Below, piece after piece: positions 1 to 64,000 of a DNA stretch of 64,000 nucleotides. The DNA lies in the NCBI RefSeq assembly GCF_003201205.1, contig NZ_QICN01000003.1, positions 124,001 to 188,000 of the forward strand. Reading direction: 5' to 3'. Position numbers and translations under genes: made by a program. Position 1 is the stretch's first letter. Each line of letters begins with the position of its first letter. The stretch is from Sinimarinibacterium flocculans (lineage in GTDB: Bacteria > Pseudomonadota > Gammaproteobacteria > Nevskiales > Nevskiaceae). The notes beneath the pieces are model-generated. The model was not told where the DNA came from. It searched no databases and saw only the letters and a program-made list of their open reading frames with translations.

Positions 1-39
1 TCATCACAAATGCGACGACCGGCGGACGCGACGAGAAAG

Positions 40-434
40 GTGGGAGCCGGCCTGTAAGCCGGGTTCTGTGCCGGACGCTTGCGCGCCCACGGCAGCCATT
101 CCTCTAGGCGCGGCGTCACCGCCGCGCTCCAGCAACCTACCCGGAAGGCACGCGGGCCACGCGTCGTACGGACGAGCCGTACACCTTCCCTATTTGGTCT
201 TGCTCCAGGTGGGGTTTGCCGTGCCGGTCCGTTGCCGGACTCGCGGTGCGCTCTTACCGCACCGTTTCACCCTTGCCTGTGCCCTGACACGTCGTGTCGG
301 GGCCATCGGCGGTCTGCTCTCTGTTGCACTTTCCGTCGGCTCGCGCCGCCCAGGCGTTACCTGGCACCCTGCCCTGCGGAGCCCGGACTTTCCTCCCCCG
401 CATTGCTGCGGCGGCGGCTGCCCGGCCGACTCCC
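40..434 (-). ncRNA. rnpB: RNase P RNA, bacterial class A
   Basis: This is the catalytic RNA of RNase P, which trims the 5' leader from tRNA precursors. Read on the minus strand, the 5' arm GGGAGUCGGCC (ending near 434) pairs with GGCCGGCUCCC at the 3' end (near 42) to form helix P1. The universally conserved GAGGAAAGUCCGGGCUCC block lies near the 5' end, and the conserved ACAGAACCCGGCUUA segment lies just before the 3' arm. AGAGGAAUGGCUGCC is also present. The length of about 395 nt fits the class A fold. The ends are set by the P1 helix and may be off by a few bases. A protein reading frame on the plus strand through this region is not credible. Confidence 0.95.
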
Positions 435-440
435 GGCGGC

Positions 441-446
441 ATTATC
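441..446 (-). promoter_or_regulatory. -10 element of the rnpB promoter
   Basis: GATAAT on the minus strand ends seven bases before the first base of the P1 helix of the RNase P RNA, which is the spacing expected for a sigma-70 -10 box. No good -35 hexamer is visible 16-18 bases further upstream. Confidence 0.55.
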
Positions 447-502
447 GCCGATCGCGATTGGGTAGAGTGCGCGACTCGTTCAGGTTTCTTGAGGGGGTTT
501 CG

Positions 503-937
503 ATGTCGCAGCAGCAGATTCGTCAGCACGTGCGCGTGCGTGCGCCGGTCGACCGCGTCTTCGCGTTCTTCGCCGACCACGAGCGTTTCATCAGGTTGAT
601 GGGCGGGCGCTGCCGACGGATCGTCGACGGACAGGAAGAGCCCAACGGGCTGGGGTCGGTCCGTCGCATCGGGCCGGGTCTGCTGTCCTTCGACGAGACC
701 ATCGTGACTTTCGACAAGAATGCCCGCATCGAGTACGCGATCACCCGTGGCAGCCCGATCCGCGCCCATCGCGGCACGATCGACTTTCGCGACGACCGTG
801 GCGCGACCGTCGTCGACTACGTGATCCGCTTCGAGCCGAAGATCCCGCTGACCGGCGGCCTCATCGCCCGCGGCCTGAAGCTGGCCTGGAATCTCAACGC
901 ACCGAAGGTCCTCGCGCGGCTCGAACAGGCGGCATGA
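503..937 (+). CDS. SRPBCC (START-like) family protein
   Basis: A 144-residue protein of the SRPBCC / polyketide-cyclase-like fold, a helix-grip domain that binds hydrophobic ligands. The N-terminal beta strand and helix (HVRVRAPVDRVFAFFADHE) is the typical opening, and the C-terminal amphipathic helix is present. There is no signal peptide, so it is probably cytoplasmic. The ATG at 503 follows a GAGGGGG ribosome site. A longer frame upstream runs through the RNase P RNA and is rejected. The stop overlaps the start of the next gene by 4 nt (ATGA), so the two are probably translationally coupled. The ligand is unknown; the family name is fairly sure, the function is not. Confidence 0.8.
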   Translation: MSQQQIRQHVRVRAPVDRVFAFFADHERFIRLMGGRCRRIVDGQEEPNGLGSVRRIGPGLLSFDETIVTFDKNARIEYAITRGSPIRAHRGTIDFRDDRGATVVDYVIRFEPKIPLTGGLIARGLKLAWNLNAPKVLARLEQAA

Positions 938-1710
938 GCCTGCGCGTCGTCTCGCACACCTGCTCGAACACCGAGATCGTCTGCGCGCTCGGCTGCGCGG
1001 ACCTGCTGGTCGCGGTCGACAGCGACTCGGACTTCCCGCCCGAGGTCGTCGGCGCGCTGCCGCAGCTCGGTCGCGATCTCGCGCTGGACACCGAAGCCGT
1101 GCGCGCACTGTCGCCGGACCTCGTGCTGACCTCGCTGACCGTCCCCGGCCACGAACGCGTCGTCGACGGCTTGCGCGACGCGGGGCTGCGCTGCCTGGTC
1201 ATCGAACCGTACTCGCTGCACGACGTCTATCGCAGCATCCACGACGTCGCCGCGGCACTCGGCGTGCCGGCGCGCGGCGCGGCGCTGGTCGAAGGGATGG
1301 AAGCAGCGATGCCGGCCCGGCCGGCGCGACCGGATGCGCCGCGCGTGCTCGTCGAATGGTGGCCGAAGCCGGTGATCGGCGCCGCACGCCGCTCCTGGGT
1401 ACACGACCTGATCGAACGCGCCGGTGCGCGCAACGCACTCGACGCGCACAACGCCCCGACGGCGACGCCACCAACGCCGCCGGCTGCCGATGCGATCGTC
1501 ATGTCCTGGTGCGGCGTGAAGGTCGAGAACTACCGCGCCGACGTCGTCCTGCGACGCGAGGGCTGGCAGGAAGTTGCCGCCATCCGTGAGGCCCGCGTGC
1601 AGGCCGTATCGGAGGCCTTTCTCGGCCGTCCGGGACCGCGCCTGGTCGACGGCTACCGCGCGCTGCGCGATCTGGTCGAGCGTTTCCATGCGCGCACACC
1701 GGCACACTGA
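934..1710 (+). CDS. BtuF-like cobalamin-binding protein
   Basis: A 258-residue protein of the BtuF / periplasmic-binding (TroA-like) fold. The opening RVVSHTCSNTEIVCALGCAD corresponds to the P-S-xTE segment of BtuF, and the strand-helix pattern PDLVLTSLTVPG followed by GLRCLVIEPYSLHDVYRSI is typical. Unlike true BtuF it has no signal peptide, so it seems cytoplasmic. This group of unexported BtuF homologues is widely annotated as cobalamin-binding, but the ligand is unproven. It overlaps the SRPBCC gene by 4 nt and is followed after 10 nt by a lipoprotein gene, so all three may be one operon. No BtuC or BtuD partners are in the window. Confidence 0.75.
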   Translation: MSLRVVSHTCSNTEIVCALGCADLLVAVDSDSDFPPEVVGALPQLGRDLALDTEAVRALSPDLVLTSLTVPGHERVVDGLRDAGLRCLVIEPYSLHDVYRSIHDVAAALGVPARGAALVEGMEAAMPARPARPDAPRVLVEWWPKPVIGAARRSWVHDLIERAGARNALDAHNAPTATPPTPPAADAIVMSWCGVKVENYRADVVLRREGWQEVAAIREARVQAVSEAFLGRPGPRLVDGYRALRDLVERFHARTPAH

Positions 1711-1720
1711 GGGCTCTGCC

Positions 1721-3421
1721 ATGCCACGCCCGTCCCTGCGTATTCTCGGCGCCAGCCTGCTGCTCGCCGCCTGCGGCACCTCGACGCCGCCGGATACCAC
1801 GCCCGCGGGACCGACGACTCCGGCCCAGCGCGACGCACCGACACTCGCGTCGCGCTTTCCCGGCATTCGCACCGTGCCCGATGTGCTGTGCCCGGAAGAC
1901 TACCTCGGCACCACCGGCCTGCTGACGCCGGCGCTGCTCGACGCGGGACGCTACAGCCCGCTCGACGGCGGCCCCGAGGCGCCGGCCGAGATCGTCGCGC
2001 TGCTGCCGCGCGACGTGCACCTGCGCGGCGGGCAGCAGTCCTTCGACGGCGGTCACTACTACGCCGTGCACGCCGGCCGCATCTACGTGAAGGCCAACCG
2101 TGAGGTCACCGGTATCGACGAACCGTGGCGCCAGTTGCGCATCCCGCGCTGCCTGGACGGCCAGGTCTCGGAAATCTCCGCCGACGGTACGGTGCTGATT
2201 GCGCTGGACGCCGGGCGCGGCATGTATACGCTGGACTACGCCAACGGCGCACTCGGAACCGGCGGCTGGACCCGCCGATGGGGGCCGCACTTCTGGCTCG
2301 ACCTCGGCGGCTGGGTGTTCGACGACGTGCGGGACTGGGCGACGACCCACCTCACCGCTCCGGACGACGAGTACTTCGTCGACGGTGGCGGGCGGCGGCA
2401 GACGCCTGCCGGCATCCTCAACGTCTTCCAGCTGCGTGGCGACGGACTGCGCATCACCTACACCGATCCGTGGCTGCCGATGGACGAAAGCCGCGAGGTC
2501 TGTGGTCCCGACCGCGGCACGCTGGTCATGGCGGGCCTGAGCGGCAGCGGCTCGACGGCGATGATCGTGACCGCACAGGGCGACATCCATACGCGCCTCT
2601 ACGAGTTCGACGTCTCCGGCGGCAATGCCGTGTTCCTCGACTACAGCTGGCAGGACCAGGACGCGGCGGCATCGCCGAAGATCCAGTTGCCGCCGCCGCA
2701 GTGGGTGCGCCACCCGCGCGTTCCGGGCGCGATCACCGATCGCATCAGCCTGCGCAAGCTATCTCCGGGCACCGAGCATCGGGTCATGCGCGTCGAGGGA
2801 CGCGACGCCGGCGGCAACGACGGCTACTGGGAGAAGGATCTCGCGCAGATGAGCCAGGGCGACTGGCGCTTCGTCGTCACCGGACAGCCGTTGCAGGGCC
2901 GCATGCTGCCGCTGCCGCCACCGCACCGCGGCCTGCCCGAGGACTTCCGCTACGAGGGCCGCATCGACGGACACGCGGCCGAACTGCCCGACTTCAATCC
3001 GTACTGCTCGCCGGCAAGCCTGCGCATCGAAATCGACGGCAGCGCACTGGAACTGGAGCTGCACACCACCGACGGGCTGCGACAGGAGCGGCGCGCGCGC
3101 GGGCTCGACCACTATCCGCGCTACTACCGCGCTGGGGTGATGGTGCCGCGCGCGTTGTGGTCGGCCCGTTCGCAGCAGCCGGCCGCCGTGCAGGCGTTCA
3201 TCGCCCGCCACTTCGGCGAACGCCGCGTGCTGGAAACCGAGGTCTACGCCACGCTCGGACGCATCGACATCGCGCAGGCCTGCTGGTCGCTGACACGCGA
3301 CGGCGGTGGACTCACGGACGACCCGACGCAGCCGCCGCTGCCCGATCCGGGCACCGCACTCGCGATCCTGCTCGCGCAACAGGAGGACGGTCGCAGCCCG
3401 CCGTTGTGCCTGCCGCCGTGA
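1721..3421 (+). CDS. large uncharacterised lipoprotein
   Basis: A 566-residue protein that I do not recognise. It begins with a lipoprotein signal peptide (MPRPSLRILGASLLLAACG) whose lipobox LAAC places the acylated Cys at about residue 18. A Thr/Pro-rich linker follows. The rest is soluble, rich in Tyr, Trp and acidic residues, and contains several strands that could form a beta-rich fold, with Cys at several separated places. The ATG at 1721 lies 10 nt after the BtuF-like gene and is preferred over an upstream start inside that gene because it exposes the signal peptide. It ends 25 nt before the convergent hisD. It is probably anchored in the outer membrane facing the periplasm. Confidence 0.7.
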   Translation: MPRPSLRILGASLLLAACGTSTPPDTTPAGPTTPAQRDAPTLASRFPGIRTVPDVLCPEDYLGTTGLLTPALLDAGRYSPLDGGPEAPAEIVALLPRDVHLRGGQQSFDGGHYYAVHAGRIYVKANREVTGIDEPWRQLRIPRCLDGQVSEISADGTVLIALDAGRGMYTLDYANGALGTGGWTRRWGPHFWLDLGGWVFDDVRDWATTHLTAPDDEYFVDGGGRRQTPAGILNVFQLRGDGLRITYTDPWLPMDESREVCGPDRGTLVMAGLSGSGSTAMIVTAQGDIHTRLYEFDVSGGNAVFLDYSWQDQDAAASPKIQLPPPQWVRHPRVPGAITDRISLRKLSPGTEHRVMRVEGRDAGGNDGYWEKDLAQMSQGDWRFVVTGQPLQGRMLPLPPPHRGLPEDFRYEGRIDGHAAELPDFNPYCSPASLRIEIDGSALELELHTTDGLRQERRARGLDHYPRYYRAGVMVPRALWSARSQQPAAVQAFIARHFGERRVLETEVYATLGRIDIAQACWSLTRDGGGLTDDPTQPPLPDPGTALAILLAQQEDGRSPPLCLPP

Positions 3422-3446
3422 TCCGCGCTGCGCGCGGCGGCCGCGC

Positions 3447-4739
3447 TCAGGCGCGGTCGCGTGCGGACTGGGCGTGTGCCTGCAGGCCTTCGGCGTCGGC
3501 GATGCGACCGGCGATCGCGGCCAGCGGTCGCGCACCCTCGGGCGTGCATTCGATCAGACTCGAGCGCTTCTGGAATTCGTAGACGCCGAGCGGATTCGAG
3601 AAGCGCGCGGCGCGCGAGGTCGGCAGTACGTGGTTCGGACCGGCGCAGTAGTCGCCGAAGGCCTCCGGGGTGTGGCGGCCGATGAAGATCGCGCCGGCGT
3701 GGCGGATCTTCGGCAGCAAGGCCCGCGGCGCGTCGACCGCCAGCTCCAGATGTTCCGGCGCGATGCGGTTGGAGACCGCGCAGGCCTCGTCGAGATCGCG
3801 CACCAGGATCAGCGCACCGCGCTCGCGGATCGAGACTTCGACGATGCCGGCGCGCGGCAGCGTGGCGACCCGCTCGTCCATCGCCGCGGCGACGCGATCG
3901 AGAAAGGCCGCGTCGGTCGAGATCAGGATCGACTCGGAATCCTCGCCGTGCTCGGCCTGGGAGAACAGGTCCATCGCGATCCAGCGCGGATCGGACGCCC
4001 CGTCGCTGATGACGACGATTTCCGACGGTCCGGCGATCGAGTCGATGCCGACCTTGCCGAACACCGCGCGCTTGGCGGCCGCAACGAAGGCGTTGCCGGG
4101 CCCGACGATCTTGTCGACCGAGGGAATCGTCTGCGTGCCGTAGGCCAGCGCAGCCACCGCCTGCGCCCCGCCGAGCGTGAACACGCGATCGACACCGGCC
4201 AGGTGCGCGGCCGCGAGCACGACCGGGTTCAGTTCGCCGCCCGGCGCGGGCACGACCATGACGATCTCGTCGACACCGGCAACCCGCGCCGGAATCGCGT
4301 TCATCAGTACCGACGACGGATAGGCCGCCTTGCCGCCGGGCACGTAGAGCCCGACACGATCGAGCGGCGTGACCTGCTGGCCGAGACGGTTGCCGAGCCC
4401 GTCGGTGAACTCGAAGCCCTGCAGCTTCTGGTGCTCGGCATAGGCGCGGATGCGCGTCGCCGCCTGCTCAAGCGCGTCGCGCAGCGCCGGGTCGAGCGCA
4501 TCCCAGGCGTGTTGGCGCGTCTCGCGCGGAACGCTCAGTTCCGCCGCGGACGTCAGCGTGCGGCGGTCGAAGCGGTTCGTCAGCTCGACGAGCGCCGCGT
4601 CTCCGCGCTGGCGCACGTCGGCGATGATCTGGTCCACCGCGCGCACGACCTCGGCGCCGGCTTCCGGGGCACGATCGAGCAGCGCGTCGAGTCGAGCATC
4701 GAAGTCCGCGTCGCGGGTGTCGAGGCGGTGAACCTGCAT
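3447..4739 (-). CDS. hisD: histidinol dehydrogenase
   Basis: HisD oxidises L-histidinol to L-histidine in two NAD-dependent steps, the last reactions of histidine synthesis. The 430-residue length is standard. Family landmarks are visible: [44 protein letters not shown], the IDSIAGPSE segment and [11 protein letters not shown], which carries zinc and catalytic residues. The ATG at 4739 shares one base with the hisG stop (TGATG); a GTG three bases earlier is an alternative. It is co-transcribed after hisG. No hisC or hisB follows: the convergent lipoprotein gene lies directly downstream, so the his operon here is just hisG-hisD. Confidence 0.97.
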
Positions 4740-5365
4740 CACTTCACCAGCGCGGCGACGCGCGCCAGCAGCGACTGGATCGCCGCGTGCTTCATCTTCA
4801 TCGCCGCCTTGTTGACGACCATGCGCGAGGTCACCTGGCAGATCGTTTCAATCTCGACCAGGCCGTTGGCCTTGAGCGTACCGCCGGTCGCCACCAGGTC
4901 GACGATCAGGTCGGCAAGGCCGACCAGGGGCGCCAGCTCCATCGAGCCGTAGAGCTTGATGATCTCGACCTGCTCGCCCTTGGCCGCGAAATGCCGGCGC
5001 GTGATCGCCGGGTACTTGGTGGCGATGCGCAGGCGCTGCACCCCGTCCGGACGCGGCCCATCCTTCTTCGCGGCCACCGACAGCCGGCAGCGTGCGATAC
5101 CGAGGTCCAGCGGCTCGTACAGCGCCGCGCCGCCGTGCTCCATCAGCACGTCCTTGCCGACGATGCCCAGATCGGCCGCGCCATGCTCGACATAGGTCGG
5201 CACGTCGGCCGGGCGCACGATCAGCAGCGACACCGCCTTGTCGCGCGACGGCACGCGCAGCAGGCGATCGATGTCGCCCGCAGGATCGAGGCCGAGCTTG
5301 GCCAGCAGCGGCAGGCTCTCCTCGAGAATGCGGCCCTTGGACAGGGCGATGGTCAGCGCAGTCAT
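4739..5365 (-). CDS. hisG: ATP phosphoribosyltransferase, short form
   Basis: HisG joins ATP and PRPP, the committed step of histidine synthesis. At 208 residues it is the short form, which lacks the C-terminal regulatory domain and in known cases works with the HisZ regulatory subunit, a histidyl-tRNA synthetase paralogue. HisZ is not in this window. The start [22 protein letters not shown], the [11 protein letters not shown] block and the PRPP-binding [11 protein letters not shown] segment are all present. Its stop overlaps the hisD start. It follows murA and a NYN-domain gene, echoing the murA-hisG-hisD order of pseudomonads. Confidence 0.96.
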
Positions 5366-5404
5366 GGCGGCAGCGCGCGAACGGGGACGGCGGATGGGGG
5401 CGTG

Positions 5405-5410
5405 ATTGTA
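5405..5410 (-). promoter_or_regulatory. possible -10 element for hisG
   Basis: TACAAT on the minus strand lies 40 bases before the hisG ATG, in the short gap after the NYN gene. No clear -35 partner is seen, so hisGD may have its own promoter or may rely on read-through from murA. Confidence 0.3.
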
Positions 5411-5421
5411 GCGGTGCCGGC

Positions 5422-6168
5422 TCAGTTCTTCCTGCGCTTGTCGCGGAGATACAGGGTTTTCTGCTTGCCGTCCGCGGACTTGCGCTCGTCAATCTCGAAC
5501 AGTGCGGTCGCGACGACCAGTTCGCTGAGCTTCTTGAAACCGTAGTTGCGCGAGTCGAAGTCGGGCGCCTGCTTGCTGATCAGGCTGCCCACGGCGCCCA
5601 GACCCGCCCAGCCCTCGTCGTCGCTGGCCGCATCCACCGCCTCGCGCAGCAGGCGCACCAGCTTGGCGTCCTGCTTGAGCGTGGCCGCCGGCTTGGGTTT
5701 CGGACGCGCCTCGGCCTCGTCGGACGCGGATTCGCGCAACACGTCGAGATAGACGAACTTGTCGCAGGCCGACACCAGCGAACCCGGCGTCTTGCGCTCG
5801 CCGAAACCGAAGACCGTCATGCCGGACTCGCGCAGGCGCGAGGCAAGACCGGTGAAATCGCTGTCGCTGGAGACTAGGCAGAAGCCGTCGAAGCGCTCGG
5901 TGTAGAGCAGATCCATGGCGTCGATGATCATGCGGCCATCGGTCGCGTTCTTGCCGGTGGTGTAGCGGAACTGTTGCACCGGCTGGATTGCGTGCTCGGC
6001 GAGCATTTCCTTCCAGCCCTTGAGGTTGGGCAGCGTCCAGTCGCCATAGATGCGTTTGACGCTGGCGACGCCGTACTTGGCGATCTCGGCGAGCAGGGCC
6101 TCGGCGATGCCCGGCTGCGTATTGTCGGCATCGATCAGCACCGCGAGCTTTCGGGTCGGTTCGGCCAT
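5422..6168 (-). CDS. NYN-domain (LabA/DUF88-like) protein with C-terminal OST-HTH-like region
   Basis: A 248-residue protein. Residues 1-150 form a NYN domain, a PIN-like nuclease fold: LAVLIDADN near the N terminus, then [14 protein letters not shown] and [19 protein letters not shown] give the acidic residues expected of a metal-dependent RNase site. After a charged linker (about 155-175), residues 180-245 resemble the OST-HTH/LOTUS winged-helix region that often follows LabA-type NYN domains and is thought to bind RNA. The ATG at 6168 follows an AGGAGAA ribosome site. It sits between murA (14 nt gap) and hisG. Substrate unknown; an RNA-processing role is inferred from the family. Confidence 0.85.
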
Positions 6169-6182
6169 GCCGGTTCTCCTGG

Positions 6183-7767
<1,585 letters not shown>

Positions 7768-7769
7768 GC

Positions 7770-8537
7770 TCACCTCTTGATCTTGTAGCCGGTCACCAGC
7801 ATCCACAGGCACACCGCGGACGCCACGACGAAGAAGCCGCCGCACCAGGCCAGACTCTGCCAGATCGGCACGTCGGCGTGGCCGAAGAAGCCGTAGCGGA
7901 ATCCGTCGATCATGTAGAAGAACGGATTGAAGTGGCTGGCGTGGTACCACAGCGGCGGCAGCGCATGTACCGAGTAGAACACGCCGGACAGGAACGACAG
8001 CGGCATGATGAAGAAGTTGGTGAACGCCGCGATGTGATCGAACTTCTCGGCGACGATCCCGGCGATCATGCCGACCGCGGCAAGTCCGGCGCCGGACAGC
8101 AGGAACACCGCCAGCAGCGCCAGCGGCGCTTCCACCGGCAGCGGCACGAACAGCGTCGTCACCGCCAGCATCGCCACGGCGACCAGACACACGCGCACCA
8201 GCGCGGCGAGCACGTAGGCACCGAACCATTCCAGCGGCCCGATCGGCGCCATCTGCAGGAACACCAGATTGCCCATGACCTTGGACTGGGTCAGGCTCGA
8301 CGAGGTGTTGGCGAAGGCGTTCTGGATCACCGTCATCATCACCAGGCCCGGCAGCAGGAACTCGGTGTAGCTGATGCCCTCGTAGGCCGAGGCGCGGTCC
8401 TTGAGTGCCTGCGCGAAGACCAGCAGGTAGAGCATCGCCGTGATCACCGGCGCGGTCACGGTCTGACCGAGCACGCTCCAGAAGCGCTTGATCTCCTTCT
8501 TCAGCAGCGTGACGAACGCGATCCGGTCCGGGCTCAT
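7770..8537 (-). CDS. ABC-2 type exporter permease (YadH-like)
   Basis: A 255-residue integral membrane protein of the ABC-2 family, with about six predicted hydrophobic helices. It starts with a cytoplasmic amphipathic segment (LLKKEIKRFWSVLGQTVTAP) typical of YadH-type permeases and ends with GYKIKR. The conserved mid-protein FFIMPLSFLSGVFYSV segment is present. Its ATG overlaps the stop of the ATPase gene by 4 nt, so the two form one exporter. YadGH homologues are uncharacterised or linked to lipid and polysaccharide export; the substrate here is unknown. Its place between murA-ibaG and the yrbG divergon is where mlaFEDCB stands in E. coli. Confidence 0.9.
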   Translation of the reverse strand: MSPDRIAFVTLLKKEIKRFWSVLGQTVTAPVITAMLYLLVFAQALKDRASAYEGISYTEFLLPGLVMMTVIQNAFANTSSSLTQSKVMGNLVFLQMAPIGPLEWFGAYVLAALVRVCLVAVAMLAVTTLFVPLPVEAPLALLAVFLLSGAGLAAVGMIAGIVAEKFDHIAAFTNFFIMPLSFLSGVFYSVHALPPLWYHASHFNPFFYMIDGFRYGFFGHADVPIWQSLAWCGGFFVVASAVCLWMLVTGYKIKR

Positions 8538-9457
8538 GGACGGGCCTCCGCACGCTCGCCGGTCAGGTCGATGAAGATGTCCTCGAGGTCCGGCTCGCGC
8601 GTCTGCACGTCTTCGATCGCCACGCCGGCGTCGCGCAGCGCGGTGAAGACGCTGCCGATCGGGTGCCGCGCCGTCTCCAGCTTGAGTTCGACCACCCCAT
8701 TGACCTCGCCGGCGATCAGCGGCTGCAGCGCCTCGGGCAGTTGCGCGCCGTCCGCCAGCTTGAGCCGCAGGAAGCGGAACGGGTGGCGCGCGAGCAGCTC
8801 GCGCGTGGTCTCGACGACCTGCAGCGCGCCGTGATCGAGGATCGCGATGCGCCCGCACAGCTCCTGCGCCTCCTCCAGGTAGTGCGTGGTCAGCACAACC
8901 GTCGTGCCGTTGCGGTGCAGATCGGTCATGAAGCGCCACAGCGTGCGTCGCAGTTCCACGTCGACGCCGGCGGTCGGCTCGTCGAGGATGACCACCGGCG
9001 GCCGGTGCACCAGGGCCTGTGCGATCAGCACCCGGCGCTTCATGCCGCCGGACAGCGCGCGCATCGAGGTACCGGCCTTGTCGGCGAGGTCGAGGCGTTC
9101 GAGCATCTCGTCGATCCACGGCCAGGATTCGCGTCCGCACCCGTAGTAGCCGGCCTGGATGCGCAGCATGTCGCGCACGTTGAAGAACGGGTCGAACACC
9201 AGCTCCTGCGGGACGACGCCCAGACTGCGCCGCGCAGCGCGGAAATCGCGCACGATGTCGTGTCCCATGACCGCGATCTGCCCGGCGTTCATGCGCACGA
9301 GTCCGGCGATGATGTTGATCAGCGTCGATTTGCCGGCACCGTTGGGACCGAGCAGTCCGAAGAACTCGCCCGCGGCGACCGACAGGTCGATACCGCGCAG
9401 GGCGTCCAGACGGCCGTAGGATTTGCGGACACCGGCGATGGAGAGGGCCGCAGTCAT
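8534..9457 (-). CDS. ABC transporter ATP-binding protein (YadG-like)
   Basis: A 307-residue ATPase that would power the ABC-2 permease encoded next. Walker A is GPNGAGKST (near residue 38), the signature is LSGGMKRRVLIAQAL, Walker B is VVILDEPTAGVD and the switch His is in TTHYLEEAQ. The last 80 residues form the extra C-terminal domain common in drug- and lipid-type ABC-2 ATPases. The ATG at 9457 lies only about 10 bases from a TATAAT box. The stop overlaps the permease start by 4 nt. The gene is divergent from the photolyase. Confidence 0.95.
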   Translation of the reverse strand: MTAALSIAGVRKSYGRLDALRGIDLSVAAGEFFGLLGPNGAGKSTLINIIAGLVRMNAGQIAVMGHDIVRDFRAARRSLGVVPQELVFDPFFNVRDMLRIQAGYYGCGRESWPWIDEMLERLDLADKAGTSMRALSGGMKRRVLIAQALVHRPPVVILDEPTAGVDVELRRTLWRFMTDLHRNGTTVVLTTHYLEEAQELCGRIAILDHGALQVVETTRELLARHPFRFLRLKLADGAQLPEALQPLIAGEVNGVVELKLETARHPIGSVFTALRDAGVAIEDVQTREPDLEDIFIDLTGERAEARP

Positions 9458-9466
9458 AGGGCGCGG

Positions 9467-9472
9467 ATTATA
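9467..9472 (-). promoter_or_regulatory. -10 element for the exporter-ibaG-murA operon
   Basis: A perfect TATAAT on the minus strand ends nine bases before the ATPase ATG. A start site about seven bases downstream would leave a leader of only two or three bases, so the transcript may be leaderless. A -35 match is not obvious. Confidence 0.55.
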
Positions 9473-9534
9473 GGGCCGGCCGCATCCGTTCGCCGGCCGA
9501 CACGTACATACTCCCCGAACAGCCGAAGCCCGCC

Positions 9535-10959
9535 ATGACCGCCTGCCTGCTCTGGTTCCGCCGCGACCTGCGACTGACCGACAACCCGGCACTGATCGCC
9601 GCGCTCGAGCGCGGCACGCCGGTGATCCCGGTCTATGTCCACGACCCTGCCTCCGAAGACCCCTGGGCGCCGGGGGCCGCTTCGCGCTCCTGGCTGCATC
9701 ACAGCCTCACCGCGCTGGCCGAGGACCTGGCCCGACGCGGCAGCCGCCTGGTCGTGCGCAGCGGACCGGCGCTCCAAACCCTGCGGGCCCTGATCGGCGA
9801 GACCAGCGCCGGCGCGGTGGCCTGGAACCGGCTCCACGAGCCGGCCATCGCGGCCCGCGATGCACGGATCGAAGCGGCGCTGGCATCGGACGGGATCGAA
9901 ACGAGCAGCCACAACGCGGCCCTGTGGAGCGAACCCGGGCAGATCGCCACCGGCAGCGGCGGCCCGTACCGCGTGTTCACGCCGTTCTGGCGCGCCCTGG
10001 CCGCGCGGCTGCCGGATGCCCCGGTGAGCCCGGCACCCGAGCGGATACCCGGCCCACGGCAATGGCCTGCCGGGATCGCCGTCGAGACCCTGGCGCTGCG
10101 CCCGTCGATCGCCTGGGACCAGGGTTTCTACGACCCCTGGCAGCCCGGAGAAGCCGGGGCCTACCGGCGCCTGCGACGCTTTCTCGACGAGGACCTGCGC
10201 GGCTACGGCGACGCCCGCGACCGCCCCGCCGATGACGGTTGCTCGCGGCTGTCCCCGCATCTGCATTTCGGCGAGATCGGGCCGCGCCAAGTGCTGCAGG
10301 CGGTGCGGCGGGCGCAGGCCGGCGGCGATCTGCCCGAACACGACGCCGAGCACTTCCTGCGTGAGCTGGGCTGGCGCGAGTTCGCCCACCACCTGCTGCA
10401 CCATTTCCCGCAGACACCGGACCAGCCCCTCAACGCCGCCTTCGCCGCGATGCCGTGGCGCCGCGATCGCGATCACGCCGCCGACCTGCAGGCCTGGCAG
10501 CGCGGCCGTACCGGCATCCCCATCGTCGACGCCGGCATGCGCGAGCTCTGGGCCAGCGGCTGGATGCACAACCGCGTACGCATGATCGTCGCGTCCCTGC
10601 TGACCAAGAACCTGCTGATCCCCTGGCAGCAGGGCGCTCGCTGGTTCTGGGACACGCTGGTCGATGCCGACCTGGCCAGCAATACGCTCGGCTGGCAGTG
10701 GGTCGCCGGCTGCGGTGCCGACGCCGCGCCGTACTTCCGCATCTTCAATCCGGTGCTGCAGTCGCAGAAGTTCGATGCCGGCGGCCGCTATATCCGCCGC
10801 TGGGTGCCGGAGCTGGCGCACCTGCCGGACAAGGCGGTTCACGCGCCATGGACGATGCGCGACGCCGCGCCGCGCGACTATCCGGCGCCGATCGTCGACC
10901 TGGCGGCCAGCCGGCAGCGCGCGCTCGATGCCTTCGCCCGCATGCGCGAGGACGGCTGA
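9535..10959 (+). CDS. phrB: deoxyribodipyrimidine photolyase
   Basis: A 474-residue class I CPD photolyase, which uses blue light and reduced FAD to split cyclobutane pyrimidine dimers. The antenna-binding Rossmann domain is residues 1-130 (LLWFRRDLRLTDNPAL). The FAD domain follows, with DDGCSRLSPHLHFGEIGPRQ, ELGWREFAHHLLHHFP, WQRGRTGIPIVDAGMREL and the hallmark GWMHNRVRMIVASLLTK and WFWDTLVDADLASNTLGWQW segments. The antenna could be folate or deazaflavin; the sequence alone does not tell me. It lies at the divergence point between the exporter/murA operon and yrbG. Confidence 0.96.
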   Translation: MTACLLWFRRDLRLTDNPALIAALERGTPVIPVYVHDPASEDPWAPGAASRSWLHHSLTALAEDLARRGSRLVVRSGPALQTLRALIGETSAGAVAWNRLHEPAIAARDARIEAALASDGIETSSHNAALWSEPGQIATGSGGPYRVFTPFWRALAARLPDAPVSPAPERIPGPRQWPAGIAVETLALRPSIAWDQGFYDPWQPGEAGAYRRLRRFLDEDLRGYGDARDRPADDGCSRLSPHLHFGEIGPRQVLQAVRRAQAGGDLPEHDAEHFLRELGWREFAHHLLHHFPQTPDQPLNAAFAAMPWRRDRDHAADLQAWQRGRTGIPIVDAGMRELWASGWMHNRVRMIVASLLTKNLLIPWQQGARWFWDTLVDADLASNTLGWQWVAGCGADAAPYFRIFNPVLQSQKFDAGGRYIRRWVPELAHLPDKAVHAPWTMRDAAPRDYPAPIVDLAASRQRALDAFARMREDG

Positions 10960-11012
10960 GAACGCGGGGACCGGCCTGCTAAGCTTGCCGCCCCGTTTCA
11001 CCAGGCACCCCC

Positions 11013-11984
11013 ATGCTGCTGTCCGCTGCCGCCGTCGTCGCCGGCCTGATCCTGCTCGTCTGGTCCGCGGACCGCTTCATCTTCGGCGCAGCCGGGCTCG
11101 CCCGTGCGGCCGGCATCTCGCCACTCGTCGTCGGCATGGTCATCATCGGCTTCGGCACCTCGATGCCGGAGGTCGCCGTGTCGACGCTGGCGGCGCTGCA
11201 GGACGCCTCCGGCATCGCCATCGGCAACGCGGTCGGCTCCAATATCTGCAACGTCGCGCTGGTCATCGGCATCAGCGCGATCGTGCGGCCGATCGCCGTC
11301 ACCTCGGGCGTCCTGCGCCGCGAGATCCCGATCACCGTCGCCGCCAGCGTCCTACTGGTGCTGCTCGTCATCGACGGCGCGCTGACGCGCATTGACGGCG
11401 CCGTGCTGGCCGCCGGCTTCGTCGCGATGCTGCTGTGGATGCTGCGCACCGCGCGCACCCAGGGCGACGATCCGCTGCTGGTGGAGCAGCAGGCCGAGAT
11501 GCCGCCCGCGATCGGCAGCGGCCGCGCGATCGGCTGGATCGCCGTCGGCCTGCCGCTGCTGGTCGGCGCCTCGCAGCTGCTGGTCTGGGGTGCCGCCAAC
11601 ATCGCCCGCGAGTTCGGCGTGTCCGATCTGGTCATCGGCCTGACCATCGTCGCCGTCGGCACCAGCCTGCCCGAGCTGGCGGCCAGCATCACCGGTCTGC
11701 TCAAGGGCGAGAACGACCTCGCCGTCGGCAACATCCTCGGCTCCAACCTGTTCAACATCCTGTTCATCCTGCTGGCGCCGGCCTTCATCGCCCCGGGGCC
11801 GATCCCGGACCCGATGCTGCTGACGCGCGACCTGCCGGTCATGGTCGGCCTGATGCTGATGCTCTGGGCCACGGCCGTCGGCCTTCGCGGCGCACCGCCG
11901 GGCATCCAGCGGGTCGAAGGCGGCCTGCTGCTGACGGTCTACGGCGGCTACACGCTTATACTCGCGCTCACCGCCAGCACCTGA
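11013..11984 (+). CDS. yrbG: calcium/sodium antiporter, YrbG family
   Basis: A 323-residue inner-membrane cation exchanger of the CaCA family. The two internal alpha-repeats are clear: GFGTSMPEVAVSTLAA with GNAVGSNICNVALVIG, and VAVGTSLPELAASITG with GNILGSNLFNILFIL. They carry the conserved acidic residues that bind cations. Around ten hydrophobic helices fill the protein, and a short charged loop near residues 150-170 separates the halves. It heads the yrbG-kdsD-kdsC-lptC-lptA-lptB gene order found in E. coli. The E. coli protein is not needed for LPS assembly and its physiological ion is unsettled. Confidence 0.93.
   Translation: MLLSAAAVVAGLILLVWSADRFIFGAAGLARAAGISPLVVGMVIIGFGTSMPEVAVSTLAALQDASGIAIGNAVGSNICNVALVIGISAIVRPIAVTSGVLRREIPITVAASVLLVLLVIDGALTRIDGAVLAAGFVAMLLWMLRTARTQGDDPLLVEQQAEMPPAIGSGRAIGWIAVGLPLLVGASQLLVWGAANIAREFGVSDLVIGLTIVAVGTSLPELAASITGLLKGENDLAVGNILGSNLFNILFILLAPAFIAPGPIPDPMLLTRDLPVMVGLMLMLWATAVGLRGAPPGIQRVEGGLLLTVYGGYTLILALTAST
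11957..11962 (+). promoter_or_regulatory. possible internal -10 element ahead of kdsD
   Basis: TATACT lies in the last codons of yrbG, 35 bases before the kdsD start. It could give kdsD-lptB a promoter independent of yrbG. No convincing -35 hexamer is seen. Confidence 0.25.
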
Positions 11985-11996
11985 CGCACGACCGCT

Positions 11997-12968
11997 TTGG
12001 ACGTCGATACCCTCAAGGCTCTGGGCCGCCGCGCCCTCGAGATCGAGCGCGACGCGCTCGCAGGCCTGCTGCCGCGCGTCGACGAGCGCTTCGCCCAGGC
12101 CTGCCGGCTGATGCTGGACTGCCGCGGCCGCGTCGTCGTCATCGGCATGGGCAAGTCCGGTCACATCGGCGGCAAGATCGCGGCGACGCTGGCCTCCACC
12201 GGCTCGCCGGCGTTCTTCGTGCACCCGGGCGAGGCCAGCCACGGCGACCTGGGCATGATCACGCGCCTGGACGTGGTGCTGGCCATCTCCTACTCCGGCG
12301 AAACGGCCGAGATCGTCACCCTGCTGCCACTGCTCAAGCGCCTGCAGGTGCCGATGATCGCGATGACCGGCAAGCCGGCTTCGACGCTGGCGCAGTCTGC
12401 AGAGGTCCACCTCGATGTATCTGTGGCCATGGAGGCGTGCCCGCTGAACCTGGCGCCGACCGCGAGCACGACGGCCACGCTGGCGATGGGCGATGCCCTC
12501 GCCGTCGCCTTGCTCGAGGCCCGCGGCTTCACGCCGGAAGACTTCGCGATGTCGCATCCGGGCGGCTCGCTCGGCCGCCGCCTGCTGCTGAAGATCGCCG
12601 ACGTGATGCACGGCGGCGCCCGCCTGCCGACGGTTCCCGAGAACGCCAGCCTGTCCGAGGCCCTGCTCGAGATGACGCGCAAGGGACTGGGCATGACCGC
12701 CGTGGTCGATGCGGCCGGCGGCGTCGTCGGCGTGTTCACCGACGGCGATCTGCGTCGCGTCCTCGACGCCGGGGTCGACGTGCGCAGCGCGCCGATCCGC
12801 GAGGTGATGACCCCGGGCGGCAAGTCCATCGGACCGCAGCAGCTCGCCGCCGAGGCGGTGGCGATGATGGAACAGCACAAGATCACGAGCCTGCTGGTCC
12901 GGGACGAGCACGGCACCCTCGTCGGCGTCGTGCACATGCACGATCTGCTGCGCGCGGGAGTCGTCTGA
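11997..12968 (+). CDS. kdsD: D-arabinose 5-phosphate isomerase
   Basis: KdsD turns ribulose 5-phosphate into arabinose 5-phosphate, the first step toward Kdo for the LPS inner core. The 323 residues contain a SIS sugar-isomerase domain (about 35-170, with GMGKSGHIGGKIAATLASTG and AISYSGETAEI) and two C-terminal CBS domains (about 200-320). The start is a TTG at 11997: it is the only near-start codon after the yrbG stop that keeps the full N-terminal helix, and no ribosome site is visible. Weak initiation may therefore limit its expression. It lies 12 nt after yrbG and 2 nt before kdsC. Confidence 0.95.
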   Translation: MDVDTLKALGRRALEIERDALAGLLPRVDERFAQACRLMLDCRGRVVVIGMGKSGHIGGKIAATLASTGSPAFFVHPGEASHGDLGMITRLDVVLAISYSGETAEIVTLLPLLKRLQVPMIAMTGKPASTLAQSAEVHLDVSVAMEACPLNLAPTASTTATLAMGDALAVALLEARGFTPEDFAMSHPGGSLGRRLLLKIADVMHGGARLPTVPENASLSEALLEMTRKGLGMTAVVDAAGGVVGVFTDGDLRRVLDAGVDVRSAPIREVMTPGGKSIGPQQLAAEAVAMMEQHKITSLLVRDEHGTLVGVVHMHDLLRAGVV

Positions 12969-12970
12969 AG

Positions 12971-13489
12971 ATGAGCGTGCTCCCCCGCGATCAGGTCGAC
13001 ACGCGCGCCCGCGACATCCGCTGCCTGTTCCTCGACATCGACGGCGTGCTCACCGACGGCCACCTGTACATCGGCCCGCACGGCGAGGAGACCAAGACCA
13101 ACTTCGTGCGCGACGGCTACGGCATCAAGCTGGCGTTGCGTCAGGGGCTGGAACTCGCGGTGATCAGCGGACGCCCCTCAGAGGCGATGCGCAAGCGCCT
13201 CGAATGGCTGGGCATCCGCCACATCGCGCTCGACACCGAGGACAAGGAGCCGGCCTATCTGCGCATGCGCGACGCCATGGGCCTGACTGACGCGCAATGC
13301 GCGCACATCGGCGACGACGTGCCGGACGTGCCGCTGCTGCGCCGGGTCGGCCTGGCGATGACCGTCGCCGACGCGCACGACAGCGCGCGGGCCGTCGCGC
13401 ACTGGATCAGCCGGCACGACGGCGGTCGCGGCGCCGTGCGCGAGGCCATCGACCTGATCCTCGCCGCCCAGGACCGCCTGCCACGATGA
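12971..13489 (+). CDS. kdsC: 3-deoxy-D-manno-octulosonate 8-phosphate phosphatase
   Basis: KdsC removes phosphate from Kdo-8-phosphate to give free Kdo. The 172-residue protein is a minimal HAD phosphatase without a cap domain, which works as a tetramer in the family. The nucleophile motif is LFLDIDGVLTDG, with Asp22 and Asp24. Motif II is in AVISGRPS, and the acidic motif IV is in HIGDDVPDVPLL. The final HDGGRGAVREAIDLIL tail is characteristic. The ATG at 12971 is 2 nt after kdsD. Its stop overlaps lptC by 4 nt. Confidence 0.97.
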   Translation: MSVLPRDQVDTRARDIRCLFLDIDGVLTDGHLYIGPHGEETKTNFVRDGYGIKLALRQGLELAVISGRPSEAMRKRLEWLGIRHIALDTEDKEPAYLRMRDAMGLTDAQCAHIGDDVPDVPLLRRVGLAMTVADAHDSARAVAHWISRHDGGRGAVREAIDLILAAQDRLPR

Positions 13490-14055
13490 GCAGCAGCGAT
13501 CGCGGCAACCTGTGGCTGCCCCTGCTCGGGGCGCTGGCGCTGCTGGCCGGCTGGCTCGCGTTCAAGGGCTTCCAGGCCCCGACCGACCTGCGCGAGGAGC
13601 TGGTCGAACAGCGCCCGCGCTATCACCTCGAGGACGCGCGCTGGCGCCGCTACGACGACACCGGCGCACCGATCTTCGTGCTGGCGGCCGCCAACATCGA
13701 CTATTTCGACGACGCGTCGATGCAGCTCGACAGCGTGCGCTTCGACACCTACGCCGAGGCCGGACGCTGGCAGCTCGAAGCCGACCGTGGCCACGTGCCG
13801 GCCGGTGAGACGCGGCTGAAGCTGCAGCCGCTCGTCGACGTCCACGGCGTCCGCGCGCCCGACGGCAGCATCGACCTGCAGACGCCTTCGCTGTGGGTCG
13901 ACTGGACCGAGCGCACGCTCAAGACCGACGATCCCGTCGAAGCCCGCACCGCCGCCGGCAGCACGCTCGAGGCCACCGGCATGCGCGGCGACTGGACCGG
14001 TCGTCACGTCGAGTTCCTCGATGCCGTACGAGTCCGTCATGTCCTGCGCGACTGA
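13486..14055 (+). CDS. lptC: LPS export protein LptC
   Basis: LptC is the bitopic inner-membrane protein that receives LPS from LptB2FG and hands it to LptA. The 189-residue protein has one N-terminal membrane helix (about residues 9-25, LWLPLLGALALLAGWLAF) and a periplasmic beta-jellyroll, visible as alternating strands after residue 45. Sequence conservation in this family is low, so the call also rests on position between kdsC and lptA. It overlaps kdsC by 4 nt, and its last codons overlap the start region of lptA. Confidence 0.9.
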   Translation: MSSSDRGNLWLPLLGALALLAGWLAFKGFQAPTDLREELVEQRPRYHLEDARWRRYDDTGAPIFVLAAANIDYFDDASMQLDSVRFDTYAEAGRWQLEADRGHVPAGETRLKLQPLVDVHGVRAPDGSIDLQTPSLWVDWTERTLKTDDPVEARTAAGSTLEATGMRGDWTGRHVEFLDAVRVRHVLRD

Positions 14056-14646
14056 CCGCCCGCGCGCCTCCCGGATCGCTGCCCTGCTGATGCTGGCGGC
14101 GTTCGCGACGCAGGCGCAGCAACCCGCGGCCGTCGACGACGCCCAGGCGCTGCGCCCGAGCGGCCCGGTCACGCTGACCGCCGACCGCGGCGAGTGGATC
14201 GACGGCGGCGAGATGCGCTACGAAGGCAACGTCGCTCTCGAATCGGACACCCTGCGGCTCACCGGTCAGAGCATGACCGTGATGCAGCACGCCGACGGCA
14301 GCTTCGACGCGCGGATACTGGGCACGCCGGCGCGGCTCGATCACCGCGCGCGCGCGGGCGCGCAGGGCGTCGCCGGCCAGAACGTCACCGCCGAAGGCCA
14401 GCGCATCGACTACGACTCGCGCACCGGCGTGATCCAGCTTCAGGGCCAGGCCCGGCTGCTGCGCGGCGGCGACGAGGTCGAAGGCGAGCGGATCGACTAC
14501 GTCGTCGCGGAACGCCGCGTGCGCGCCAGCGGCGGCAGCGGCGGCCAGGTGCGCATCGTGATCCAGCCGCCGGCCCGCGACGACGGCGCGGTTACACCCT
14601 CGCCTGCGCCCGCACGCACACCTGTCCCCACCGGGGAACCCTCTCC

Positions 14647-14650
<4 letters not shown>
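14039..14650 (+). CDS. lptA: LPS periplasmic bridge protein LptA
   Basis: LptA forms the periplasmic bridge along which LPS moves to the outer membrane. The 203-residue protein has a signal peptide (about 1-25, [16 protein letters not shown]) and the OstA-like beta-jellyroll: [20 protein letters not shown], then [20 protein letters not shown] and [19 protein letters not shown]. The C-terminal Pro/Thr tail is unstructured. The ATG at 14039 is preferred because it places the charged region directly before the hydrophobic core; the ATG at 14021 adds six residues. It overlaps lptC, and its stop overlaps the GTG of lptB. Confidence 0.93.
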
Positions 14651-15378
<728 letters not shown>

Positions 15379-15387
15379 CGCTCCGCC

Positions 15388-15460
15388 TCAGCGGCGCTGC
15401 TGCGACAGGAATCCGATCACCTCGTCGGCGAAACGCTGGGGTTGCTCGCAATGCATGAAG
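15388..15460 (-). pseudogene. duplicated 3'-end scrap of the downstream alpha/beta hydrolase
   Basis: This segment encodes only the C-terminal tail FMHCEQPQRFADEVIGFLSQ plus a stop. It repeats the true end of the hydrolase gene 188 bases further on. Across 15400-15460 against 15588-15648, I count 56 of 61 identical bases. Nothing upstream in the same frame resembles the rest of the hydrolase, so it is a non-functional duplicate, not a gene. Confidence 0.8.
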
Positions 15461-15499
15461 TACCGACACGAGCAGCGCGCAGGGCGATGGCCCGGCCGC

Positions 15500-15519
15500 G
15501 AGCTGACTGGCGTCAGCTC
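15500..15519. repeat. perfect inverted repeat between the two hydrolase 3' ends
   Basis: GAGCTGAC and GTCAGCTC form an 8-bp perfect stem around the loop TGGC. It sits in the roughly 115-base stretch that separates the duplicated ends. A looser outer inverted repeat (GGCGATG at about 15483-15489 against CATCGCC at about 15529-15535) encloses it. Confidence 0.55.
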
Positions 15520-15575
15520 AAGGTAAGACATCGCCGCGCAGCGGGGATGCAAGCGACCGCGAGTGGCGGGGCATT

Positions 15576-16448
15576 TCACTGACGGCACTGCGACAGGAAG
15601 CTGATCACCTCGTCGGCGAAGCGCTGGGGTTGCTCGCAGTGCATGAAATGCCCGGCACCGTCGAAGCGGACGAGCTCGAAGCCGGCGCCGAAGTACCGCG
15701 CCTGATCCTCGAACATCTCCACGCCGATGCAGCCGTCATCGGCGCCGCAGATCACCTTCGCCGGCACCGGGAGCGGAGCGAACAGCAGCCGCCAGGCCTC
15801 GCGGTCGGCAAGCGCACGGGGCAGCGCCCGGTAGTAGGCCAACGCCGCCGAGCAGTGCGCCGGTTGCGACAGCGTCGCGAACACCGGCGCCAGGTCGGCA
15901 TCGGTGCAGTCCCATCCGGGCGACCAGCGCCGGATCAAGGCCCGCAGCCAGGCGAAATCGTCGCGCACGATGCGCGCCTCGGGGATGCGCCGGAGCTGGA
16001 AGTAGGCCATGTAGCGCGAACGGGCCAGCTGGCGCAGCGTCGGACGCAGCAGGAAGCGCCGCAGGTGCGGCACGGCGGCGGTGACGATGGCACGGACGCG
16101 GTCCGGCGCACGCGCCGCGGCGACGTAGCTCGCCGCCGCCCCCCAGTCGTGCCCCACGACAAATGCCTGCCGCTCGCCCAGGGCGCCGATCAGTCCGATC
16201 AGATCGTCCGCCACCGTCGTCAGCCGGTAGTCGCCGTCCGCCGCCAGCCCGCTCGGGGCATAGCCGCGCAGGAACGGCGCCACGGCGCGGTAGCCGGACG
16301 CGGCGAGACCTTGCATCACCGGCGTGAAGCTGTGGGCCGTGTCCGGAAAACCGTGCACGCAGAGCACCAGCGGACCGTCGCCGCATGCCAGATATGCGAG
16401 CTCGACATCGCCCACCCGCGCCCTGCCGATGTCGTCCGCCAATGCCAT
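15576..16448 (-). CDS. alpha/beta hydrolase, epoxide-hydrolase-like
   Basis: A 290-residue alpha/beta-hydrolase-fold enzyme. HGFPD (oxyanion-hole side) and VVGHDWGAA (nucleophile elbow) are present. The nucleophile position holds Asp rather than Ser, which in this family points to epoxide hydrolase or haloalkane dehalogenase chemistry rather than an esterase. The catalytic His is in GAGHFMHCEQPQRF. The middle third forms the helical cap. The ATG at 16448 is chosen because a 62-residue upstream extension is low-complexity. It is divergent from mscS. The substrate is unknown. Its 3' end is duplicated just downstream. Confidence 0.87.
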   Translation of the reverse strand: MALADDIGRARVGDVELAYLACGDGPLVLCVHGFPDTAHSFTPVMQGLAASGYRAVAPFLRGYAPSGLAADGDYRLTTVADDLIGLIGALGERQAFVVGHDWGAAASYVAAARAPDRVRAIVTAAVPHLRRFLLRPTLRQLARSRYMAYFQLRRIPEARIVRDDFAWLRALIRRWSPGWDCTDADLAPVFATLSQPAHCSAALAYYRALPRALADREAWRLLFAPLPVPAKVICGADDGCIGVEMFEDQARYFGAGFELVRFDGAGHFMHCEQPQRFADEVISFLSQCRQ

Positions 16449-16508
16449 GCGCCTGCCTCGTCCGGAGATGGGTTTGCAGGGCCGGCATCCGGTCCGGCGC
16501 GACCCCTG

Positions 16509-16517
16509 TGCGATAAT
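16509..16517 (+). promoter_or_regulatory. extended -10 promoter element for mscS
   Basis: TGCGATAAT matches an extended -10 box (TG-N-TATAAT type). It lies 117 bases before the mscS start, in the divergent gap with the hydrolase gene. Extended -10 promoters do not need a strong -35, and none is seen. Confidence 0.45.
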
Positions 16518-16633
16518 GCCGCCCCTTTCGCGCTCGCGCATCCGCCTGCACCGCACCTGCGTAAGCACGCCTGGCCGCGCGTGACCTGTCGCCCCGCGAC
16601 GCCCCCTGAAGATCACCTCACAAGGAGGCTGCA

Positions 16634-17485
16634 ATGAAACTTTCCCTCGAAGAACTCAAGAACCCGGAAAGCTGGCTGGAGATCGGCCTGCCGATCCTCG
16701 GTCACGTGGTGGCGGCGCTCGCCGTCTTCTTCATCGGCAAATGGGTCGCCGCCGCGCTGGTGCGCGTCGTACGCGCGGCGATGATGCGCGCCAAGATGGA
16801 CGAGACGCTCGCGAGCTTTCTCGGCACGGTGCTTTACGGACTGGCGCTGGCCGTGGTCATCATCGCGGCGCTCGGCCAGCTCGGCGTCGAAACGACCTCC
16901 GCCGTGGCCATTCTCGGCGGCGCCGCGCTGGCCGTCGGCCTCGCGCTGCAGGGACAGCTGTCGTCCTTCGCGGCCGGTGTGATCCTGATCCTGTTCCGCC
17001 CGTTCAAGCGCGGCGACTTCGTCAACATCGGCGGCACGATGGGCATCGTCGAGGAGACCAAGATCGTGCACACGATCCTGCGGACACTCGACAACCAGCT
17101 CGTCTACGTCCCGAACTCGAACATCACCACCAACACCATCACCAATTTCAGCGCGATGCCGACGCGGCGCATCGACCTGACCGTCGGCATCGGCTACGGC
17201 TCGGACCTGCGCAAGGCCAGGGCAGTGCTGCAGCAGCTGATCGACGAGGAGACGCGCAAGCTGCCGGAGCCGGCACCGACGATCCAGGTCAAGGAACTGG
17301 CCGACAACTCGGTCAACTTCGCGGTGCGCTTCTGGGTCAACTCGCCGGACTGGTGGACGACGCTGTGCGACACGACCGAGCGCATCAAGCTCGCCTTCGA
17401 CGAGAACGGCATCGAGATTCCGTTCCCGCAGCGCAGCCTGCACATCGAGGGACTCGCGGACCTGCTGCCCAAGCGCGCCGCCTAG
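16634..17485 (+). CDS. mscS: small-conductance mechanosensitive channel
   Basis: MscS opens under membrane tension and releases solutes on osmotic downshock. The 283-residue size is close to E. coli MscS. Two N-terminal helices (about 20-40 and 60-85) are followed by the pore helix, with AILGGAALAVGLALQGQLSSFAAG, the Ala/Gly-packed TM3 with its conserved Q. The cytoplasmic beta domain starts with FKRGDFVNIGGTMGIVEE and carries the VYVPNSNI signature. A strong AAGGAGG ribosome site precedes the ATG. A bidirectional terminator separates it from argG. Confidence 0.97.
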   Translation: MKLSLEELKNPESWLEIGLPILGHVVAALAVFFIGKWVAAALVRVVRAAMMRAKMDETLASFLGTVLYGLALAVVIIAALGQLGVETTSAVAILGGAALAVGLALQGQLSSFAAGVILILFRPFKRGDFVNIGGTMGIVEETKIVHTILRTLDNQLVYVPNSNITTNTITNFSAMPTRRIDLTVGIGYGSDLRKARAVLQQLIDEETRKLPEPAPTIQVKELADNSVNFAVRFWVNSPDWWTTLCDTTERIKLAFDENGIEIPFPQRSLHIEGLADLLPKRAA

Positions 17486-17500
17486 TTCGGCGCGCAAGAG

Positions 17501-17530
17501 AAAGCCCGCGTTTCGGCGCGGGCTTTTTCA
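17501..17530. terminator. bidirectional rho-independent terminator
   Basis: AAAGCCCGCG and CGCGGGCTTT form a 10-bp perfect stem around TTTCGG and continue into TTTTTC on the plus strand, with A-rich sequence on the other side. It serves the convergent mscS and argG genes. Confidence 0.88.
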
Positions 17531-17566
17531 TGCATGCCCGGCGAGGCCGGGCGCGGCGGTTCGGGC

Positions 17567-18778
<1,212 letters not shown>

Positions 18779-18813
18779 GAGGAAAGCTCGCGGGGTGGTA
18801 CAGCGGGGCGCGC

Positions 18814-18819
18814 ATTATA
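18814..18819 (-). promoter_or_regulatory. -10 element for argG
   Basis: A perfect TATAAT on the minus strand lies 36 bases before the argG ATG. The -35 region is GC-rich without a clear hexamer. No ARG-box-like AT-rich palindrome for an arginine repressor is apparent nearby. Confidence 0.5.
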
Positions 18820-18909
18820 CGCGCCGCTGCCGCCCAGCCTGCGGATGCCCCTTGCGCCCGAACCGGGCCGCCGGACGCGCCGGCCGGAGGCGCCCGTAAG
18901 AAGCGCCGA

Positions 18910-19638
18910 TCAGAAGCGATAGTGCAGACCGATCATCAGCACCGGCCAGAGATCGAAGTCCTTCGCATCCTCCTCGAGGTTGCGGACCTCCTGCTCCTTG
19001 TCGGCCTGGAACTGCTGTGCCCGCGGATCGCTGCCGCTGACATCGAACCCGGACGCTCCGTCCGGATCGCAGGGGGCCGCAGTGGAGTCGCAGGCACGGC
19101 CAGTCACGTCGAGAGACACGTCGGGCGACTTTGCGAAGATCACGCCGATGTCGAAGCTCACGCCCAGACCACGGTCGTTGGTCGTGCCACCCCAGCCCAG
19201 ACCGAGATACGGCGCCGCGGAACCCAGATCGGCCTTGCCGTCGAGGACCAGGTCACCGGTGTAGCGGCGATCGCCCACCTCGTACTCGTCCATTCCGTCC
19301 GCGTACAAGGCGAGTTCCGGCGGTGCGTGGATACCGGCGCTGATGCGAAAGCCGCCCTTGAACGGCTTGATGTCGACCATCGCCGAAAGCGCACTGAACT
19401 CGAGTTCGGCGTCGTATTCGATGTCGTCTTCCTCGGCCGTGGTGTCGATGCTGCCGAAGTAGTAACCCGCGCGGACGTCGACATATCGGTTGATGCCGTA
19501 GGTGTAGTCGATACCCAGACCACCCGTCCCCAGACGCAGGCCGATGCCCCCGTACAGGGCGGTATCGGCATCGTCGGCCGCATGAGCCGGCTGCGCGAGC
19601 GCGGCCAGCAGGCCGGCAGCGATGAGTCGCTGAAGCAT
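18910..19638 (-). CDS. outer-membrane beta-barrel protein
   Basis: A 242-residue exported protein. The signal peptide MLQRLIAAGLLAALAQPAHA is clear, and the mature part is a run of amphipathic strands (YGGIGLRLGTGGLGIDYTYG, RYVDVRAGYYFGSI, APYLGLGWGG) ending in LMIGLHYRF. The terminal Phe is the sorting signal recognised by the BAM complex. Residues about 175-215, with two Cys and a charged helix, form a likely extracellular loop or plug. I do not recognise a named family. The ATG at 19638 starts directly at the signal peptide. It lies 121 nt after the lipoprotein gene, separated by a terminator. Confidence 0.82.
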   Translation of the reverse strand: MLQRLIAAGLLAALAQPAHAADDADTALYGGIGLRLGTGGLGIDYTYGINRYVDVRAGYYFGSIDTTAEEDDIEYDAELEFSALSAMVDIKPFKGGFRISAGIHAPPELALYADGMDEYEVGDRRYTGDLVLDGKADLGSAAPYLGLGWGGTTNDRGLGVSFDIGVIFAKSPDVSLDVTGRACDSTAAPCDPDGASGFDVSGSDPRAQQFQADKEQEVRNLEEDAKDFDLWPVLMIGLHYRF

Positions 19639-19695
19639 GTGTTTCCACTCCCTTGCTGGCGCTGCCGGACGCTCGAAGGCCGGCGCGCCTCCCCG

Positions 19696-19733
19696 AAAAA
19701 AGGCGGGCGGGGCGTCGGGCGCCCCGCCCGCCA
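19696..19733 (-). terminator. rho-independent terminator of the 542-residue lipoprotein gene
   Basis: On the minus strand GGCGGGCGGGGC and GCCCCGCCCGCC form a 12-bp perfect stem followed by TTTTTT. It lies between the lipoprotein gene and the beta-barrel gene and should end the former. Confidence 0.88.
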
Positions 19734-19759
19734 TCCGATCCTCTCAGGCGGTCCCGGTC

Positions 19760-21388
19760 TCAGTACACCGTGACGCCGTTGATCGTCGCGCCGACCAGTT
19801 CATCGCGATCGGTTTCGACACCCGTCGCCGGATCAGTCTCGTAGAACAGCACTTCCAAGCCTGTGCCGACGCCCAGGAACTCGGTGAACGGATCGTCCTC
19901 TCCGTCATCGCCACCCGGAACGAAGAACTCGAATCGACAGGTCTCGATCGCCCCGGCTGCGACGTTGACAACCTCGCGGCCGGCGTAGGTCACCGTCAGT
20001 GGGAACGTGCCGGAAGATTCCTCGAGCTCACCCGTGTCTTCGTTTATGTCGACTTCGTTGAAACTGATGGTGTAGGTCAGCGACTCCCCCTCCTGCAGAT
20101 TGAAAGGGAACAGGATTGGCGGATCGTAACTCTCCCGAACCTGCGAGACGTACTGAACGCCGGCGAATCCCAATGAGGGGGCCGCCGCATCCACTTCGAC
20201 GTACTCCGTTCCGGACTCTTCACCTTCGTAGATCACGCTTGCGTCGCCGACTTCATCGAACTGCAACTCGACAACGTTCCGACCGTTGAAGCTTCCCGGC
20301 CCGAGTGTGTTGGTCGTTCTCGTAAATTCTCCCTGCCCGATGATGCCGCCGACCGGAGTCGGCCCTCCCGGATCCTGCTCGCGGAAGGTACGCCGCACCT
20401 GCTCGACAACCTGGGTTCCTGTCTCGTAGAGCACCGGATTGAAACATGCCTTGGCGCTGCTTTCCGGCTCGCGCGTGAACTCGTTCTCGAGCACCGTCGC
20501 ACGGACGGATTCGTCGCCGCAGCCGAGCAGGAAGCGGCTCTGCTCGACACGGATCAGGCACAGCGCCGTGCCACCCTCGCTCAGGTTGGTGATGTCGATC
20601 TCGAAGGCATCGCCACCGTCGCTGGCTTGCGCCTGGGCACCCACTGCGAACTCCAGGGTCTCCTGGTAGCTGTCGACGGGGCTGCCGGAGCAGTCGGTGT
20701 TCAGGTAGAGCGATTCCGTCGTCGTGATCGTATTGCCGGAGACTTCCAGCGATCCGGAGAACGACTCGCCGTCACCGACGTTGCACGCGAGGTACCAGGT
20801 GCCCTGCAGCGCCTCGACGACCTGCGCGCCGGAATCGTCCGGCTCGCCGACGTCGACGCAGACTTCCGCGAGGTTCGAGATCAGGCCGGTGGAGTCCGCC
20901 ACCTTGATCGAGAAACAGAAGCGGCCGTCGCGGACGTTCTGCGGCAGCGTCACCGAGACGACCAGTGCCGTCAGCAGCTTGCCGCCCGGAAGCCGCTTGG
21001 ACCCGCCCGGGGCCAGCGTCGCCTGGAAGTAGTCGGCCGCGCCGGGCACCTTGGCGAACAGCGCGGACAGGTCGGCGCCGTCGCTCGACGTCACATCGAC
21101 CGCCAGCTCCACCGTGGAACCGGCGCGCGCATCCACGGCCTCGTCGCCGGGTACGACCACGGGTGCTGCGTCGTCTTCGGAGCTTGCCGGCAGGTCGCCC
21201 GCCACGAGCACCGCCTGCGAGTCGCTGACCTTGACCGCCAGGGCTTGGGTGAGCGCATCGGCGTCCGCCGGATCGATGGCATTGTCGCCGTCGCCCCCGC
21301 CACCGCCGCCGCAGGCCCCCAGGAACAGGCTCGCGCCCAAGAAGACCCCTGCGGGCAGCGCCCGCCAGACTGGTTCGAATCCCTGCAT
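19760..21388 (-). CDS. large uncharacterised surface/periplasmic lipoprotein
   Basis: A 542-residue protein with a lipoprotein signal peptide; the lipobox LGAC puts the acylated Cys at about residue 26, followed by a Gly-rich linker. Residues 40-180 look like an immunoglobulin-like or cadherin-like beta domain (STVELAVDVTSS, FCFSIKVADSTGLISNLAEVCVDVG). The centre has paired Cys residues suggesting disulfides (LACNVGDG, NTDCSGS, LLGCGDE). The C-terminal third is acidic and strand-rich. It is less GC-biased than its neighbours. No enzyme motif is seen and no named family is recognised. A terminator follows, and an AGGGAG ribosome site precedes the ATG at 21388. Confidence 0.75.
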   Translation of the reverse strand: MQGFEPVWRALPAGVFLGASLFLGACGGGGGGDGDNAIDPADADALTQALAVKVSDSQAVLVAGDLPASSEDDAAPVVVPGDEAVDARAGSTVELAVDVTSSDGADLSALFAKVPGAADYFQATLAPGGSKRLPGGKLLTALVVSVTLPQNVRDGRFCFSIKVADSTGLISNLAEVCVDVGEPDDSGAQVVEALQGTWYLACNVGDGESFSGSLEVSGNTITTTESLYLNTDCSGSPVDSYQETLEFAVGAQAQASDGGDAFEIDITNLSEGGTALCLIRVEQSRFLLGCGDESVRATVLENEFTREPESSAKACFNPVLYETGTQVVEQVRRTFREQDPGGPTPVGGIIGQGEFTRTTNTLGPGSFNGRNVVELQFDEVGDASVIYEGEESGTEYVEVDAAAPSLGFAGVQYVSQVRESYDPPILFPFNLQEGESLTYTISFNEVDINEDTGELEESSGTFPLTVTYAGREVVNVAAGAIETCRFEFFVPGGDDGEDDPFTEFLGVGTGLEVLFYETDPATGVETDRDELVGATINGVTVY

Positions 21389-21587
21389 GAACTGAGATCT
21401 CCCTTTTTCTTCTGGATCTCGTGAATGTCCGGGTCGCGCTGACCGCTGGCTGGGACCCGCCGCCACCCGAGTATCCCTACCCCTTACCGGTCTGTTGACC
21501 CCCCCTATGGGGGGACTGCGCACGAAACCCTGCGTACGATGTGACCCGGTTGGCGGTATCCTGTCGCGCCTCTTCGCATCCACCCCG

Positions 21588-22259
21588 ATGGATTCCAGCC
21601 CGCCCAAGTACAAGATCGGCCACCGTTTTCGCGGGTTCCTGCCCGTGGTCGTGGACGTGGAGACCGGCGGCTTCAATGCGCAGACCGATGCGCTGCTGGA
21701 GATCGCCGCGGTGATTCTCGGTATCGAGGAGGATGGCTCGCTGGTGCGCCGGCAGACCGTTTTCGCCCATGTGGTGCCGTTCGAGGGCGCCAACATCGAG
21801 AAGGCGGCGCTGGAGGTCAACGGCATCAAGATCGACAATCCGCTGCGCCTGGCACTGGCGGAGCGCGAGGCGCTCGACCATGTCTTCCGCCCGATCCGCA
21901 AGGCCGTCTCCGAAAACGGCTGCAAGAGAGCGGTGCTGGTCGGCCACAACGCGCACTTCGACCTGGGCTTCGTCAATGCCGCGGTGGCGCGCACCGGCTA
22001 CAAGCGCAATCCCTTCCATCCGTTCAGCGTCTTCGACACGGCGACGCTGGCCGGCGCGGCGCTGGGTCAGACGGTGCTGGCGCGGGCCCTGCAGGCCTGC
22101 GGCCTGAGCCACGACGCCGCGGCGGCGCACTCTGCGATCTACGACGCCGAGCAGACGGCAGACCTGTTCTGCCTGCTGGTCAACCGCATGCGCCCGCTGT
22201 TTGCCGATTTCGGCGCGCCAGCCGTCACCGAATCCGAGGGGTCCGCGAGCGGCGACTGA
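21588..22259 (+). CDS. rnt: ribonuclease T
   Basis: RNase T is a DEDDh 3'-5' exoribonuclease that trims the 3' ends of tRNAs, 5S and 23S rRNA and small stable RNAs. The 223-residue length is close to E. coli Rnt. Exo I reads [11 protein letters not shown] (Asp and Glu), exo II is in [13 protein letters not shown], and the final His-x4-Asp is [14 protein letters not shown]. Between them [26 protein letters not shown] is typical of this family. The ATG at 21588 is preferred to a start 31 codons earlier that lacks similarity. It stands alone before opgG. Confidence 0.95.
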
Positions 22260-22354
22260 GATCCGGACCGCCTCCCGGCGGGCTCGCGGTTCAGTCCTTG
22301 CTCAGTCCACGCCGTCCATACTGGCACGGTTCCTGTGCCCGGTCGTCTTTCGTG

Positions 22355-23866
22355 ATGCTCCTGCGTCTGTGCCTGTGCGTCGCTGTGCTCTCCTGCCCCC
22401 CGGCCATGGCATTCGGTCTGGATGATGTCGACCGTCTGGCCCGCGAGCGCGCGGCGTCGCCGTACCGCGCGCCCGACAACCGCCTGCCGGCGGTGCTCGC
22501 CAACCTCACGCACGAGGCCTACGCGCAGATCCGCTACCGCGACGAGCAGTCGGTCTGGCACCGCACGAAGCTGCCGTTCGAACTGCAGTTCCTGCACCCG
22601 GGCATGGGCTACGACCGCCGCATCCGCATCAACATCGTCAGCGCCGACGGCGTGCACGAGGTGCCGTTCCGCGCCGGTGATTTCGACTACGGCGGCAGCG
22701 GCGTGAACCCGGACGAGGTCGGCGACATCGGCTTCGCCGGCCTGCGGGTTCACTATCCGGTTGACGGCGACGACCGGCATCGGCAGGTGCTCGCGTTTCA
22801 CGGCGCCAGCTTCTTTCGCGCGCTCGGCCGCGGCCAGCGCCAGGGGCTGTCGGCGCGCGGCCTGGCGGTCGATACCGGCGAGCTGTCCGGCGAGGAATTT
22901 CCGCAGTTCACCGAGTTCTGGATCGAATGGCCGCGGCCGCAGGATCACGTGCTGACGATCTACGCGCTGCTCGATTCGCCGCGGATGACCGGCGCCTACC
23001 GCTTCCGCCTGGCCCCCGGCGAAACCACCGAGACGCTGGTCGGCGCACGCCTGCACTTTCGCGCGGATGTGGCCAAGCTCGGCATCGCGCCGCTGACGAG
23101 CATGCACTTCTACGGCGAGAACCAGCCGCGCCCGCCGCAGGCGCAAGGCGATCACCGTCCCGAGGTCCACGACTCCGACGGCCTGTCGATCCACGCCGGC
23201 GACGAGTGGATCTGGCGGCCCCTGACCAATCCGCGCCGGCTGTTCATCACCGCCTTCGGCGCCAGCGCACTGCGCGGCTTCGGCCTGATGCAGCGCGACC
23301 GCGCGTTTGCGCACTACGAGGACCTGGACGCGCGCTTCGACCTGCGGCCCAGCGCCTGGATCGAGCCGCGCGGCGACTGGGGCCGCGGCCGCGTCGAACT
23401 GGTCGCGATCCCGACGCCGGACGAGACCAACGACAACATCGTCGCGTTCTGGGTGCCCGAACGGGCGCCGCGCACCGGCGACGCGCTGTCGTTCGAGTAC
23501 GCGCTCAAATGGCAGATGCAGGCGCAGACGCAGCCGCCGCTGGCGCGCGTCGTGCAGACGCGCCGCGGCCACGGCACCGCAGCCGACGACAGCAGCCTGC
23601 ACTTCCACATCGACTTCGAGGGCCCGCCGCTGCAGACCTTGGCCGCCGACACCAAGCCGGTCGCCGGCGTCTGGGTCGGCGACGGCGGCGAGCTGCTCGA
23701 ACGCAGCCTGCGGCGCAACGACGTCACCGGCGGCTGGCGCCTGAGCCTGCGCGTGCGCCGCGACGACGACGCCAGGCCGCTGGAGATGCGCGCGATCCTG
23801 CGCGACGGCGAGCGCACGCTGTCGGAGACCTGGGCCTACGCGCTGCCGCCGAGCAGCGGGCGCTGA
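22355..23866 (+). CDS. opgG: osmoregulated periplasmic glucan synthesis protein G
   Basis: OpgG (MdoG) acts in the periplasm with OpgH to make branched beta-glucans that accumulate at low osmolarity. The 503-residue protein has a signal peptide (MLLRLCLCVAVLSCPPAMA) and the family signature spread along its length: YRDEQSVWHRTKLPFELQFLHPG, DFDYGG, FHGASFFRALG, LTSMHFYGENQ, EVHDSDGLSIHAGDEWIWRPL. The ATG at 22355 gives a clean signal peptide; a TTG 19 codons earlier is not needed. The opgH ATG follows 2 nt after its stop. The gene pair is standard in gammaproteobacteria. Confidence 0.96.
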   Translation: MLLRLCLCVAVLSCPPAMAFGLDDVDRLARERAASPYRAPDNRLPAVLANLTHEAYAQIRYRDEQSVWHRTKLPFELQFLHPGMGYDRRIRINIVSADGVHEVPFRAGDFDYGGSGVNPDEVGDIGFAGLRVHYPVDGDDRHRQVLAFHGASFFRALGRGQRQGLSARGLAVDTGELSGEEFPQFTEFWIEWPRPQDHVLTIYALLDSPRMTGAYRFRLAPGETTETLVGARLHFRADVAKLGIAPLTSMHFYGENQPRPPQAQGDHRPEVHDSDGLSIHAGDEWIWRPLTNPRRLFITAFGASALRGFGLMQRDRAFAHYEDLDARFDLRPSAWIEPRGDWGRGRVELVAIPTPDETNDNIVAFWVPERAPRTGDALSFEYALKWQMQAQTQPPLARVVQTRRGHGTAADDSSLHFHIDFEGPPLQTLAADTKPVAGVWVGDGGELLERSLRRNDVTGGWRLSLRVRRDDDARPLEMRAILRDGERTLSETWAYALPPSSGR

Positions 23867-23868
23867 CC

Positions 23869-26367
23869 ATGGACGACAGCCCGCTTCCCGCCCCCGCCGC
23901 GCCGATCGAAAGCTATCGGGCGCGGCTGCGAGCCGCCGGCGTCGACATCCCCGCACACGCAACGACCGAGATCGACGCAGCACCGCCGGGCCGCGCTTTC
24001 GCGCGGCTGCACGCCGGCCTCGGCGGGCGGCCGCAGGCCGAGGGCGCCGATGCCGTCCGCGCATCGGCGGCGACGCGGCTGCGGCAGCATCTGCATGCAA
24101 AACCACGGCGCGGCGATGAAGCACTGACCGGTCGCCTCGAGCGCGATATCCACGGCGAGGACCGCCTGGCGACGACCCCGCCGCTGCTGCGCGCATCGAT
24201 GACGCCGCGGCCGTGGAACCACAATCCGCTGCGCCGGCTGTGGCGCTGGCTGCGCGCACGCACGCTCGGCACGCGCGGCACGATGCGCGCACGCGACGAC
24301 GGCGGCGCCGGTCCGGCGCGGCGCGACACGCGCTGGCGCGGCGCCGGCACCCGTCGCCGCGTGCTGCTGATCGCGCTGGTGCTCGCGCAGACCGTCGCCG
24401 CGACCTATCTGATGACCGCGGTGCTGCCGTACCGCGGCCAGCATCCGCTGGAACTGGCGATCCTCGCCGTCTATGCGGTGCTGTTCGCGTGGATCTCGGC
24501 CGGCTTCTGGACCGCGCTGATGGGCTTCTGGACGCTGCTGCTCGGCCGCGACCGCCATGCAATCTCGGCCAGTGCGCCCGACGACACGCCGCTGCCGGAA
24601 TCCGCCCGCACCGCGCTGCTGGTGCCGATCTGCAATGAGGACGTGCCGCGTGTCTTCGCCGGCATCCGCGCGACCTGGGATTCGATCTGCCGTGCCGGTC
24701 TGCGCGACCGCTTCGACGTGTTCTTCCTGAGCGACAGCAACGACGCCGACGTGCGTGTTGCCGAAGTCGACGCCTGGCTCAAGCTGTGCCGCGAGGTCGA
24801 CGGCGCCGGGCGCATCTTCTACCGGCGGCGCACACACCGGATCAAGCGCAAGTCCGGCAACATTGCCGACTGGTGCCGGCGCTGGGGCAGCGGCTACCCG
24901 TACATGGTTATCCTCGACGCCGACAGCGTGATGTCGGCGGATTGCCTGAAGCGGCTAGTCCAGCTCATGGAGGCAAACCCGGACGCGGGCATCATCCAGA
25001 CCGCGCCGCGCGCCGCCGGACGCGAGACGCTGTACGCGCGCATCCAGCAGTTCGCGACGCGCGTCTACGGTCCGCTGTTCACCGCCGGCCTGCATTTCTG
25101 GCAGCTCGGCGAGTCGCACTACTGGGGCCACAACGCGATCATCCGCGTCGCGCCGTTCATGCAGCACTGCGCGCTCGGCCGCCTGCCGGGCAACGGCGCG
25201 CTCGGCGGCGAGATCATGAGCCACGACTTCGTCGAGGCCGCGCTGATGCGCCGCGCCGGCTGGGGCGTGTGGATCGCCTACGACCTGCCGGGCTCGTACG
25301 AGGAGATGCCGCCGACGCTGCTCGACGAACTGCAGCGCGATCAGCGCTGGTGCCGCGGCAATCTGCAGAACTTCCGACTGTTCTTCACCCAGGGCCTGCA
25401 CCCGGCGCACCGCGCGGTGTTCATGACCGGCGTGATGGCCTATCTGTCGGCGCCGCTGTGGTTCGTGTTCCTGTTGCTGTCGACCGCGCTGCTCGCGGTG
25501 TTCGTGCTGTCCGAGCCGCAGTACTTCACGCAGCCCTACCAGTTGTTCCCGAACTGGCCGCGCTGGCACCCGGAATGGGCGATGCGCCTGTTCGCCGGCA
25601 CGATGACCCTGCTGTTCCTGCCCAAGCTGCTGGCGCTGCTGCTGCTGATCTGCAAGCCGCGCGAATGGCGCGGTTTCGGCGGTCCCGGCAAGCTCGCCCA
25701 GGGCGTGCTGCTCGAAAGCCTGTTCGCGGCGGCACTGGCACCGATCCGCATGCTGTTCCATGCGCGCTACGTCGCCGGCGCGCTGGCCGGATTCGCCAGC
25801 GGCTGGAAATCGCCGCCGCGCGACGACGCGCAGACGCCGTGGAGCCAGGCGATCCTGCGCCACGGCGGCGGCACGGTGCTCGGTCTGGCCTGGCTCGCCG
25901 GCGTCTGGTGGCTCAATCCGAGCTTCCTGTGGTGGCTGCTGCCGGTGGCCGGCAGCCTCGTGCTGGCGATCCCGCTGTCGGTCTACAGCTCGCACACCGG
26001 GCTGGGCCGCAGCGCCCGCAACGCGCGCCTGTTCGTGATTCCGGAGGAGTCGATCGCACCGCGCGAGCTGCGCAGCCTGCGCGCCCTCCTGCGGCGCAAG
26101 CGCCCGCCCCCGGACTTTCGCGCCGCCGTCGTCGATCCGGCGACGCATGCGCTGGTCACGCTCACCGCCGGCCGGCGACGGCGCCTGCCGCCGCCGTTCC
26201 GCGAGCAGCGCGACGCGGCCGGCGAAGCCTTGCTGTCGCAGCCGCCGCAGCACGCCGACAACGCAATGCGCCTGCGCATCCTCGGCGATCCGGACACGCT
26301 CGCGCGGCTGCACCGGCGGGTCTGGACCGGCACCGACGTGCATCGCGACTGGCTGCGGTTGTCATAA
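23869..26367 (+). CDS. opgH: glucans biosynthesis glucosyltransferase H
   Basis: OpgH (MdoH) is the inner-membrane GT2 glucosyltransferase that polymerises the glucan backbone from UDP-glucose. At 832 residues it matches the family. About 160 cytoplasmic N-terminal residues precede two membrane helices (about 160-230). The catalytic domain carries FFLSDSNDAD, VILDADSVMS and QRDQRWCRGNLQNF, the D, DxD and Q-x-x-RW elements. Several more helices follow (about 520-690). In E. coli the N terminus also links to FtsZ and cell size; whether that holds here cannot be read from the sequence. It is followed 75 nt later by olsB. Confidence 0.97.
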   Translation: MDDSPLPAPAAPIESYRARLRAAGVDIPAHATTEIDAAPPGRAFARLHAGLGGRPQAEGADAVRASAATRLRQHLHAKPRRGDEALTGRLERDIHGEDRLATTPPLLRASMTPRPWNHNPLRRLWRWLRARTLGTRGTMRARDDGGAGPARRDTRWRGAGTRRRVLLIALVLAQTVAATYLMTAVLPYRGQHPLELAILAVYAVLFAWISAGFWTALMGFWTLLLGRDRHAISASAPDDTPLPESARTALLVPICNEDVPRVFAGIRATWDSICRAGLRDRFDVFFLSDSNDADVRVAEVDAWLKLCREVDGAGRIFYRRRTHRIKRKSGNIADWCRRWGSGYPYMVILDADSVMSADCLKRLVQLMEANPDAGIIQTAPRAAGRETLYARIQQFATRVYGPLFTAGLHFWQLGESHYWGHNAIIRVAPFMQHCALGRLPGNGALGGEIMSHDFVEAALMRRAGWGVWIAYDLPGSYEEMPPTLLDELQRDQRWCRGNLQNFRLFFTQGLHPAHRAVFMTGVMAYLSAPLWFVFLLLSTALLAVFVLSEPQYFTQPYQLFPNWPRWHPEWAMRLFAGTMTLLFLPKLLALLLLICKPREWRGFGGPGKLAQGVLLESLFAAALAPIRMLFHARYVAGALAGFASGWKSPPRDDAQTPWSQAILRHGGGTVLGLAWLAGVWWLNPSFLWWLLPVAGSLVLAIPLSVYSSHTGLGRSARNARLFVIPEESIAPRELRSLRALLRRKRPPPDFRAAVVDPATHALVTLTAGRRRRLPPPFREQRDAAGEALLSQPPQHADNAMRLRILGDPDTLARLHRRVWTGTDVHRDWLRLS

Positions 26368-26442
26368 AGCGGACATGCCGGCGTCATCTTGCGTTGATGG
26401 CGGCTTCATAGAGTGCGCGGCATTCGAAAACGGAGTTTCGCC

Positions 26443-27234
26443 ATGTCTGCACGCATCGACGGTGATCTGCCGCGCCGCCCGCGCTTCGAGGTTCGCTTCG
26501 CCCGCTCGCGCGACGAGATTCTCGCCACGCAGCAGCTGCGCTATCGCATCTTCGCCGGTGAACTGGGCGCACAGATCGACGGTGGCATCGATCACGACCA
26601 GTACGACCCCTTCTGCGAACACCTGATGGTGGTCGAGCCCGACAGCGAACGCATCGTCGCCTGCACGCGCATCCTCACCGACCGCATGGCCCCGGGCGCC
26701 GGCGGCTTCTACTCCGCCAGCGAGTTCGACCTGGCGATGCTGGACATGCTGCCGGGCCGGATGATGGAGATCGGCCGCACCTGCGTCGATGCGGAGTTCC
26801 GCTCCGGCGCGGTGATCGCGACGCTGTGGCAGGGCATCGCCGCCTACATCACCAACGAGGGCTACGACTACCTGTTCGGCTGCGCCAGCATCGGCCTCGA
26901 GGACGGCGGCTGCAGCGCGCACGCGATCCTCGACCAGATCCGTGCACGCTACCTCGCGCCGGAGTTCCAGCGCGTGCGGCCGTACATCCCGCTACCGGCC
27001 GCCGATCGTCGCCCGGGCGACACCACGCAGGCACGCGCGCCGAAGATGCCGCCGCTGCTCAAGGCCTACCTGAGCCTGGGCGCTCGCGCCTGCGGCGAAG
27101 CCTACTGGGATCGCGACTTCAACTGCGCCGACGTGTTCATGCTGCTCAATGTCAGCGACCTGCAGCCCCGCTATGCACGCCACTTCCTCGGCCGCGGCGC
27201 CGACACCGCCCGCGACACCACGGTCCCGGCGTAG
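26443..27234 (+). CDS. olsB: L-ornithine N-alpha-acyltransferase
   Basis: OlsB adds a 3-hydroxy fatty acyl chain from acyl-ACP to ornithine, giving lyso-ornithine lipid, a phosphorus-free membrane lipid. The 263-residue protein is of the GNAT-like acyltransferase type: FEVRFARSRDEILATQQLRYRIFAGELG, then CEHLMVVEP, VACTRILTD and MEIGRTCVDAEFRSGAVIATLWQGI are characteristic. The gene is paired with olsA (7 nt gap), which supports the call. An alternative is the closely related hemolysin-like acyltransferases, but the pairing favours OlsB. The ATG at 26443 is preferred over one ten codons earlier. It directly follows opgGH. Confidence 0.9.
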   Translation: MSARIDGDLPRRPRFEVRFARSRDEILATQQLRYRIFAGELGAQIDGGIDHDQYDPFCEHLMVVEPDSERIVACTRILTDRMAPGAGGFYSASEFDLAMLDMLPGRMMEIGRTCVDAEFRSGAVIATLWQGIAAYITNEGYDYLFGCASIGLEDGGCSAHAILDQIRARYLAPEFQRVRPYIPLPAADRRPGDTTQARAPKMPPLLKAYLSLGARACGEAYWDRDFNCADVFMLLNVSDLQPRYARHFLGRGADTARDTTVPA

Positions 27235-27241
27235 GGCCGCG

Positions 27242-28045
27242 ATGCCCCCGCGTCTGCAGGCGTGCCTGCGCGGCGCGCACCTGATCGTGCACCTGATCGT
27301 CGGGCTCACGGCGGCGCTCGCAGTCCGTCTCGATCCCACCGGCCACCTGCATCCGGAACTGATCGCGCAACGCTGGTCGCGGCGCCTGCTGCGGATTCTC
27401 GACATCCGCGTGACCGTGCGTGGCACACCGGTCGACGGCGCGCGCATCACCGTGGCCAACCACGTCTCGTGGCTCGACATTCCGCTGCTCGCCGCCTGCG
27501 CACCCACGCGCTTCATCGCCAAGTCGGAAATCCGTGACTGGCCGGTCGCCGGCTGGCTCGCGAACGCTGCGGGCACGTTCTACATCCGGCGCGGCAAGGG
27601 CGGTGCGCGCCCGGTCGCCGAGCGGCTCGTGCCGCATCTGTCCGGCGGCGGCACAGCCGAACTGAGCCCCAACGTCACGCTGTTTCCGGAAGGCACAACC
27701 ACCGACGGCCATCAGGTCCTGGCCTTCCATGCACGTTTGTTCGCCGCCGCGATCGATGCCGCGGTGCCGGTGCAGCCGGCCGCGCTGCGCTATGGCCCCG
27801 ACGCGCAGGGCCGCGAGATCGCGCCCTTCATCGGCGACGACGATCTGCTGCACCACATCCTGCGACTGCTGGGCGCCCGCGGGCTCACGGCCGAACTGAT
27901 CTGGTGCGCGCCGCTACCGCTGCCTCATACCGACCGCAGCACGCTGGCGGCGCAGTCCGAACAGGCCGTGCGCGAAGCGCTGTCGACAAGCACCTCGCCA
28001 GCAGTCCGCACACCGGTCCGTCCGCCGGCCGCGCTCGCGGCCTGA
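27242..28045 (+). CDS. olsA: lyso-ornithine lipid O-acyltransferase
   Basis: OlsA adds the second acyl chain to lyso-ornithine lipid, completing ornithine lipid. The 267-residue protein is a PlsC-type 1-acylglycerol-3-phosphate acyltransferase homologue. Block I is NHVSWLD (H-x4-D), block III is VTLFPEGTTTDG and a hydrophobic N-terminal helix (about 12-28) anchors it. The middle FIAKSEIRDWPVAGWLANAAG is a standard PlsC-family segment. The C-terminal Ser/Pro/Ala tail is disordered. The adjacent olsB makes ornithine-lipid synthesis more likely than phosphatidate synthesis. Confidence 0.88.
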   Translation: MPPRLQACLRGAHLIVHLIVGLTAALAVRLDPTGHLHPELIAQRWSRRLLRILDIRVTVRGTPVDGARITVANHVSWLDIPLLAACAPTRFIAKSEIRDWPVAGWLANAAGTFYIRRGKGGARPVAERLVPHLSGGGTAELSPNVTLFPEGTTTDGHQVLAFHARLFAAAIDAAVPVQPAALRYGPDAQGREIAPFIGDDDLLHHILRLLGARGLTAELIWCAPLPLPHTDRSTLAAQSEQAVREALSTSTSPAVRTPVRPPAALAA

Positions 28046-28114
28046 AGACCGCTGCCGCGGGCGGCGTGGCGACCGTGCTAACGTCGGCGCCGATTTCCGC
28101 CCCGCGTGTCCGCC

Positions 28115-28693
28115 ATGCTGCGCTTCCTGCCTCTGTCCGTCGCCCTGCTCCTGTCCGCGCCGTCGCTGGCCCAGCCGCCGGCGCCGGCCGAACTCGCACG
28201 CTGCACCGCCATTGCCGATCCCGCCGAGCGTCTGGCCTGCTTCGACGCGCTGGCGCAGCCCGCGACACCGGCCCCGCCGGCAGCCGATCCGGAGCCCGTG
28301 AAGGAGCCCGCGGCGGCGTCCGTGCCCGCGCCCGAACCGACCGGTGTCGCGCCAGCCGCGCCGCCCCGGCAGGCGGTGGCACCGGCACCGGTCGATCTCG
28401 ACGAGCAGCGTTACGGAATCGAGCGCTTCGGCGCCGAGAGCCTGCCGCCGACGGCCGAGCAGCGCACCACGCCGGCGTCCATCGAGTCGCGACTCAAGGG
28501 CGAGTTCACCGGCTGGGTCGAGGACACCGTGTTCGAACTCGAGAACGGCCAGGCCTGGCAGTGCCGCAAATGCCGCTCGGTCTATCACCGCGCCGAATCG
28601 CCGCGGGTCACGATCCGGCGCAGCTTCACGGGCGTCTACTGGCTCAAGGTCGACGGCCTCAACCAGCAGGCCAAGGTGCACCGGATCAGGTGA
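28115..28693 (+). CDS. uncharacterised periplasmic protein
   Basis: A 192-residue protein with a signal peptide ([20 protein letters not shown]). The mature N terminus has [18 protein letters not shown], a short two-Cys motif seen at the start of several periplasmic proteins (for example VasI/TagO-type), probably a disulfide hairpin. A Pro/Ala-rich linker spans about 50-95. The C-terminal domain (about 115-192) ends with [12 protein letters not shown] and a strand-rich segment. I do not recognise a full-length family. The ATG at 28115 is preferred to a GTG three codons earlier. It precedes lipA by 43 nt. Confidence 0.72.
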
Positions 28694-28708
28694 TCGCGGC
28701 GGCGGCGT

Positions 28709-28714
28709 TACAAT
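28709..28714 (+). promoter_or_regulatory. possible -10 element for lipA
   Basis: TACAAT lies 28 bases before the lipA ATG at 28737, with GGAG as the ribosome site in between. No good -35 hexamer is seen at the expected distance. Confidence 0.4.
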
Positions 28715-28736
28715 GACGCGTCATGCCGGAGATCTC

Positions 28737-29729
28737 ATGAGCGACATCCCCGCCTCTGCCGTACCGCCGGCCGCCCCGCGTCGCGTCGTCCAGGGCGAGA
28801 AATTGCGCGGCGCCGAGAAGATGGCGCGCATCCCGATCAAGATCGAGCCTACCGTCCAGCCGCTGCGCAAGCCGAACTGGATCCGCGCCAAGACCCAGGG
28901 CACGCCCGAGGTCGCGCGCATCAAGGAAGCGCTGCGCGCCAACAAGCTGCACACGGTCTGCGAAGAAGCCAGTTGCCCGAACCTCGGCGAGTGCTTCGGC
29001 AAGGGCACGGCGACCTTCATGATCATGGGCGACATCTGCACGCGGCGCTGCCCGTTCTGCGACGTCGCCCACGGCCGTCCGAACCCGCTCGATGCGGACG
29101 AGCCGGTGAATCTCGCGCGCACCATCCGCGACATGCGCCTGCGCTACGTCGTCATCACCAGCGTCGACCGCGATGACCTGCCCGATGGCGGCGCCGCGCA
29201 CTTTGCGTCGTGCATCCGCGAGTCGCGCGCGCTGTCACCTGAACTCACGATCGAAGTGCTGGTCCCGGACTTCCGCGGCCGCATGGACCCGGCGCTGGTG
29301 ATCTTCAAGGACACGCCGCCCGACGTGTTCAACCACAACCTCGAAACCGTGCCGCGGCTGTACAAACAGGCGCGGCCGGGCTCCGACTACGCGTGGAGCC
29401 TCGACCTGCTCGAACGCTTCAAGACCCTGCATCCCGAAGTGCCGACCAAGTCCGGCCTGATGCTCGGCCTGGGCGAGGAGATCGACGAGATCGAGCAGGT
29501 CATGCGCGACCTGCGTGCGCACAAGGTCGACATGCTCACCCTCGGCCAGTACCTGCAACCCTCGCGCAACCACCTGCCAGTCGCGCGTTACGTGCACCCG
29601 GACGAGTTCGAGCGGTTGCGCATCGTCGGCGAGCAGATGGGCTTCTCGCATGTCGCCAGCGGCCCGATGGTGCGCTCCAGCTACCACGCCGACCTGCAGG
29701 CGCACGGCGTGCTCGCGCAAACGCCGTAG
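28737..29729 (+). CDS. lipA: lipoyl synthase
   Basis: LipA is a radical SAM enzyme that inserts two sulfurs into protein-bound octanoate to make lipoate for pyruvate and 2-oxoglutarate dehydrogenases. The 330-residue protein has both iron-sulfur clusters: the auxiliary cluster in [12 protein letters not shown] and the radical SAM cluster in CTRRCPFC. The C-terminal RSSY motif, which ligates the auxiliary cluster, is present. The ATG at 28737 follows GGAG. The octanoyltransferase lipB, usually adjacent, is not in the window. Confidence 0.98.
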
Positions 29730-29742
29730 CCGGTATCGCAAC

Positions 29743-30171
29743 ATGCGTCCCCTGCAGGCCGCGCCGTCCCTGGTCCTGCCTCTGGGGCTCGCCGTCGGCG
29801 CCTGTGCCGGCCTGACGCCGTCCGCACCGTACGTCCAGATCGATGACCGTTACCAGCCTGCGGCGGCGCTCAATGTCGCGCCGGCAGAAATCCTGGGCGT
29901 GGACGGGGAGATGTTCCTCCGCCAGAGGCCGCTCACACTGGAACCCGGACCACACGCGATCCTCGTGGAGTCGCGCAAGACCGGCGTGGGCCGACGAGGC
30001 CCGAAGCCGGCATCGATGACGCTGTATCTCAAGACCGAGCCGTGCACGCTGTACGCGATCGCCGCAGTGCATGCCTGCGCCATCTGTGCGGAATGGGCAC
30101 CCCAGGTGGTTCACCACGAACCGATCCCGGGCTGCATCGCGACGTCGCAGCCTACCGCCCCGGCGGGATGA
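29743..30171 (+). CDS. small lipoprotein of unknown function
   Basis: A 142-residue protein with a probable lipoprotein signal (hydrophobic stretch ending VGAC, Cys near residue 21). The mature part contains two short strand-rich blocks and four Cys, including CAIC near residues 115-118. It looks like a small beta domain of the PEGA/DUF type (VDGEMFLRQRPLTLEPGPHAILVES), a guess based on the pattern only. It starts 13 nt after lipA and its stop overlaps the next ATG by 4 nt, so it is coupled to the Nudix gene. Confidence 0.6.
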   Translation: MRPLQAAPSLVLPLGLAVGACAGLTPSAPYVQIDDRYQPAAALNVAPAEILGVDGEMFLRQRPLTLEPGPHAILVESRKTGVGRRGPKPASMTLYLKTEPCTLYAIAAVHACAICAEWAPQVVHHEPIPGCIATSQPTAPAG

Positions 30172-30635
30172 GCGTGCCGGTCCAAGGGCCGCTGCCCAGC
30201 GCCGAGTGGCTGGAAGTCGTCGCGCGCGCGCCGCTGGTCTCCATCGACCTGATCGTCCGCGATGCGCAGCAGCGCATTCTTGTCGGGCTGAGGCGCAACG
30301 AACCGGCAGCGGGATTCTGGTTCGTGCCCGGCGGCGTGATCCGCAAGAACGAAACACTGGATGCTGCGTTCGCGCGCATCACCCACGCCGAACTCGGCCG
30401 TTCGACCGCGCGGCGCGACGCGACCCTGCTCGGCGTCTACGAGCATCACTACCGCGAAAACTTCCTGCGCACACCCGGGATCGGTACGCACTACGTCGTT
30501 CTCGCGCACGAGCTGTCGATCGACGACGCGCCCGAGCTGCCCGGCGACCAGCACGACGACTGGCGCTGGATGACTGCCGTCGAGCTGCGCGAGCACCCGC
30601 GCGTGCATCCGTACACGCGGGCCTATCTTCGCTGA
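30168..30635 (+). CDS. gmm: GDP-mannose mannosyl hydrolase (Nudix)
   Basis: Gmm (NudD) hydrolyses GDP-mannose to GDP and mannose, limiting or redirecting sugar-nucleotide flow in surface-polysaccharide synthesis. The 155-residue protein has the modified Nudix box of this subfamily, GGVIRKNETLDAAFARITHAELG over positions 56-78, which lacks the usual second Glu pair. LVSIDLIVRDAQQRILVGLRRNEPA and FWFVPGG match the family closely. Overlap with the small lipoprotein gene is 4 nt. No GDP-mannose synthesis genes are near. It is convergent with the S9 peptidase, 3 nt apart. Confidence 0.92.
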   Translation: MSVPVQGPLPSAEWLEVVARAPLVSIDLIVRDAQQRILVGLRRNEPAAGFWFVPGGVIRKNETLDAAFARITHAELGRSTARRDATLLGVYEHHYRENFLRTPGIGTHYVVLAHELSIDDAPELPGDQHDDWRWMTAVELREHPRVHPYTRAYLR

Positions 30636-30638
30636 GGT

Positions 30639-32858
30639 CTAAGGCTCTTCCGGCTGCGGCAGCGGATCGAGCACGTCGATCGGTGCGTCCTCGACCGGCG
30701 CCTCCAGCGGCGCGGCGTCCATGCCGCCGGCACTCTGCGGCGGGACATCGATCGGGCCGTACTCGTCGACCACCGGCGCGGGCGTGGGCTGCGGTGTCGC
30801 CGGCGTCACGCCCGGCGGCGGCCATGGCGGCCCCCAGACCGGACCGTCCTGCGGCTCGGGCAGCAGGTGCTCGCGCAGGAACAGGGCGACCGCATTGTTG
30901 TAGAGATCGCGGTTGGACTTCTTGCGGAAGCCGTGCCCCTCGTCGCGGGCGAGGAAGTACCAGACTTCTCCGGCCTCCGGGTTCTCGCGGATGGTGTGCA
31001 CCATCTGGTCGGCCTCCGACTGCGGCACGCGCGGATCGTTGGCGCCCTGGGCGATGAACAGCGGACGGCGGATGCGGTGGGCATTGGTCGTCGGCGAGAT
31101 CGCCTGCAGCAGCGCGCGCATCTCCGAGTCACGCTCGTCGCCGTATTCCTTGCGCCGCAGATGGCGGCGGTAGTCCTTGGTGTTCTCGAGGAAGGTGACG
31201 AAGTTGCTGATGCCGACGACGTCGATGCCGGCACGCAGACGGTCGCCGAAGTGGATCAGGCTGGCCAGCACCATGTAGCCGCCGTAGGAGCCACCGATGA
31301 TGCCGACACGGCGCGGATCGAACTCTTCCTGCCAGCCGATCCAGTCGAGCAGGCTGCCGACGTCGCGCAGCGAGTTCTCGCGCAGCGCGCCGTTGTCGAG
31401 CTGCTGGTAGGTCTTGCCGTAGCCGGTCGAGCCACGCACGTTCGGCGCGATGACGGCGATGCCGAGTTCGCGCACCCAGTACTGCAGCACCGGGTTGAAC
31501 GTGGGCTTGGTCTGGCTCTCCGGTCCGCCGTGCATCAGGATCAGCACCGGATGCGGGCCCTCGCCCTCGGGGCGGTAGACCAGTGCCGGGATCGTGCGTC
31601 GCTGGCCGTCCTCGGTCTCGTCGAAGGCCGGGTAGCGGATCAGCTCGGGCTCGACGAACTGCGTCGTGTCGAGCCCGCCGACCTCGCTCTGCGTCCAGCG
31701 CGTGAGCTGCGTCTCGGCGACGCGGAACGAGTAGACATCGCCGGGACTGCGCGGCGAGTTGAGCGTGAAGCCGATGCGCCAGCCGTCCTCGGAGAAGCGC
31801 AGGCCGCTGACGACGCCCATCGGCAACCGCGGTGCCGGCAGCTTGCGCCAGCCGCGCACGGCGCGCACGTGCATCTCGGAGCGGCCGTCGGCGTTGACCA
31901 CGAAGGCCAGGTAGCGGCCGTCGCGCGACAGCGCAAAACTCGACACGTCCCACGGAATGTCGCCGGACAGCAGCTTGCTCTCGCCGGTCGCGAAGTCGTG
32001 GAAACGCAGCTGGCGGAACTCGGTGTCCTCGTCCGAGGTGTAGTAGATGCCGCTGCCGTCGCGCGCGAAGCGACCGCCGCCGAAGGACACGCTGTCGTTG
32101 CTGGGGCGGAACGGCAGGAGCAGGCCGCTGTCGAGGTCGAGTACGTGCGGATAGCTTTCCGACCGCGATGCGTAGCGCAGCACCAGCAGGCGGCTGTCGT
32201 CGGGCGACCAGTCGAGCGCGTACCAGAGCCCTTCGCGCTCGAGCACCGGCCGGCTCTCGCCGCTGTCCATGTCGTAGACGCGGATGTCGGTGTCGCGGCC
32301 GTTGCGCGCGGTCGTCGAGTAGGCGAAGCGGTCGCCCAGGTTGGACCACAGCGGTGCGGTGTTGCGCGCGCCGTCGGTGAGCCGCCGCTGGCGCCCGGTG
32401 GCGACGTCCTGCACGTAGAGCTGATACAGCTCGTTGCCGCCGTCGTCCTTGCCGAACAGGAACGTCGAGCGCTCGGGATCCGGCGACGGCGCGATGTTGC
32501 TGATCGGCTCCGGGAAGAACGTCAGCTGCTGACGGTCGCCGAGCGGTTCGCGTACGCGGTGCACCTGTTTGGTCTGACCGAAGCGGGTCGTGATCAGCAG
32601 GCCCTGCGGCGCCGGCAGCCAGCCGGCGAACGAGGCGCCGCGCGCCTGCTGGTACTGGAACAGGGTATCCGCGACGTCCGCCGGGATTTCCGGGATGTTC
32701 TCGAGCACCAGCGCACCGAGCACGCGCCGGTCGACCGCCGGCGGCGCGTCCTGCGGCGGCGGCTCCGTGGCCCGCACCGTTCCGGCGAGCAGCATCAGCC
32801 CCGCAGCCGCGCAGCATCCGTGCCTGATCATCTGGAGAAACCCGGAAGAACGCCTCAT
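30639..32858 (-). CDS. S9 family prolyl oligopeptidase-like peptidase
   Basis: A 739-residue exported serine peptidase. After a signal peptide (about 1-30) comes a seven-bladed propeller (about 90-420, with repeated DW-type blades such as NTAPLWSNLGDRFAYS and YALDWSPDDSRLLVL). The alpha/beta-hydrolase domain has HGGPESQ, the nucleophile in GGSYGGYM, the Asp in ANDPRVP and the His in EGHGF. The last 65 residues are a Pro- and acid-rich tail with no fold, unusual for the family. Its ATG overlaps the mpl stop (ATGA). The likely role is degradation of periplasmic peptides, possibly dipeptidyl-peptidase type. Confidence 0.93.
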   Translation of the reverse strand: MRRSSGFLQMIRHGCCAAAGLMLLAGTVRATEPPPQDAPPAVDRRVLGALVLENIPEIPADVADTLFQYQQARGASFAGWLPAPQGLLITTRFGQTKQVHRVREPLGDRQQLTFFPEPISNIAPSPDPERSTFLFGKDDGGNELYQLYVQDVATGRQRRLTDGARNTAPLWSNLGDRFAYSTTARNGRDTDIRVYDMDSGESRPVLEREGLWYALDWSPDDSRLLVLRYASRSESYPHVLDLDSGLLLPFRPSNDSVSFGGGRFARDGSGIYYTSDEDTEFRQLRFHDFATGESKLLSGDIPWDVSSFALSRDGRYLAFVVNADGRSEMHVRAVRGWRKLPAPRLPMGVVSGLRFSEDGWRIGFTLNSPRSPGDVYSFRVAETQLTRWTQSEVGGLDTTQFVEPELIRYPAFDETEDGQRRTIPALVYRPEGEGPHPVLILMHGGPESQTKPTFNPVLQYWVRELGIAVIAPNVRGSTGYGKTYQQLDNGALRENSLRDVGSLLDWIGWQEEFDPRRVGIIGGSYGGYMVLASLIHFGDRLRAGIDVVGISNFVTFLENTKDYRRHLRRKEYGDERDSEMRALLQAISPTTNAHRIRRPLFIAQGANDPRVPQSEADQMVHTIRENPEAGEVWYFLARDEGHGFRKKSNRDLYNNAVALFLREHLLPEPQDGPVWGPPWPPPGVTPATPQPTPAPVVDEYGPIDVPPQSAGGMDAAPLEAPVEDAPIDVLDPLPQPEEP

Positions 32859-34231
32859 GCCTTGCGCGGATCGTCGACGGCCGCCGATGCGCTGTCAACG
32901 AGGGCGCGCAGGATGCGCCCGTGCACCCCGCCGAAATCGCCGTTGGACATCACCAGCACGCGGTCCTGGTCTCGCGCGGCGGCGGCGATGGCCGCCACCA
33001 GCGAATCGAGGTCGGCGTGCACGCTCAGGCGCGGGCCCAGCCGGGCGAGCGCCTGCGCCGCGTCCCACTTCAGGTCCGGACGCGCGTAGACGAAGCACAG
33101 ATCGGCATCGCGCAGGCTGGCGGCGAGTCCGCTCGCATGCGTGCCCAGGCGCATCGTGTTCGAGCGCGGCTCCAGCACGGCAAGAATCCGCCCCTGCCGC
33201 TGCGTGCGCAGTGCATCGACGGTCACGGCGATCGCGGTGGGGTGATGCGCGAAGTCGTCGTAGACGGTCACGCCGCGCGCGCTGCCGACGACTTCCAGAC
33301 GGCGGCGCACGTTGCGGAACGCGGCAAGTCCCTCGACCAGAGTCGGCACGGGGACGCCGACATGATCGGCCGCGGCGAAGGCCGCGAGCGCGTTGTCGCG
33401 GTTGTGGCGACCGGCCAGCGGCGAGGCGACGACGCCGTGGTCGTGCCCGCGGACACGCAGCGTCCAGCCGCCCTCGGCGGGCTCGGCCTCCCAGCCGCCG
33501 GGCTCGTTGAACGCGACCCGCTCGCTCCAGCAGCCGGCCGCCAGCACCCGCGCGAGATCGGCGTCGGCGCCGTTGACCACCAGCCGCCCGCTGCCCGGCA
33601 CGGTGCGCACGAGGTGATGGAACTGGCGCTCGATGCTCGCCAGATCCGGAAAGATGTCGGCGTGGTCGTATTCGAGGTTGTTGAGAATGCAGGTCCGCGG
33701 CCGGTAGTGGACGAACTTCGAGCGCTTGTCGAAGAACGCGGTGTCGTACTCGTCGGCCTCGATGACGAAGTACCTTGAGCGGCCGAGGCGCGCGGAGATG
33801 CCGAAGTTCTGCGGCACGCCGCCGATCAGGAATCCGGGCGCCAGTCCGGCGTGCTCGAGCAGCCAGGCCAGCAGCGCGCTGGTCGTGGTCTTGCCGTGGG
33901 TTCCGGCGACGGCGAGCACGTGCCGGCCCTGCAGCACGTTCTCCGCCAGCCACTGCGGCCCCGAGGTGTACGGCAGCCCGGCGTCGAGCACATGTTCCAT
34001 CGCCGGATTGCCGCGGGTGACGACGTTGCCGACGACGACGATGTCGGGCGCCGGATCGAGATGCGCCGGCGCATAGCCACGCATCACCTCGATGCCCAGC
34101 GCCTCGAGCTGCGTCGACATCGGCGGCCAGGCGTTGGCATCCGAACCGGTGACGCGGTGGCCGGCCTCGCGCGCGATCGCGGCGATACCGGCCATGAAGG
34201 TGCCGCAGATGCCCAGGATGTGCAGGTGCAT
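32855..34231 (-). CDS. mpl: UDP-N-acetylmuramate:L-alanyl-gamma-D-glutamyl-meso-diaminopimelate ligase
   Basis: Mpl attaches recycled murein tripeptide directly to UDP-MurNAc, saving three Mur ligase steps. The 458-residue length and the N-terminal ILGICGTFMAGIAAIAREAGHRVTGSDANAWPP are typical of Mpl rather than MurC. The P-loop is AGTHGKTTTSALLAWLLE. The central-domain EADEYDTAFFDKRSKFVHY and the C-terminal YDDFAHHPTAI segment complete the fold. The ATG at 34231 gives this exact family start. It is coupled to the S9 peptidase gene by a 4-nt overlap and follows a membrane-protein gene by 14 nt. Confidence 0.96.
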   Translation of the reverse strand: MHLHILGICGTFMAGIAAIAREAGHRVTGSDANAWPPMSTQLEALGIEVMRGYAPAHLDPAPDIVVVGNVVTRGNPAMEHVLDAGLPYTSGPQWLAENVLQGRHVLAVAGTHGKTTTSALLAWLLEHAGLAPGFLIGGVPQNFGISARLGRSRYFVIEADEYDTAFFDKRSKFVHYRPRTCILNNLEYDHADIFPDLASIERQFHHLVRTVPGSGRLVVNGADADLARVLAAGCWSERVAFNEPGGWEAEPAEGGWTLRVRGHDHGVVASPLAGRHNRDNALAAFAAADHVGVPVPTLVEGLAAFRNVRRRLEVVGSARGVTVYDDFAHHPTAIAVTVDALRTQRQGRILAVLEPRSNTMRLGTHASGLAASLRDADLCFVYARPDLKWDAAQALARLGPRLSVHADLDSLVAAIAAAARDQDRVLVMSNGDFGGVHGRILRALVDSASAAVDDPRKA

Positions 34232-34245
34232 CGATGCCGCTGGCG

Positions 34246-34851
34246 CTAGCCGAGAACCGCGGGCGGCGTCGGCGAGCCGCCGGTGCCGAACAGCATGCCG
34301 GCGAACAGGCCGGCGAAGATCACGCAGAACAGCACGACGAAGGCCAGGATCAGCGCGATGATCACCCCCAGCCACAGCTGCACGTTGGCGGCGTGGCGGA
34401 ACACGAAGGCGGTGACGGCGAAGTTCCAGAAATTGATCAGGTTCATCAGGAACGCGAGGCCCTGCGGCAGCCGCACCCCGCTGTCCTGCTCCAGCAGCTC
34501 GGGGTTCTCCGCCACCTGACGGAGGATCGGCGCCACCTGCGCGAACAAGGGCAGCATGACCAGTGTCAGCGCCGCGGCGGTGGCGAGCAGGGCGTTGAAG
34601 GTCTGGTTGAAGCGCTCCGGCACCGCGCGTGCACGCAGCACCGAGCGCGTGACCAGCGCGGTGCCGCCGACCATGGCCGCGGCCATCAGCAGGGCGGTGG
34701 CCAGCGGCAGCACCTGACCGAACAGCGCCGCGTTGGCGCCGCCCGCCACCAGGATCAGCGGCAGCGTCAGGCGGGGGTCGTAGGGGAAATCCTGCGGACC
34801 GGCACGAAAGCCGAGAATGCGCAGGGTGGCCGCGATGACTTGCGCGTACAT
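34246..34851 (-). CDS. Yip1-like integral membrane protein
   Basis: A 201-residue inner-membrane protein with about five hydrophobic helices (roughly 30-50, 52-70, 88-108, 132-150 and 160-185). The short N-terminal stretch with RILGFRAGPQDFPYDPR resembles the opening of Yip1/YIF1-type bacterial membrane proteins of unknown function. No catalytic motif is seen. It is the first gene of a probable operon with mpl (14 nt) and the S9 peptidase. It is divergent from rnd, with 72 nt between starts. Confidence 0.7.
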   Translation of the reverse strand: MYAQVIAATLRILGFRAGPQDFPYDPRLTLPLILVAGGANAALFGQVLPLATALLMAAAMVGGTALVTRSVLRARAVPERFNQTFNALLATAAALTLVMLPLFAQVAPILRQVAENPELLEQDSGVRLPQGLAFLMNLINFWNFAVTAFVFRHAANVQLWLGVIIALILAFVVLFCVIFAGLFAGMLFGTGGSPTPPAVLG

Positions 34852-34923
34852 GGACGGGATTCGGGAGTCGAGCGGCTATTCTACGTACCTTCCCTCCCCC
34901 GCCGCAGCGCACATCCGCCTCCC

Positions 34924-36036
34924 GTGTCACAAATCCCCGCCGCGCCACACGCCCTGATTGCCGACCCCGAAGCGCTGTCGCGCACGATCGAGAGCTGGGC
35001 GCACAGCCCGTTTCTCGCGCTCGACACGGAGTTCATCCGCGTCGACACCTACTATCCCAAGCTGTGCCTGGTGCAGGTGCGCGGCCAGCGCGAGGCCGCG
35101 CTGATCGACGCCGTGAACCTGCCCGCGCTCGACAGCCTGCTCGACGCGCTGTACACGCCGGACAAGGTCAAGCTGTTCCACGCCGCCGGGCAGGATCTCG
35201 AGATCCTCGTGCGCCTGCGCGGTGCGGTGCCGCAGCCGATCTTCGATACGCAGATCGCCGCGACCTTGCTCGGTTACGGCGATCAGCTCGGCTATGCCGG
35301 ACTGATCGAGAGGCGGCTCGGCGTCGTGCTCGACAAGAGCCTGTCGCGCACCGACTGGTCGCGGCGGCCGCTGCGCCCGGCGGAACTGGCCTACGCCGCC
35401 GCCGACGTCGAGCATCTGGCGGAGATCTACCCCGCGCTCCAGGACGAGCTGGTGGCGCGCGGGCGTATCGCCTGGCTGGCCGAGGACTGCGTTCGCCTGT
35501 GCGATCCGGCGCAGTACCGCACCGAGCCCGCCGACGCCTGGCGCCGGCTGCGCGGCCTTTCCCGGCTGAGCCCGCGCGAGCAGACGATCGCGGCGGCAAT
35601 CGCCCACTGGCGCGAGGAGGAGGCGCAGCGGCGCGACCGCCCGCGCAAGTGGATCGTCGATGACGATGCCGTCTACCGGCTGGCGCAACGCCAGCCGCAG
35701 ACCCGCACCGCGCTCGAATCCCTGGCCGTGCTGCCGCCGAAGACCCTCGAGCGCCACGGCGAGAGCCTGCTGGCGCTGATCGACTCGGGACTCAAGGCGC
35801 CGGAGCAGCGGTATGCGATGGACGACGAGTTTGGCGACGCCGACAAGCGCCTGCTCAAGGCGCTGCAGGCTCATGTGGCGGCGCGCGCCGCCGCGCTGGA
35901 ACTGCCGGCGAGTTATCTGGCGCCGCGCGCGGACCTCGCGAAACTGGTGCGCGACCGCGGCGACGCCGACGTCAATGTCCTGCGCGGCTGGCGCCGCGAG
36001 GTCTGCGGATCCGGCTTGCTGGAGCTGTTGCCTTGA
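34924..36036 (+). CDS. rnd: ribonuclease D
   Basis: RNase D is a DEDDy 3'-5' exoribonuclease that helps mature tRNA 3' ends. The 370-residue protein has exo I LALDTEFIRVDTYYPKLCLVQ, exo II FHAAGQDLEIL and exo III YAAADVEHLAEIY with the catalytic Tyr replaced in register by the AADVEHL helix of this family. Two HRDC-like helical domains follow (about 205-290 and 300-370). The start is a GTG at 34924 (VSQIPAAPHALI); a much longer upstream frame is rejected. RNase T is also in the window, so both tRNA-trimming exonucleases are present. Confidence 0.94.
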   Translation: MSQIPAAPHALIADPEALSRTIESWAHSPFLALDTEFIRVDTYYPKLCLVQVRGQREAALIDAVNLPALDSLLDALYTPDKVKLFHAAGQDLEILVRLRGAVPQPIFDTQIAATLLGYGDQLGYAGLIERRLGVVLDKSLSRTDWSRRPLRPAELAYAAADVEHLAEIYPALQDELVARGRIAWLAEDCVRLCDPAQYRTEPADAWRRLRGLSRLSPREQTIAAAIAHWREEEAQRRDRPRKWIVDDDAVYRLAQRQPQTRTALESLAVLPPKTLERHGESLLALIDSGLKAPEQRYAMDDEFGDADKRLLKALQAHVAARAAALELPASYLAPRADLAKLVRDRGDADVNVLRGWRREVCGSGLLELLP

Positions 36037-36051
36037 GGACGCGCTGCGTCG

Positions 36052-36615
36052 CTAGGCCAGCGCCTTGACGATGCGGTCGAACACCGTATCGAGTTCGCCG
36101 ACGCCGTCCACCGTCACGACCTTGTTCTGGGCGCGGTAGTAGTCGAGCAGCGGATGGGTCTCGGCGTTGTAGATGTCGATGCGCCGGCGGATGACATCTT
36201 CCTTGTCGTCGGCCCGGCCTTCCTTCTGCGCCCGGTCGAGCAGACGCTTGATGATCTCTTCGTCGGCAACGGCCAGATGGACGGCCTTGTCGACCGCAGG
36301 CTGGCCGAGCCGCTGCAGCATCGCGTCGAGCACCTGGGCCTGCGCGGTGTTGCGCGGAAAGCCGTCGAGAATGAAGCCCTTGCGGGCATCGTCCTGGGCG
36401 AGGCGCTCCTCGACGATGCCGATCACGATGTCGTCGGCCACCAGCTGGCCGGCGTCCATCGTCGCCTTGGCCTTGCGGCCCAGCTCGGTTCCGGCAGCCA
36501 CCGCCGCGCGCAGGGCATCGCCGGTGGAGATCTTGGGGATGCCGTAGTGGGCCACCAGCTTCTCGCCCTGCGTGCCCTTGCCGGAGCCGGGCGCGCCCAG
36601 CAGAACCATTCTCAT
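36052..36615 (-). CDS. adk: adenylate kinase, short (LID-less) form
   Basis: Adk interconverts ATP, AMP and ADP. The 187-residue protein has the P-loop LGAPGSGKGTQ, the AMP-binding STGDALRAAV and the conserved GFILDGFPRN. It lacks the about 27-residue zinc or non-zinc LID insert; only the short RAQKEGRADDKEDVIRRR segment spans that site, as in short-form bacterial and eukaryotic AK1-like enzymes. A clear ribosome site is not visible. It is divergent from pfp with a 170-base gap, and convergent with rnd. Confidence 0.97.
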   Translation of the reverse strand: MRMVLLGAPGSGKGTQGEKLVAHYGIPKISTGDALRAAVAAGTELGRKAKATMDAGQLVADDIVIGIVEERLAQDDARKGFILDGFPRNTAQAQVLDAMLQRLGQPAVDKAVHLAVADEEIIKRLLDRAQKEGRADDKEDVIRRRIDIYNAETHPLLDYYRAQNKVVTVDGVGELDTVFDRIVKALA

Positions 36616-36785
36616 CGTGGATAAACCTCTGTAACCAATAAGGAATCGCAGCAGGCCGTCGCATCCCCCGGGGCCGTGCGAACCCGGGAAAGTAAAGCGC
36701 GCCGGGCGTCGCGTCAATCACGGCGCGCTGCACGGACGGGTGTGTCGGTGCATCATTTGACCGAACTGCGAGAGACCACGGAAAC

Positions 36786-38051
36786 ATGAGCGCCAGACCC
36801 CGTCATGCGCTGTATGCGCAGTCCGGCGGCGTGACCGCCGTCATCAATGTCTCCGCGCAGGCGGTGATCGAGACCGCTCGCGCGCACCCCGGGCATTTCG
36901 CGCGGCTCTACGCCGGCCGCAACGGCATCCTGGGCGTGCTCGACGAGGACCTGATCGACACCGGCGCCGAATCCGCCGGAGCGATCGCGGCGCTGCGGCA
37001 CACACCGGGCGGTGCCTTCGGCTCCTGCCGCTACAAGCTCAAGGGGCTGGACCAGCACCGCAGCGAGTACGAGCGCCTGATCGCGGTGCTGCGCGCGCAC
37101 GACATCGGCACCTTCTTCTACAACGGCGGCGGCGATTCGGCCGACACCTGCCTGAAGGTCGCGCAGATCGGCCGCGAGCTGGGCTATCCGCTGCAGGCGA
37201 TCCACATCCCGAAGACGATGGACAACGACCTGCCGCTAACCGACTGCTGCCCGGGCTTCGGCTCGGTGGCGAAGTACAGCGCCGTGTCGATCCGCGAGGC
37301 CGGCCTGGACGTCGCCAGCATGGCCGCCAGTTCCACCCAGGTGTTCATCCTCGAAGTCATGGGCCGGCATGCCGGCTGGACTGCCGCGGCCGGCGGACTC
37401 GCGGCGACGCGCGCCGGCGAAGCGCCGCAGCTCATCCTGTTTCCGGAAATCGTGTTCGACGAGGACCGTTTCCTCGCGGCGGTCGAGGCATCGGTGAAGC
37501 GCTGGGGCTACTGCGCGATCGTCGCCAGCGAGGGCCTGCGCGACGCCGAGAACCGTTTCCTGTCCGAGGCCGGCGGCAGCGACGCCTTCGGACACGCCCA
37601 GCTCGGCGGCCTTGCACCCCTGCTCGCGCAGCGCATCAAGCAGCGCCTCGGACGCAAGTGCCACTACGCCGTGGCCGACTACCTGATGCGCGCCGCGCGC
37701 CACATCGCATCGGCCACCGACGTCGAGCAGGCCTACGCGGTCGGACGCGCCGCCGTCGAGCAGGCCATGGCCGGTGCATCCGGCGTGATGGTCACCATCG
37801 AGCGGCTCGCGGACAGCCCCTATCGCTGGACCACCGGGACCGCGCCGCTCGAACAGGTGGCCAACGTCGAGAAGAAGATGCCGCGCGATTTCATCACCGC
37901 CGACGGCTTTCACATCACCGAGGCCTGCCGCCGCTACCTGCTGCCGTTGATTGCCGGCGAGGACTACCCGCCTTACGCCGACGGGCTGCCGCTGCACACC
38001 GAACTGGCCAACACCGCGGTGCCGCGCCAGCTGCCGCCGCGGCGTCTCTAG
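36786..38051 (+). CDS. pfp: pyrophosphate-dependent 6-phosphofructokinase
   Basis: Pfp phosphorylates fructose 6-phosphate using PPi instead of ATP, and the reaction is reversible, serving glycolysis and gluconeogenesis. The 421-residue length fits the PPi-PFK group. The diagnostic site is PKTMDNDLP: the Lys marks PPi enzymes, where ATP enzymes have Gly (PGTIDND). The phosphoryl-donor loop is [20 protein letters not shown] is the substrate-binding segment. It is followed by the proton-pumping pyrophosphatase, as in some methanotrophs and xanthomonads, which links PPi supply and use. Confidence 0.94.
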
Positions 38052-38067
38052 CTTCTGACAACCCGCA

Positions 38068-38097
38068 TTGCCGGTCGCGCGGGCTTCATGCCATAGT
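38068..38097 (+). promoter_or_regulatory. candidate promoter for hppA with a long leader
   Basis: TTGCCG and CATAGT are 18 bases apart, the second preceded by TG as in an extended -10. It would start hppA transcription near 38104, leaving about 125 bases of untranslated leader before the ATG at 38231. The leader contains no hairpin strong enough for me to name, only an AGAGGAGG ribosome site at its end. Confidence 0.35.
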
Positions 38098-38230
38098 CGG
38101 GCGGCCTTTCACGGGCCCGAACACAACAAGCGGGGAGTTTCAACCAGAAGAAAACGCCGAAGACGGCAGCCATGCCGCGGGCACGTTGCACAGACATTTC
38201 CATCCGAACGCTCCAGAGGAGGTTACTCCG

Positions 38231-40240
<2,010 letters not shown>

Positions 40241-40252
40241 AGGCAGGCTCAC

Positions 40253-40279
40253 GAAGCAGGCGGTAAAACCGCCTGCTTC
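40253..40279 (+). repeat. perfect hairpin after hppA
   Basis: GAAGCAGGCGGT and ACCGCCTGCTTC form a 12-bp perfect stem with loop AAA, beginning 12 bases after the hppA stop. No T run follows, so it may protect the transcript 3' end or act with the terminator further on. Confidence 0.7.
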
Positions 40280-40290
40280 GCCCTCACCCC

Positions 40291-40312
40291 GCCGCCCGCT
40301 ACCGCGGGCGGC
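40291..40312 (+). repeat. second hairpin in the hppA-ppa gap
   Basis: GCCGCCCGC and GCGGGCGGC form a 9-bp perfect stem with loop TACC. It lies between the first hairpin and the terminator, embedded in a CCCTCACCCC / CTCCCGC-type GC-rich stretch that looks like a dispersed intergenic repeat. Confidence 0.55.
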
Positions 40313-40315
40313 CCT

Positions 40316-40346
40316 CCCCTCTCCCGCCGTGCGGTAGAGGGGTTTT
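40316..40346 (+). terminator. rho-independent terminator of hppA
   Basis: CCCCTCT-C-CCGC and GCGG-T-AGAGGGG form an 11-bp stem with one mismatch and loop CGT, followed by TTTT. It should end the pfp-hppA transcript before the ppa promoter. Confidence 0.75.
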
Positions 40347-40405
40347 GGCCGGCGACTTGCGTCGCCGCATCCTTGGTCTGGCCGCCCTTTTTCATGTCGC
40401 GCCGC

Positions 40406-40411
40406 TATAAT
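40406..40411 (+). promoter_or_regulatory. -10 element for ppa
   Basis: A perfect TATAAT lies 38 bases before the ppa ATG, with GGAGCG as the ribosome site between. The -35 region (around 40383-40389) is weak. It shows that ppa is transcribed separately from hppA. Confidence 0.55.
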
Positions 40412-40449
40412 TGCGCCCCATTTTTGCAGTGCAACACGGGAGCGACTCA

Positions 40450-40998
40450 ATGAGCTGGGACCTGGTACCGACCGGCAAGGATGTGCCGAACGACATCAAC
40501 GTCATCATCGAAATCCCGATGAACGCCGATCCGGTCAAGTACGAGGTGGACAAGAAATCGGGCGCGATCTTCGTCGACCGCATCCTCACCACGCCGATGC
40601 GCTACCCCTGCAACTACGGCTTCGTCCCGCACACCCTGTGCGGCGACGGCGATCCGCTCGACGTGCTGGTGATGACGCCGATGCCGTTGCTGCCGGGCTG
40701 CGTGATCAATTGCCGGCCGATCGGCATGCTGGAGATGGAAGACGAGTCCGGCACCGACGAGAAGCTCGTTGCGGTGCCGAACAACAAGATCTTCCCGATG
40801 TACAAGAACATCAGCAGCGTGCGCGAGCTGCCGGACCTGTTCCGCGACCAGATCCAGCATTTCTTCGAGCACTACAAGGATCTCGAGAAGGGCAAGTGGG
40901 TCAAGATCAAGGGCTGGCACGGCCCCAAGGACTCGCTCAAGGCGATCGAGGCCAGCGTCGAGATGTATAACAACGCGAAGACCAAGCCGGCATTCTGA
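40450..40998 (+). CDS. ppa: soluble inorganic pyrophosphatase
   Basis: Ppa hydrolyses PPi to phosphate in the cytoplasm, pulling biosynthetic reactions forward. The 182-residue protein is a family I enzyme. GDGDPLDVLV is the signature with the metal-binding Asp residues, and IEIPMNADPVKYEVDKKSGAIFVDR and YPCNYGFVPHT complete the active site. The ATG at 40450 is preferred to an upstream start that would include promoter sequence. It sits beside hppA and pfp, which both need PPi that Ppa would destroy, so relative expression matters. It has its own promoter and terminator. Confidence 0.97.
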   Translation: MSWDLVPTGKDVPNDINVIIEIPMNADPVKYEVDKKSGAIFVDRILTTPMRYPCNYGFVPHTLCGDGDPLDVLVMTPMPLLPGCVINCRPIGMLEMEDESGTDEKLVAVPNNKIFPMYKNISSVRELPDLFRDQIQHFFEHYKDLEKGKWVKIKGWHGPKDSLKAIEASVEMYNNAKTKPAF

Positions 40999-41026
40999 TC
41001 CGGCGTCGAAAACACGGCATCATCCG

Positions 41027-41055
41027 GAGGCGGGCGCGAGCCCGCCTCTTTCGTT
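41027..41055 (+). terminator. rho-independent terminator of ppa
   Basis: GAGGCGGGC and GCCCGCCTC form a 9-bp perfect stem with loop GCGA, followed by TTTCGTTT. It ends just before the FAD-dependent oxidase gene. Confidence 0.82.
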
Positions 41056-41071
41056 TCCGGGAGCCGTACGC

Positions 41072-42424
41072 ATGTCCGCCGAATCCCACTGCGACGTCGC
41101 CGTCATCGGTGCCGGCTTCGCCGGCCTGCGGACCGCCCTGCGCCTGCGCGAGGCCGGCCTGTTGGTACGCGTGCTCGAAGCGCGCGATCGCGTCGGCGGG
41201 CGTTCTGCAGCGGCGACGCTGAACGGCCGCACGATCGACGTCGGCGGCCAATGGGTCGGCGTGGGCCACGAACGCCTGCGGGCGCTGGCCGAATCCTGCG
41301 ACACATCCCTGGTGCCGCAGTACACGGCCGGCAGCAAGCTGCTGGAACTGGGCGGCAGGATGCGCCGTTACGACGGGCTGATCCCACCCGCCTCGGTGAC
41401 GGCACTGGTCGAGATGCAGAGCGCGCTGTGGCGGCTGCGCGCGCTGCAGCGGCGCGTGCCGCCGGATGCGCCGTGGGATGCGCACGGCGCCGATGCGCTG
41501 GACCGTCTCAGTGTCGATGCCTGGCAGGCGCGCTGGCTGCGCAGCCGCGGCGCGCGCGCCCTGTTCGACATCGGCGTGCGCGCGGTCTTCTGCGGCACGC
41601 CGCGGCAGCTGTCGATGCTCGGTTTCCTGCACTACCTGCGCGCCAACCGTGACTTCGACGCGCTGCTGTCGACCACCGACGGCGCGCAGGCCTGGACCGT
41701 GGACGGCGGCATGCACGCGCTCGCCGTGCGCATGGGCGCCGCGCTCGGCGATGCGCTGCAGCTCGATACGCCGGTGCGGCAGATCGAGCAGCAGGCCGAC
41801 AGCGTCGTCGTGCACACACCGCGAGGTGCGCTGCGCGCGAGCCGCGTCGTGGTGGCGATGGCACCGCCCGCCGCGGGCCGCATCGACTACGCGGTAACGC
41901 TGCCGGCGCGCGAACAGCTCGCGCAACGCATGCCGATGGGATCGGTGATCAAGGTACTGGTCGCCTACGCGAAGCCGTTCTGGCGCGCCAACGGGCTGTC
42001 CGGCGAGTTCGTCGGCGACGCCGCCGCGTTCTCGCCCGTGTTCGATGCTTCGCCCGCGGATGCCTCGCACGGCGCGCTGATCGGATTCTTCGACGGCCCC
42101 GAGGCGGTGCACTGGAGTGGCGATGCGCAGGCGCGCCGGCGCGAAGTGATTGCCACGCTGGTCCGCGCCTTCGGTCCCGAAGCGGCAGAACCCCTCGACT
42201 ACGCCGAGAAGGACTGGATTGCCGATCCCTGGAGTCGCGGCTGCTACACGGGCCTGTGGACGCCGGGCACGCTGACCGAAGTCGGCTCCGCGCTGCGCGC
42301 GCCCTGCGGTCGCGTCCACTGGGCCGGCACCGAAACCGCGACCGAGTGGTGCGGCTACATCGAGGGCGCGCTGGCGTCGGGCGACCGCGTCGCCGACGAA
42401 CTGCGCCACGCTATGGCAAGCTGA
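41072..42424 (+). CDS. flavin-dependent amine oxidase
   Basis: A 450-residue FAD enzyme of the monoamine-oxidase family. The dinucleotide fold is VAVIGAGFAGLRTALRLREAG, the second FAD signature is EARDRVGGRS, and DVGGQWVGVGHERL is typical of this group. Near the C terminus YTGLWTPGTLTEVGSALRAP and HWAGTETATEWCGYIEGALASG bind the flavin. There is no signal peptide or Tat motif, so it should be cytoplasmic. The substrate amine is unknown. The start at 41072 lies after the ppa terminator. A DUF4870 gene follows 26 nt later. Confidence 0.9.
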   Translation: MSAESHCDVAVIGAGFAGLRTALRLREAGLLVRVLEARDRVGGRSAAATLNGRTIDVGGQWVGVGHERLRALAESCDTSLVPQYTAGSKLLELGGRMRRYDGLIPPASVTALVEMQSALWRLRALQRRVPPDAPWDAHGADALDRLSVDAWQARWLRSRGARALFDIGVRAVFCGTPRQLSMLGFLHYLRANRDFDALLSTTDGAQAWTVDGGMHALAVRMGAALGDALQLDTPVRQIEQQADSVVVHTPRGALRASRVVVAMAPPAAGRIDYAVTLPAREQLAQRMPMGSVIKVLVAYAKPFWRANGLSGEFVGDAAAFSPVFDASPADASHGALIGFFDGPEAVHWSGDAQARRREVIATLVRAFGPEAAEPLDYAEKDWIADPWSRGCYTGLWTPGTLTEVGSALRAPCGRVHWAGTETATEWCGYIEGALASGDRVADELRHAMAS

Positions 42425-42450
42425 CGGCGAGCCGCCCAGGAACGCCGCGC

Positions 42451-42804
42451 ATGACCGAGCTGCAGACTTCCGACGCCGAGCTTGCCGAATCCGGCGAGCG
42501 CACGACCCTGATCATCGCCTACGCGCTCGACCTGATCGCGCCATTCACGGGGTTCCTGATCGCGATCGTCAGCGTCATCATCAGCCACATCAAGGCCGCG
42601 GAAACGCAGAACGCCTTCATCCGCAGCCATCATCGCTGGCTGATCCGCACGTTCTGGTGGAACCTTCTGTGGGTGATCGTCTTCGGCGTGCTGACGCTGG
42701 TCTTCATCGGCTACTTCGGCCTGCTCGCGCTGGTGATCTGGTGGTATTACCGCATGGTGCGCGGCCTGATCGACTACTCGAACAACCGGTCGATGCCGGC
42801 GTAG
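42451..42804 (+). CDS. DUF4870-type small membrane protein
   Basis: A 117-residue inner-membrane protein with three hydrophobic helices (about 22-45, 65-85 and 87-104). The pattern of a first helix, a loop containing ETQNAFIRSHHRWLIRTFWWNL and a last helix ending RMVRGLIDYSNNR matches the DUF4870 family, whose function is unknown. It is 26 nt after the amine oxidase, so the two are probably co-transcribed. It converges on the ROK kinase gene; the 94-base gap has no strong terminator. Confidence 0.8.
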   Translation: MTELQTSDAELAESGERTTLIIAYALDLIAPFTGFLIAIVSVIISHIKAAETQNAFIRSHHRWLIRTFWWNLLWVIVFGVLTLVFIGYFGLLALVIWWYYRMVRGLIDYSNNRSMPA

Positions 42805-42898
42805 AAACCGGCCGATGCGTCATGGCCGTCCATGGCGCAGCCGCGTGCGGCGGTTCGAGATCGCGACGCGAACTCCTTGCGAACGCAGACGGCGCCCT

Positions 42899-43825
42899 TC
42901 AAGGCATCGTCAAGGCGCGTTCGCTCTCCCACAGCCAGGCCGCACCGCGCACACCGCTGGCATCGCCATAGCGCGCCGGCACGAGACGGGTCGCGACGCG
43001 ATCGGAGAACACCCAGTCGCCCCACAGCCGGGGCACGTTCTCGTACAGGCGCTCGAGTCGTGAGAGCCCGCCGCCGACGACGATCACGTCGGGATCGAGC
43101 AGGTTGATCACCGACGCGAACGCGCGCGCAAGCCGGTCCTCCCAGCGTGCCAGCGTCGCCTCCGCCGCGGCGTCGCCGTTGCGCGCGCGCTCGGCGATCT
43201 GTTCGCTGCGCAGGCTTTCGCCGTGAACGCGCTGGTGATCGGCGGCAATGCCGCCGCCGCAGCACCACACCTCGATCGTGCCGTGCCGGCCGTCCCAGCC
43301 CAGCGGCCCCGGCACCTCGCCCCACTCCGGGCGCGGCCACGGCAGCGCGTTGTGCCCCCACTCGCCGGCGATCGCGTTCGGCCCCTCGAGCAGGCGGCCG
43401 CCGATGCACACACCGCCGCCGACGCCGGTTCCGAGGATCGCGGCGAACACGCCGTGAGCGCCCGCCGCGGCACCGTCGGTGGCCTCCGACAACGCCAGGC
43501 AGTCGGCATCGTTGGCGATGCGCACGCGCGGGCCGAGGCGTGCTTCCAGATCCTCGAGCAGCGGCCGGTCGTTGAGGCAGGTGCTGTTGCAGTTCTTCAT
43601 GCGCCCGGTCAGGCGCGATCGCGCCCCCGGGGTGCCGGCACCCACCGGCAGGTTGCGCCCCCCGACCTCGGCCTCGAGATCGGCAACCAGTCCGCAGATC
43701 GTCTGCAACGCCGCCTCGTAGTCGTCCGGCGGCGTCGGCACGCGCCGTCGTGCCAGGACCTGCGAAGCGTCGTCGATGACGACGCCTTCGGTCTTGGTGC
43801 CGCCCAGGTCGATGCCGATACGCAT
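42899..43825 (-). CDS. ROK family sugar kinase lacking the zinc cysteines
   Basis: A 308-residue sugar kinase of the ROK family, closest in outline to Mak/fructokinase and NagK. The ATP phosphate loop is IGIDLGGTKTEGVVID, and the substrate region has NDADCLALSEA, LGTGVGGGVCIGG and GEWGHNALPWP. In most ROK kinases a C-x-C-G-x-x-G-C-x-E zinc motif follows; here the aligned residues (176-185) are G-W-D-G-R-H-G-T-I-E, so all three Cys are lost while the frame is kept. Two Cys follow at 188-189. The last gene of the probable TonB-phytase-PhoX operon, it may phosphorylate a sugar or polyol product. Confidence 0.88.
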   Translation of the reverse strand: MRIGIDLGGTKTEGVVIDDASQVLARRRVPTPPDDYEAALQTICGLVADLEAEVGGRNLPVGAGTPGARSRLTGRMKNCNSTCLNDRPLLEDLEARLGPRVRIANDADCLALSEATDGAAAGAHGVFAAILGTGVGGGVCIGGRLLEGPNAIAGEWGHNALPWPRPEWGEVPGPLGWDGRHGTIEVWCCGGGIAADHQRVHGESLRSEQIAERARNGDAAAEATLARWEDRLARAFASVINLLDPDVIVVGGGLSRLERLYENVPRLWGDWVFSDRVATRLVPARYGDASGVRGAAWLWESERALTMP

Positions 43826-43872
43826 CGCGCGATCTTCGCGAGGCGTCTGCCGAAGATCAAGGGCGAGAGCCT

Positions 43873-45213
43873 TCAGAGCGACTCGAACGGCCCCCTGATC
43901 GCCAGCGTCAGCCCGGCCCACTGCACGTTGACGAACAGCGTGCGGCCGTCCGGCGCGAAGCAGGCGCCGGCCAGCTCGGAGTCGTTGTACGGATTGCGGG
44001 CCAGCGCGTAGAGGCTGCCGTCGGGGCGCACGCCGAGCAGCCGGCAGGCACGGTTCGTGTCCTCGCACACGATCAGATCGCCCCACGGCGCCACCGTCAG
44101 GTTGTCGGCATTGGCGAAACGTGCCGGATCGGTGGACTCGACGAACAGTGTCAGGCTGCCGCCGCGTGCATCCGGCCGGAAGCGGAAGATCTGGCCGGCC
44201 TGCGCCGCACCGCCGCTGGTACAGGCGAACCAGCAGGCATCGCTCCCCCACCACAGTCCCTCGCCGCGCGCGAACAATGCCGCGCCGCCTGCGTGTCCAC
44301 GCAGGCGCAGATCGTCGCCGGGCGCGTCGACACCGTCGAGATCGATCCAGCGTACGCGCAGCGCGCAACCGGGCTCGCAGATTGCCGTCTGCGCCTGCCA
44401 GCCGCGGGTATCGGCCGAAGCCCGCTCCGCGATGGCAAGGGCCTGCAGACGTCCGCCCGCAGCCAGCCGGCCGCGTTCGTGCGGAACGAAGCGGTAGAAC
44501 AGGCCGTCCGGCCGGTCTTCGGTGAGGTAGACGATGCCGGTGGCGGGATCGACTGCGGCGGCCTCGTGATTGAAGCGCCCGAGCGCGGCCAGGGGCCGTG
44601 CGTCGACCAGCCCGCGATGACTCGACGGCACCTCGAACACCCAGCCGTGGTCGCGCGTATGCCGGGTGTCGGCGGACTGCAGGCTTTCCTCGCAGCTCAG
44701 CCAGGAACCCCAGGGCGTGGGCCCGCCGGCGCAGTTGCGCAGGGTGCCGCCGAGGCTGAGGAACTGGGCCTCGACTTGCCGCGCCCCGGGCGCGAGCACC
44801 AGCGTCGTCGTGCCGCCGTACGACGGCCCTTCACCGCCGGCGTCGTACAGCCGCGCGCGGTCGACGTTCGCGAGCCGCGCATCGCCGGCGCCGAACGCCG
44901 TACCGAACACCGGCCCGCTCCGCGCATCGAGTTCGTGGTTGCGCACCAGCACGACACGCCCGCCCTCGCCGGGGAAGGCCGCCATGCCGTCGCAGCCACC
45001 CGGGACCAGCAGGCCGTCGTCCATGAGCGTGCCGGCACGCGACAGCACGGTGTAGTCGAAGCCCTCGGGCAGATCGAGAACGCCGTCCGGGTCCGGACGC
45101 AGGCGGTCGGCCACGAGCGGCGGTGCGACGGCCGCGAGCGCCCGTTGCCAGCCGCCGAATGCCGCGGCGACGGCACCGCCCGCCTGCAGCAGGAAGCGTC
45201 GTCGATCGATCAT
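43873..45213 (-). CDS. Tat-exported PhoX-like phosphatase (DUF839)
   Basis: A 446-residue protein of the PhoX / DUF839 family, calcium- and iron-dependent alkaline phosphatases of the periplasm. The N terminus has a Tat-type signal, DRRRFLLQAGGAVAAAFG, in keeping with PhoX being folded and loaded before export. The propeller has RNHELDARSGPVFG, GGTTTLVLAPG, GSWLSCEESLQSADTRH, HEAAAVDPATGIVYLTED and PDNLTVAPWGDLIVCED-like blades. The start at 45213 puts the twin-Arg near the N terminus; an ATG at 45222 is an alternative. It is 16 nt after the phytase gene. Phosphatase activity is inferred from the family. Confidence 0.85.
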   Translation of the reverse strand: MIDRRRFLLQAGGAVAAAFGGWQRALAAVAPPLVADRLRPDPDGVLDLPEGFDYTVLSRAGTLMDDGLLVPGGCDGMAAFPGEGGRVVLVRNHELDARSGPVFGTAFGAGDARLANVDRARLYDAGGEGPSYGGTTTLVLAPGARQVEAQFLSLGGTLRNCAGGPTPWGSWLSCEESLQSADTRHTRDHGWVFEVPSSHRGLVDARPLAALGRFNHEAAAVDPATGIVYLTEDRPDGLFYRFVPHERGRLAAGGRLQALAIAERASADTRGWQAQTAICEPGCALRVRWIDLDGVDAPGDDLRLRGHAGGAALFARGEGLWWGSDACWFACTSGGAAQAGQIFRFRPDARGGSLTLFVESTDPARFANADNLTVAPWGDLIVCEDTNRACRLLGVRPDGSLYALARNPYNDSELAGACFAPDGRTLFVNVQWAGLTLAIRGPFESL

Positions 45214-45229
45214 CGCGGCCATGGCGCCG

Positions 45230-46333
45230 TCAGTCCGTGCAGCGCGCCGCGCCGACGCCGTCGAGCAGCTCGCCCAGATCGAAGGCGGCGACATTGCCGT
45301 CGTCGTGCACGGCGTAGAACGCGCCGTGATCGAACCCCGGCATCGGCGTCTGCGTCAGCCAGATGCCGTCGGTGTTGAGCACCGTCGGGCTGCCGACGCT
45401 GCCGCGGTATTCCAGCGTCTGGCGGTCGAACAGGTGGAAGAAGTTCTCCCGCTTGCCCTGGTCGGTGGCAAACCACCAGCCGCTGCCATCGGCACAGGCG
45501 TACAGCGCGATGCCCTCCGGCTGGAAGTGGAACACGCCGGCGCCGACGCGGCGGCCGGTGAACCGGCCGTCGAAGCCGTAGACCTTGATGTTGCGCTGGC
45601 GGTATTCCTCCTCGTCGGCAACCAGCAGGCGGCCGTGCCGCGGATCGCCCCAGATCGACTCGACGACGTGGAGCACGCCGAGGCCGGAGGTCTCGCCGAA
45701 CGCCCGCTCGCGCAGTACCGTCCAGCCGTCCGCCGTGCGGCGTACCAGGAACTGCTGCACGCGCCGGTCGAGCTCGGCAGGCGGCGGCACCGCTTCGTCC
45801 GCCGTCTCGTAGTTGTCGGTCACGTAGACCCGGTAGTCGCCGCCGGCGAGTCCGTGCACCCACAGACCGTAGGGTTTGCGCAGCGGTCCGTCGCCGTCGT
45901 TGCCGAACGTGAGCAGGGGCTCGAGGTCCGGAAGCTGCAGCACCTGCACGCGCCGGTTGTCGCGCTCGACGACGAAGGCCAGGTCGTCGATCACGAATAC
46001 CCCGTTGGGCCGGTCGAACTGCGCGGGGCCGGTGCCGGACTCGCCGAACTTGCGCTTCAGGGTGCCAGTGGCGGCGTCGTAGACCAGCAGGCGGTCGGTC
46101 TGCTTGGCCGTCGCGATCAGCAGATGCCGGCCGTCCGGCGCATGCCAGGTCGCCACGGAATCGGTGTTGTCGACCTCGTCGCGCACCGTCTGCCAGCGTT
46201 CGGACAGGCTCACGGCGCCGGCGACCGTCGGCAGCGGCGGCTCGCCGTCCATCGCGCGCTCCAGACCGGCACAGCCGCCGAGGCCGAGCGCCAGCGGGAT
46301 TGCGGCGAGCGCAACCAGACGTCTTGCGATCAT
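45230..46333 (-). CDS. beta-propeller phytase, lipoprotein
   Basis: A 367-residue protein of the beta-propeller phytase family, which strips phosphate from inositol hexakisphosphate in a calcium-dependent way. A lipoprotein signal ends GLGGC (Cys at about residue 21), so it should be anchored in the outer membrane. Features shared with phytases of xanthomonads and relatives: HLLIATAKQTDRLLVYDAATG, FDRPNGVFVIDDLAFVVERDN, ESIWGDPRHGRLLVADEEE, FQPEGIALYACADGSGWWFATDQG and the final GAFYAVHDDGNVAAFDL. It lies between a TonB receptor gene (11 nt) and the PhoX-like gene (16 nt). Confidence 0.85.
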   Translation of the reverse strand: MIARRLVALAAIPLALGLGGCAGLERAMDGEPPLPTVAGAVSLSERWQTVRDEVDNTDSVATWHAPDGRHLLIATAKQTDRLLVYDAATGTLKRKFGESGTGPAQFDRPNGVFVIDDLAFVVERDNRRVQVLQLPDLEPLLTFGNDGDGPLRKPYGLWVHGLAGGDYRVYVTDNYETADEAVPPPAELDRRVQQFLVRRTADGWTVLRERAFGETSGLGVLHVVESIWGDPRHGRLLVADEEEYRQRNIKVYGFDGRFTGRRVGAGVFHFQPEGIALYACADGSGWWFATDQGKRENFFHLFDRQTLEYRGSVGSPTVLNTDGIWLTQTPMPGFDHGAFYAVHDDGNVAAFDLGELLDGVGAARCTD

Positions 46334-46344
46334 CGCGCGCCTCC

Positions 46345-48534
46345 TCAGAAGCGACCGCGCAGCGTCAGGATCGCGATGCGCCCGACACTTTCGGTCTCGA
46401 CTTCGAACTCCTCGAGCTGGCCGTCCGGCAGGTCATCGTCGAACACGCGGAAGGTCTCGTCCTTGTGCGCGTCGAGCAGGTTGGTGCCGTTGAGCTTCAC
46501 CCAGAGATTCTCGCTGATCTGATATTCGACGAAGGCCTCGAGATTACCGTCGTAGCGCACGTCCGCAATCTCGTCCGATTCGTATTCGAGCGCGCGCCCC
46601 TGCTTCTGGAAGCTGGCGCCCCAGGTGATGCGCTGCGGCAGCTTGTGCGTGAAGCCGAGGTTGAACACATAGACCGGCTGCAGCTGGAAGCGACGCTGCT
46701 GACCGGTGAACGGGTCGGTGATTTCCGATTTCTGGTAGCTGTAGTTGCCGTAGACGTTGACGCCCGGCAGGCCGAGCATCACCAGCGGGAAACTCGCGTC
46801 GAACTCGATGCCGTAGACCTCGCCGTCGCCGGTGTTCGACGGCGATTCGACGTCGTCCTCGATCTCGACGACCTCGATCAGATCGCTCACGTCCCGGTAG
46901 AACAGGTTCACGCCGACGATGCCGGCCTGATCGGCGAAGCGATGTTCGTAACCGAGGTCGTAGCCGATGGCCGTTTCCGGTTCGAGTTCCGGATTGCCGA
47001 CGAAGAACTCGCCGTCGTCCTCTTCGAGAAACGGCACCAGAGCGCTGAAGTCCGGACGGCGCACGGTGCGCGCGACGCTGGCGCGGATCTGGTCGTTCGC
47101 GGTGAACAGCCAGCGATAGTGAAGATTCGGATTGAGCTCGGTCTGGCTGTCGTCGGCTTCGTGCCGCTGGCCGTCCGAGTCGAAGCCCTCCTGCTCGAGC
47201 TCCGTGGTCTCCAGACGCAGGCCGGCGTCGATCGCGTGGCGGGCGTTCAGCGTCCAGGTGTACTGCGCGAAGGCGTCGAAGCGCTGCTCGCGAATCTCGT
47301 AGACGCCGTTGATCTCCGTCTCGTCCTCGAACTCGCCCGAGTCCTCGTCGAACTCCGCAGTGCGTGTGGCGGCATCGCGGGCCTTGCGTCCCAGGTCGAG
47401 GCCGACGAGCAGACGATCGTTCAGACCGAGCGGCAGTTCGAAGCTCGGCGACAGCCGCATCTCGGTATCGTCGGTGTCGATGGTCTCGGTCTCCAGCGCG
47501 ATCTCGACGTCGTCCTCGACCTCGCCGGCGACGTTGTCGATGTCGACATCGAAGCGGTTGTAGTCGAGCACGATGTTGAAGCGCGCCTCGCCGAACGGCT
47601 GCATGAAGCTGAGCGCCAGCCCGTGACTGTTCTCCTCGATGTCCTCGTGCTCGAACTCGATCGCGTCGAGCTCGGCGACGCCGTCCTCGACCTCGAAGTT
47701 CGGGGAGAACTGGTCCTCGTCGCGCCGGGTGCCGACCGAGTAGCCGTCCACCGAGAAGGTGCCGCCGGTGGTCAGCAGCCACGACAGCCTCAGGTTGCCG
47801 GCGAGATCGCGACTGTCCCGCACGTCGTCCTCCTGCGCGAAGGCGATCAGGTTGCCATCGGCGTCGTACAGGGTCTCGCGCTTGTCCTTGGCGTTGTAGC
47901 GGCCCTGGTAGTTGAGCGCGCCCATGTAGCTGAAGCGCCCGCTCTGGCCGCCGTAGCCGAGGTAGCCGCTGCCGCGCAGCGTGTCGTCGCCGCTGCGGTA
48001 GAGCCCGCTGCGGTACTGGCCGCCGGAGAACTCGCCGGCGTTCTTGAGCACGATGTTGATCGTGCCGCCGATGCCCTGCGCGTCGAGGTCGCCGGTCGGC
48101 GCGCGGATGATCTCGATGCGCTCGACCAGTTCCGCCGGAATGCGGTCGACGAAGACGCTGCGATCGTCGCCGGCGCCTGCCACGCGCTCGCCGTTGATCA
48201 GGATCTGCGTGTACTGCGTGCCGATGCCGCGCAGCTGCGGCGCGTCGTACTCGCCGACGTCGCTGGTGAAGGCCACACCCGGCACCTGCTTGAGCATGTC
48301 GCCGACCGACAGCGGTTCGAAGCGCGAGAAGTACGCGGCGTCGTAGATCAGGCGCGGCGACACCGACTCGCTGCGATATCGGAAAAAGTCGGCGCTGTCG
48401 GTCACGGTGATGGTGTCGAGCGGCGTCGGCGCGGTGTCGGCTTGCGCCGCGACCAGCGCCGGCCACACGCCGGCCATGACTGCGATGAGTGTCCTGCCGC
48501 CCTGCCGCCGCGGCACGATCGTACGGATGCGCAT
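46345..48534 (-). CDS. TonB-dependent receptor of the phytase/PhoX cluster
   Basis: A 729-residue outer-membrane receptor. A signal peptide (about 1-30) leads to the plug: a TonB-box-like DTITVTDSADF, GDMLKQVPGVAF, APQLRGIGTQYTQILINGERV and IERIEIIRAPTGDLDAQGIGGTINIVLK. The barrel ends in TLRGRF with terminal Phe. Extracellular loops are very rich in Asp and Glu (for example residues 290-370), unlike siderophore receptors. Receptors next to phytase genes are a known arrangement in several gammaproteobacteria. The substrate could be phytate, its breakdown products or a metal complex; the sequence does not decide. Confidence 0.92.
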   Translation of the reverse strand: MRIRTIVPRRQGGRTLIAVMAGVWPALVAAQADTAPTPLDTITVTDSADFFRYRSESVSPRLIYDAAYFSRFEPLSVGDMLKQVPGVAFTSDVGEYDAPQLRGIGTQYTQILINGERVAGAGDDRSVFVDRIPAELVERIEIIRAPTGDLDAQGIGGTINIVLKNAGEFSGGQYRSGLYRSGDDTLRGSGYLGYGGQSGRFSYMGALNYQGRYNAKDKRETLYDADGNLIAFAQEDDVRDSRDLAGNLRLSWLLTTGGTFSVDGYSVGTRRDEDQFSPNFEVEDGVAELDAIEFEHEDIEENSHGLALSFMQPFGEARFNIVLDYNRFDVDIDNVAGEVEDDVEIALETETIDTDDTEMRLSPSFELPLGLNDRLLVGLDLGRKARDAATRTAEFDEDSGEFEDETEINGVYEIREQRFDAFAQYTWTLNARHAIDAGLRLETTELEQEGFDSDGQRHEADDSQTELNPNLHYRWLFTANDQIRASVARTVRRPDFSALVPFLEEDDGEFFVGNPELEPETAIGYDLGYEHRFADQAGIVGVNLFYRDVSDLIEVVEIEDDVESPSNTGDGEVYGIEFDASFPLVMLGLPGVNVYGNYSYQKSEITDPFTGQQRRFQLQPVYVFNLGFTHKLPQRITWGASFQKQGRALEYESDEIADVRYDGNLEAFVEYQISENLWVKLNGTNLLDAHKDETFRVFDDDLPDGQLEEFEVETESVGRIAILTLRGRF

Positions 48535-48748
48535 CGATGTCCCCCTCGAAGAACGCCGGCACGGGCGCCGGCCATTGGTCGAGGCGGGACTCTATGGACC
48601 CAATGTGACAGCGAGGCACGGCGGAACGCAGCCACCCGATCCGGCGCGACCCGGGTCATTTCGGCTCAGCGGGCGCGGGCAGGTTCACGGAACCGTCACG
48701 AACTTCGACGACCGTTCTGCGGTTGAATCCACCGGCATTCCTGCGCTC
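48535..48748. promoter_or_regulatory. divergent control region of the TonB-phytase and GGDEF-AraC units
   Basis: A 214-base gap with no ORF of its own. On the minus strand CTGTCAC (48607-48613) matches one PhoB half-site about 70 bases before the receptor ATG, but the next half-site is poor. On the plus strand GGTTCAC-GGAA-CCGTCAC (48682-48699) has two half-site-like heptamers with the 11-base spacing of Pho boxes, the second close to CTGTCAC. Both are weak matches and have not been tested. No clean -35/-10 pair is visible for either direction. Confidence 0.25.
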
Positions 48749-49645
48749 ATGTGGCGACAACACCTCCCGTCCCTGCTGCTGCTGTGCGCGGCCCTGTGCG
48801 TCGGCTGCACGCTGGCGCTGTCGCTGGGCCAGCCCAAACCGCTGTCGGCGATCGCCTGGTATGACGTGCTCGGCGAGGCGGTGACCCTGCTGGTCGCCTG
48901 CGGCTGGCTCGGCCTGGTCGTCGCCTACCGCCCGAGGGGCTGGGTCAGCCACTGTCTGATCGCCGGTACCGGCCTGCTCATCTGGTCCTACGCGCTCGAC
49001 CTGTTCGACGAGTTCTTCAAGTACGTCGGCGTCGATCATCCGCAGAGCCTGCTGGAGTCCGCACCGGCGCCGTTCGGCATGCTGCTGCTGACGGTGGGTG
49101 TCGCGGGCTGGATGCGCGAGCAGCGGATCGTCCATCGCCAGCTCACCGGCCGCGAGCATTTCCTGCGCGACCACCGCCTGCTCGACCCCCTGACCAAGCT
49201 CTACAACCGCCGTTACCTGCAGCATGCGCTGGAGCGCGAGCTGGAACTGCGCAAGCCGGACGAGCCGCTGTCGCTGCTGGTGATCGACGTCGAGGGCTTT
49301 GCCGGCTACAACCATCGCCGTGGGGCGGCGGCCGGCGACCGGCTGCTGGTGCGGATCGCCGAGTGGGTGCTGATACGCATGCGACCGTCGAGCCTGCTGT
49401 GCCGCTACGGCGGTGATCGCTTCGTGATGCTGCTGCCCGACACGCCGCTGGCCCGGGCCGCCCGCCTGGCCCGTCACCTGCAGACCCGCTTCCCCGGGGC
49501 GCACGACGATGCCGAGGACTGCACGCTGCGTTGCAGCGCGCACGTCATCGACGGCGAGGCGCGCCCGCCGGCGCCTGCCGAACTGATGAGCGCGCTCGAA
49601 CGGCATGCGCGAACCGACGAACGCCCGCAGTGGAACCCTGCGTGA
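48749..49645 (+). CDS. membrane protein with degenerate GGDEF domain
   Basis: A 298-residue protein with an N-terminal membrane region (about 4-125, four or five helices) and a C-terminal GGDEF domain (about 145-290). The domain starts DPLTKLYNRRYLQHAL and keeps NH-x6-GDRLL, but the active-site signature is RYGGDRFVML: the catalytic and metal-binding Glu at residue 224 is Arg. The earlier metal Asp region reads VIDVEGF. It is therefore unlikely to make cyclic-di-GMP and may bind nucleotide or sense a signal. The stop overlaps the AraC-family gene start (GTGA), so the pair is coupled. Confidence 0.85.
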   Translation: MWRQHLPSLLLLCAALCVGCTLALSLGQPKPLSAIAWYDVLGEAVTLLVACGWLGLVVAYRPRGWVSHCLIAGTGLLIWSYALDLFDEFFKYVGVDHPQSLLESAPAPFGMLLLTVGVAGWMREQRIVHRQLTGREHFLRDHRLLDPLTKLYNRRYLQHALERELELRKPDEPLSLLVIDVEGFAGYNHRRGAAAGDRLLVRIAEWVLIRMRPSSLLCRYGGDRFVMLLPDTPLARAARLARHLQTRFPGAHDDAEDCTLRCSAHVIDGEARPPAPAELMSALERHARTDERPQWNPA

Positions 49646-50661
49646 CCGCACCGTTCGACAGCGAGGACAAGTGCCTGTGGCTGGCGTCCTCCTGCCAGGA
49701 CCTGATCGCCCTGTGCCTGCGACGCGACGCCGACCTGAACCGCCTGCTGTCCGGAACACGGATCTTCCCGGCGAACCTGGCCGTCGAGCACCATCGCATC
49801 GCCGCGCGCGACTGGCTGAACCTCGTGCGCAACTGCCGCAGACAGGTGCCGGTCGACGATCTGGCGTTCATGACCGCCGATGCGATGCTCGCCAATCGCG
49901 ACCATGCGTTCCTGCAGATGCTGCAGTGTGCCCCGGACCTGGGCAGTGCCCTGCGCGCATGGCACCGCCATCGCGCCGGCTTCCTGCCGTTGGTGCAGGT
50001 CAGTCCCGCCGGCAGCGACCGGGACCTGAGCCTGCATCTGCGACCGGCAATCGGACTGCAGGGTCAGGATGCCTTCGTCACCGAGCTGACGGTTTCCCTG
50101 CTGATCGGCCTGGTCCGCCACCAGCTCGACGACGCCACGTCGGGCATCAGCATCGAGCTGACCACGCAGCGCCCGGCCGACATCGAATCGTACCGGCTGC
50201 ACTGGCGCATAGAGCCGAGCTTCGATGCACCGGTCAACCGCGTGCGCATTGCCTATCCGCTGCTGTTCCGCCCGTTCGCCGGTAGCGATGCACAACGCTT
50301 CGCGCAACTGCAGGCAGGCCTGCGCGCGCTCAGCCGACATAGCGGCCGTCGCATCGGTCTGCTCGAATTCCTGCGTCGACGCATGCGGCGCGCACTGCCG
50401 CAGTTGCTCGGCCTCGAACAGGCGGCGGCCGCGTTGTCGATGAGTGGCAGCTCGCTCAAGCGCCTGCTCAAGCAGCATGGCGTCAGCTATGGCGAGCTGA
50501 TCGACGAGGTGCGCAGCGAACTCGCGTGGACGCTGCTGCGCGAGCAGCGCTGGTCGAACCCGCGCGTCGCCGAACGCCTCGGCTACGCCAACGAACACAA
50601 CTTCCGCCGCGCGTTCAAGCGCTGGACCGGACGCCCGCCGAGCGCCGTCCTGGCACCGTGA
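49642..50661 (+). CDS. AraC family transcriptional regulator
   Basis: A 339-residue regulator. Residues 1-200 form an N-terminal ligand-binding domain of the kind found in OruR/ArgR-type AraC proteins (the AraC_N-type arabinose-binding-like domain), and residues about 240-339 the AraC DNA-binding domain with two helix-turn-helix units: AAAALSMSGSSLKRLLKQHG and NPRVAERLGYANEHNFRRAFKRWTG. The start is a GTG at 49642 overlapping the GGDEF gene stop. The regulated genes are unknown; candidates are the neighbouring zinc or phytate operons. No obvious binding site can be named. Confidence 0.9.
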   Translation: MTAPFDSEDKCLWLASSCQDLIALCLRRDADLNRLLSGTRIFPANLAVEHHRIAARDWLNLVRNCRRQVPVDDLAFMTADAMLANRDHAFLQMLQCAPDLGSALRAWHRHRAGFLPLVQVSPAGSDRDLSLHLRPAIGLQGQDAFVTELTVSLLIGLVRHQLDDATSGISIELTTQRPADIESYRLHWRIEPSFDAPVNRVRIAYPLLFRPFAGSDAQRFAQLQAGLRALSRHSGRRIGLLEFLRRRMRRALPQLLGLEQAAAALSMSGSSLKRLLKQHGVSYGELIDEVRSELAWTLLREQRWSNPRVAERLGYANEHNFRRAFKRWTGRPPSAVLAP

Positions 50662-50723
50662 CGGCGACGGCGGTACGGGCACGCCGTAGACTGGCGCGCG
50701 ATGCCCTGCCCGATCGTGTCCTG

Positions 50724-51245
50724 ATGTCTGCCACCGCCGCACCGCATGAAGCCGCAAGCCCGGCGGAACCCGACGTCGTGCCCTGCGGTGCGCTGGCGGA
50801 CGGCACGCTGGACGCGTTCGTCGCGGCACAGGGCATGCGCCTGCAGTGGATCGCCGATGGCGAACCGATTCCCGGCAGCTACTGGGGCGAATCCGAAGCC
50901 GGGCTGCAGAAAGACACCCTGTTCGTCCGGCGCGACACGCCGGTGCACTCGGCACTGCACGAGCTTTGCCACTGGCTCTGCATGGACCCGTCGCGGCGCC
51001 AGCGCCTGCAGACCGACGCAGGTGGCGAGGACATCGAGGAAGCGGGCGTCTGCTATCTGCAGGCCCTGCTTGCCGAGACCGTCCCCGGTTACTCGCGGGC
51101 CCGCCTGTTTGCCGACATGGATGCCTGGGGCTATCACTACCGCCTCGGCAGCGCCCGGGCGTGGTTCGAGCAGGATGCCGAGGATGCGCGGGCCTGGCTG
51201 CGCCGGCACGGACTGATCGACGCCGAAGACCGCCCCTGCGGGTAG
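50724..51245 (+). CDS. HExxH-containing protein of unknown function
   Basis: A 173-residue cytoplasmic protein with no signal peptide. Its centre has SALHELCHWLCMD, an HExxH zincin motif, and about 25 residues later an acidic EDIEEAGVCYLQALL helix that could give the third metal ligand. The arrangement of a small domain around H-E-x-x-H-W recalls EpmC-type (YfcM) EF-P hydroxylases, but similarity beyond the motif is not clear to me and the call is left open. It may be a metalloprotease-like or metal-binding protein. The ATG at 50724 is 62 nt after the AraC gene and it ends 26 nt before the His-rich gene. Confidence 0.75.
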   Translation: MSATAAPHEAASPAEPDVVPCGALADGTLDAFVAAQGMRLQWIADGEPIPGSYWGESEAGLQKDTLFVRRDTPVHSALHELCHWLCMDPSRRQRLQTDAGGEDIEEAGVCYLQALLAETVPGYSRARLFADMDAWGYHYRLGSARAWFEQDAEDARAWLRRHGLIDAEDRPCG

Positions 51246-51271
51246 TCGCGAGGCTTGACAGGCCCGTTACA

Positions 51272-51565
51272 ATGCCGCTCATGCGTCGGCACCTGCCCAG
51301 ACACCTGCTGCTGATCCTGACCCTGGTCCTCGGCCAGTGGCTGGCGATCGCGCATGCGCACGAGCACGCCGCGCTCTCGGTCGATCAGGTCTGCCAGATC
51401 TGTCTGCATGCGCCGGGGATCGACACCGGCGCCCTCGGCGGCAAGCCCGCCTTCCTGCCGCCCCCGCCAAGCGGCGAAGCCCCCGGCTACCTGCCGCCGC
51501 CGGCAACGGCGCGGGCGCACCATCACCACACCCGTATCCGCGGTCCTCCGGCCGTCACCCGCTGA
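51272..51565 (+). CDS. small exported His-rich metal-binding protein (DUF2946-like)
   Basis: A 97-residue exported protein. A strong signal sequence (LLLILTLVLGQWLAIAHA) is followed by a HEHAALSVDQVCQICLHAP block with a Cys-x2-Cys pair and His residues, a Pro-rich middle, and a tail with a run of four His. This layout resembles DUF2946-type proteins that accompany copper or zinc TonB receptors. The start could be 51272 or an ATG three codons later (51281). It lies 98 nt before the ZnuD-like receptor and is probably the first gene of that operon. Likely role: periplasmic metal capture or sensing. Confidence 0.7.
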   Translation: MPLMRRHLPRHLLLILTLVLGQWLAIAHAHEHAALSVDQVCQICLHAPGIDTGALGGKPAFLPPPPSGEAPGYLPPPATARAHHHHTRIRGPPAVTR

Positions 51566-51663
51566 CGCCCGCTTTCGGAGCGCGCCGCCGCGATGTTGCG
51601 GCGTGCAGCGTTCCGCCGTGAATCGGCGCGTGCCCGCGCGGCACGTGCCCTGTTCCAGGACCC

Positions 51664-53832
51664 ATGATGGATACCCCTATTTGCATCCGCGTTTCGTGCG
51701 CGCTGTTCGCAGCCGCATTGCCCGCACTGGCTCACGGCCAGTCGCCACCCCCTGAAGAACCCGTAGAACTCGAGGAAATCATCGTCCGCTCCGGCCCGTT
51801 CGAGCGAACGGCCGATGAGCTTGTCCAACCTGTCGACGTCCTCAGCGGCGAGGCGCTCGAACGCCGCCGTCGCGGCACCGTCGGCGACGTGCTCGCCGAC
51901 CGCCCCGGCATCGCCAATGCCAGCTTCGGCCCGGGCGTCGGCCGGCCGGTGATCCGCGGCCAGGGCGGCCCGCGCGTGCTGCTGCTGGAGAACAGCATCG
52001 CCTCGATGGACGCCTCGTCGATCAGCGCCGACCACGCGGTGACGGTCGACCCGCTCGACGCCGACCAGATCGAGGTCATCAAGGGCCCGGCGACGCTGAT
52101 CTATGGCGGCGCCGCGTCGGCCGGCATCGTCAACGTCATCGACGACCGCCTGCCGGACATCGTCGTGCCGGGCCTGCGCCTGCGCGGCAACCTCTCCTAC
52201 GGCGACAACGGCGACGAGCGCAATGGCGCCCTGCGCGCGCGCTACGGCGTCGGCGAGTTCCAGCTCGGCGCCAACGTGGCCCGGCGAGAAGCCGGCGAGT
52301 TCGACATTCCCGGCTACGCGACACGCGCCGGTGCCGACGCGCACGAGGGACATGACCACGCCGAGGAGGAGGAAGAGGAGCGTTACGGCGTGCTCGATAA
52401 CAGCGATCTGCGCACCGACAGCTACGGCGCATCGGCCGCCTGGGTCCGCGACCGCAGCATGCTCGGCGTGGCGGTGACGCGCTTCGAATCCAACTACGGC
52501 ATTCCCGGACACGGGCACGCCCACGAGGAAGACGCCGGCGAAGAAGAGGAGGCGCACAGCCACGACGGTGTGCGCATCGACATGGAGCAGACGCGCACCG
52601 ACCTGCGTGGCCTGCTCTACGACCCGCTGCCGGGATTCGACCGTCTGGAGCTGCGCGCCGGCGTCAACGACTACCGGCACCGGGAGATCGAGCCCGGCGG
52701 CGAGGTCGGCACGACCTTCGACGTGCAGGAGACCGAAACCCGCATCGAACTCGCCCATCGGCCCCTCGGCGAATGGGTCGGCGTCGCCGGCCTGCACGTC
52801 AGTCACCGGGACTTCGAGGCCGTGGGCGAGGAAGCGTTCGTCCCGCCCGTCGTCACCCGTGGCCTGGGGCTGTTCCTCGTCGAGAGCCGCAAGATCGCCG
52901 GCCACGAGTTCGAGATCGGCGCCCGCGTCGATCAGGTCGAACACGAACCGCAGTCCGATGCGCTCGCGGACACGGACTTCACGCCGCTGAGCCTGTCGAC
53001 CGGCATCAACTTCCTGTTCGGCGATCACCTGCACCTGCGCGTCAACCTGCAGCGTGCGCAGCGTGCACCGGCGGCCGAGGAGCTGTACGCCTTCGGCCCG
53101 CACCTGGCGACACTGGCCTTCGAGCGGGGCGATGTCGCGCTCGATGTGGAGACGGCGAACAACCTCGATCTCAGCTTCGGCCGCGACCGCGGTCGCTGGA
53201 CCTGGGAAGTCGGCGCGTTCTACAACCGCATCAACGACTATGTGTTCCTGCGCGAAGTCGACGAGGGTCTGAACGCGGACGGCAGCGGCACGCCGTCATC
53301 CGACGGCGTCGCCGACCGGGTCGACGAGTCGGGCACCTTCGAGGCCGACGGCGAGCTGCTGCTGGTGGATGTGACGCAGCAGGATGCCGAGTTCTACGGC
53401 GCCGAGATCTGGCTGCGCCACCAGCTTATCGACGAAGGACCGTTGCGCCTCGCCGTTCGCGGTTTCGGCGATACCGTTCGCGGGCGCCTGCGGTCCGGCG
53501 GACAGAATCTTCCGCGCATCTCGCCGTCGCGCCTGGGCATCAGCGCCGACGCCGAGTTCGGCGACTGGTCCGCGGCACTGGGCTACACGCGCGTGTTCGA
53601 ACACGATCGTCTGGCGCCGCTGGAGACCAACACGCCCGGACACGATCTGGTGTCGGCCGACCTGGAATACGCGCTGCCGTTCCAGAACGTACGCACCACG
53701 ATCTACCTGCAGGGCCGCAACCTGCTCGACGAGAAGCAACGACTGAGCACGTCGTTCCTCAAGGACGTGGCGCCTCAGCCCGGACGCTCGCTGTTCGTCG
53801 GGCTGCGCTTCGATTTCCTCTCGCCGGTCTGA
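51664..53832 (+). CDS. znuD: ZnuD-like TonB-dependent zinc receptor
   Basis: A 722-residue outer-membrane receptor. Signal peptide 1-26; the plug has EIIVRSGPFERTADELVQPV, then PVIRGQGGPRVLLLENSIASMD, SADHAVTVDPLDADQIEVIKGPATLIYGGAASAGIVNVID, close to Neisseria ZnuD. Two loops are metal-binding in composition: residues 227-239 (HEGHDHAEEEEEE) and 283-300 (HGHAHEEDAGEEEEAHSH). DFYGAEIWL and RVPAARLG-like blocks near the C terminus and the final RFDFLSPV complete the barrel. It is followed by an AztD-like lipoprotein. Zinc is the inferred substrate; other divalent metals remain possible. Confidence 0.9.
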   Translation: MMDTPICIRVSCALFAAALPALAHGQSPPPEEPVELEEIIVRSGPFERTADELVQPVDVLSGEALERRRRGTVGDVLADRPGIANASFGPGVGRPVIRGQGGPRVLLLENSIASMDASSISADHAVTVDPLDADQIEVIKGPATLIYGGAASAGIVNVIDDRLPDIVVPGLRLRGNLSYGDNGDERNGALRARYGVGEFQLGANVARREAGEFDIPGYATRAGADAHEGHDHAEEEEEERYGVLDNSDLRTDSYGASAAWVRDRSMLGVAVTRFESNYGIPGHGHAHEEDAGEEEEAHSHDGVRIDMEQTRTDLRGLLYDPLPGFDRLELRAGVNDYRHREIEPGGEVGTTFDVQETETRIELAHRPLGEWVGVAGLHVSHRDFEAVGEEAFVPPVVTRGLGLFLVESRKIAGHEFEIGARVDQVEHEPQSDALADTDFTPLSLSTGINFLFGDHLHLRVNLQRAQRAPAAEELYAFGPHLATLAFERGDVALDVETANNLDLSFGRDRGRWTWEVGAFYNRINDYVFLREVDEGLNADGSGTPSSDGVADRVDESGTFEADGELLLVDVTQQDAEFYGAEIWLRHQLIDEGPLRLAVRGFGDTVRGRLRSGGQNLPRISPSRLGISADAEFGDWSAALGYTRVFEHDRLAPLETNTPGHDLVSADLEYALPFQNVRTTIYLQGRNLLDEKQRLSTSFLKDVAPQPGRSLFVGLRFDFLSPV

Positions 53833-53926
53833 GCCCTGTCGTTGCCCGGCGCCCTGCGCCACACCCTTCCACTGCATGTCGCGGTGCTTCGCTGCCTGCG
53901 CGCGAAGACCGCCAAGGAGTCATCCC

Positions 53927-55189
53927 ATGTTGAATGCCCTTCGTACTGCTTCCTTTCTGCGCCTTTCGCTGATCGCCGTCGCAGCGTCGCTCGCTGCCTG
54001 CAACGATGACGACGCCCTGCGCGGCGGCGACGATCACGACCACACCGAATCCGGCGGCCGTCTTGCCTTCGCCACTGTCGAGGGCGATCCGCAGCTGCTG
54101 GTCCACGATCTCGACAGTGGCCAGACCACCGCCATCGCTCTGAGCAACGCGCCCACCGCCGTCTACGCCAGCCCCGAGGGACGCTACGCCGTCGTCGTGC
54201 AGTCCGGGGCAGGCCAGGTCAACTTCGTCGACGGCGGCATCTGGCTGCACGACGATCACGCCCATGCCGACGAACCCGAACTGCTCGACTTCACCCTGTT
54301 CGGCGCCAAACCGGCGCACTACCAGACGCACGAGGAGCAGGCGGCACTGTTCTACGACGGCGAGGGCGGCACGCCGGCCAAGTTCGACATCTTCTCCGAC
54401 GAAAGTCTGGCCGACGGTGGTGTGCTGGCCTCACAGACACTCCCGGCTGCCGTGCACGGCGTCGCCGAACCGCGCGACGGCTACGTGCTGGCCGTCGACT
54501 ACTCCGCCGAGGAAGCGGCCGCCGGTGCACCGCGCAGCGCCGTCAAGCTCTACGAACTGCATGACGACCACTTCCACGACGAAGGCCGCTTCGAGACCCT
54601 CTGCGAGAACCTGCACGGCAGCGCCACCAACGAGGACTATGTAGCGTTCGGCTGCCAGGATGGCGTGCTCGTGATCGAACAGGACGGCAGCAGCTTCACC
54701 GACAGCAAGATCGCGATCGACCGCCGCATCACGCAGATGGCCGGCCACCACGCGGTCCCGTTCCTGGTCGCGTTTGCCGGTGCCGCCGACGACGACGCGC
54801 TGTTCGTGATCGATCCGGCGGCGGGATCAGCCGAAGCGTTCGACTGGAAAGACGGCGCCGCCGTGAACCGCCGTCAGCACACCTTCGATGCGCACGGCGA
54901 ACATCTGCTGATTCTCGACAGCGCGGGCACGTTGCACGTGCTCGAAGTCCACGACGATCACTTCGACGTTGCCGGCCGCATCGACGTACTGACCGGCGAC
55001 GACACCGCCGCGCGCATGGCCACCAGCGCCGGCGGCGATCTCGCCTTCGTGACCGACAGCGCCGGCAAGTCCGTCGTGGTGGTCGATCTGGAAGACCTCG
55101 AGGTCGTCGACCACATCGACCTCGGCTTCGCGCCAGTCGGCATCGCCTGGCTCGGTATTGCCGAGGAGGAGCACGGGCACGACCACTGA
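53927..55189 (+). CDS. AztD-like metal-binding beta-propeller lipoprotein
   Basis: A 420-residue protein. The lipoprotein signal ends LAAC (Cys25), then a His/Asp cluster DDHDHTE. The mature domain is a beta-propeller with blades such as DPQLLVHDLDSGQ and DDDALFVIDPAAGSA, resembling the zinc chaperone AztD, which passes zinc to the binding protein of an ABC importer. More metal-site-like clusters follow: LHDDHAHADE, HDDHFHDEG, VHDDHFDV and the C-terminal EEEHGHDH. Known AztD proteins are soluble; this one is lipid-anchored. An AAGGAG site precedes the ATG. No aztABC importer is in the window. It is 94 nt after the ZnuD-like receptor. Confidence 0.83.
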   Translation: MLNALRTASFLRLSLIAVAASLAACNDDDALRGGDDHDHTESGGRLAFATVEGDPQLLVHDLDSGQTTAIALSNAPTAVYASPEGRYAVVVQSGAGQVNFVDGGIWLHDDHAHADEPELLDFTLFGAKPAHYQTHEEQAALFYDGEGGTPAKFDIFSDESLADGGVLASQTLPAAVHGVAEPRDGYVLAVDYSAEEAAAGAPRSAVKLYELHDDHFHDEGRFETLCENLHGSATNEDYVAFGCQDGVLVIEQDGSSFTDSKIAIDRRITQMAGHHAVPFLVAFAGAADDDALFVIDPAAGSAEAFDWKDGAAVNRRQHTFDAHGEHLLILDSAGTLHVLEVHDDHFDVAGRIDVLTGDDTAARMATSAGGDLAFVTDSAGKSVVVVDLEDLEVVDHIDLGFAPVGIAWLGIAEEEHGHDH

Positions 55190-55209
55190 GGCAGCCTTGG
55201 TAAATGAAG

Positions 55210-55242
55210 AAAGGCCGGTGCGATGCTGCACCGGCCTTTTTC
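55210..55242 (+). terminator. rho-independent terminator of the zinc operon
   Basis: AAAGGCCGGTGC and GCACCGGCCTTT form a 12-bp perfect stem followed by TTTTC. It begins 20 bases after the AztD-like stop codon. Confidence 0.9.
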
Positions 55243-55311
55243 GTGTCGCCGACCGCTGTCCTTTGGATCTTTCGCCCCAGCCATCCATGGCGCAGCGGCG
55301 CGCTACCTAGA

Positions 55312-55383
55312 CCGACCGGCCCGGCCATCCGTGGCCGGGCCGGTCGGGATCGCAGCGAGTGCCACTGGCACTCGCTGCGATCC
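55312..55383. repeat. two tandem long perfect inverted repeats
   Basis: Hairpin one has a 16-bp perfect stem (CCGACCGGCCCGGCCA, 55312-55327, with its complement at 55332-55347) and loop TCCG. Hairpin two starts within the same GG: GGATCGCAGCGAGTGCCA (47-64 of the 55300s) and its perfect complement at 55366-55383 around one C. Together they form a cruciform-prone 72-base unit ending two bases before the gpmA stop. There is no T run on either strand. They may act as a 3'-end block for gpmA or as a repetitive extragenic element. Confidence 0.75.
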
Positions 55384-55384
55384 C

Positions 55385-56137
55385 TCACCCCCGCGTCTTC
55401 GCCTGGTTCGCGACGGCCTCGGCGGCCTTCTTCGCCGCCTCGGCGTCGCCGAGATAGCGGTGAGCATGCACGCTCAGGTCCTCGCGCAGTTCGAACAGCA
55501 GCGGGATGCCGGTCGGGATGTTGAGATCGATGATGTCCTTGTCGGACACATGGTTCAGATACTTGTAGAGCGCGCGCAGCGAGTTGCCGTGGGCGGTCAC
55601 GAGCACGGTCTGGCCGGCCTTGAGCTGCGGTGCGATGGCGTCGTGCCAGTAGGGCAGCACGCGATCGAGCGTCGTCTTCAGCGACTCGGTCGCCGGCAGC
55701 ACGGCGGCGTCGAGCCGACGGTAACGGCGGTCATAGCGGGGATGGCCGCCGTCGTGCTCGTCGAGCGGCGGCGGCGGAATGTCGTACGAGCGGCGCCAGA
55801 TCTTGACCTGCGCCTCGCCGTGCTTGGCCGTGGTCTCGGCCTTGTCGAGGCCCTGCAGCGCACCGTAGTGGCGTTCGTTGAGCCGCCAGGTCTTGTGAAC
55901 GGGCAGCCACATCTGGTCCATGACGTCGAGCGCGGTGTACATCGTGCGGATCGCGCGGCGCAGCACCGAGGTGTGGGCCACGTCGAACAGCAGACCCTCC
56001 TCGCGCATCAGTTCGCCGGCCTTGACCGCTTCCTGGCGGCCCTGTTCGGTGATGTCGACGTCCACCCAGCCGGTGAAGCGGTTGTCGAGATTCCATTGGC
56101 TCTGGCCGTGGCGCAGAAGAACGAGTTTTCTGGTCAT
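55385..56137 (-). CDS. gpmA: 2,3-bisphosphoglycerate-dependent phosphoglycerate mutase
   Basis: GpmA interconverts 3- and 2-phosphoglycerate in glycolysis. The 250-residue protein has the phospho-His signature [12 protein letters not shown], then [21 protein letters not shown] and [16 protein letters not shown], and the second active-site His in [14 protein letters not shown]. The ATG at 56137 gives this standard start; a 28-codon upstream extension is rejected. It is 31 nt downstream of scoB, so it is probably read from the same transcript as the ketone-body genes. A double hairpin follows. Confidence 0.97.
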
Positions 56138-56168
56138 TGCGGTTCTCTGGTGGAAGGCGGACGCACGG

Positions 56169-56798
56169 TCACGCCAGGACGGGCGCGCCGGTCTTGGTCC
56201 GGACTTCGTCGATGCCGACACCGGGCGCCAGTTCGACGAGCTTCAGGCCCAGCGGCGTCACGTCGAGCACGCACAGGTCGGTGATGATGCGGTTGACCAC
56301 GCCCACGCCGGTCAGCGGCAGCGTGCATTGCTTGAGGATCTTGTGCTCGCCGTTCTTGGCGGTGTGCTCCATCAGCACGACGACGCGCTTGACGCCTGCG
56401 ACGAGGTCCATCGCGCCGCCCATGCCCTTGACCATCTTGCCGGGGATCATCCAGTTGGCGATGTCGCCGCTGTCGGTCACCTGCATGGCGCCGAGGATCG
56501 ACAGGTTGATGTGGCCGCCGCGGATCATGCCGAAGGAGTCGGCGCTGCTGAAGAACGCGCTGCCGGGCACCGTGGTGATGGTCTGCTTGCCGGCGTTGAT
56601 CAGGTCGGCGTCGACTTCGTTCTCCCGGGGAAACGGTCCGATACCCAGCAGGCCGTTCTCGCTCTGCAGCCAGACGTCCATGCCCTCGGGGATGAAGTTG
56701 GCCACCAGCGTCGGCAGGCCGATGCCCAGGTTCACGTAGTAGCCGTCCTGCAATTCCCTGGCGGCGCGCTGCGCCATTTCGTCGCGTGTCCAGGCCAT
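56169..56798 (-). CDS. scoB: 3-oxoacid CoA-transferase subunit B
   Basis: ScoB with ScoA moves CoA from succinyl-CoA to acetoacetate, giving acetoacetyl-CoA for thiolysis. The 209-residue protein has the family [10 protein letters not shown] near residue 47, the catalytic Glu segment typical of the beta subunit, and [14 protein letters not shown] and [21 protein letters not shown]. The ATG at 56798 is chosen by family start ([17 protein letters not shown]). It lies 32 nt after scoA. Together with HMG-CoA lyase upstream it finishes leucine breakdown. Confidence 0.96.
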
Positions 56799-56830
56799 GG
56801 CTGTTCTCCGGTCGGATGACGCCTGCGACG

Positions 56831-57526
56831 TCATGGGCTCACCGTGCGCTGTTCGATGCGCTTTTCGGGGTTCGGGTTGTGTACCAGCCGCTGCACGAAG
56901 ATGCCCGGCGTGTGGATCTGGTCGGGGTCGAGCGCACCGACCTCGACGATCTCCTCGGCTTCCGCAACCGTGACGCGACCGGCCGTGGCGATCATCGGAT
57001 TGAAGTTGCGCGCGGTCTTGCGGAACACCAGGTTGCCGGTCCTGTCGGCCTTCCAGGCCTTGACCAGCGACACGTCGGCGCGCAGTGCGCGCTCCATGAC
57101 GTAGTGCTCGCCATCGAACTCGCGGGTTTCCTTGCCTTCGGCCACCAGCGTGCCGTAGCCCGTCTTGGTGTAGAACGCGGGGATGCCCGCGCCGCCGGCA
57201 CGCAGCTTCTCCGCCAGCGTGCCCTGCGGCGTGAACTCCAGCTCGAGCTCGCCGGACAGGAACTGGCGCTCGAACTCCTTGTTCTCGCCGACGTACGACG
57301 AGATCATTTTCCTGATCTGGCGCGTGGTCAGCAGCATGCCGAGCCCGAAGCCGTCGACGCCGGCGTTGTTCGAGATGACCGTCAGGTTCTTCTTGCCGGT
57401 ATCGCGCAGCGCCGCGATCAGCGCTTCCGGAATGCCGCACAGGCCGAAGCCGCCCACCGCGAGGGTCTGGCCATCGGCGACGATGTCGGCCAGCGCCGCA
57501 GCGGCACTGGGATAGAGCTTGTTCAC
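56831..57526 (-). CDS. scoA: 3-oxoacid CoA-transferase subunit A
   Basis: The partner of ScoB. The 231-residue protein starts with a GTG at 57526 ([16 protein letters not shown]) behind an AGGAGG ribosome site; a 53-codon upstream extension has no similarity. [16 protein letters not shown] is the glycine-rich CoA-binding opening, and FIGNNAG-type [36 protein letters not shown] and KARTAANFNP-like [13 protein letters not shown] are standard for the alpha subunit. It is 50 nt downstream of HMG-CoA lyase. Confidence 0.95.
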
Positions 57527-57576
57527 GAGATCCTCCTGATGGCGGGCGCCGATTCTAACCCTGAGCGCAATCCGGG

Positions 57577-58476
57577 TTACCGCGCCCGCGCGCGGGCAAG
57601 CCGGCTCGCGGGCGGCCGTTCCAGCACGCCGCTGATCCACTGGGCGGTGTCGACGAGTGCATCGAGATCGATACCGGTGGAGCATCCCAGTCCGTGCAGC
57701 ATGTAGACCAGATCCTCGGTCGCCAGATTGCCGGAGGCGCCCTGCGCATAGGGACAGCCGCCCAGGCCGCCGACGCTGGCGTCGACGACCCGTGCGCCGG
57801 CTTCGAGGCAGGCATAGACATTGGCGAGCGCCTGTCCGTAGGTGTCATGGAAATGCACGGCCAGGCGCTCGTGGCCGACGGCATCGGCGCACGCGCGGTA
57901 CATCTCGCGTGCGGCGCGCGCGGTGCCCACGCCGACGGTGTCGCCCAGCGAGATCTCGTAGCAGCCCATGTCGGCGACGGCGCGGGTCACGCGCACGACC
58001 TCGTCCAGCGGCACCGCACCCTGGTAGGGGCAGCCGAGCGCGGTGGACACATAGCAGCGCACGCGCAGGCCGGCCGCGAGGGCCTGGGCGACCACCGGCG
58101 CGAGCCGCTCCAGCGACTCGTCCACCGACGCGTTGATGTTGCGGCGATTGAAGGCGTCGCTGGCCGCCGTGAACACGGCGATCTCGTCGGTGACCCCGGC
58201 CTGCCGGGCGCGCTCCAGCCCCTGCAGGTTGGGCACCAGCACCGGGTAGCTGACACCGGGCGCACGCTGCAGGCCGGCCAGCACCTCGGCGGCGTCCGCC
58301 ATCTGCGGCACCCATTTGGGCGAGACGAAGCTGGTGGCCTCGATCGTGCGCAGGCCGGCGCGGCCCAGGCGTTCGATCAGTTCGATCTTGACCGCGGCCG
58401 GCACCTGCCGCGCCTCGTTCTGCAGACCGTCGCGCGGCCCCACCTCGACGACGCGCACGTACTCAGCCATGGGCAT
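57577..58476 (-). CDS. mvaB: hydroxymethylglutaryl-CoA lyase
   Basis: HMG-CoA lyase cleaves HMG-CoA to acetoacetate and acetyl-CoA, the last step of leucine degradation. The 299-residue protein has the DRE-TIM pattern [12 protein letters not shown], the metal and catalytic residues in [13 protein letters not shown], and the flexible active-site loop [15 protein letters not shown] with its conserved Cys. Start ATGs at 58476 or 58470 both lie inside the end of the carbonic-anhydrase gene, so translation is coupled. The product acetoacetate is used by ScoAB encoded next. Confidence 0.95.
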
Positions 58477-59002
58477 CGTCGTCCAGATAGTGATTCTTCA
58501 GGCGCACGTAATGATGTGCCGAGTACTGAAGCTGCTCGCGCTCCGCGGCATCGAGTTCGCGCACCGGCTGCGCCGGCGCACCGCGGTACAACCAGCCGGA
58601 CTTCAGATGCTTGCCCGGCGGCACCAGGCTGCCAGCGGCAACGAAGACCTCGTCGTCGATCCGCACCTTGTCCATGACCGTCGCGCCCATGCCGATCAGG
58701 CAGCGATGCCCGATGTCGCAGGCATGCAGGATCACGCCGTGGCCGACAGTGACGTCATCGCCGATCGTCAGCGCCGCACCACCCGGCGAGTAGGGCCCGT
58801 CGTGGGTCACGTGCAGCACGCTGTTGTCCTGGACATTGGTGCGGGCACCGATGCGGACATGATTCACGTCGCCGCGGATCGCCACCAGCGGCCATACCGA
58901 GGCGTCGTCGCCGATCGTCACGTCGCCGATGACCTGCGCCGAAGGATCGACCCACACCCGGGCGCCGAGTCGCGGCCGCCGGCCGAGATAGGGCCGGATC
59001 AT
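58463..59002 (-). CDS. gamma-carbonic anhydrase family protein
   Basis: A 179-residue trimeric left-handed beta-helix protein of the gamma-carbonic-anhydrase/YrdA group. Hexapeptide repeats run from about 15 to 135. Zinc ligands expected of the family are seen: His in LHVTHDGP, His in VTVGHGVILHACDIG and the RGDVNHVRIG region. LRVVWDPSAQ-like VWVDPSAQVIGDVTIGDDASVWP is the standard opening. Many members lack measured carbonic anhydrase activity. It overlaps the esterase gene by 4 nt and the lyase gene by 14 nt. Confidence 0.93.
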   Translation of the reverse strand: MIRPYLGRRPRLGARVWVDPSAQVIGDVTIGDDASVWPLVAIRGDVNHVRIGARTNVQDNSVLHVTHDGPYSPGGAALTIGDDVTVGHGVILHACDIGHRCLIGMGATVMDKVRIDDEVFVAAGSLVPPGKHLKSGWLYRGAPAQPVRELDAAEREQLQYSAHHYVRLKNHYLDDDAHG

Positions 59003-60072
59003 GGCGACGCGGAGACCTGCTCGGCCGGCGCGTCGAGAAACGCCCAGGGATCGTCGGCATCCGCTTCCGGTTCGGAGCGTTGCGGCGTCAGCTCGATCGG
59101 CGGCAGCTCCAGCGGCTGCGGCGCCGACAGGTCCGGCTCGTCGATGACCTCGCTGCCCGCATCGGGCAAGGGCTCGGCGATCAGCGGCGTGCCGCGGATC
59201 TCGGTCTCGCGCTTGGGCGGTCGCGGCTTGCTGCTGATGCGGTTGACGAACTCCTCTATGTTGTCGAGCACGTCGGCGCGGCCGCGCAGATACGAGGCCA
59301 GCGAGCCGATGATCATGTTGTGCGACAGGGAGTCGTACAGCACCGTCTCGACCGCACCGCCGGCCTTGGCGACACGCTGCGCCAGATTCACGGTGTTGCT
59401 CGCCCACAGCACCTCGTCGTTGCGGCCGTGGATCAGCAGCAGCGGCGGATTCTGGCCGTCGACGTAGAACACAGGCTGCGAATACGGGAAGCGGTCGACC
59501 GGGCCGAAGAGGTCGCGCAGGTCGGGAGCCGTGATCGGCATGAAGTCATAGGCGCCCGCCAGACCGATCATGCCGCGCAGCCACTCGCGCGAGCCGCCGG
59601 CAGCCTTGAGGTACTCGGGATTGAGCGCCAGCAGGGCGGCGATGTGCGCGCCCGAGGAGTGTCCCATCACGAACAGCTTGTCAGCATTGCCGCCGAACTG
59701 CGCCGCGCTCTGCCGCGCCCAGCGCACGGCCTGCGCGGCGTCCTCCATGAACGCGGGGAAGCGGACGTCCGGATACTTGCGCACGTTCGGCAGCACGGCG
59801 ACATAGCCGCGCGAGGCCAACGCCTGACCGACGAACCGGTACTCGGCCTTGTCGCCCTGCTGCCAGCGACCGCCGTAGAAGAACACCACCACCGGCGCGT
59901 CCGCCGCCTGCGGCGGATAGTAGACATCGGCGTCGAGGCCGCGACTGCGCTCGTAGGGCACGTTCTCGACCCGCTTGTAACCCTCGTCGGACGCCATGCG
60001 ATTCATCATCGCCGGCGAGCCGCAGGCACCGAGGACCAGGACCAGCACAAGAGCAAGGCTGCGTGAAATCAT
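58999..60072 (-). CDS. alpha/beta-hydrolase lipoprotein (carboxylesterase-like) with disordered tail
   Basis: A 357-residue lipoprotein; the signal ends VLGAC (Cys near residue 16). The hydrolase domain (about 50-280) has an oxyanion segment VVVFFYGGRWQQGDK, the nucleophile in VMGHSSGAHIAAL, Asp in HGRNDEVL and His in DSLSHNMIIGS. This resembles BD-FAE / esterase-lipase enzymes active on small esters. The last 75 residues are Pro/Glu/Asp-rich with no fold. The ATG at 60072 exposes the lipoprotein signal; a 31-codon upstream extension is rejected. It heads the operon and is divergent from lemA. Confidence 0.88.
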   Translation of the reverse strand: MISRSLALVLVLVLGACGSPAMMNRMASDEGYKRVENVPYERSRGLDADVYYPPQAADAPVVVFFYGGRWQQGDKAEYRFVGQALASRGYVAVLPNVRKYPDVRFPAFMEDAAQAVRWARQSAAQFGGNADKLFVMGHSSGAHIAALLALNPEYLKAAGGSREWLRGMIGLAGAYDFMPITAPDLRDLFGPVDRFPYSQPVFYVDGQNPPLLLIHGRNDEVLWASNTVNLAQRVAKAGGAVETVLYDSLSHNMIIGSLASYLRGRADVLDNIEEFVNRISSKPRPPKRETEIRGTPLIAEPLPDAGSEVIDEPDLSAPQPLELPPIELTPQRSEPEADADDPWAFLDAPAEQVSASP

Positions 60073-60191
60073 GATGTTGCGTCGCTGTAAGGACACCGTT
60101 CCGAGCGGCGTATGGTAGCGTGCACCGTGCAAATGCAGCATTCTTTGCGTCTGCCTGATCCGCATTCGAACCGGTGGGGGCCGGTTCCTCC

Positions 60192-60764
60192 ATGATCACG
60201 ACCTTCATCTGGCTGGCCATCGTGGCGGCGCTCGCCGTCTACGTGATCATCCTCTACAACGGGCTGGTGACGCTCAAGCACGGCGTTTCCAAGGCCTGGA
60301 GCAACATCGACGTGCTGCTCAAGCAGCGCCACGACGAGCTGCCCAAGCTGGTGGAGACCTGCAAGCAGTACATGCAGTTCGAGCGCGACACGCTCGAGAA
60401 GGTCATGGCCGCGCGAGCCGCCGCGAACAGCGCGCGCGAGAAGGGCGATGTCCGGGGCGTCGGCCAGGCCGAGAATGCGATGCGCCTGGGGCTCGGCAAC
60501 ATCGTCGCCACGGTCGAGGCCTATCCGGAACTCAAGGCCAACCAGTCGATCCAGCAGCTGCTCGCCCGCATCACCGGACTGGAGAACGCGATCGCCGATC
60601 GCCGCGAGTTCTACAACGAGTCCGTCAACCTGAACAACGTGCGCATCGAGCAGTTTCCGGACGTGGTCGTCGCGCGTCTGCTCGGTTTCGGCGCGGCCGA
60701 TCTGCTGGTGTTCTCCGAAGAACAGAAAAAGGACGTGGATCTGCGCGCGCTGTTCCGCGCCTGA
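60192..60764 (+). CDS. lemA: LemA family protein
   Basis: A 190-residue LemA protein: one N-terminal membrane helix (about 2-24) and a long alpha-helical bundle. VTLKHGVSKAWSNIDVLLKQRHDELPKLVETCKQYM and YNESVNLNNVRIEQFPD (shown here in parts) are the family's conserved segments, the latter near residues 140-157. Function is unknown for most members. It is 3 nt before a GIDE-domain protein gene, a pairing seen repeatedly in bacteria. The ATG at 60192 is preferred to a start six codons earlier. Confidence 0.93.
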   Translation: MITTFIWLAIVAALAVYVIILYNGLVTLKHGVSKAWSNIDVLLKQRHDELPKLVETCKQYMQFERDTLEKVMAARAAANSAREKGDVRGVGQAENAMRLGLGNIVATVEAYPELKANQSIQQLLARITGLENAIADRREFYNESVNLNNVRIEQFPDVVVARLLGFGAADLLVFSEEQKKDVDLRALFRA

Positions 60765-60767
60765 TCG

Positions 60768-61718
60768 ATGGCCGTCGACGGATCGCCCTGGCTCTCGCTG
60801 GCGCAGGAGTTCTCCGAAGCCGCAGCCGGCCCGTTCTGGCTCGGGACGGCGCTGGCCCTGGCCGCTTCGCTGGCCTGCTTTGTCATGGCCTTCCTGTGGC
60901 TGCGCAAGGCGCGGCTGATCGAGGACACGCCGACCTCGCGCATCCGGTCGGCAGCGCAGGGCTATGTCGAACTCGAAGGCCTCGCGCACCTGCTGCCGGG
61001 ACCGGACATCGTCTCGCCGCTGACCGGCACGCGCTGCTGCTGGTGGCGCTACCGCGTGCAGAAGCGCGAAAGACAATGGATCGACGGTCGCCGTCAGGAC
61101 CGCTGGCGCACGATCGAGTCCGCGACCTCCGACGATCTGTTCATGCTCGCCGACCAGACCGGCGACTGCGTGGTCGACCCGGCAGGGGCGAAGGTCTACC
61201 CGAGCCTGCAGCGGCGCTGGCGCGGCCACGGGCGGCGGCCACTGCACGTGCCGGAAAAGACCCCCTGGCTGCAATTCGGCGACTACCGCTACGAGGAGGC
61301 CCTGATCGGCGCCGGCGATCCGGTTCATGCGCTCGGCTGGTTCCGCACGCAGTCGGGCACCCCGACATTCGACGAAAGCGCCGATCTGACGGCCCTGCTG
61401 CGCGAATGGAAGCGCGATCAGGCCACGCTGCTCGAGCGCTTCGATGCCGACGGCGACGGCCGTATCGACCTGCAGGAATGGGAGGCGGCACGGCGGGCGG
61501 CCCTTGAACAGGTGCGCCGCGCGCATGTCGAGCATGCCGTGGACCCGGACGTGCACGTGCTGTGCCGGCCCCGCGACCGCCGCCCCTTCGTGCTGTCCAC
61601 GCTGCCGCAGGAGCAACTGGCCCGACGCTACCGTCTGGGCGCCTTCGGACTGTTGATCTGCTCCCTGATATCAGGCACTTGCGGCACTTTTGCGCTGACC
61701 GCGAGGGGGCTGATGTAG
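60768..61718 (+). CDS. GIDE-domain membrane protein with an EF-hand
   Basis: A 316-residue inner-membrane protein. Helix one spans about 24-46 and a final helix about 292-312. Residues 55-200 resemble the GIDE/MULAN-type domain found in bacterial partners of LemA and in eukaryotic E3 ligases, without a RING finger. TSRIRSAAQGYVELEG and the central CCWWRYRVQ and FGDYRYEEALIGAGDP are typical. It also has an EF-hand: loop D226-A-D228-G-D230-G-R-I-D234-L-Q-E237 matches the calcium-binding consensus. It starts 3 nt after lemA, so the two are coupled. The function is unknown. Confidence 0.85.
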   Translation: MAVDGSPWLSLAQEFSEAAAGPFWLGTALALAASLACFVMAFLWLRKARLIEDTPTSRIRSAAQGYVELEGLAHLLPGPDIVSPLTGTRCCWWRYRVQKRERQWIDGRRQDRWRTIESATSDDLFMLADQTGDCVVDPAGAKVYPSLQRRWRGHGRRPLHVPEKTPWLQFGDYRYEEALIGAGDPVHALGWFRTQSGTPTFDESADLTALLREWKRDQATLLERFDADGDGRIDLQEWEAARRAALEQVRRAHVEHAVDPDVHVLCRPRDRRPFVLSTLPQEQLARRYRLGAFGLLICSLISGTCGTFALTARGLM

Positions 61719-61832
61719 CGGCCGCCGGCGGCGCCTCCTAAGCCTTGCTCAATCAGCAGCTTAGAAAAAAACGACTGGAAATCGGCGAGCGCCGTCCCCA
61801 CGATAGCGGGCCGTCCGTCGTCGTCGTTCCCC

Positions 61833-63896
61833 ATGCAAAACCCCCTGCTGCTCGACCCGGCCGCCGCGCCGCTGCCGCCCTTCGACCGGATCCGCCCCGA
61901 GTTTGCCGAGGCGGCCCTCGACGAGGTCCTGGCCGCCAACCGCTCGGCGCTGGAAACCTTGCTGGCGGCGCAGCAGACGCCGACCTGGGAAGGCCTCGTC
62001 GAACCGCTGGAGGATCTCGGCGACCGCCTGCAGCGCGTGTGGGGGCCGGTCTCCCACCTGTTCAGCGTCAACAGCACCGCCGAGTGGCGCAAGACGTACA
62101 ACGCCTGCCTGCCCAAGATCACCGCCTACAGCATCGAGCTGTCGCAGTCCGAGCCGCTGTTCCGCGCCTACCAGGCGCTCGCCGACAGCCCGGCTTTCGC
62201 GTCGTACACGCCGGCGCGGCGCAAGGTGGTGACCGACGCCCTGCGCGATTTCCGCCTGTCCGGCATCGGCCTGCCGCCGGAGCAGAAGGAGCGCTACAAG
62301 GCGCTGTCGCTGAGGCTTTCCGAACTGCAGACCAAGTTCGAAGAACATCTGATGGACGCGATCCAGGCGTGGAGCCTGCCGATCGACGACGAGTCGCGCC
62401 TCGCCGGCATGACCGAGGCCGCCCGCCACGCCGCGCGCGAGAAGGCGCAGGTGAAGAACCTGGAGGGCTGGCTGCTGACACTGGACTTTCCCAGCTACGA
62501 CGCCGTCATCACCTATGCCGACGATCGCGAGCTGCGCCGCGAGATCTACACCGCCTACGCGACGCGCGCCTCCGACCAGGGCCCGCAGGCAGGCCGGTTC
62601 GACAACGGTCCGCTGATGGAGCAGATCCTCGCCGCGCGCTTCGAGCTGGCGCGGCTGCTCGGCTTCGACAACTACGCCGAGCTCTCGCTGGCGACGAAGA
62701 TGGCCGAGTCGCCGGCGCAGGTCGACAAGTTCATCACCGACCTCGCGCAGCGCGCCCGGCCGCGTGCGCAGGCCGAGCTCGACGCCCTGCGCCAGTTCGC
62801 GCGCCAGCGCGACGGTCTCGACGACTTCCAGCCGTGGGATGCGCCCTACTACGCCGAGAAGCTCAAGACCGAGACGCTCGGCCTGTCGGAAGAAGCGCTG
62901 CGTCCCTACTTCCCACTGCCCGGCGTGCTCGACGGCCTGTTCGCACTGGTGCAGCGTCTCTACGGGATTCGCGTCGCGCGCGCCGAGGGCATCAGCACCT
63001 GGCATGCGGACGTCAGCACCTGGCAACTCACCGACGCGGCAGGCGACCCGGTCGGCGTGTTCTACCTGGACCCCTACGCGCGCGACGACAAGCGCAGCGG
63101 CGCGTGGATGGACGAATGCCTGGGGCGCCGCCGCAGTCCGGCCGGACTGCAGCGACCCTCCGCCTACCTGGTCTGCAATTTCACGCCGCCGCGCCCGGGG
63201 CAGCCGGCGCTGCTGACCCACGACGAGGCACTGACCCTGTTCCATGAATTCGGTCACGGCCTGCACCACCTGCTGACGCGGGTCGACGAGGCCTCGGTCT
63301 CCGGCATCCGCGGCGTCGCCTGGGATGCGGTCGAACTGCCGAGCCAGTTCATGGAGAACTGGTGCTACGACCCGGCGACGCTGCGCGGCTTCGCGCGGCA
63401 CTGGCAGACCGGCGAAGCGCTACCCGACGAGCAGATCGACAAGCTGCGGGCCTCGCGTCATTTCCAGACGGGCCTGGCGACGGTGCGACAGCTCGAGTTC
63501 GCGCTGTTCGACCTGCGTCTGCACCGCGATTACGACCCGGCGCGCGGCGCCGACGTCGCCGCCGCGATCGATGCCGTCCGCGACGAGGTCGCGGTGATCA
63601 AGCCGCCGGCGTTCAACCGCATGCCGTGGAGCTTCTCGCACATCTTCGCCGGCGGCTATGCCGCGGGTTACTACAGCTACAAGTGGGCCGAGGTACTGTC
63701 GGCCGACGCCTTCGCCGCCTTCGAGGAAAGCGGCTTTGCGCCCGAAACCGGCGCCCGCTTCCGCGACACGGTGCTGGCGCAGGGCGGATCGCGCGAGGCC
63801 ATGGAGCTGTTCGTCGAGTTCCGCGGCCGCAAGCCCAGCGTCGAGGCGCTGCTGCGTCACAGCGGGCTGGTGGAGGACACGGCCGCCGCCGCGTAG
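61833..63896 (+). CDS. prlC: oligopeptidase A
   Basis: Oligopeptidase A is a cytoplasmic M3 zinc peptidase that degrades short peptides including cleaved signal peptides. The 687-residue length is standard. The zinc motif is LFHEFGHGLHHLLT, and the third ligand is in the GVAWDAVELPSQFMENW segment that follows. YYAEKLKTETLGLSEEALRPYFPL and FYLDPYARDDKRSGAWMDE are typical of the M3A group. It begins 114 nt after the GIDE gene. An ATG-start match to the family (MQNPLLLDPAAAPLPPFDRI) supports 61833. No ribosome site is obvious. Confidence 0.97.
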   Translation: MQNPLLLDPAAAPLPPFDRIRPEFAEAALDEVLAANRSALETLLAAQQTPTWEGLVEPLEDLGDRLQRVWGPVSHLFSVNSTAEWRKTYNACLPKITAYSIELSQSEPLFRAYQALADSPAFASYTPARRKVVTDALRDFRLSGIGLPPEQKERYKALSLRLSELQTKFEEHLMDAIQAWSLPIDDESRLAGMTEAARHAAREKAQVKNLEGWLLTLDFPSYDAVITYADDRELRREIYTAYATRASDQGPQAGRFDNGPLMEQILAARFELARLLGFDNYAELSLATKMAESPAQVDKFITDLAQRARPRAQAELDALRQFARQRDGLDDFQPWDAPYYAEKLKTETLGLSEEALRPYFPLPGVLDGLFALVQRLYGIRVARAEGISTWHADVSTWQLTDAAGDPVGVFYLDPYARDDKRSGAWMDECLGRRRSPAGLQRPSAYLVCNFTPPRPGQPALLTHDEALTLFHEFGHGLHHLLTRVDEASVSGIRGVAWDAVELPSQFMENWCYDPATLRGFARHWQTGEALPDEQIDKLRASRHFQTGLATVRQLEFALFDLRLHRDYDPARGADVAAAIDAVRDEVAVIKPPAFNRMPWSFSHIFAGGYAAGYYSYKWAEVLSADAFAAFEESGFAPETGARFRDTVLAQGGSREAMELFVEFRGRKPSVEALLRHSGLVEDTAAAA

Positions 63897-64000
63897 CACT
63901 GGACGCGCGCGCCCGGCATCGACGCCGGGCACACCGCGTCCTAGGAGTCTGGGCGGTAGGAACCGCGCAGGCGAGGCAAAGCCATTTCGAGACAGGTTTC
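63897..64000. other. downstream flank without a gene
   Basis: The last 104 bases hold no ORF. GCCCGGC and GCCGGGC (63911-63930) form a 7-bp hairpin after prlC, but no T run follows, so it is only a weak candidate terminator. Confidence 0.5.

Follow-up and report, generated by a model that had tools for sequence, protein, structure and literature searches.

A candidate zinc-acquisition operon in Sinimarinibacterium flocculans headed by a CruR/CutF-like leader ORF that may act as its switch

How is a zinc-acquisition operon controlled when no Zur box can be recognised at it, and what does the small gene at its head do? Transcription factors such as Zur are the usual explanation for the control of zinc uptake in bacteria, and sensing of a transition metal by a leader peptide during its own synthesis has, in the literature we found, been worked out for copper. 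Both questions are raised by a locus in a 64,000-nucleotide stretch of Sinimarinibacterium flocculans DNA (the window), which an earlier note had read as a zinc chain of receptor, periplasmic capture protein and chaperone. The three consecutive genes behind that reading are real, as confirmed by their open-reading frames and by profile and PDB matches, and all lie on the plus strand in the order leader ORF, ZnuD-like receptor, AztD-like propeller:

51272..51565, plus strand: leader ORF, 97 aa, with a start likelier at 51281 judging by homologues
51441..51663, plus strand: candidate Rho entry/termination region (inferred), comprising the gap and the last part of the leader ORF, rich in C and poor in G
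51664..53832, plus strand: ZnuD-like TonB-dependent receptor gene, 722 aa, with the ATG at 51667 used for residue numbering
53927..55189, plus strand: AztD-family beta-propeller gene of the eight-bladed type, 420 aa
55210..55244 (approximate), plus strand: terminator-like hairpin and T run 3′ of the AztD-like gene, by fold and pattern

The gap between the leader ORF and the receptor gene is 98 bases. Folding of the sequence after the AztD-like gene gave a hairpin of −29.8 kcal/mol (z −4.07), bearing out the strong terminator that had been described at the operon end, and a pattern scan placed one terminator-like site at this hairpin, scored on the minus strand, with 1.5 expected in shuffles. 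No promoter-like site was found by pattern scan of the operon region.

The receptor carries plug and barrel domains (PF07715 and PF00593, both over cut-off), matches PDB entry 4rdr with an E-value of 2.6e-62, and matches the NCBIfam ZnuD model NF038289 at 1.2e-122 and 411 bits, below the cut-off of 950, so that by this cut-off it is ZnuD-like and not ZnuD proper. Residues D122, H123, E340 and H479 are identical to the ZnuD ligands D99, H100, E340 and H499, and judged by its sequence the high-affinity zinc site is complete, with four of four ligands kept; the receptor is close to ZnuD, as had been proposed. The third protein is a predicted lipoprotein (lipobox LAAC, Cys25) that matches the NCBIfam AztD model NF038015 at 2.2e-33 and 115 bits, short of the cut-off of 400, and PDB entries 6cmk (E 6e-17) and 6ck1 (E 2e-12). 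A structural model with a pLDDT of 90.3 matched three AztD entries at Z 38.1–39.1, the next entry standing at 24.8. The site-1 residues H131, H177 and H230 and the disulfide residues C226 and C243, identified using the AztD zinc ligands given in PMC6689063, are invariant in 51 sequences. A putative site 2 consists of H108, H111 and H113 (HxDHxH) together with a C-terminal His and a His-rich tail, and in the alignment an Asp of AztD is seemingly replaced by His. By sequence, modelled fold and zinc and disulfide residues, this protein is an AztD relative, and its designation as an AztD-type metallochaperone is well supported. The same holds for zinc acquisition as the role of the operon, given the ZnuD zinc site and the AztD relative.

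The earlier note had called the combination of ZnuD and AztD unusual; it is instead widespread, a ZnuD-like receptor adjoining 56 of 80 related propeller genes. ZnuA or ZnuB genes neighbour 10 of the 80 on the same strand and 12 on either strand. In genome G031 the receptor–propeller pair lies inside a Zur/COG0523/MerC cluster, and in the genome of the window such a cluster lies on another contig, without the pair. The observation that no ABC importer stands next to the operon held, and the suggestion that an importer might be found elsewhere was followed through the genome, which is rated 100% complete: neither the ZnuA (PF01297) nor the ABC-3 (PF00950) family was found anywhere in it. The ZnuA family also takes in manganese and iron binders. 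A ZIP search of the genome returned one borderline match (35.7 bits against a cut-off of 35.1). A coupling of ZnuA absence to AztD was considered and rejected, as ZnuA is present in 3 of the 8 AztD genomes of the order and in 22 of the 77 others. A strong match (E ≤ 1e-40) to the FtsX-like permease encoded in the Zur cluster occurs in at least 5 of the 8 AztD genomes and at least 18 of the 77 others in the order, a link that is suggestive only. The AztD part of the operon raises the question of where the zinc carried by an AztD-type chaperone goes when the genome encodes no ZnuA- or ZnuB-family protein.

The first gene had been taken for a small His-rich protein serving periplasmic zinc capture. 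Its product has a signal-like N-terminus, H28xxxH32, C41xxC44, a stretch of 45 residues and then R90-G-P-P93, which sits four residues before the stop. Among 21 aligned family members the HxxxH, the CxxC and the C-terminal PP are invariant, while the AHHHH run that gave the protein its His-rich appearance is not conserved. The spacing from CxxC to RxPP is 44–45 in 34 of 35 rows of the leader family, and the spacer itself is hardly conserved. The closest relative, G035, has a leader ending in CGPP, not RGPP. PF11162 (DUF2946) is not matched by the leader ORF of the window itself and is matched weakly by 10 of the 21 family members; the DUF2946 match in the same genome is another ORF. In a profile–profile comparison, the leader profile matched the DUF2946 ORFs of the order with a probability of 93.9 and an E-value of 1.5e-7. 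In its predicted layout, the first gene thus resembles the DUF2946/CruR/CutF leader ORFs. PMC9426467 describes CruR (DUF2946) of Bordetella pertussis as a copper-sensing arrest-peptide switch and judges it to be short-lived and without further function.

Capture is consequently not the best reading of the first gene. A mature exported zinc binder, passing the metal on from the receptor to the chaperone, would account for the signal-like N-terminus, the conserved His and Cys pairs and the position beside zinc genes, and we regard it as unlikely, because it leaves aside the fixed 44–45 spacing across a hardly conserved spacer, the DUF2946 likeness, the fate judged for CruR in PMC9426467 and the variability of the HHHH run. 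Of the earlier zinc chain as a whole, the zinc, the receptor and the chaperone stood, and the capture role of the first gene and the unusual pairing did not.

A search of the fetched loci returned 44 leader relatives, 39 of them distinct (L023, L025 and L026 repeat L011, L012 and L015), and all lie directly 5′ of either a receptor gene (40) or a BBP2–ZnuA–ABC3 set (4); the window's own ORF is absent from these hits because its open frame extends further 5′. Recognised DUF2946 ORFs of the same order head different genes (a CxxC–RxPP ORF was obtained in 20 of the 30 loci of that set). These neighbourhoods bear on whether the metal of the operon is copper, or another one, and not zinc, a reading suggested by the copper response of CruR and CutF, which have been characterised. 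The DUF2946 relationship of the leader ORF would fit it, as would the fact that CruR (PMC9426467) likewise heads a TonB-dependent receptor operon. We hold it to be highly improbable in view of the complete ZnuD zinc site and the AztD relative, the presence, at relatives, of Zur boxes and of neighbouring ZnuA, Zur and COG0523 genes, and the different genes headed by the recognised DUF2946 ORFs.

A Zur box at the operon, a further check suggested earlier, was sought with TGTTATANTATAACA, which we take to be the Zur box consensus, and with a PWM trained on 47 consensus-found sites from loci that include some later scored. The Zur sites printed in PMC4176598 resemble this consensus. Neither scan gave anything at the operon above shuffles or background, and the best PWM score was −8.0 near the operon and 2.4 in the whole window, against 18 to 38 in 45 of the 47 training sites. 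Many relatives do have a box: at a threshold of 18, picked after the scores were known, Zur sites occur at 49 of 76 related propeller loci against 2.7 expected (4 of the 80 had too little upstream sequence to be scored). In a set of 40 loci, from 43 rows in which L161, one L012 and one L015 repeat L147, L125 and L123, the leader ORF alone was present in 29, the Zur site alone in 5, both in 4 and neither in 2, and both were present in 6 of the 76 propeller loci, shared ancestry being ignored in both counts. Leader ORF and Zur box thus tend to replace each other, and the operon in the window has the leader ORF and no recognisable box.

The operon might still be under ordinary Zur control through a box that has degenerated, its small ORF being a minor attenuator or a relic. 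The genome encodes a Zur-like protein and has, within two mismatches, a single clear match to the Zur box, located at the C10 cluster, and G035 has a Zur-like site (score 18.6) just 5′ of its AztD-like gene. We consider this reading quite improbable, since the scores at the operon and in the window fall far below those of the training sites, and since the dN/dS values of the leader ORF (0.17–0.57 in the five pairs compared) indicate purifying selection.

The reading that we prefer, with a probability of about 0.6, is a zinc-acquisition operon under post-transcriptional control of its own first gene. Stalling, zinc sensing and Rho dependence at the leader ORF are modelled on CruR. When zinc is scarce, a ribosome would stall at the RGPP motif and shield the C-rich mRNA from Rho, allowing transcription to run on into the receptor and chaperone genes; once enough zinc is present, it would bind the nascent chain at the CxxC, probably together with the HxxxH pair, and relieve the stall, upon which Rho would end transcription ahead of the receptor gene. 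The C–G skew of the candidate Rho region is 0.188, a value attained in 0.5% of 211 sense segments from the neighbourhood. Proline codons may explain part of the C richness of the leader region. The switch would here do the job of the Zur box at many relatives. Zinc would cross the outer membrane through the receptor and be taken up by the AztD-like protein, which may pass it to an inner-membrane importer other than ZnuABC or AztABC; candidates for this step are the ZIP protein with the borderline match and, in the Zur cluster, the ABC system of FtsX/MacB type.

Across the class, the leader profile alone found matches in 58 of 369 genomes. Besides the window's genome, 57 genomes were matched, and in the 29 best-scoring loci among them the leader stands ahead of a BBP2 porin gene in 20 and ahead of a ZnuD-like receptor gene in 4, and 5 were left unassigned (four without an ORF by pattern, and L221 without a downstream match); at L224 the pattern hit lies in the wrong frame, yet a receptor follows. 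A ZnuA homologue is present in all 20 BBP2 loci among these best 29, and HxxxH is missing in 8 of the 24 leader ORFs of the same set, which is not fully independent because the profile was built from zinc loci. We give slightly better than even odds to a broader proposal, that this widespread family consists of zinc-sensing nascent peptides that switch zinc-uptake operons by stall relief and Rho termination, replacing or backing up Zur, and would be the first zinc-sensing arrest peptides. Sensing would perhaps consist in closure of a Cys2His2-like site while the chain is still on the ribosome, and the operons switched would be those for BBP2–ZnuA–ZnuB and those for the ZnuD-like receptor, whether AztD is present or not. 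A zinc-responsive leader-peptide switch was not found described in the literature searched, and is proposed here; if true, it adds a layer of control and accounts for the small ORFs at many zinc-uptake operons. Counting against the switch are the missing PF11162 match of the window's own leader ORF, the class-wide leaders that lack HxxxH and the CGPP ending in G035.

The operon can be set beside several known systems. Its propeller shares with AztD of the AztABCD systems of Paracoccus denitrificans and Citrobacter koseri (6CK1, 6CMK; PMC6689063) the fold, the site-1 His triad, the disulfide and the C-terminal His, and differs in being a predicted lipoprotein under the NCBIfam cut-off, in its site-2 turn (HxDHxH, against H-G-D-H-R-D in AztD by our own alignment) and in belonging to a genome without AztABC or ZnuABC. 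The receptor shares with ZnuD of Neisseria meningitidis (4RDR; PMC4557270) the family, all four high-affinity zinc ligands and the His/Asp/Glu-rich outer segments; unlike ZnuD, it falls below the NCBIfam cut-off and shares its operon with an AztD-like gene and a leader ORF. CC2720 of Caulobacter is likewise a DUF2946 gene heading a zinc-related operon, czrCBA-zntA, which PMC4176598 presents as an efflux operon activated by zinc through Zur. CutF, the DUF2946-like leader of cutFOG in Rhodobacter capsulatus (PMC9973294), likewise precedes the genes of a metal operon, is exported as a nascent protein and carries a Cys motif along with a proline motif at its C-terminus. CutF, however, activates a copper oxidase gene when copper is present, whereas for the operon here, as for CruR, repression by the metal is expected. 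CruR of the cruR-bfrG-bp2921 operon of Bordetella pertussis (PMC9426467) differs in that the operon genes here point to zinc, not copper, that an HxxxH stands ahead of the CxxC in the clade here and that the N-terminal part here is shorter; like the leader ORF here, it is the first ORF of a TonB-dependent receptor operon, with a signal-like start, a CxxC, 45 residues and an R[AG]PP near the C-terminus, followed by a gap ahead of the receptor gene.

The operon lies on contig C3 of a 4.40-Mb genome (39 contigs, rated 100% complete) and contains the following features:

51272-51565, plus strand: putative leader ORF (first gene)
51664-53832, plus strand: ZnuD-like TonB-dependent receptor gene
53927-55189, plus strand: AztD-like propeller gene
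~55210-55244: strong hairpin 3′ of the AztD-like gene

Taken as a whole, and by analogy with characterized leader peptides, we propose with a probability of about 0.62 that this is a zinc-acquisition operon under a zinc-responsive leader-peptide switch. Just upstream, positions 49531-51245 hold an AraC-type regulator (QhpR-like, below the cut-off) and a small HExxH-containing protein, the gene of the latter stopping 26 bases short of the leader ORF. On the minus strand at 45230-48534, another TonB-dependent receptor adjoins a propeller protein with weak likeness to phytase/ScyF. As judged by the family matches seen, this second receptor-propeller pair is unrelated to that of the operon.

The second-gene product is a TonB-dependent receptor by family match, with ZnuD as its top NCBIfam match (E 1.2e-122; 411 bits vs the 950 required for ZnuD proper) and the ZnuD structure 4rdr as its closest solved relative. 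The high-affinity zinc ligands of ZnuD, Asp99, His100, Glu340 and His499 (PMC4557270), correspond at one constant offset to identical residues of the receptor at all four positions (D122, H123, E340 and H479). The third-gene product, which drew no Pfam hit at E 0.1 or below, is a relative of AztD. Its predicted structure (51-sequence alignment, mean pLDDT 90.3), compared with 963 aligned chains, placed the three AztD entries on top at Z 38.1-39.1, the next entry being at Z 24.8. The AztD site-1 histidines and disulfide cysteines (PMC6689063) correspond to H131, H177 and H230 and to C226 and C243, all invariant in 51/51 sequences. The Asp ligand of AztD site 2 seems to be replaced by His, as placed by our own alignment, because the turn reads HxDHxH in all eight sequences compared; the third His of this motif falls outside the 90%-conserved positions among the 51 sequences. 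With four of four ZnuD ligands kept and an AztD relative in third place, the role in zinc acquisition proposed by the earlier note is well supported, and we regard it as very probable.

Within the order, the receptor is frequent (51/85 genomes at E<=1e-60) and the propeller patchy (8/85 genomes, none of ten congeners). Combining ZnuD with AztD had been called unusual, a view that does not hold among the best 80 of 126 propeller relatives from a scan of genome contigs, since a ZnuD-like receptor adjoins the propeller gene in 56 loci (45 upstream, 11 downstream). ZnuA or ZnuB was found on the same strand in 10 loci, one of them also with the receptor, and neither receptor nor ZnuA/ZnuB in 15. 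In Hydrocarboniphaga (loci L012 and L015), two diverged receptors stand head to head with a separate leader ORF for each, and an AztD-like gene follows one of them only.

The leader ORF is most likely translated and under selection, as its dN/dS values of 0.17-0.57 (five pairs) suggest. A profile search of the fetched loci, seeded with the window ORF and one homologue, gave 44 relatives (39 distinct), followed directly by the receptor in 40 and by BBP2-ZnuA-ABC3 in four, in loci selected beforehand for zinc genes. Across 21 aligned members HxxxH, CxxC and a C-terminal PP are invariant. Pfam DUF2946 weakly matches 10 of the 21 (best E 4.9e-4) and not the window's own ORF, and the leader profile matches (prob 93.9, E 1.5e-7) a profile built from nine DUF2946 ORFs that Pfam recognises in the same order. 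DUF2946 includes CutF (PMC9973294) and CruR. The CruR ORF opens a receptor operon repressed by copper; in its nascent chain, copper sensed by CxxC relieves arrest at RAPP, 45 residues on, whereupon Rho ends transcription (PMC9426467).

The CxxC-to-motif spacing in the window's ORF is 45, as in CruR. It is 44-45 in 34/35 leader rows of the order, the exception being the closest relative (G035), with CGPP, and in 21/24 true ORFs found class-wide, the other three having 42-43. The first gene had been taken for a His-rich periplasmic zinc-capture protein; given this fixed spacing and a hardly conserved spacer, an arrest peptide fits better than a folded binding protein. The leader-ORF end and following gap have C > G in 28/28 loci (mean skew 0.15, vs 0.03 further downstream, positive in 20/28), as would be expected of a Rho entry region; proline codons may contribute to the skew. 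By the CruR parallel, the first gene is likely a cis-acting leader-peptide regulator. A second leader-like ORF of the window's genome (G000:C3:465922-466287, L200), recognised by Pfam as DUF2946 and with spacing 44, precedes a protein with a Cys-rich start, and the genome's ZIP gene lies ~7 kb away.

The leader alignment alone, which derives from zinc loci so that the test is not wholly independent, matched 58 of 369 genomes of the class, the window's genome counted (53/272 genera). Among the best-scoring 29 other loci, a 3′ gene type could be assigned in 24: a BBP2-type outer-membrane protein in 20 and a ZnuD-like receptor in four. When extended, all 20 BBP2 loci contain a ZnuA homologue and 14 a recognised ABC-3 permease; a Zur site was found in two of the 20 within the some hundreds of bases covered upstream of the leader ORF. 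The BBP2/OmpL-like beta-barrel protein, followed by a ZnuA homologue in these 20 loci (L233-L252) and in further AztD loci (L011, L033, L050, L053, L054, L057, L084, L087 and L156), is a candidate TonB-independent zinc channel of the outer membrane. In the window's order, DUF2946 ORFs found with Pfam (recovered from 20/30 loci) head other genes, unlike the leader ORFs: of seven 3′ gene starts scanned, two were PCuAC, one DUF1775 and two receptor plugs, and two had no match. HxxxH is present in 34/35 leader rows of the order, 16/24 class-wide ORFs and 2/20 of these DUF2946 ORFs. Zinc would be somewhat favored as the signal of the leader ORF.

Zur sites (<=3 mismatches) lie upstream in 49/76 usable propeller loci vs 2.7 expected from shuffles, and Zur box and leader ORF tend to exclude one another. 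The 40 receptor loci of the order divide into 29 with the ORF only, five with the box only, four with both and two with neither (Fisher p 0.003), and the 76 AztD loci into 14, 43, 6 and 13 (p 0.0003); the two sets partly overlap and both p values ignore shared ancestry. The window operon has the leader ORF and no recognisable Zur box: the search proposed by the earlier note gave a best nearby score of -8.0, vs 28.7 for the single clear box that the genome yielded, upstream of a Zur cluster on contig C10. This cluster (L118:9666-16950) encodes two COG0523 GTPases, a methyltransferase, a MerC-like protein, an FtsX-like permease with a His-rich loop, a DUF3299 lipoprotein and a FUR-family gene, without a receptor-propeller pair. 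In genome G031, the pair is inserted within the same cluster (COG0523, methyltransferase, MerC, COG0523, ABC ATPase, FtsX-like permease, DUF3299, Zur).

No classical importer turned up elsewhere: in the window's complete-rated genome, neither a ZnuA-family binding protein nor an ABC-3 permease was found. One borderline ZIP match and the FtsX/MacB-type ABC genes of the Zur cluster are candidates for inward zinc transport; the latter, in our reading, recall Pseudomonas aeruginosa PA4063-PA4066 (PMC8561739). No open-access main text was found that treats AztD and ZnuD together or that describes a zinc-responsive leader ORF, nor do passages of PMC12914433 describe one. Neither the CruR paper nor the CutF paper uses the word "zinc" in its main text, and nickel or cobalt was suggested for some DUF2946 members by the CutF authors (PMC9973294). 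In a Caulobacter zur mutant, two DUF2946 genes are lower, one of them heading the czr/zntA efflux operon (PMC4176598), which hints at a link between DUF2946 and zinc in the context of efflux.
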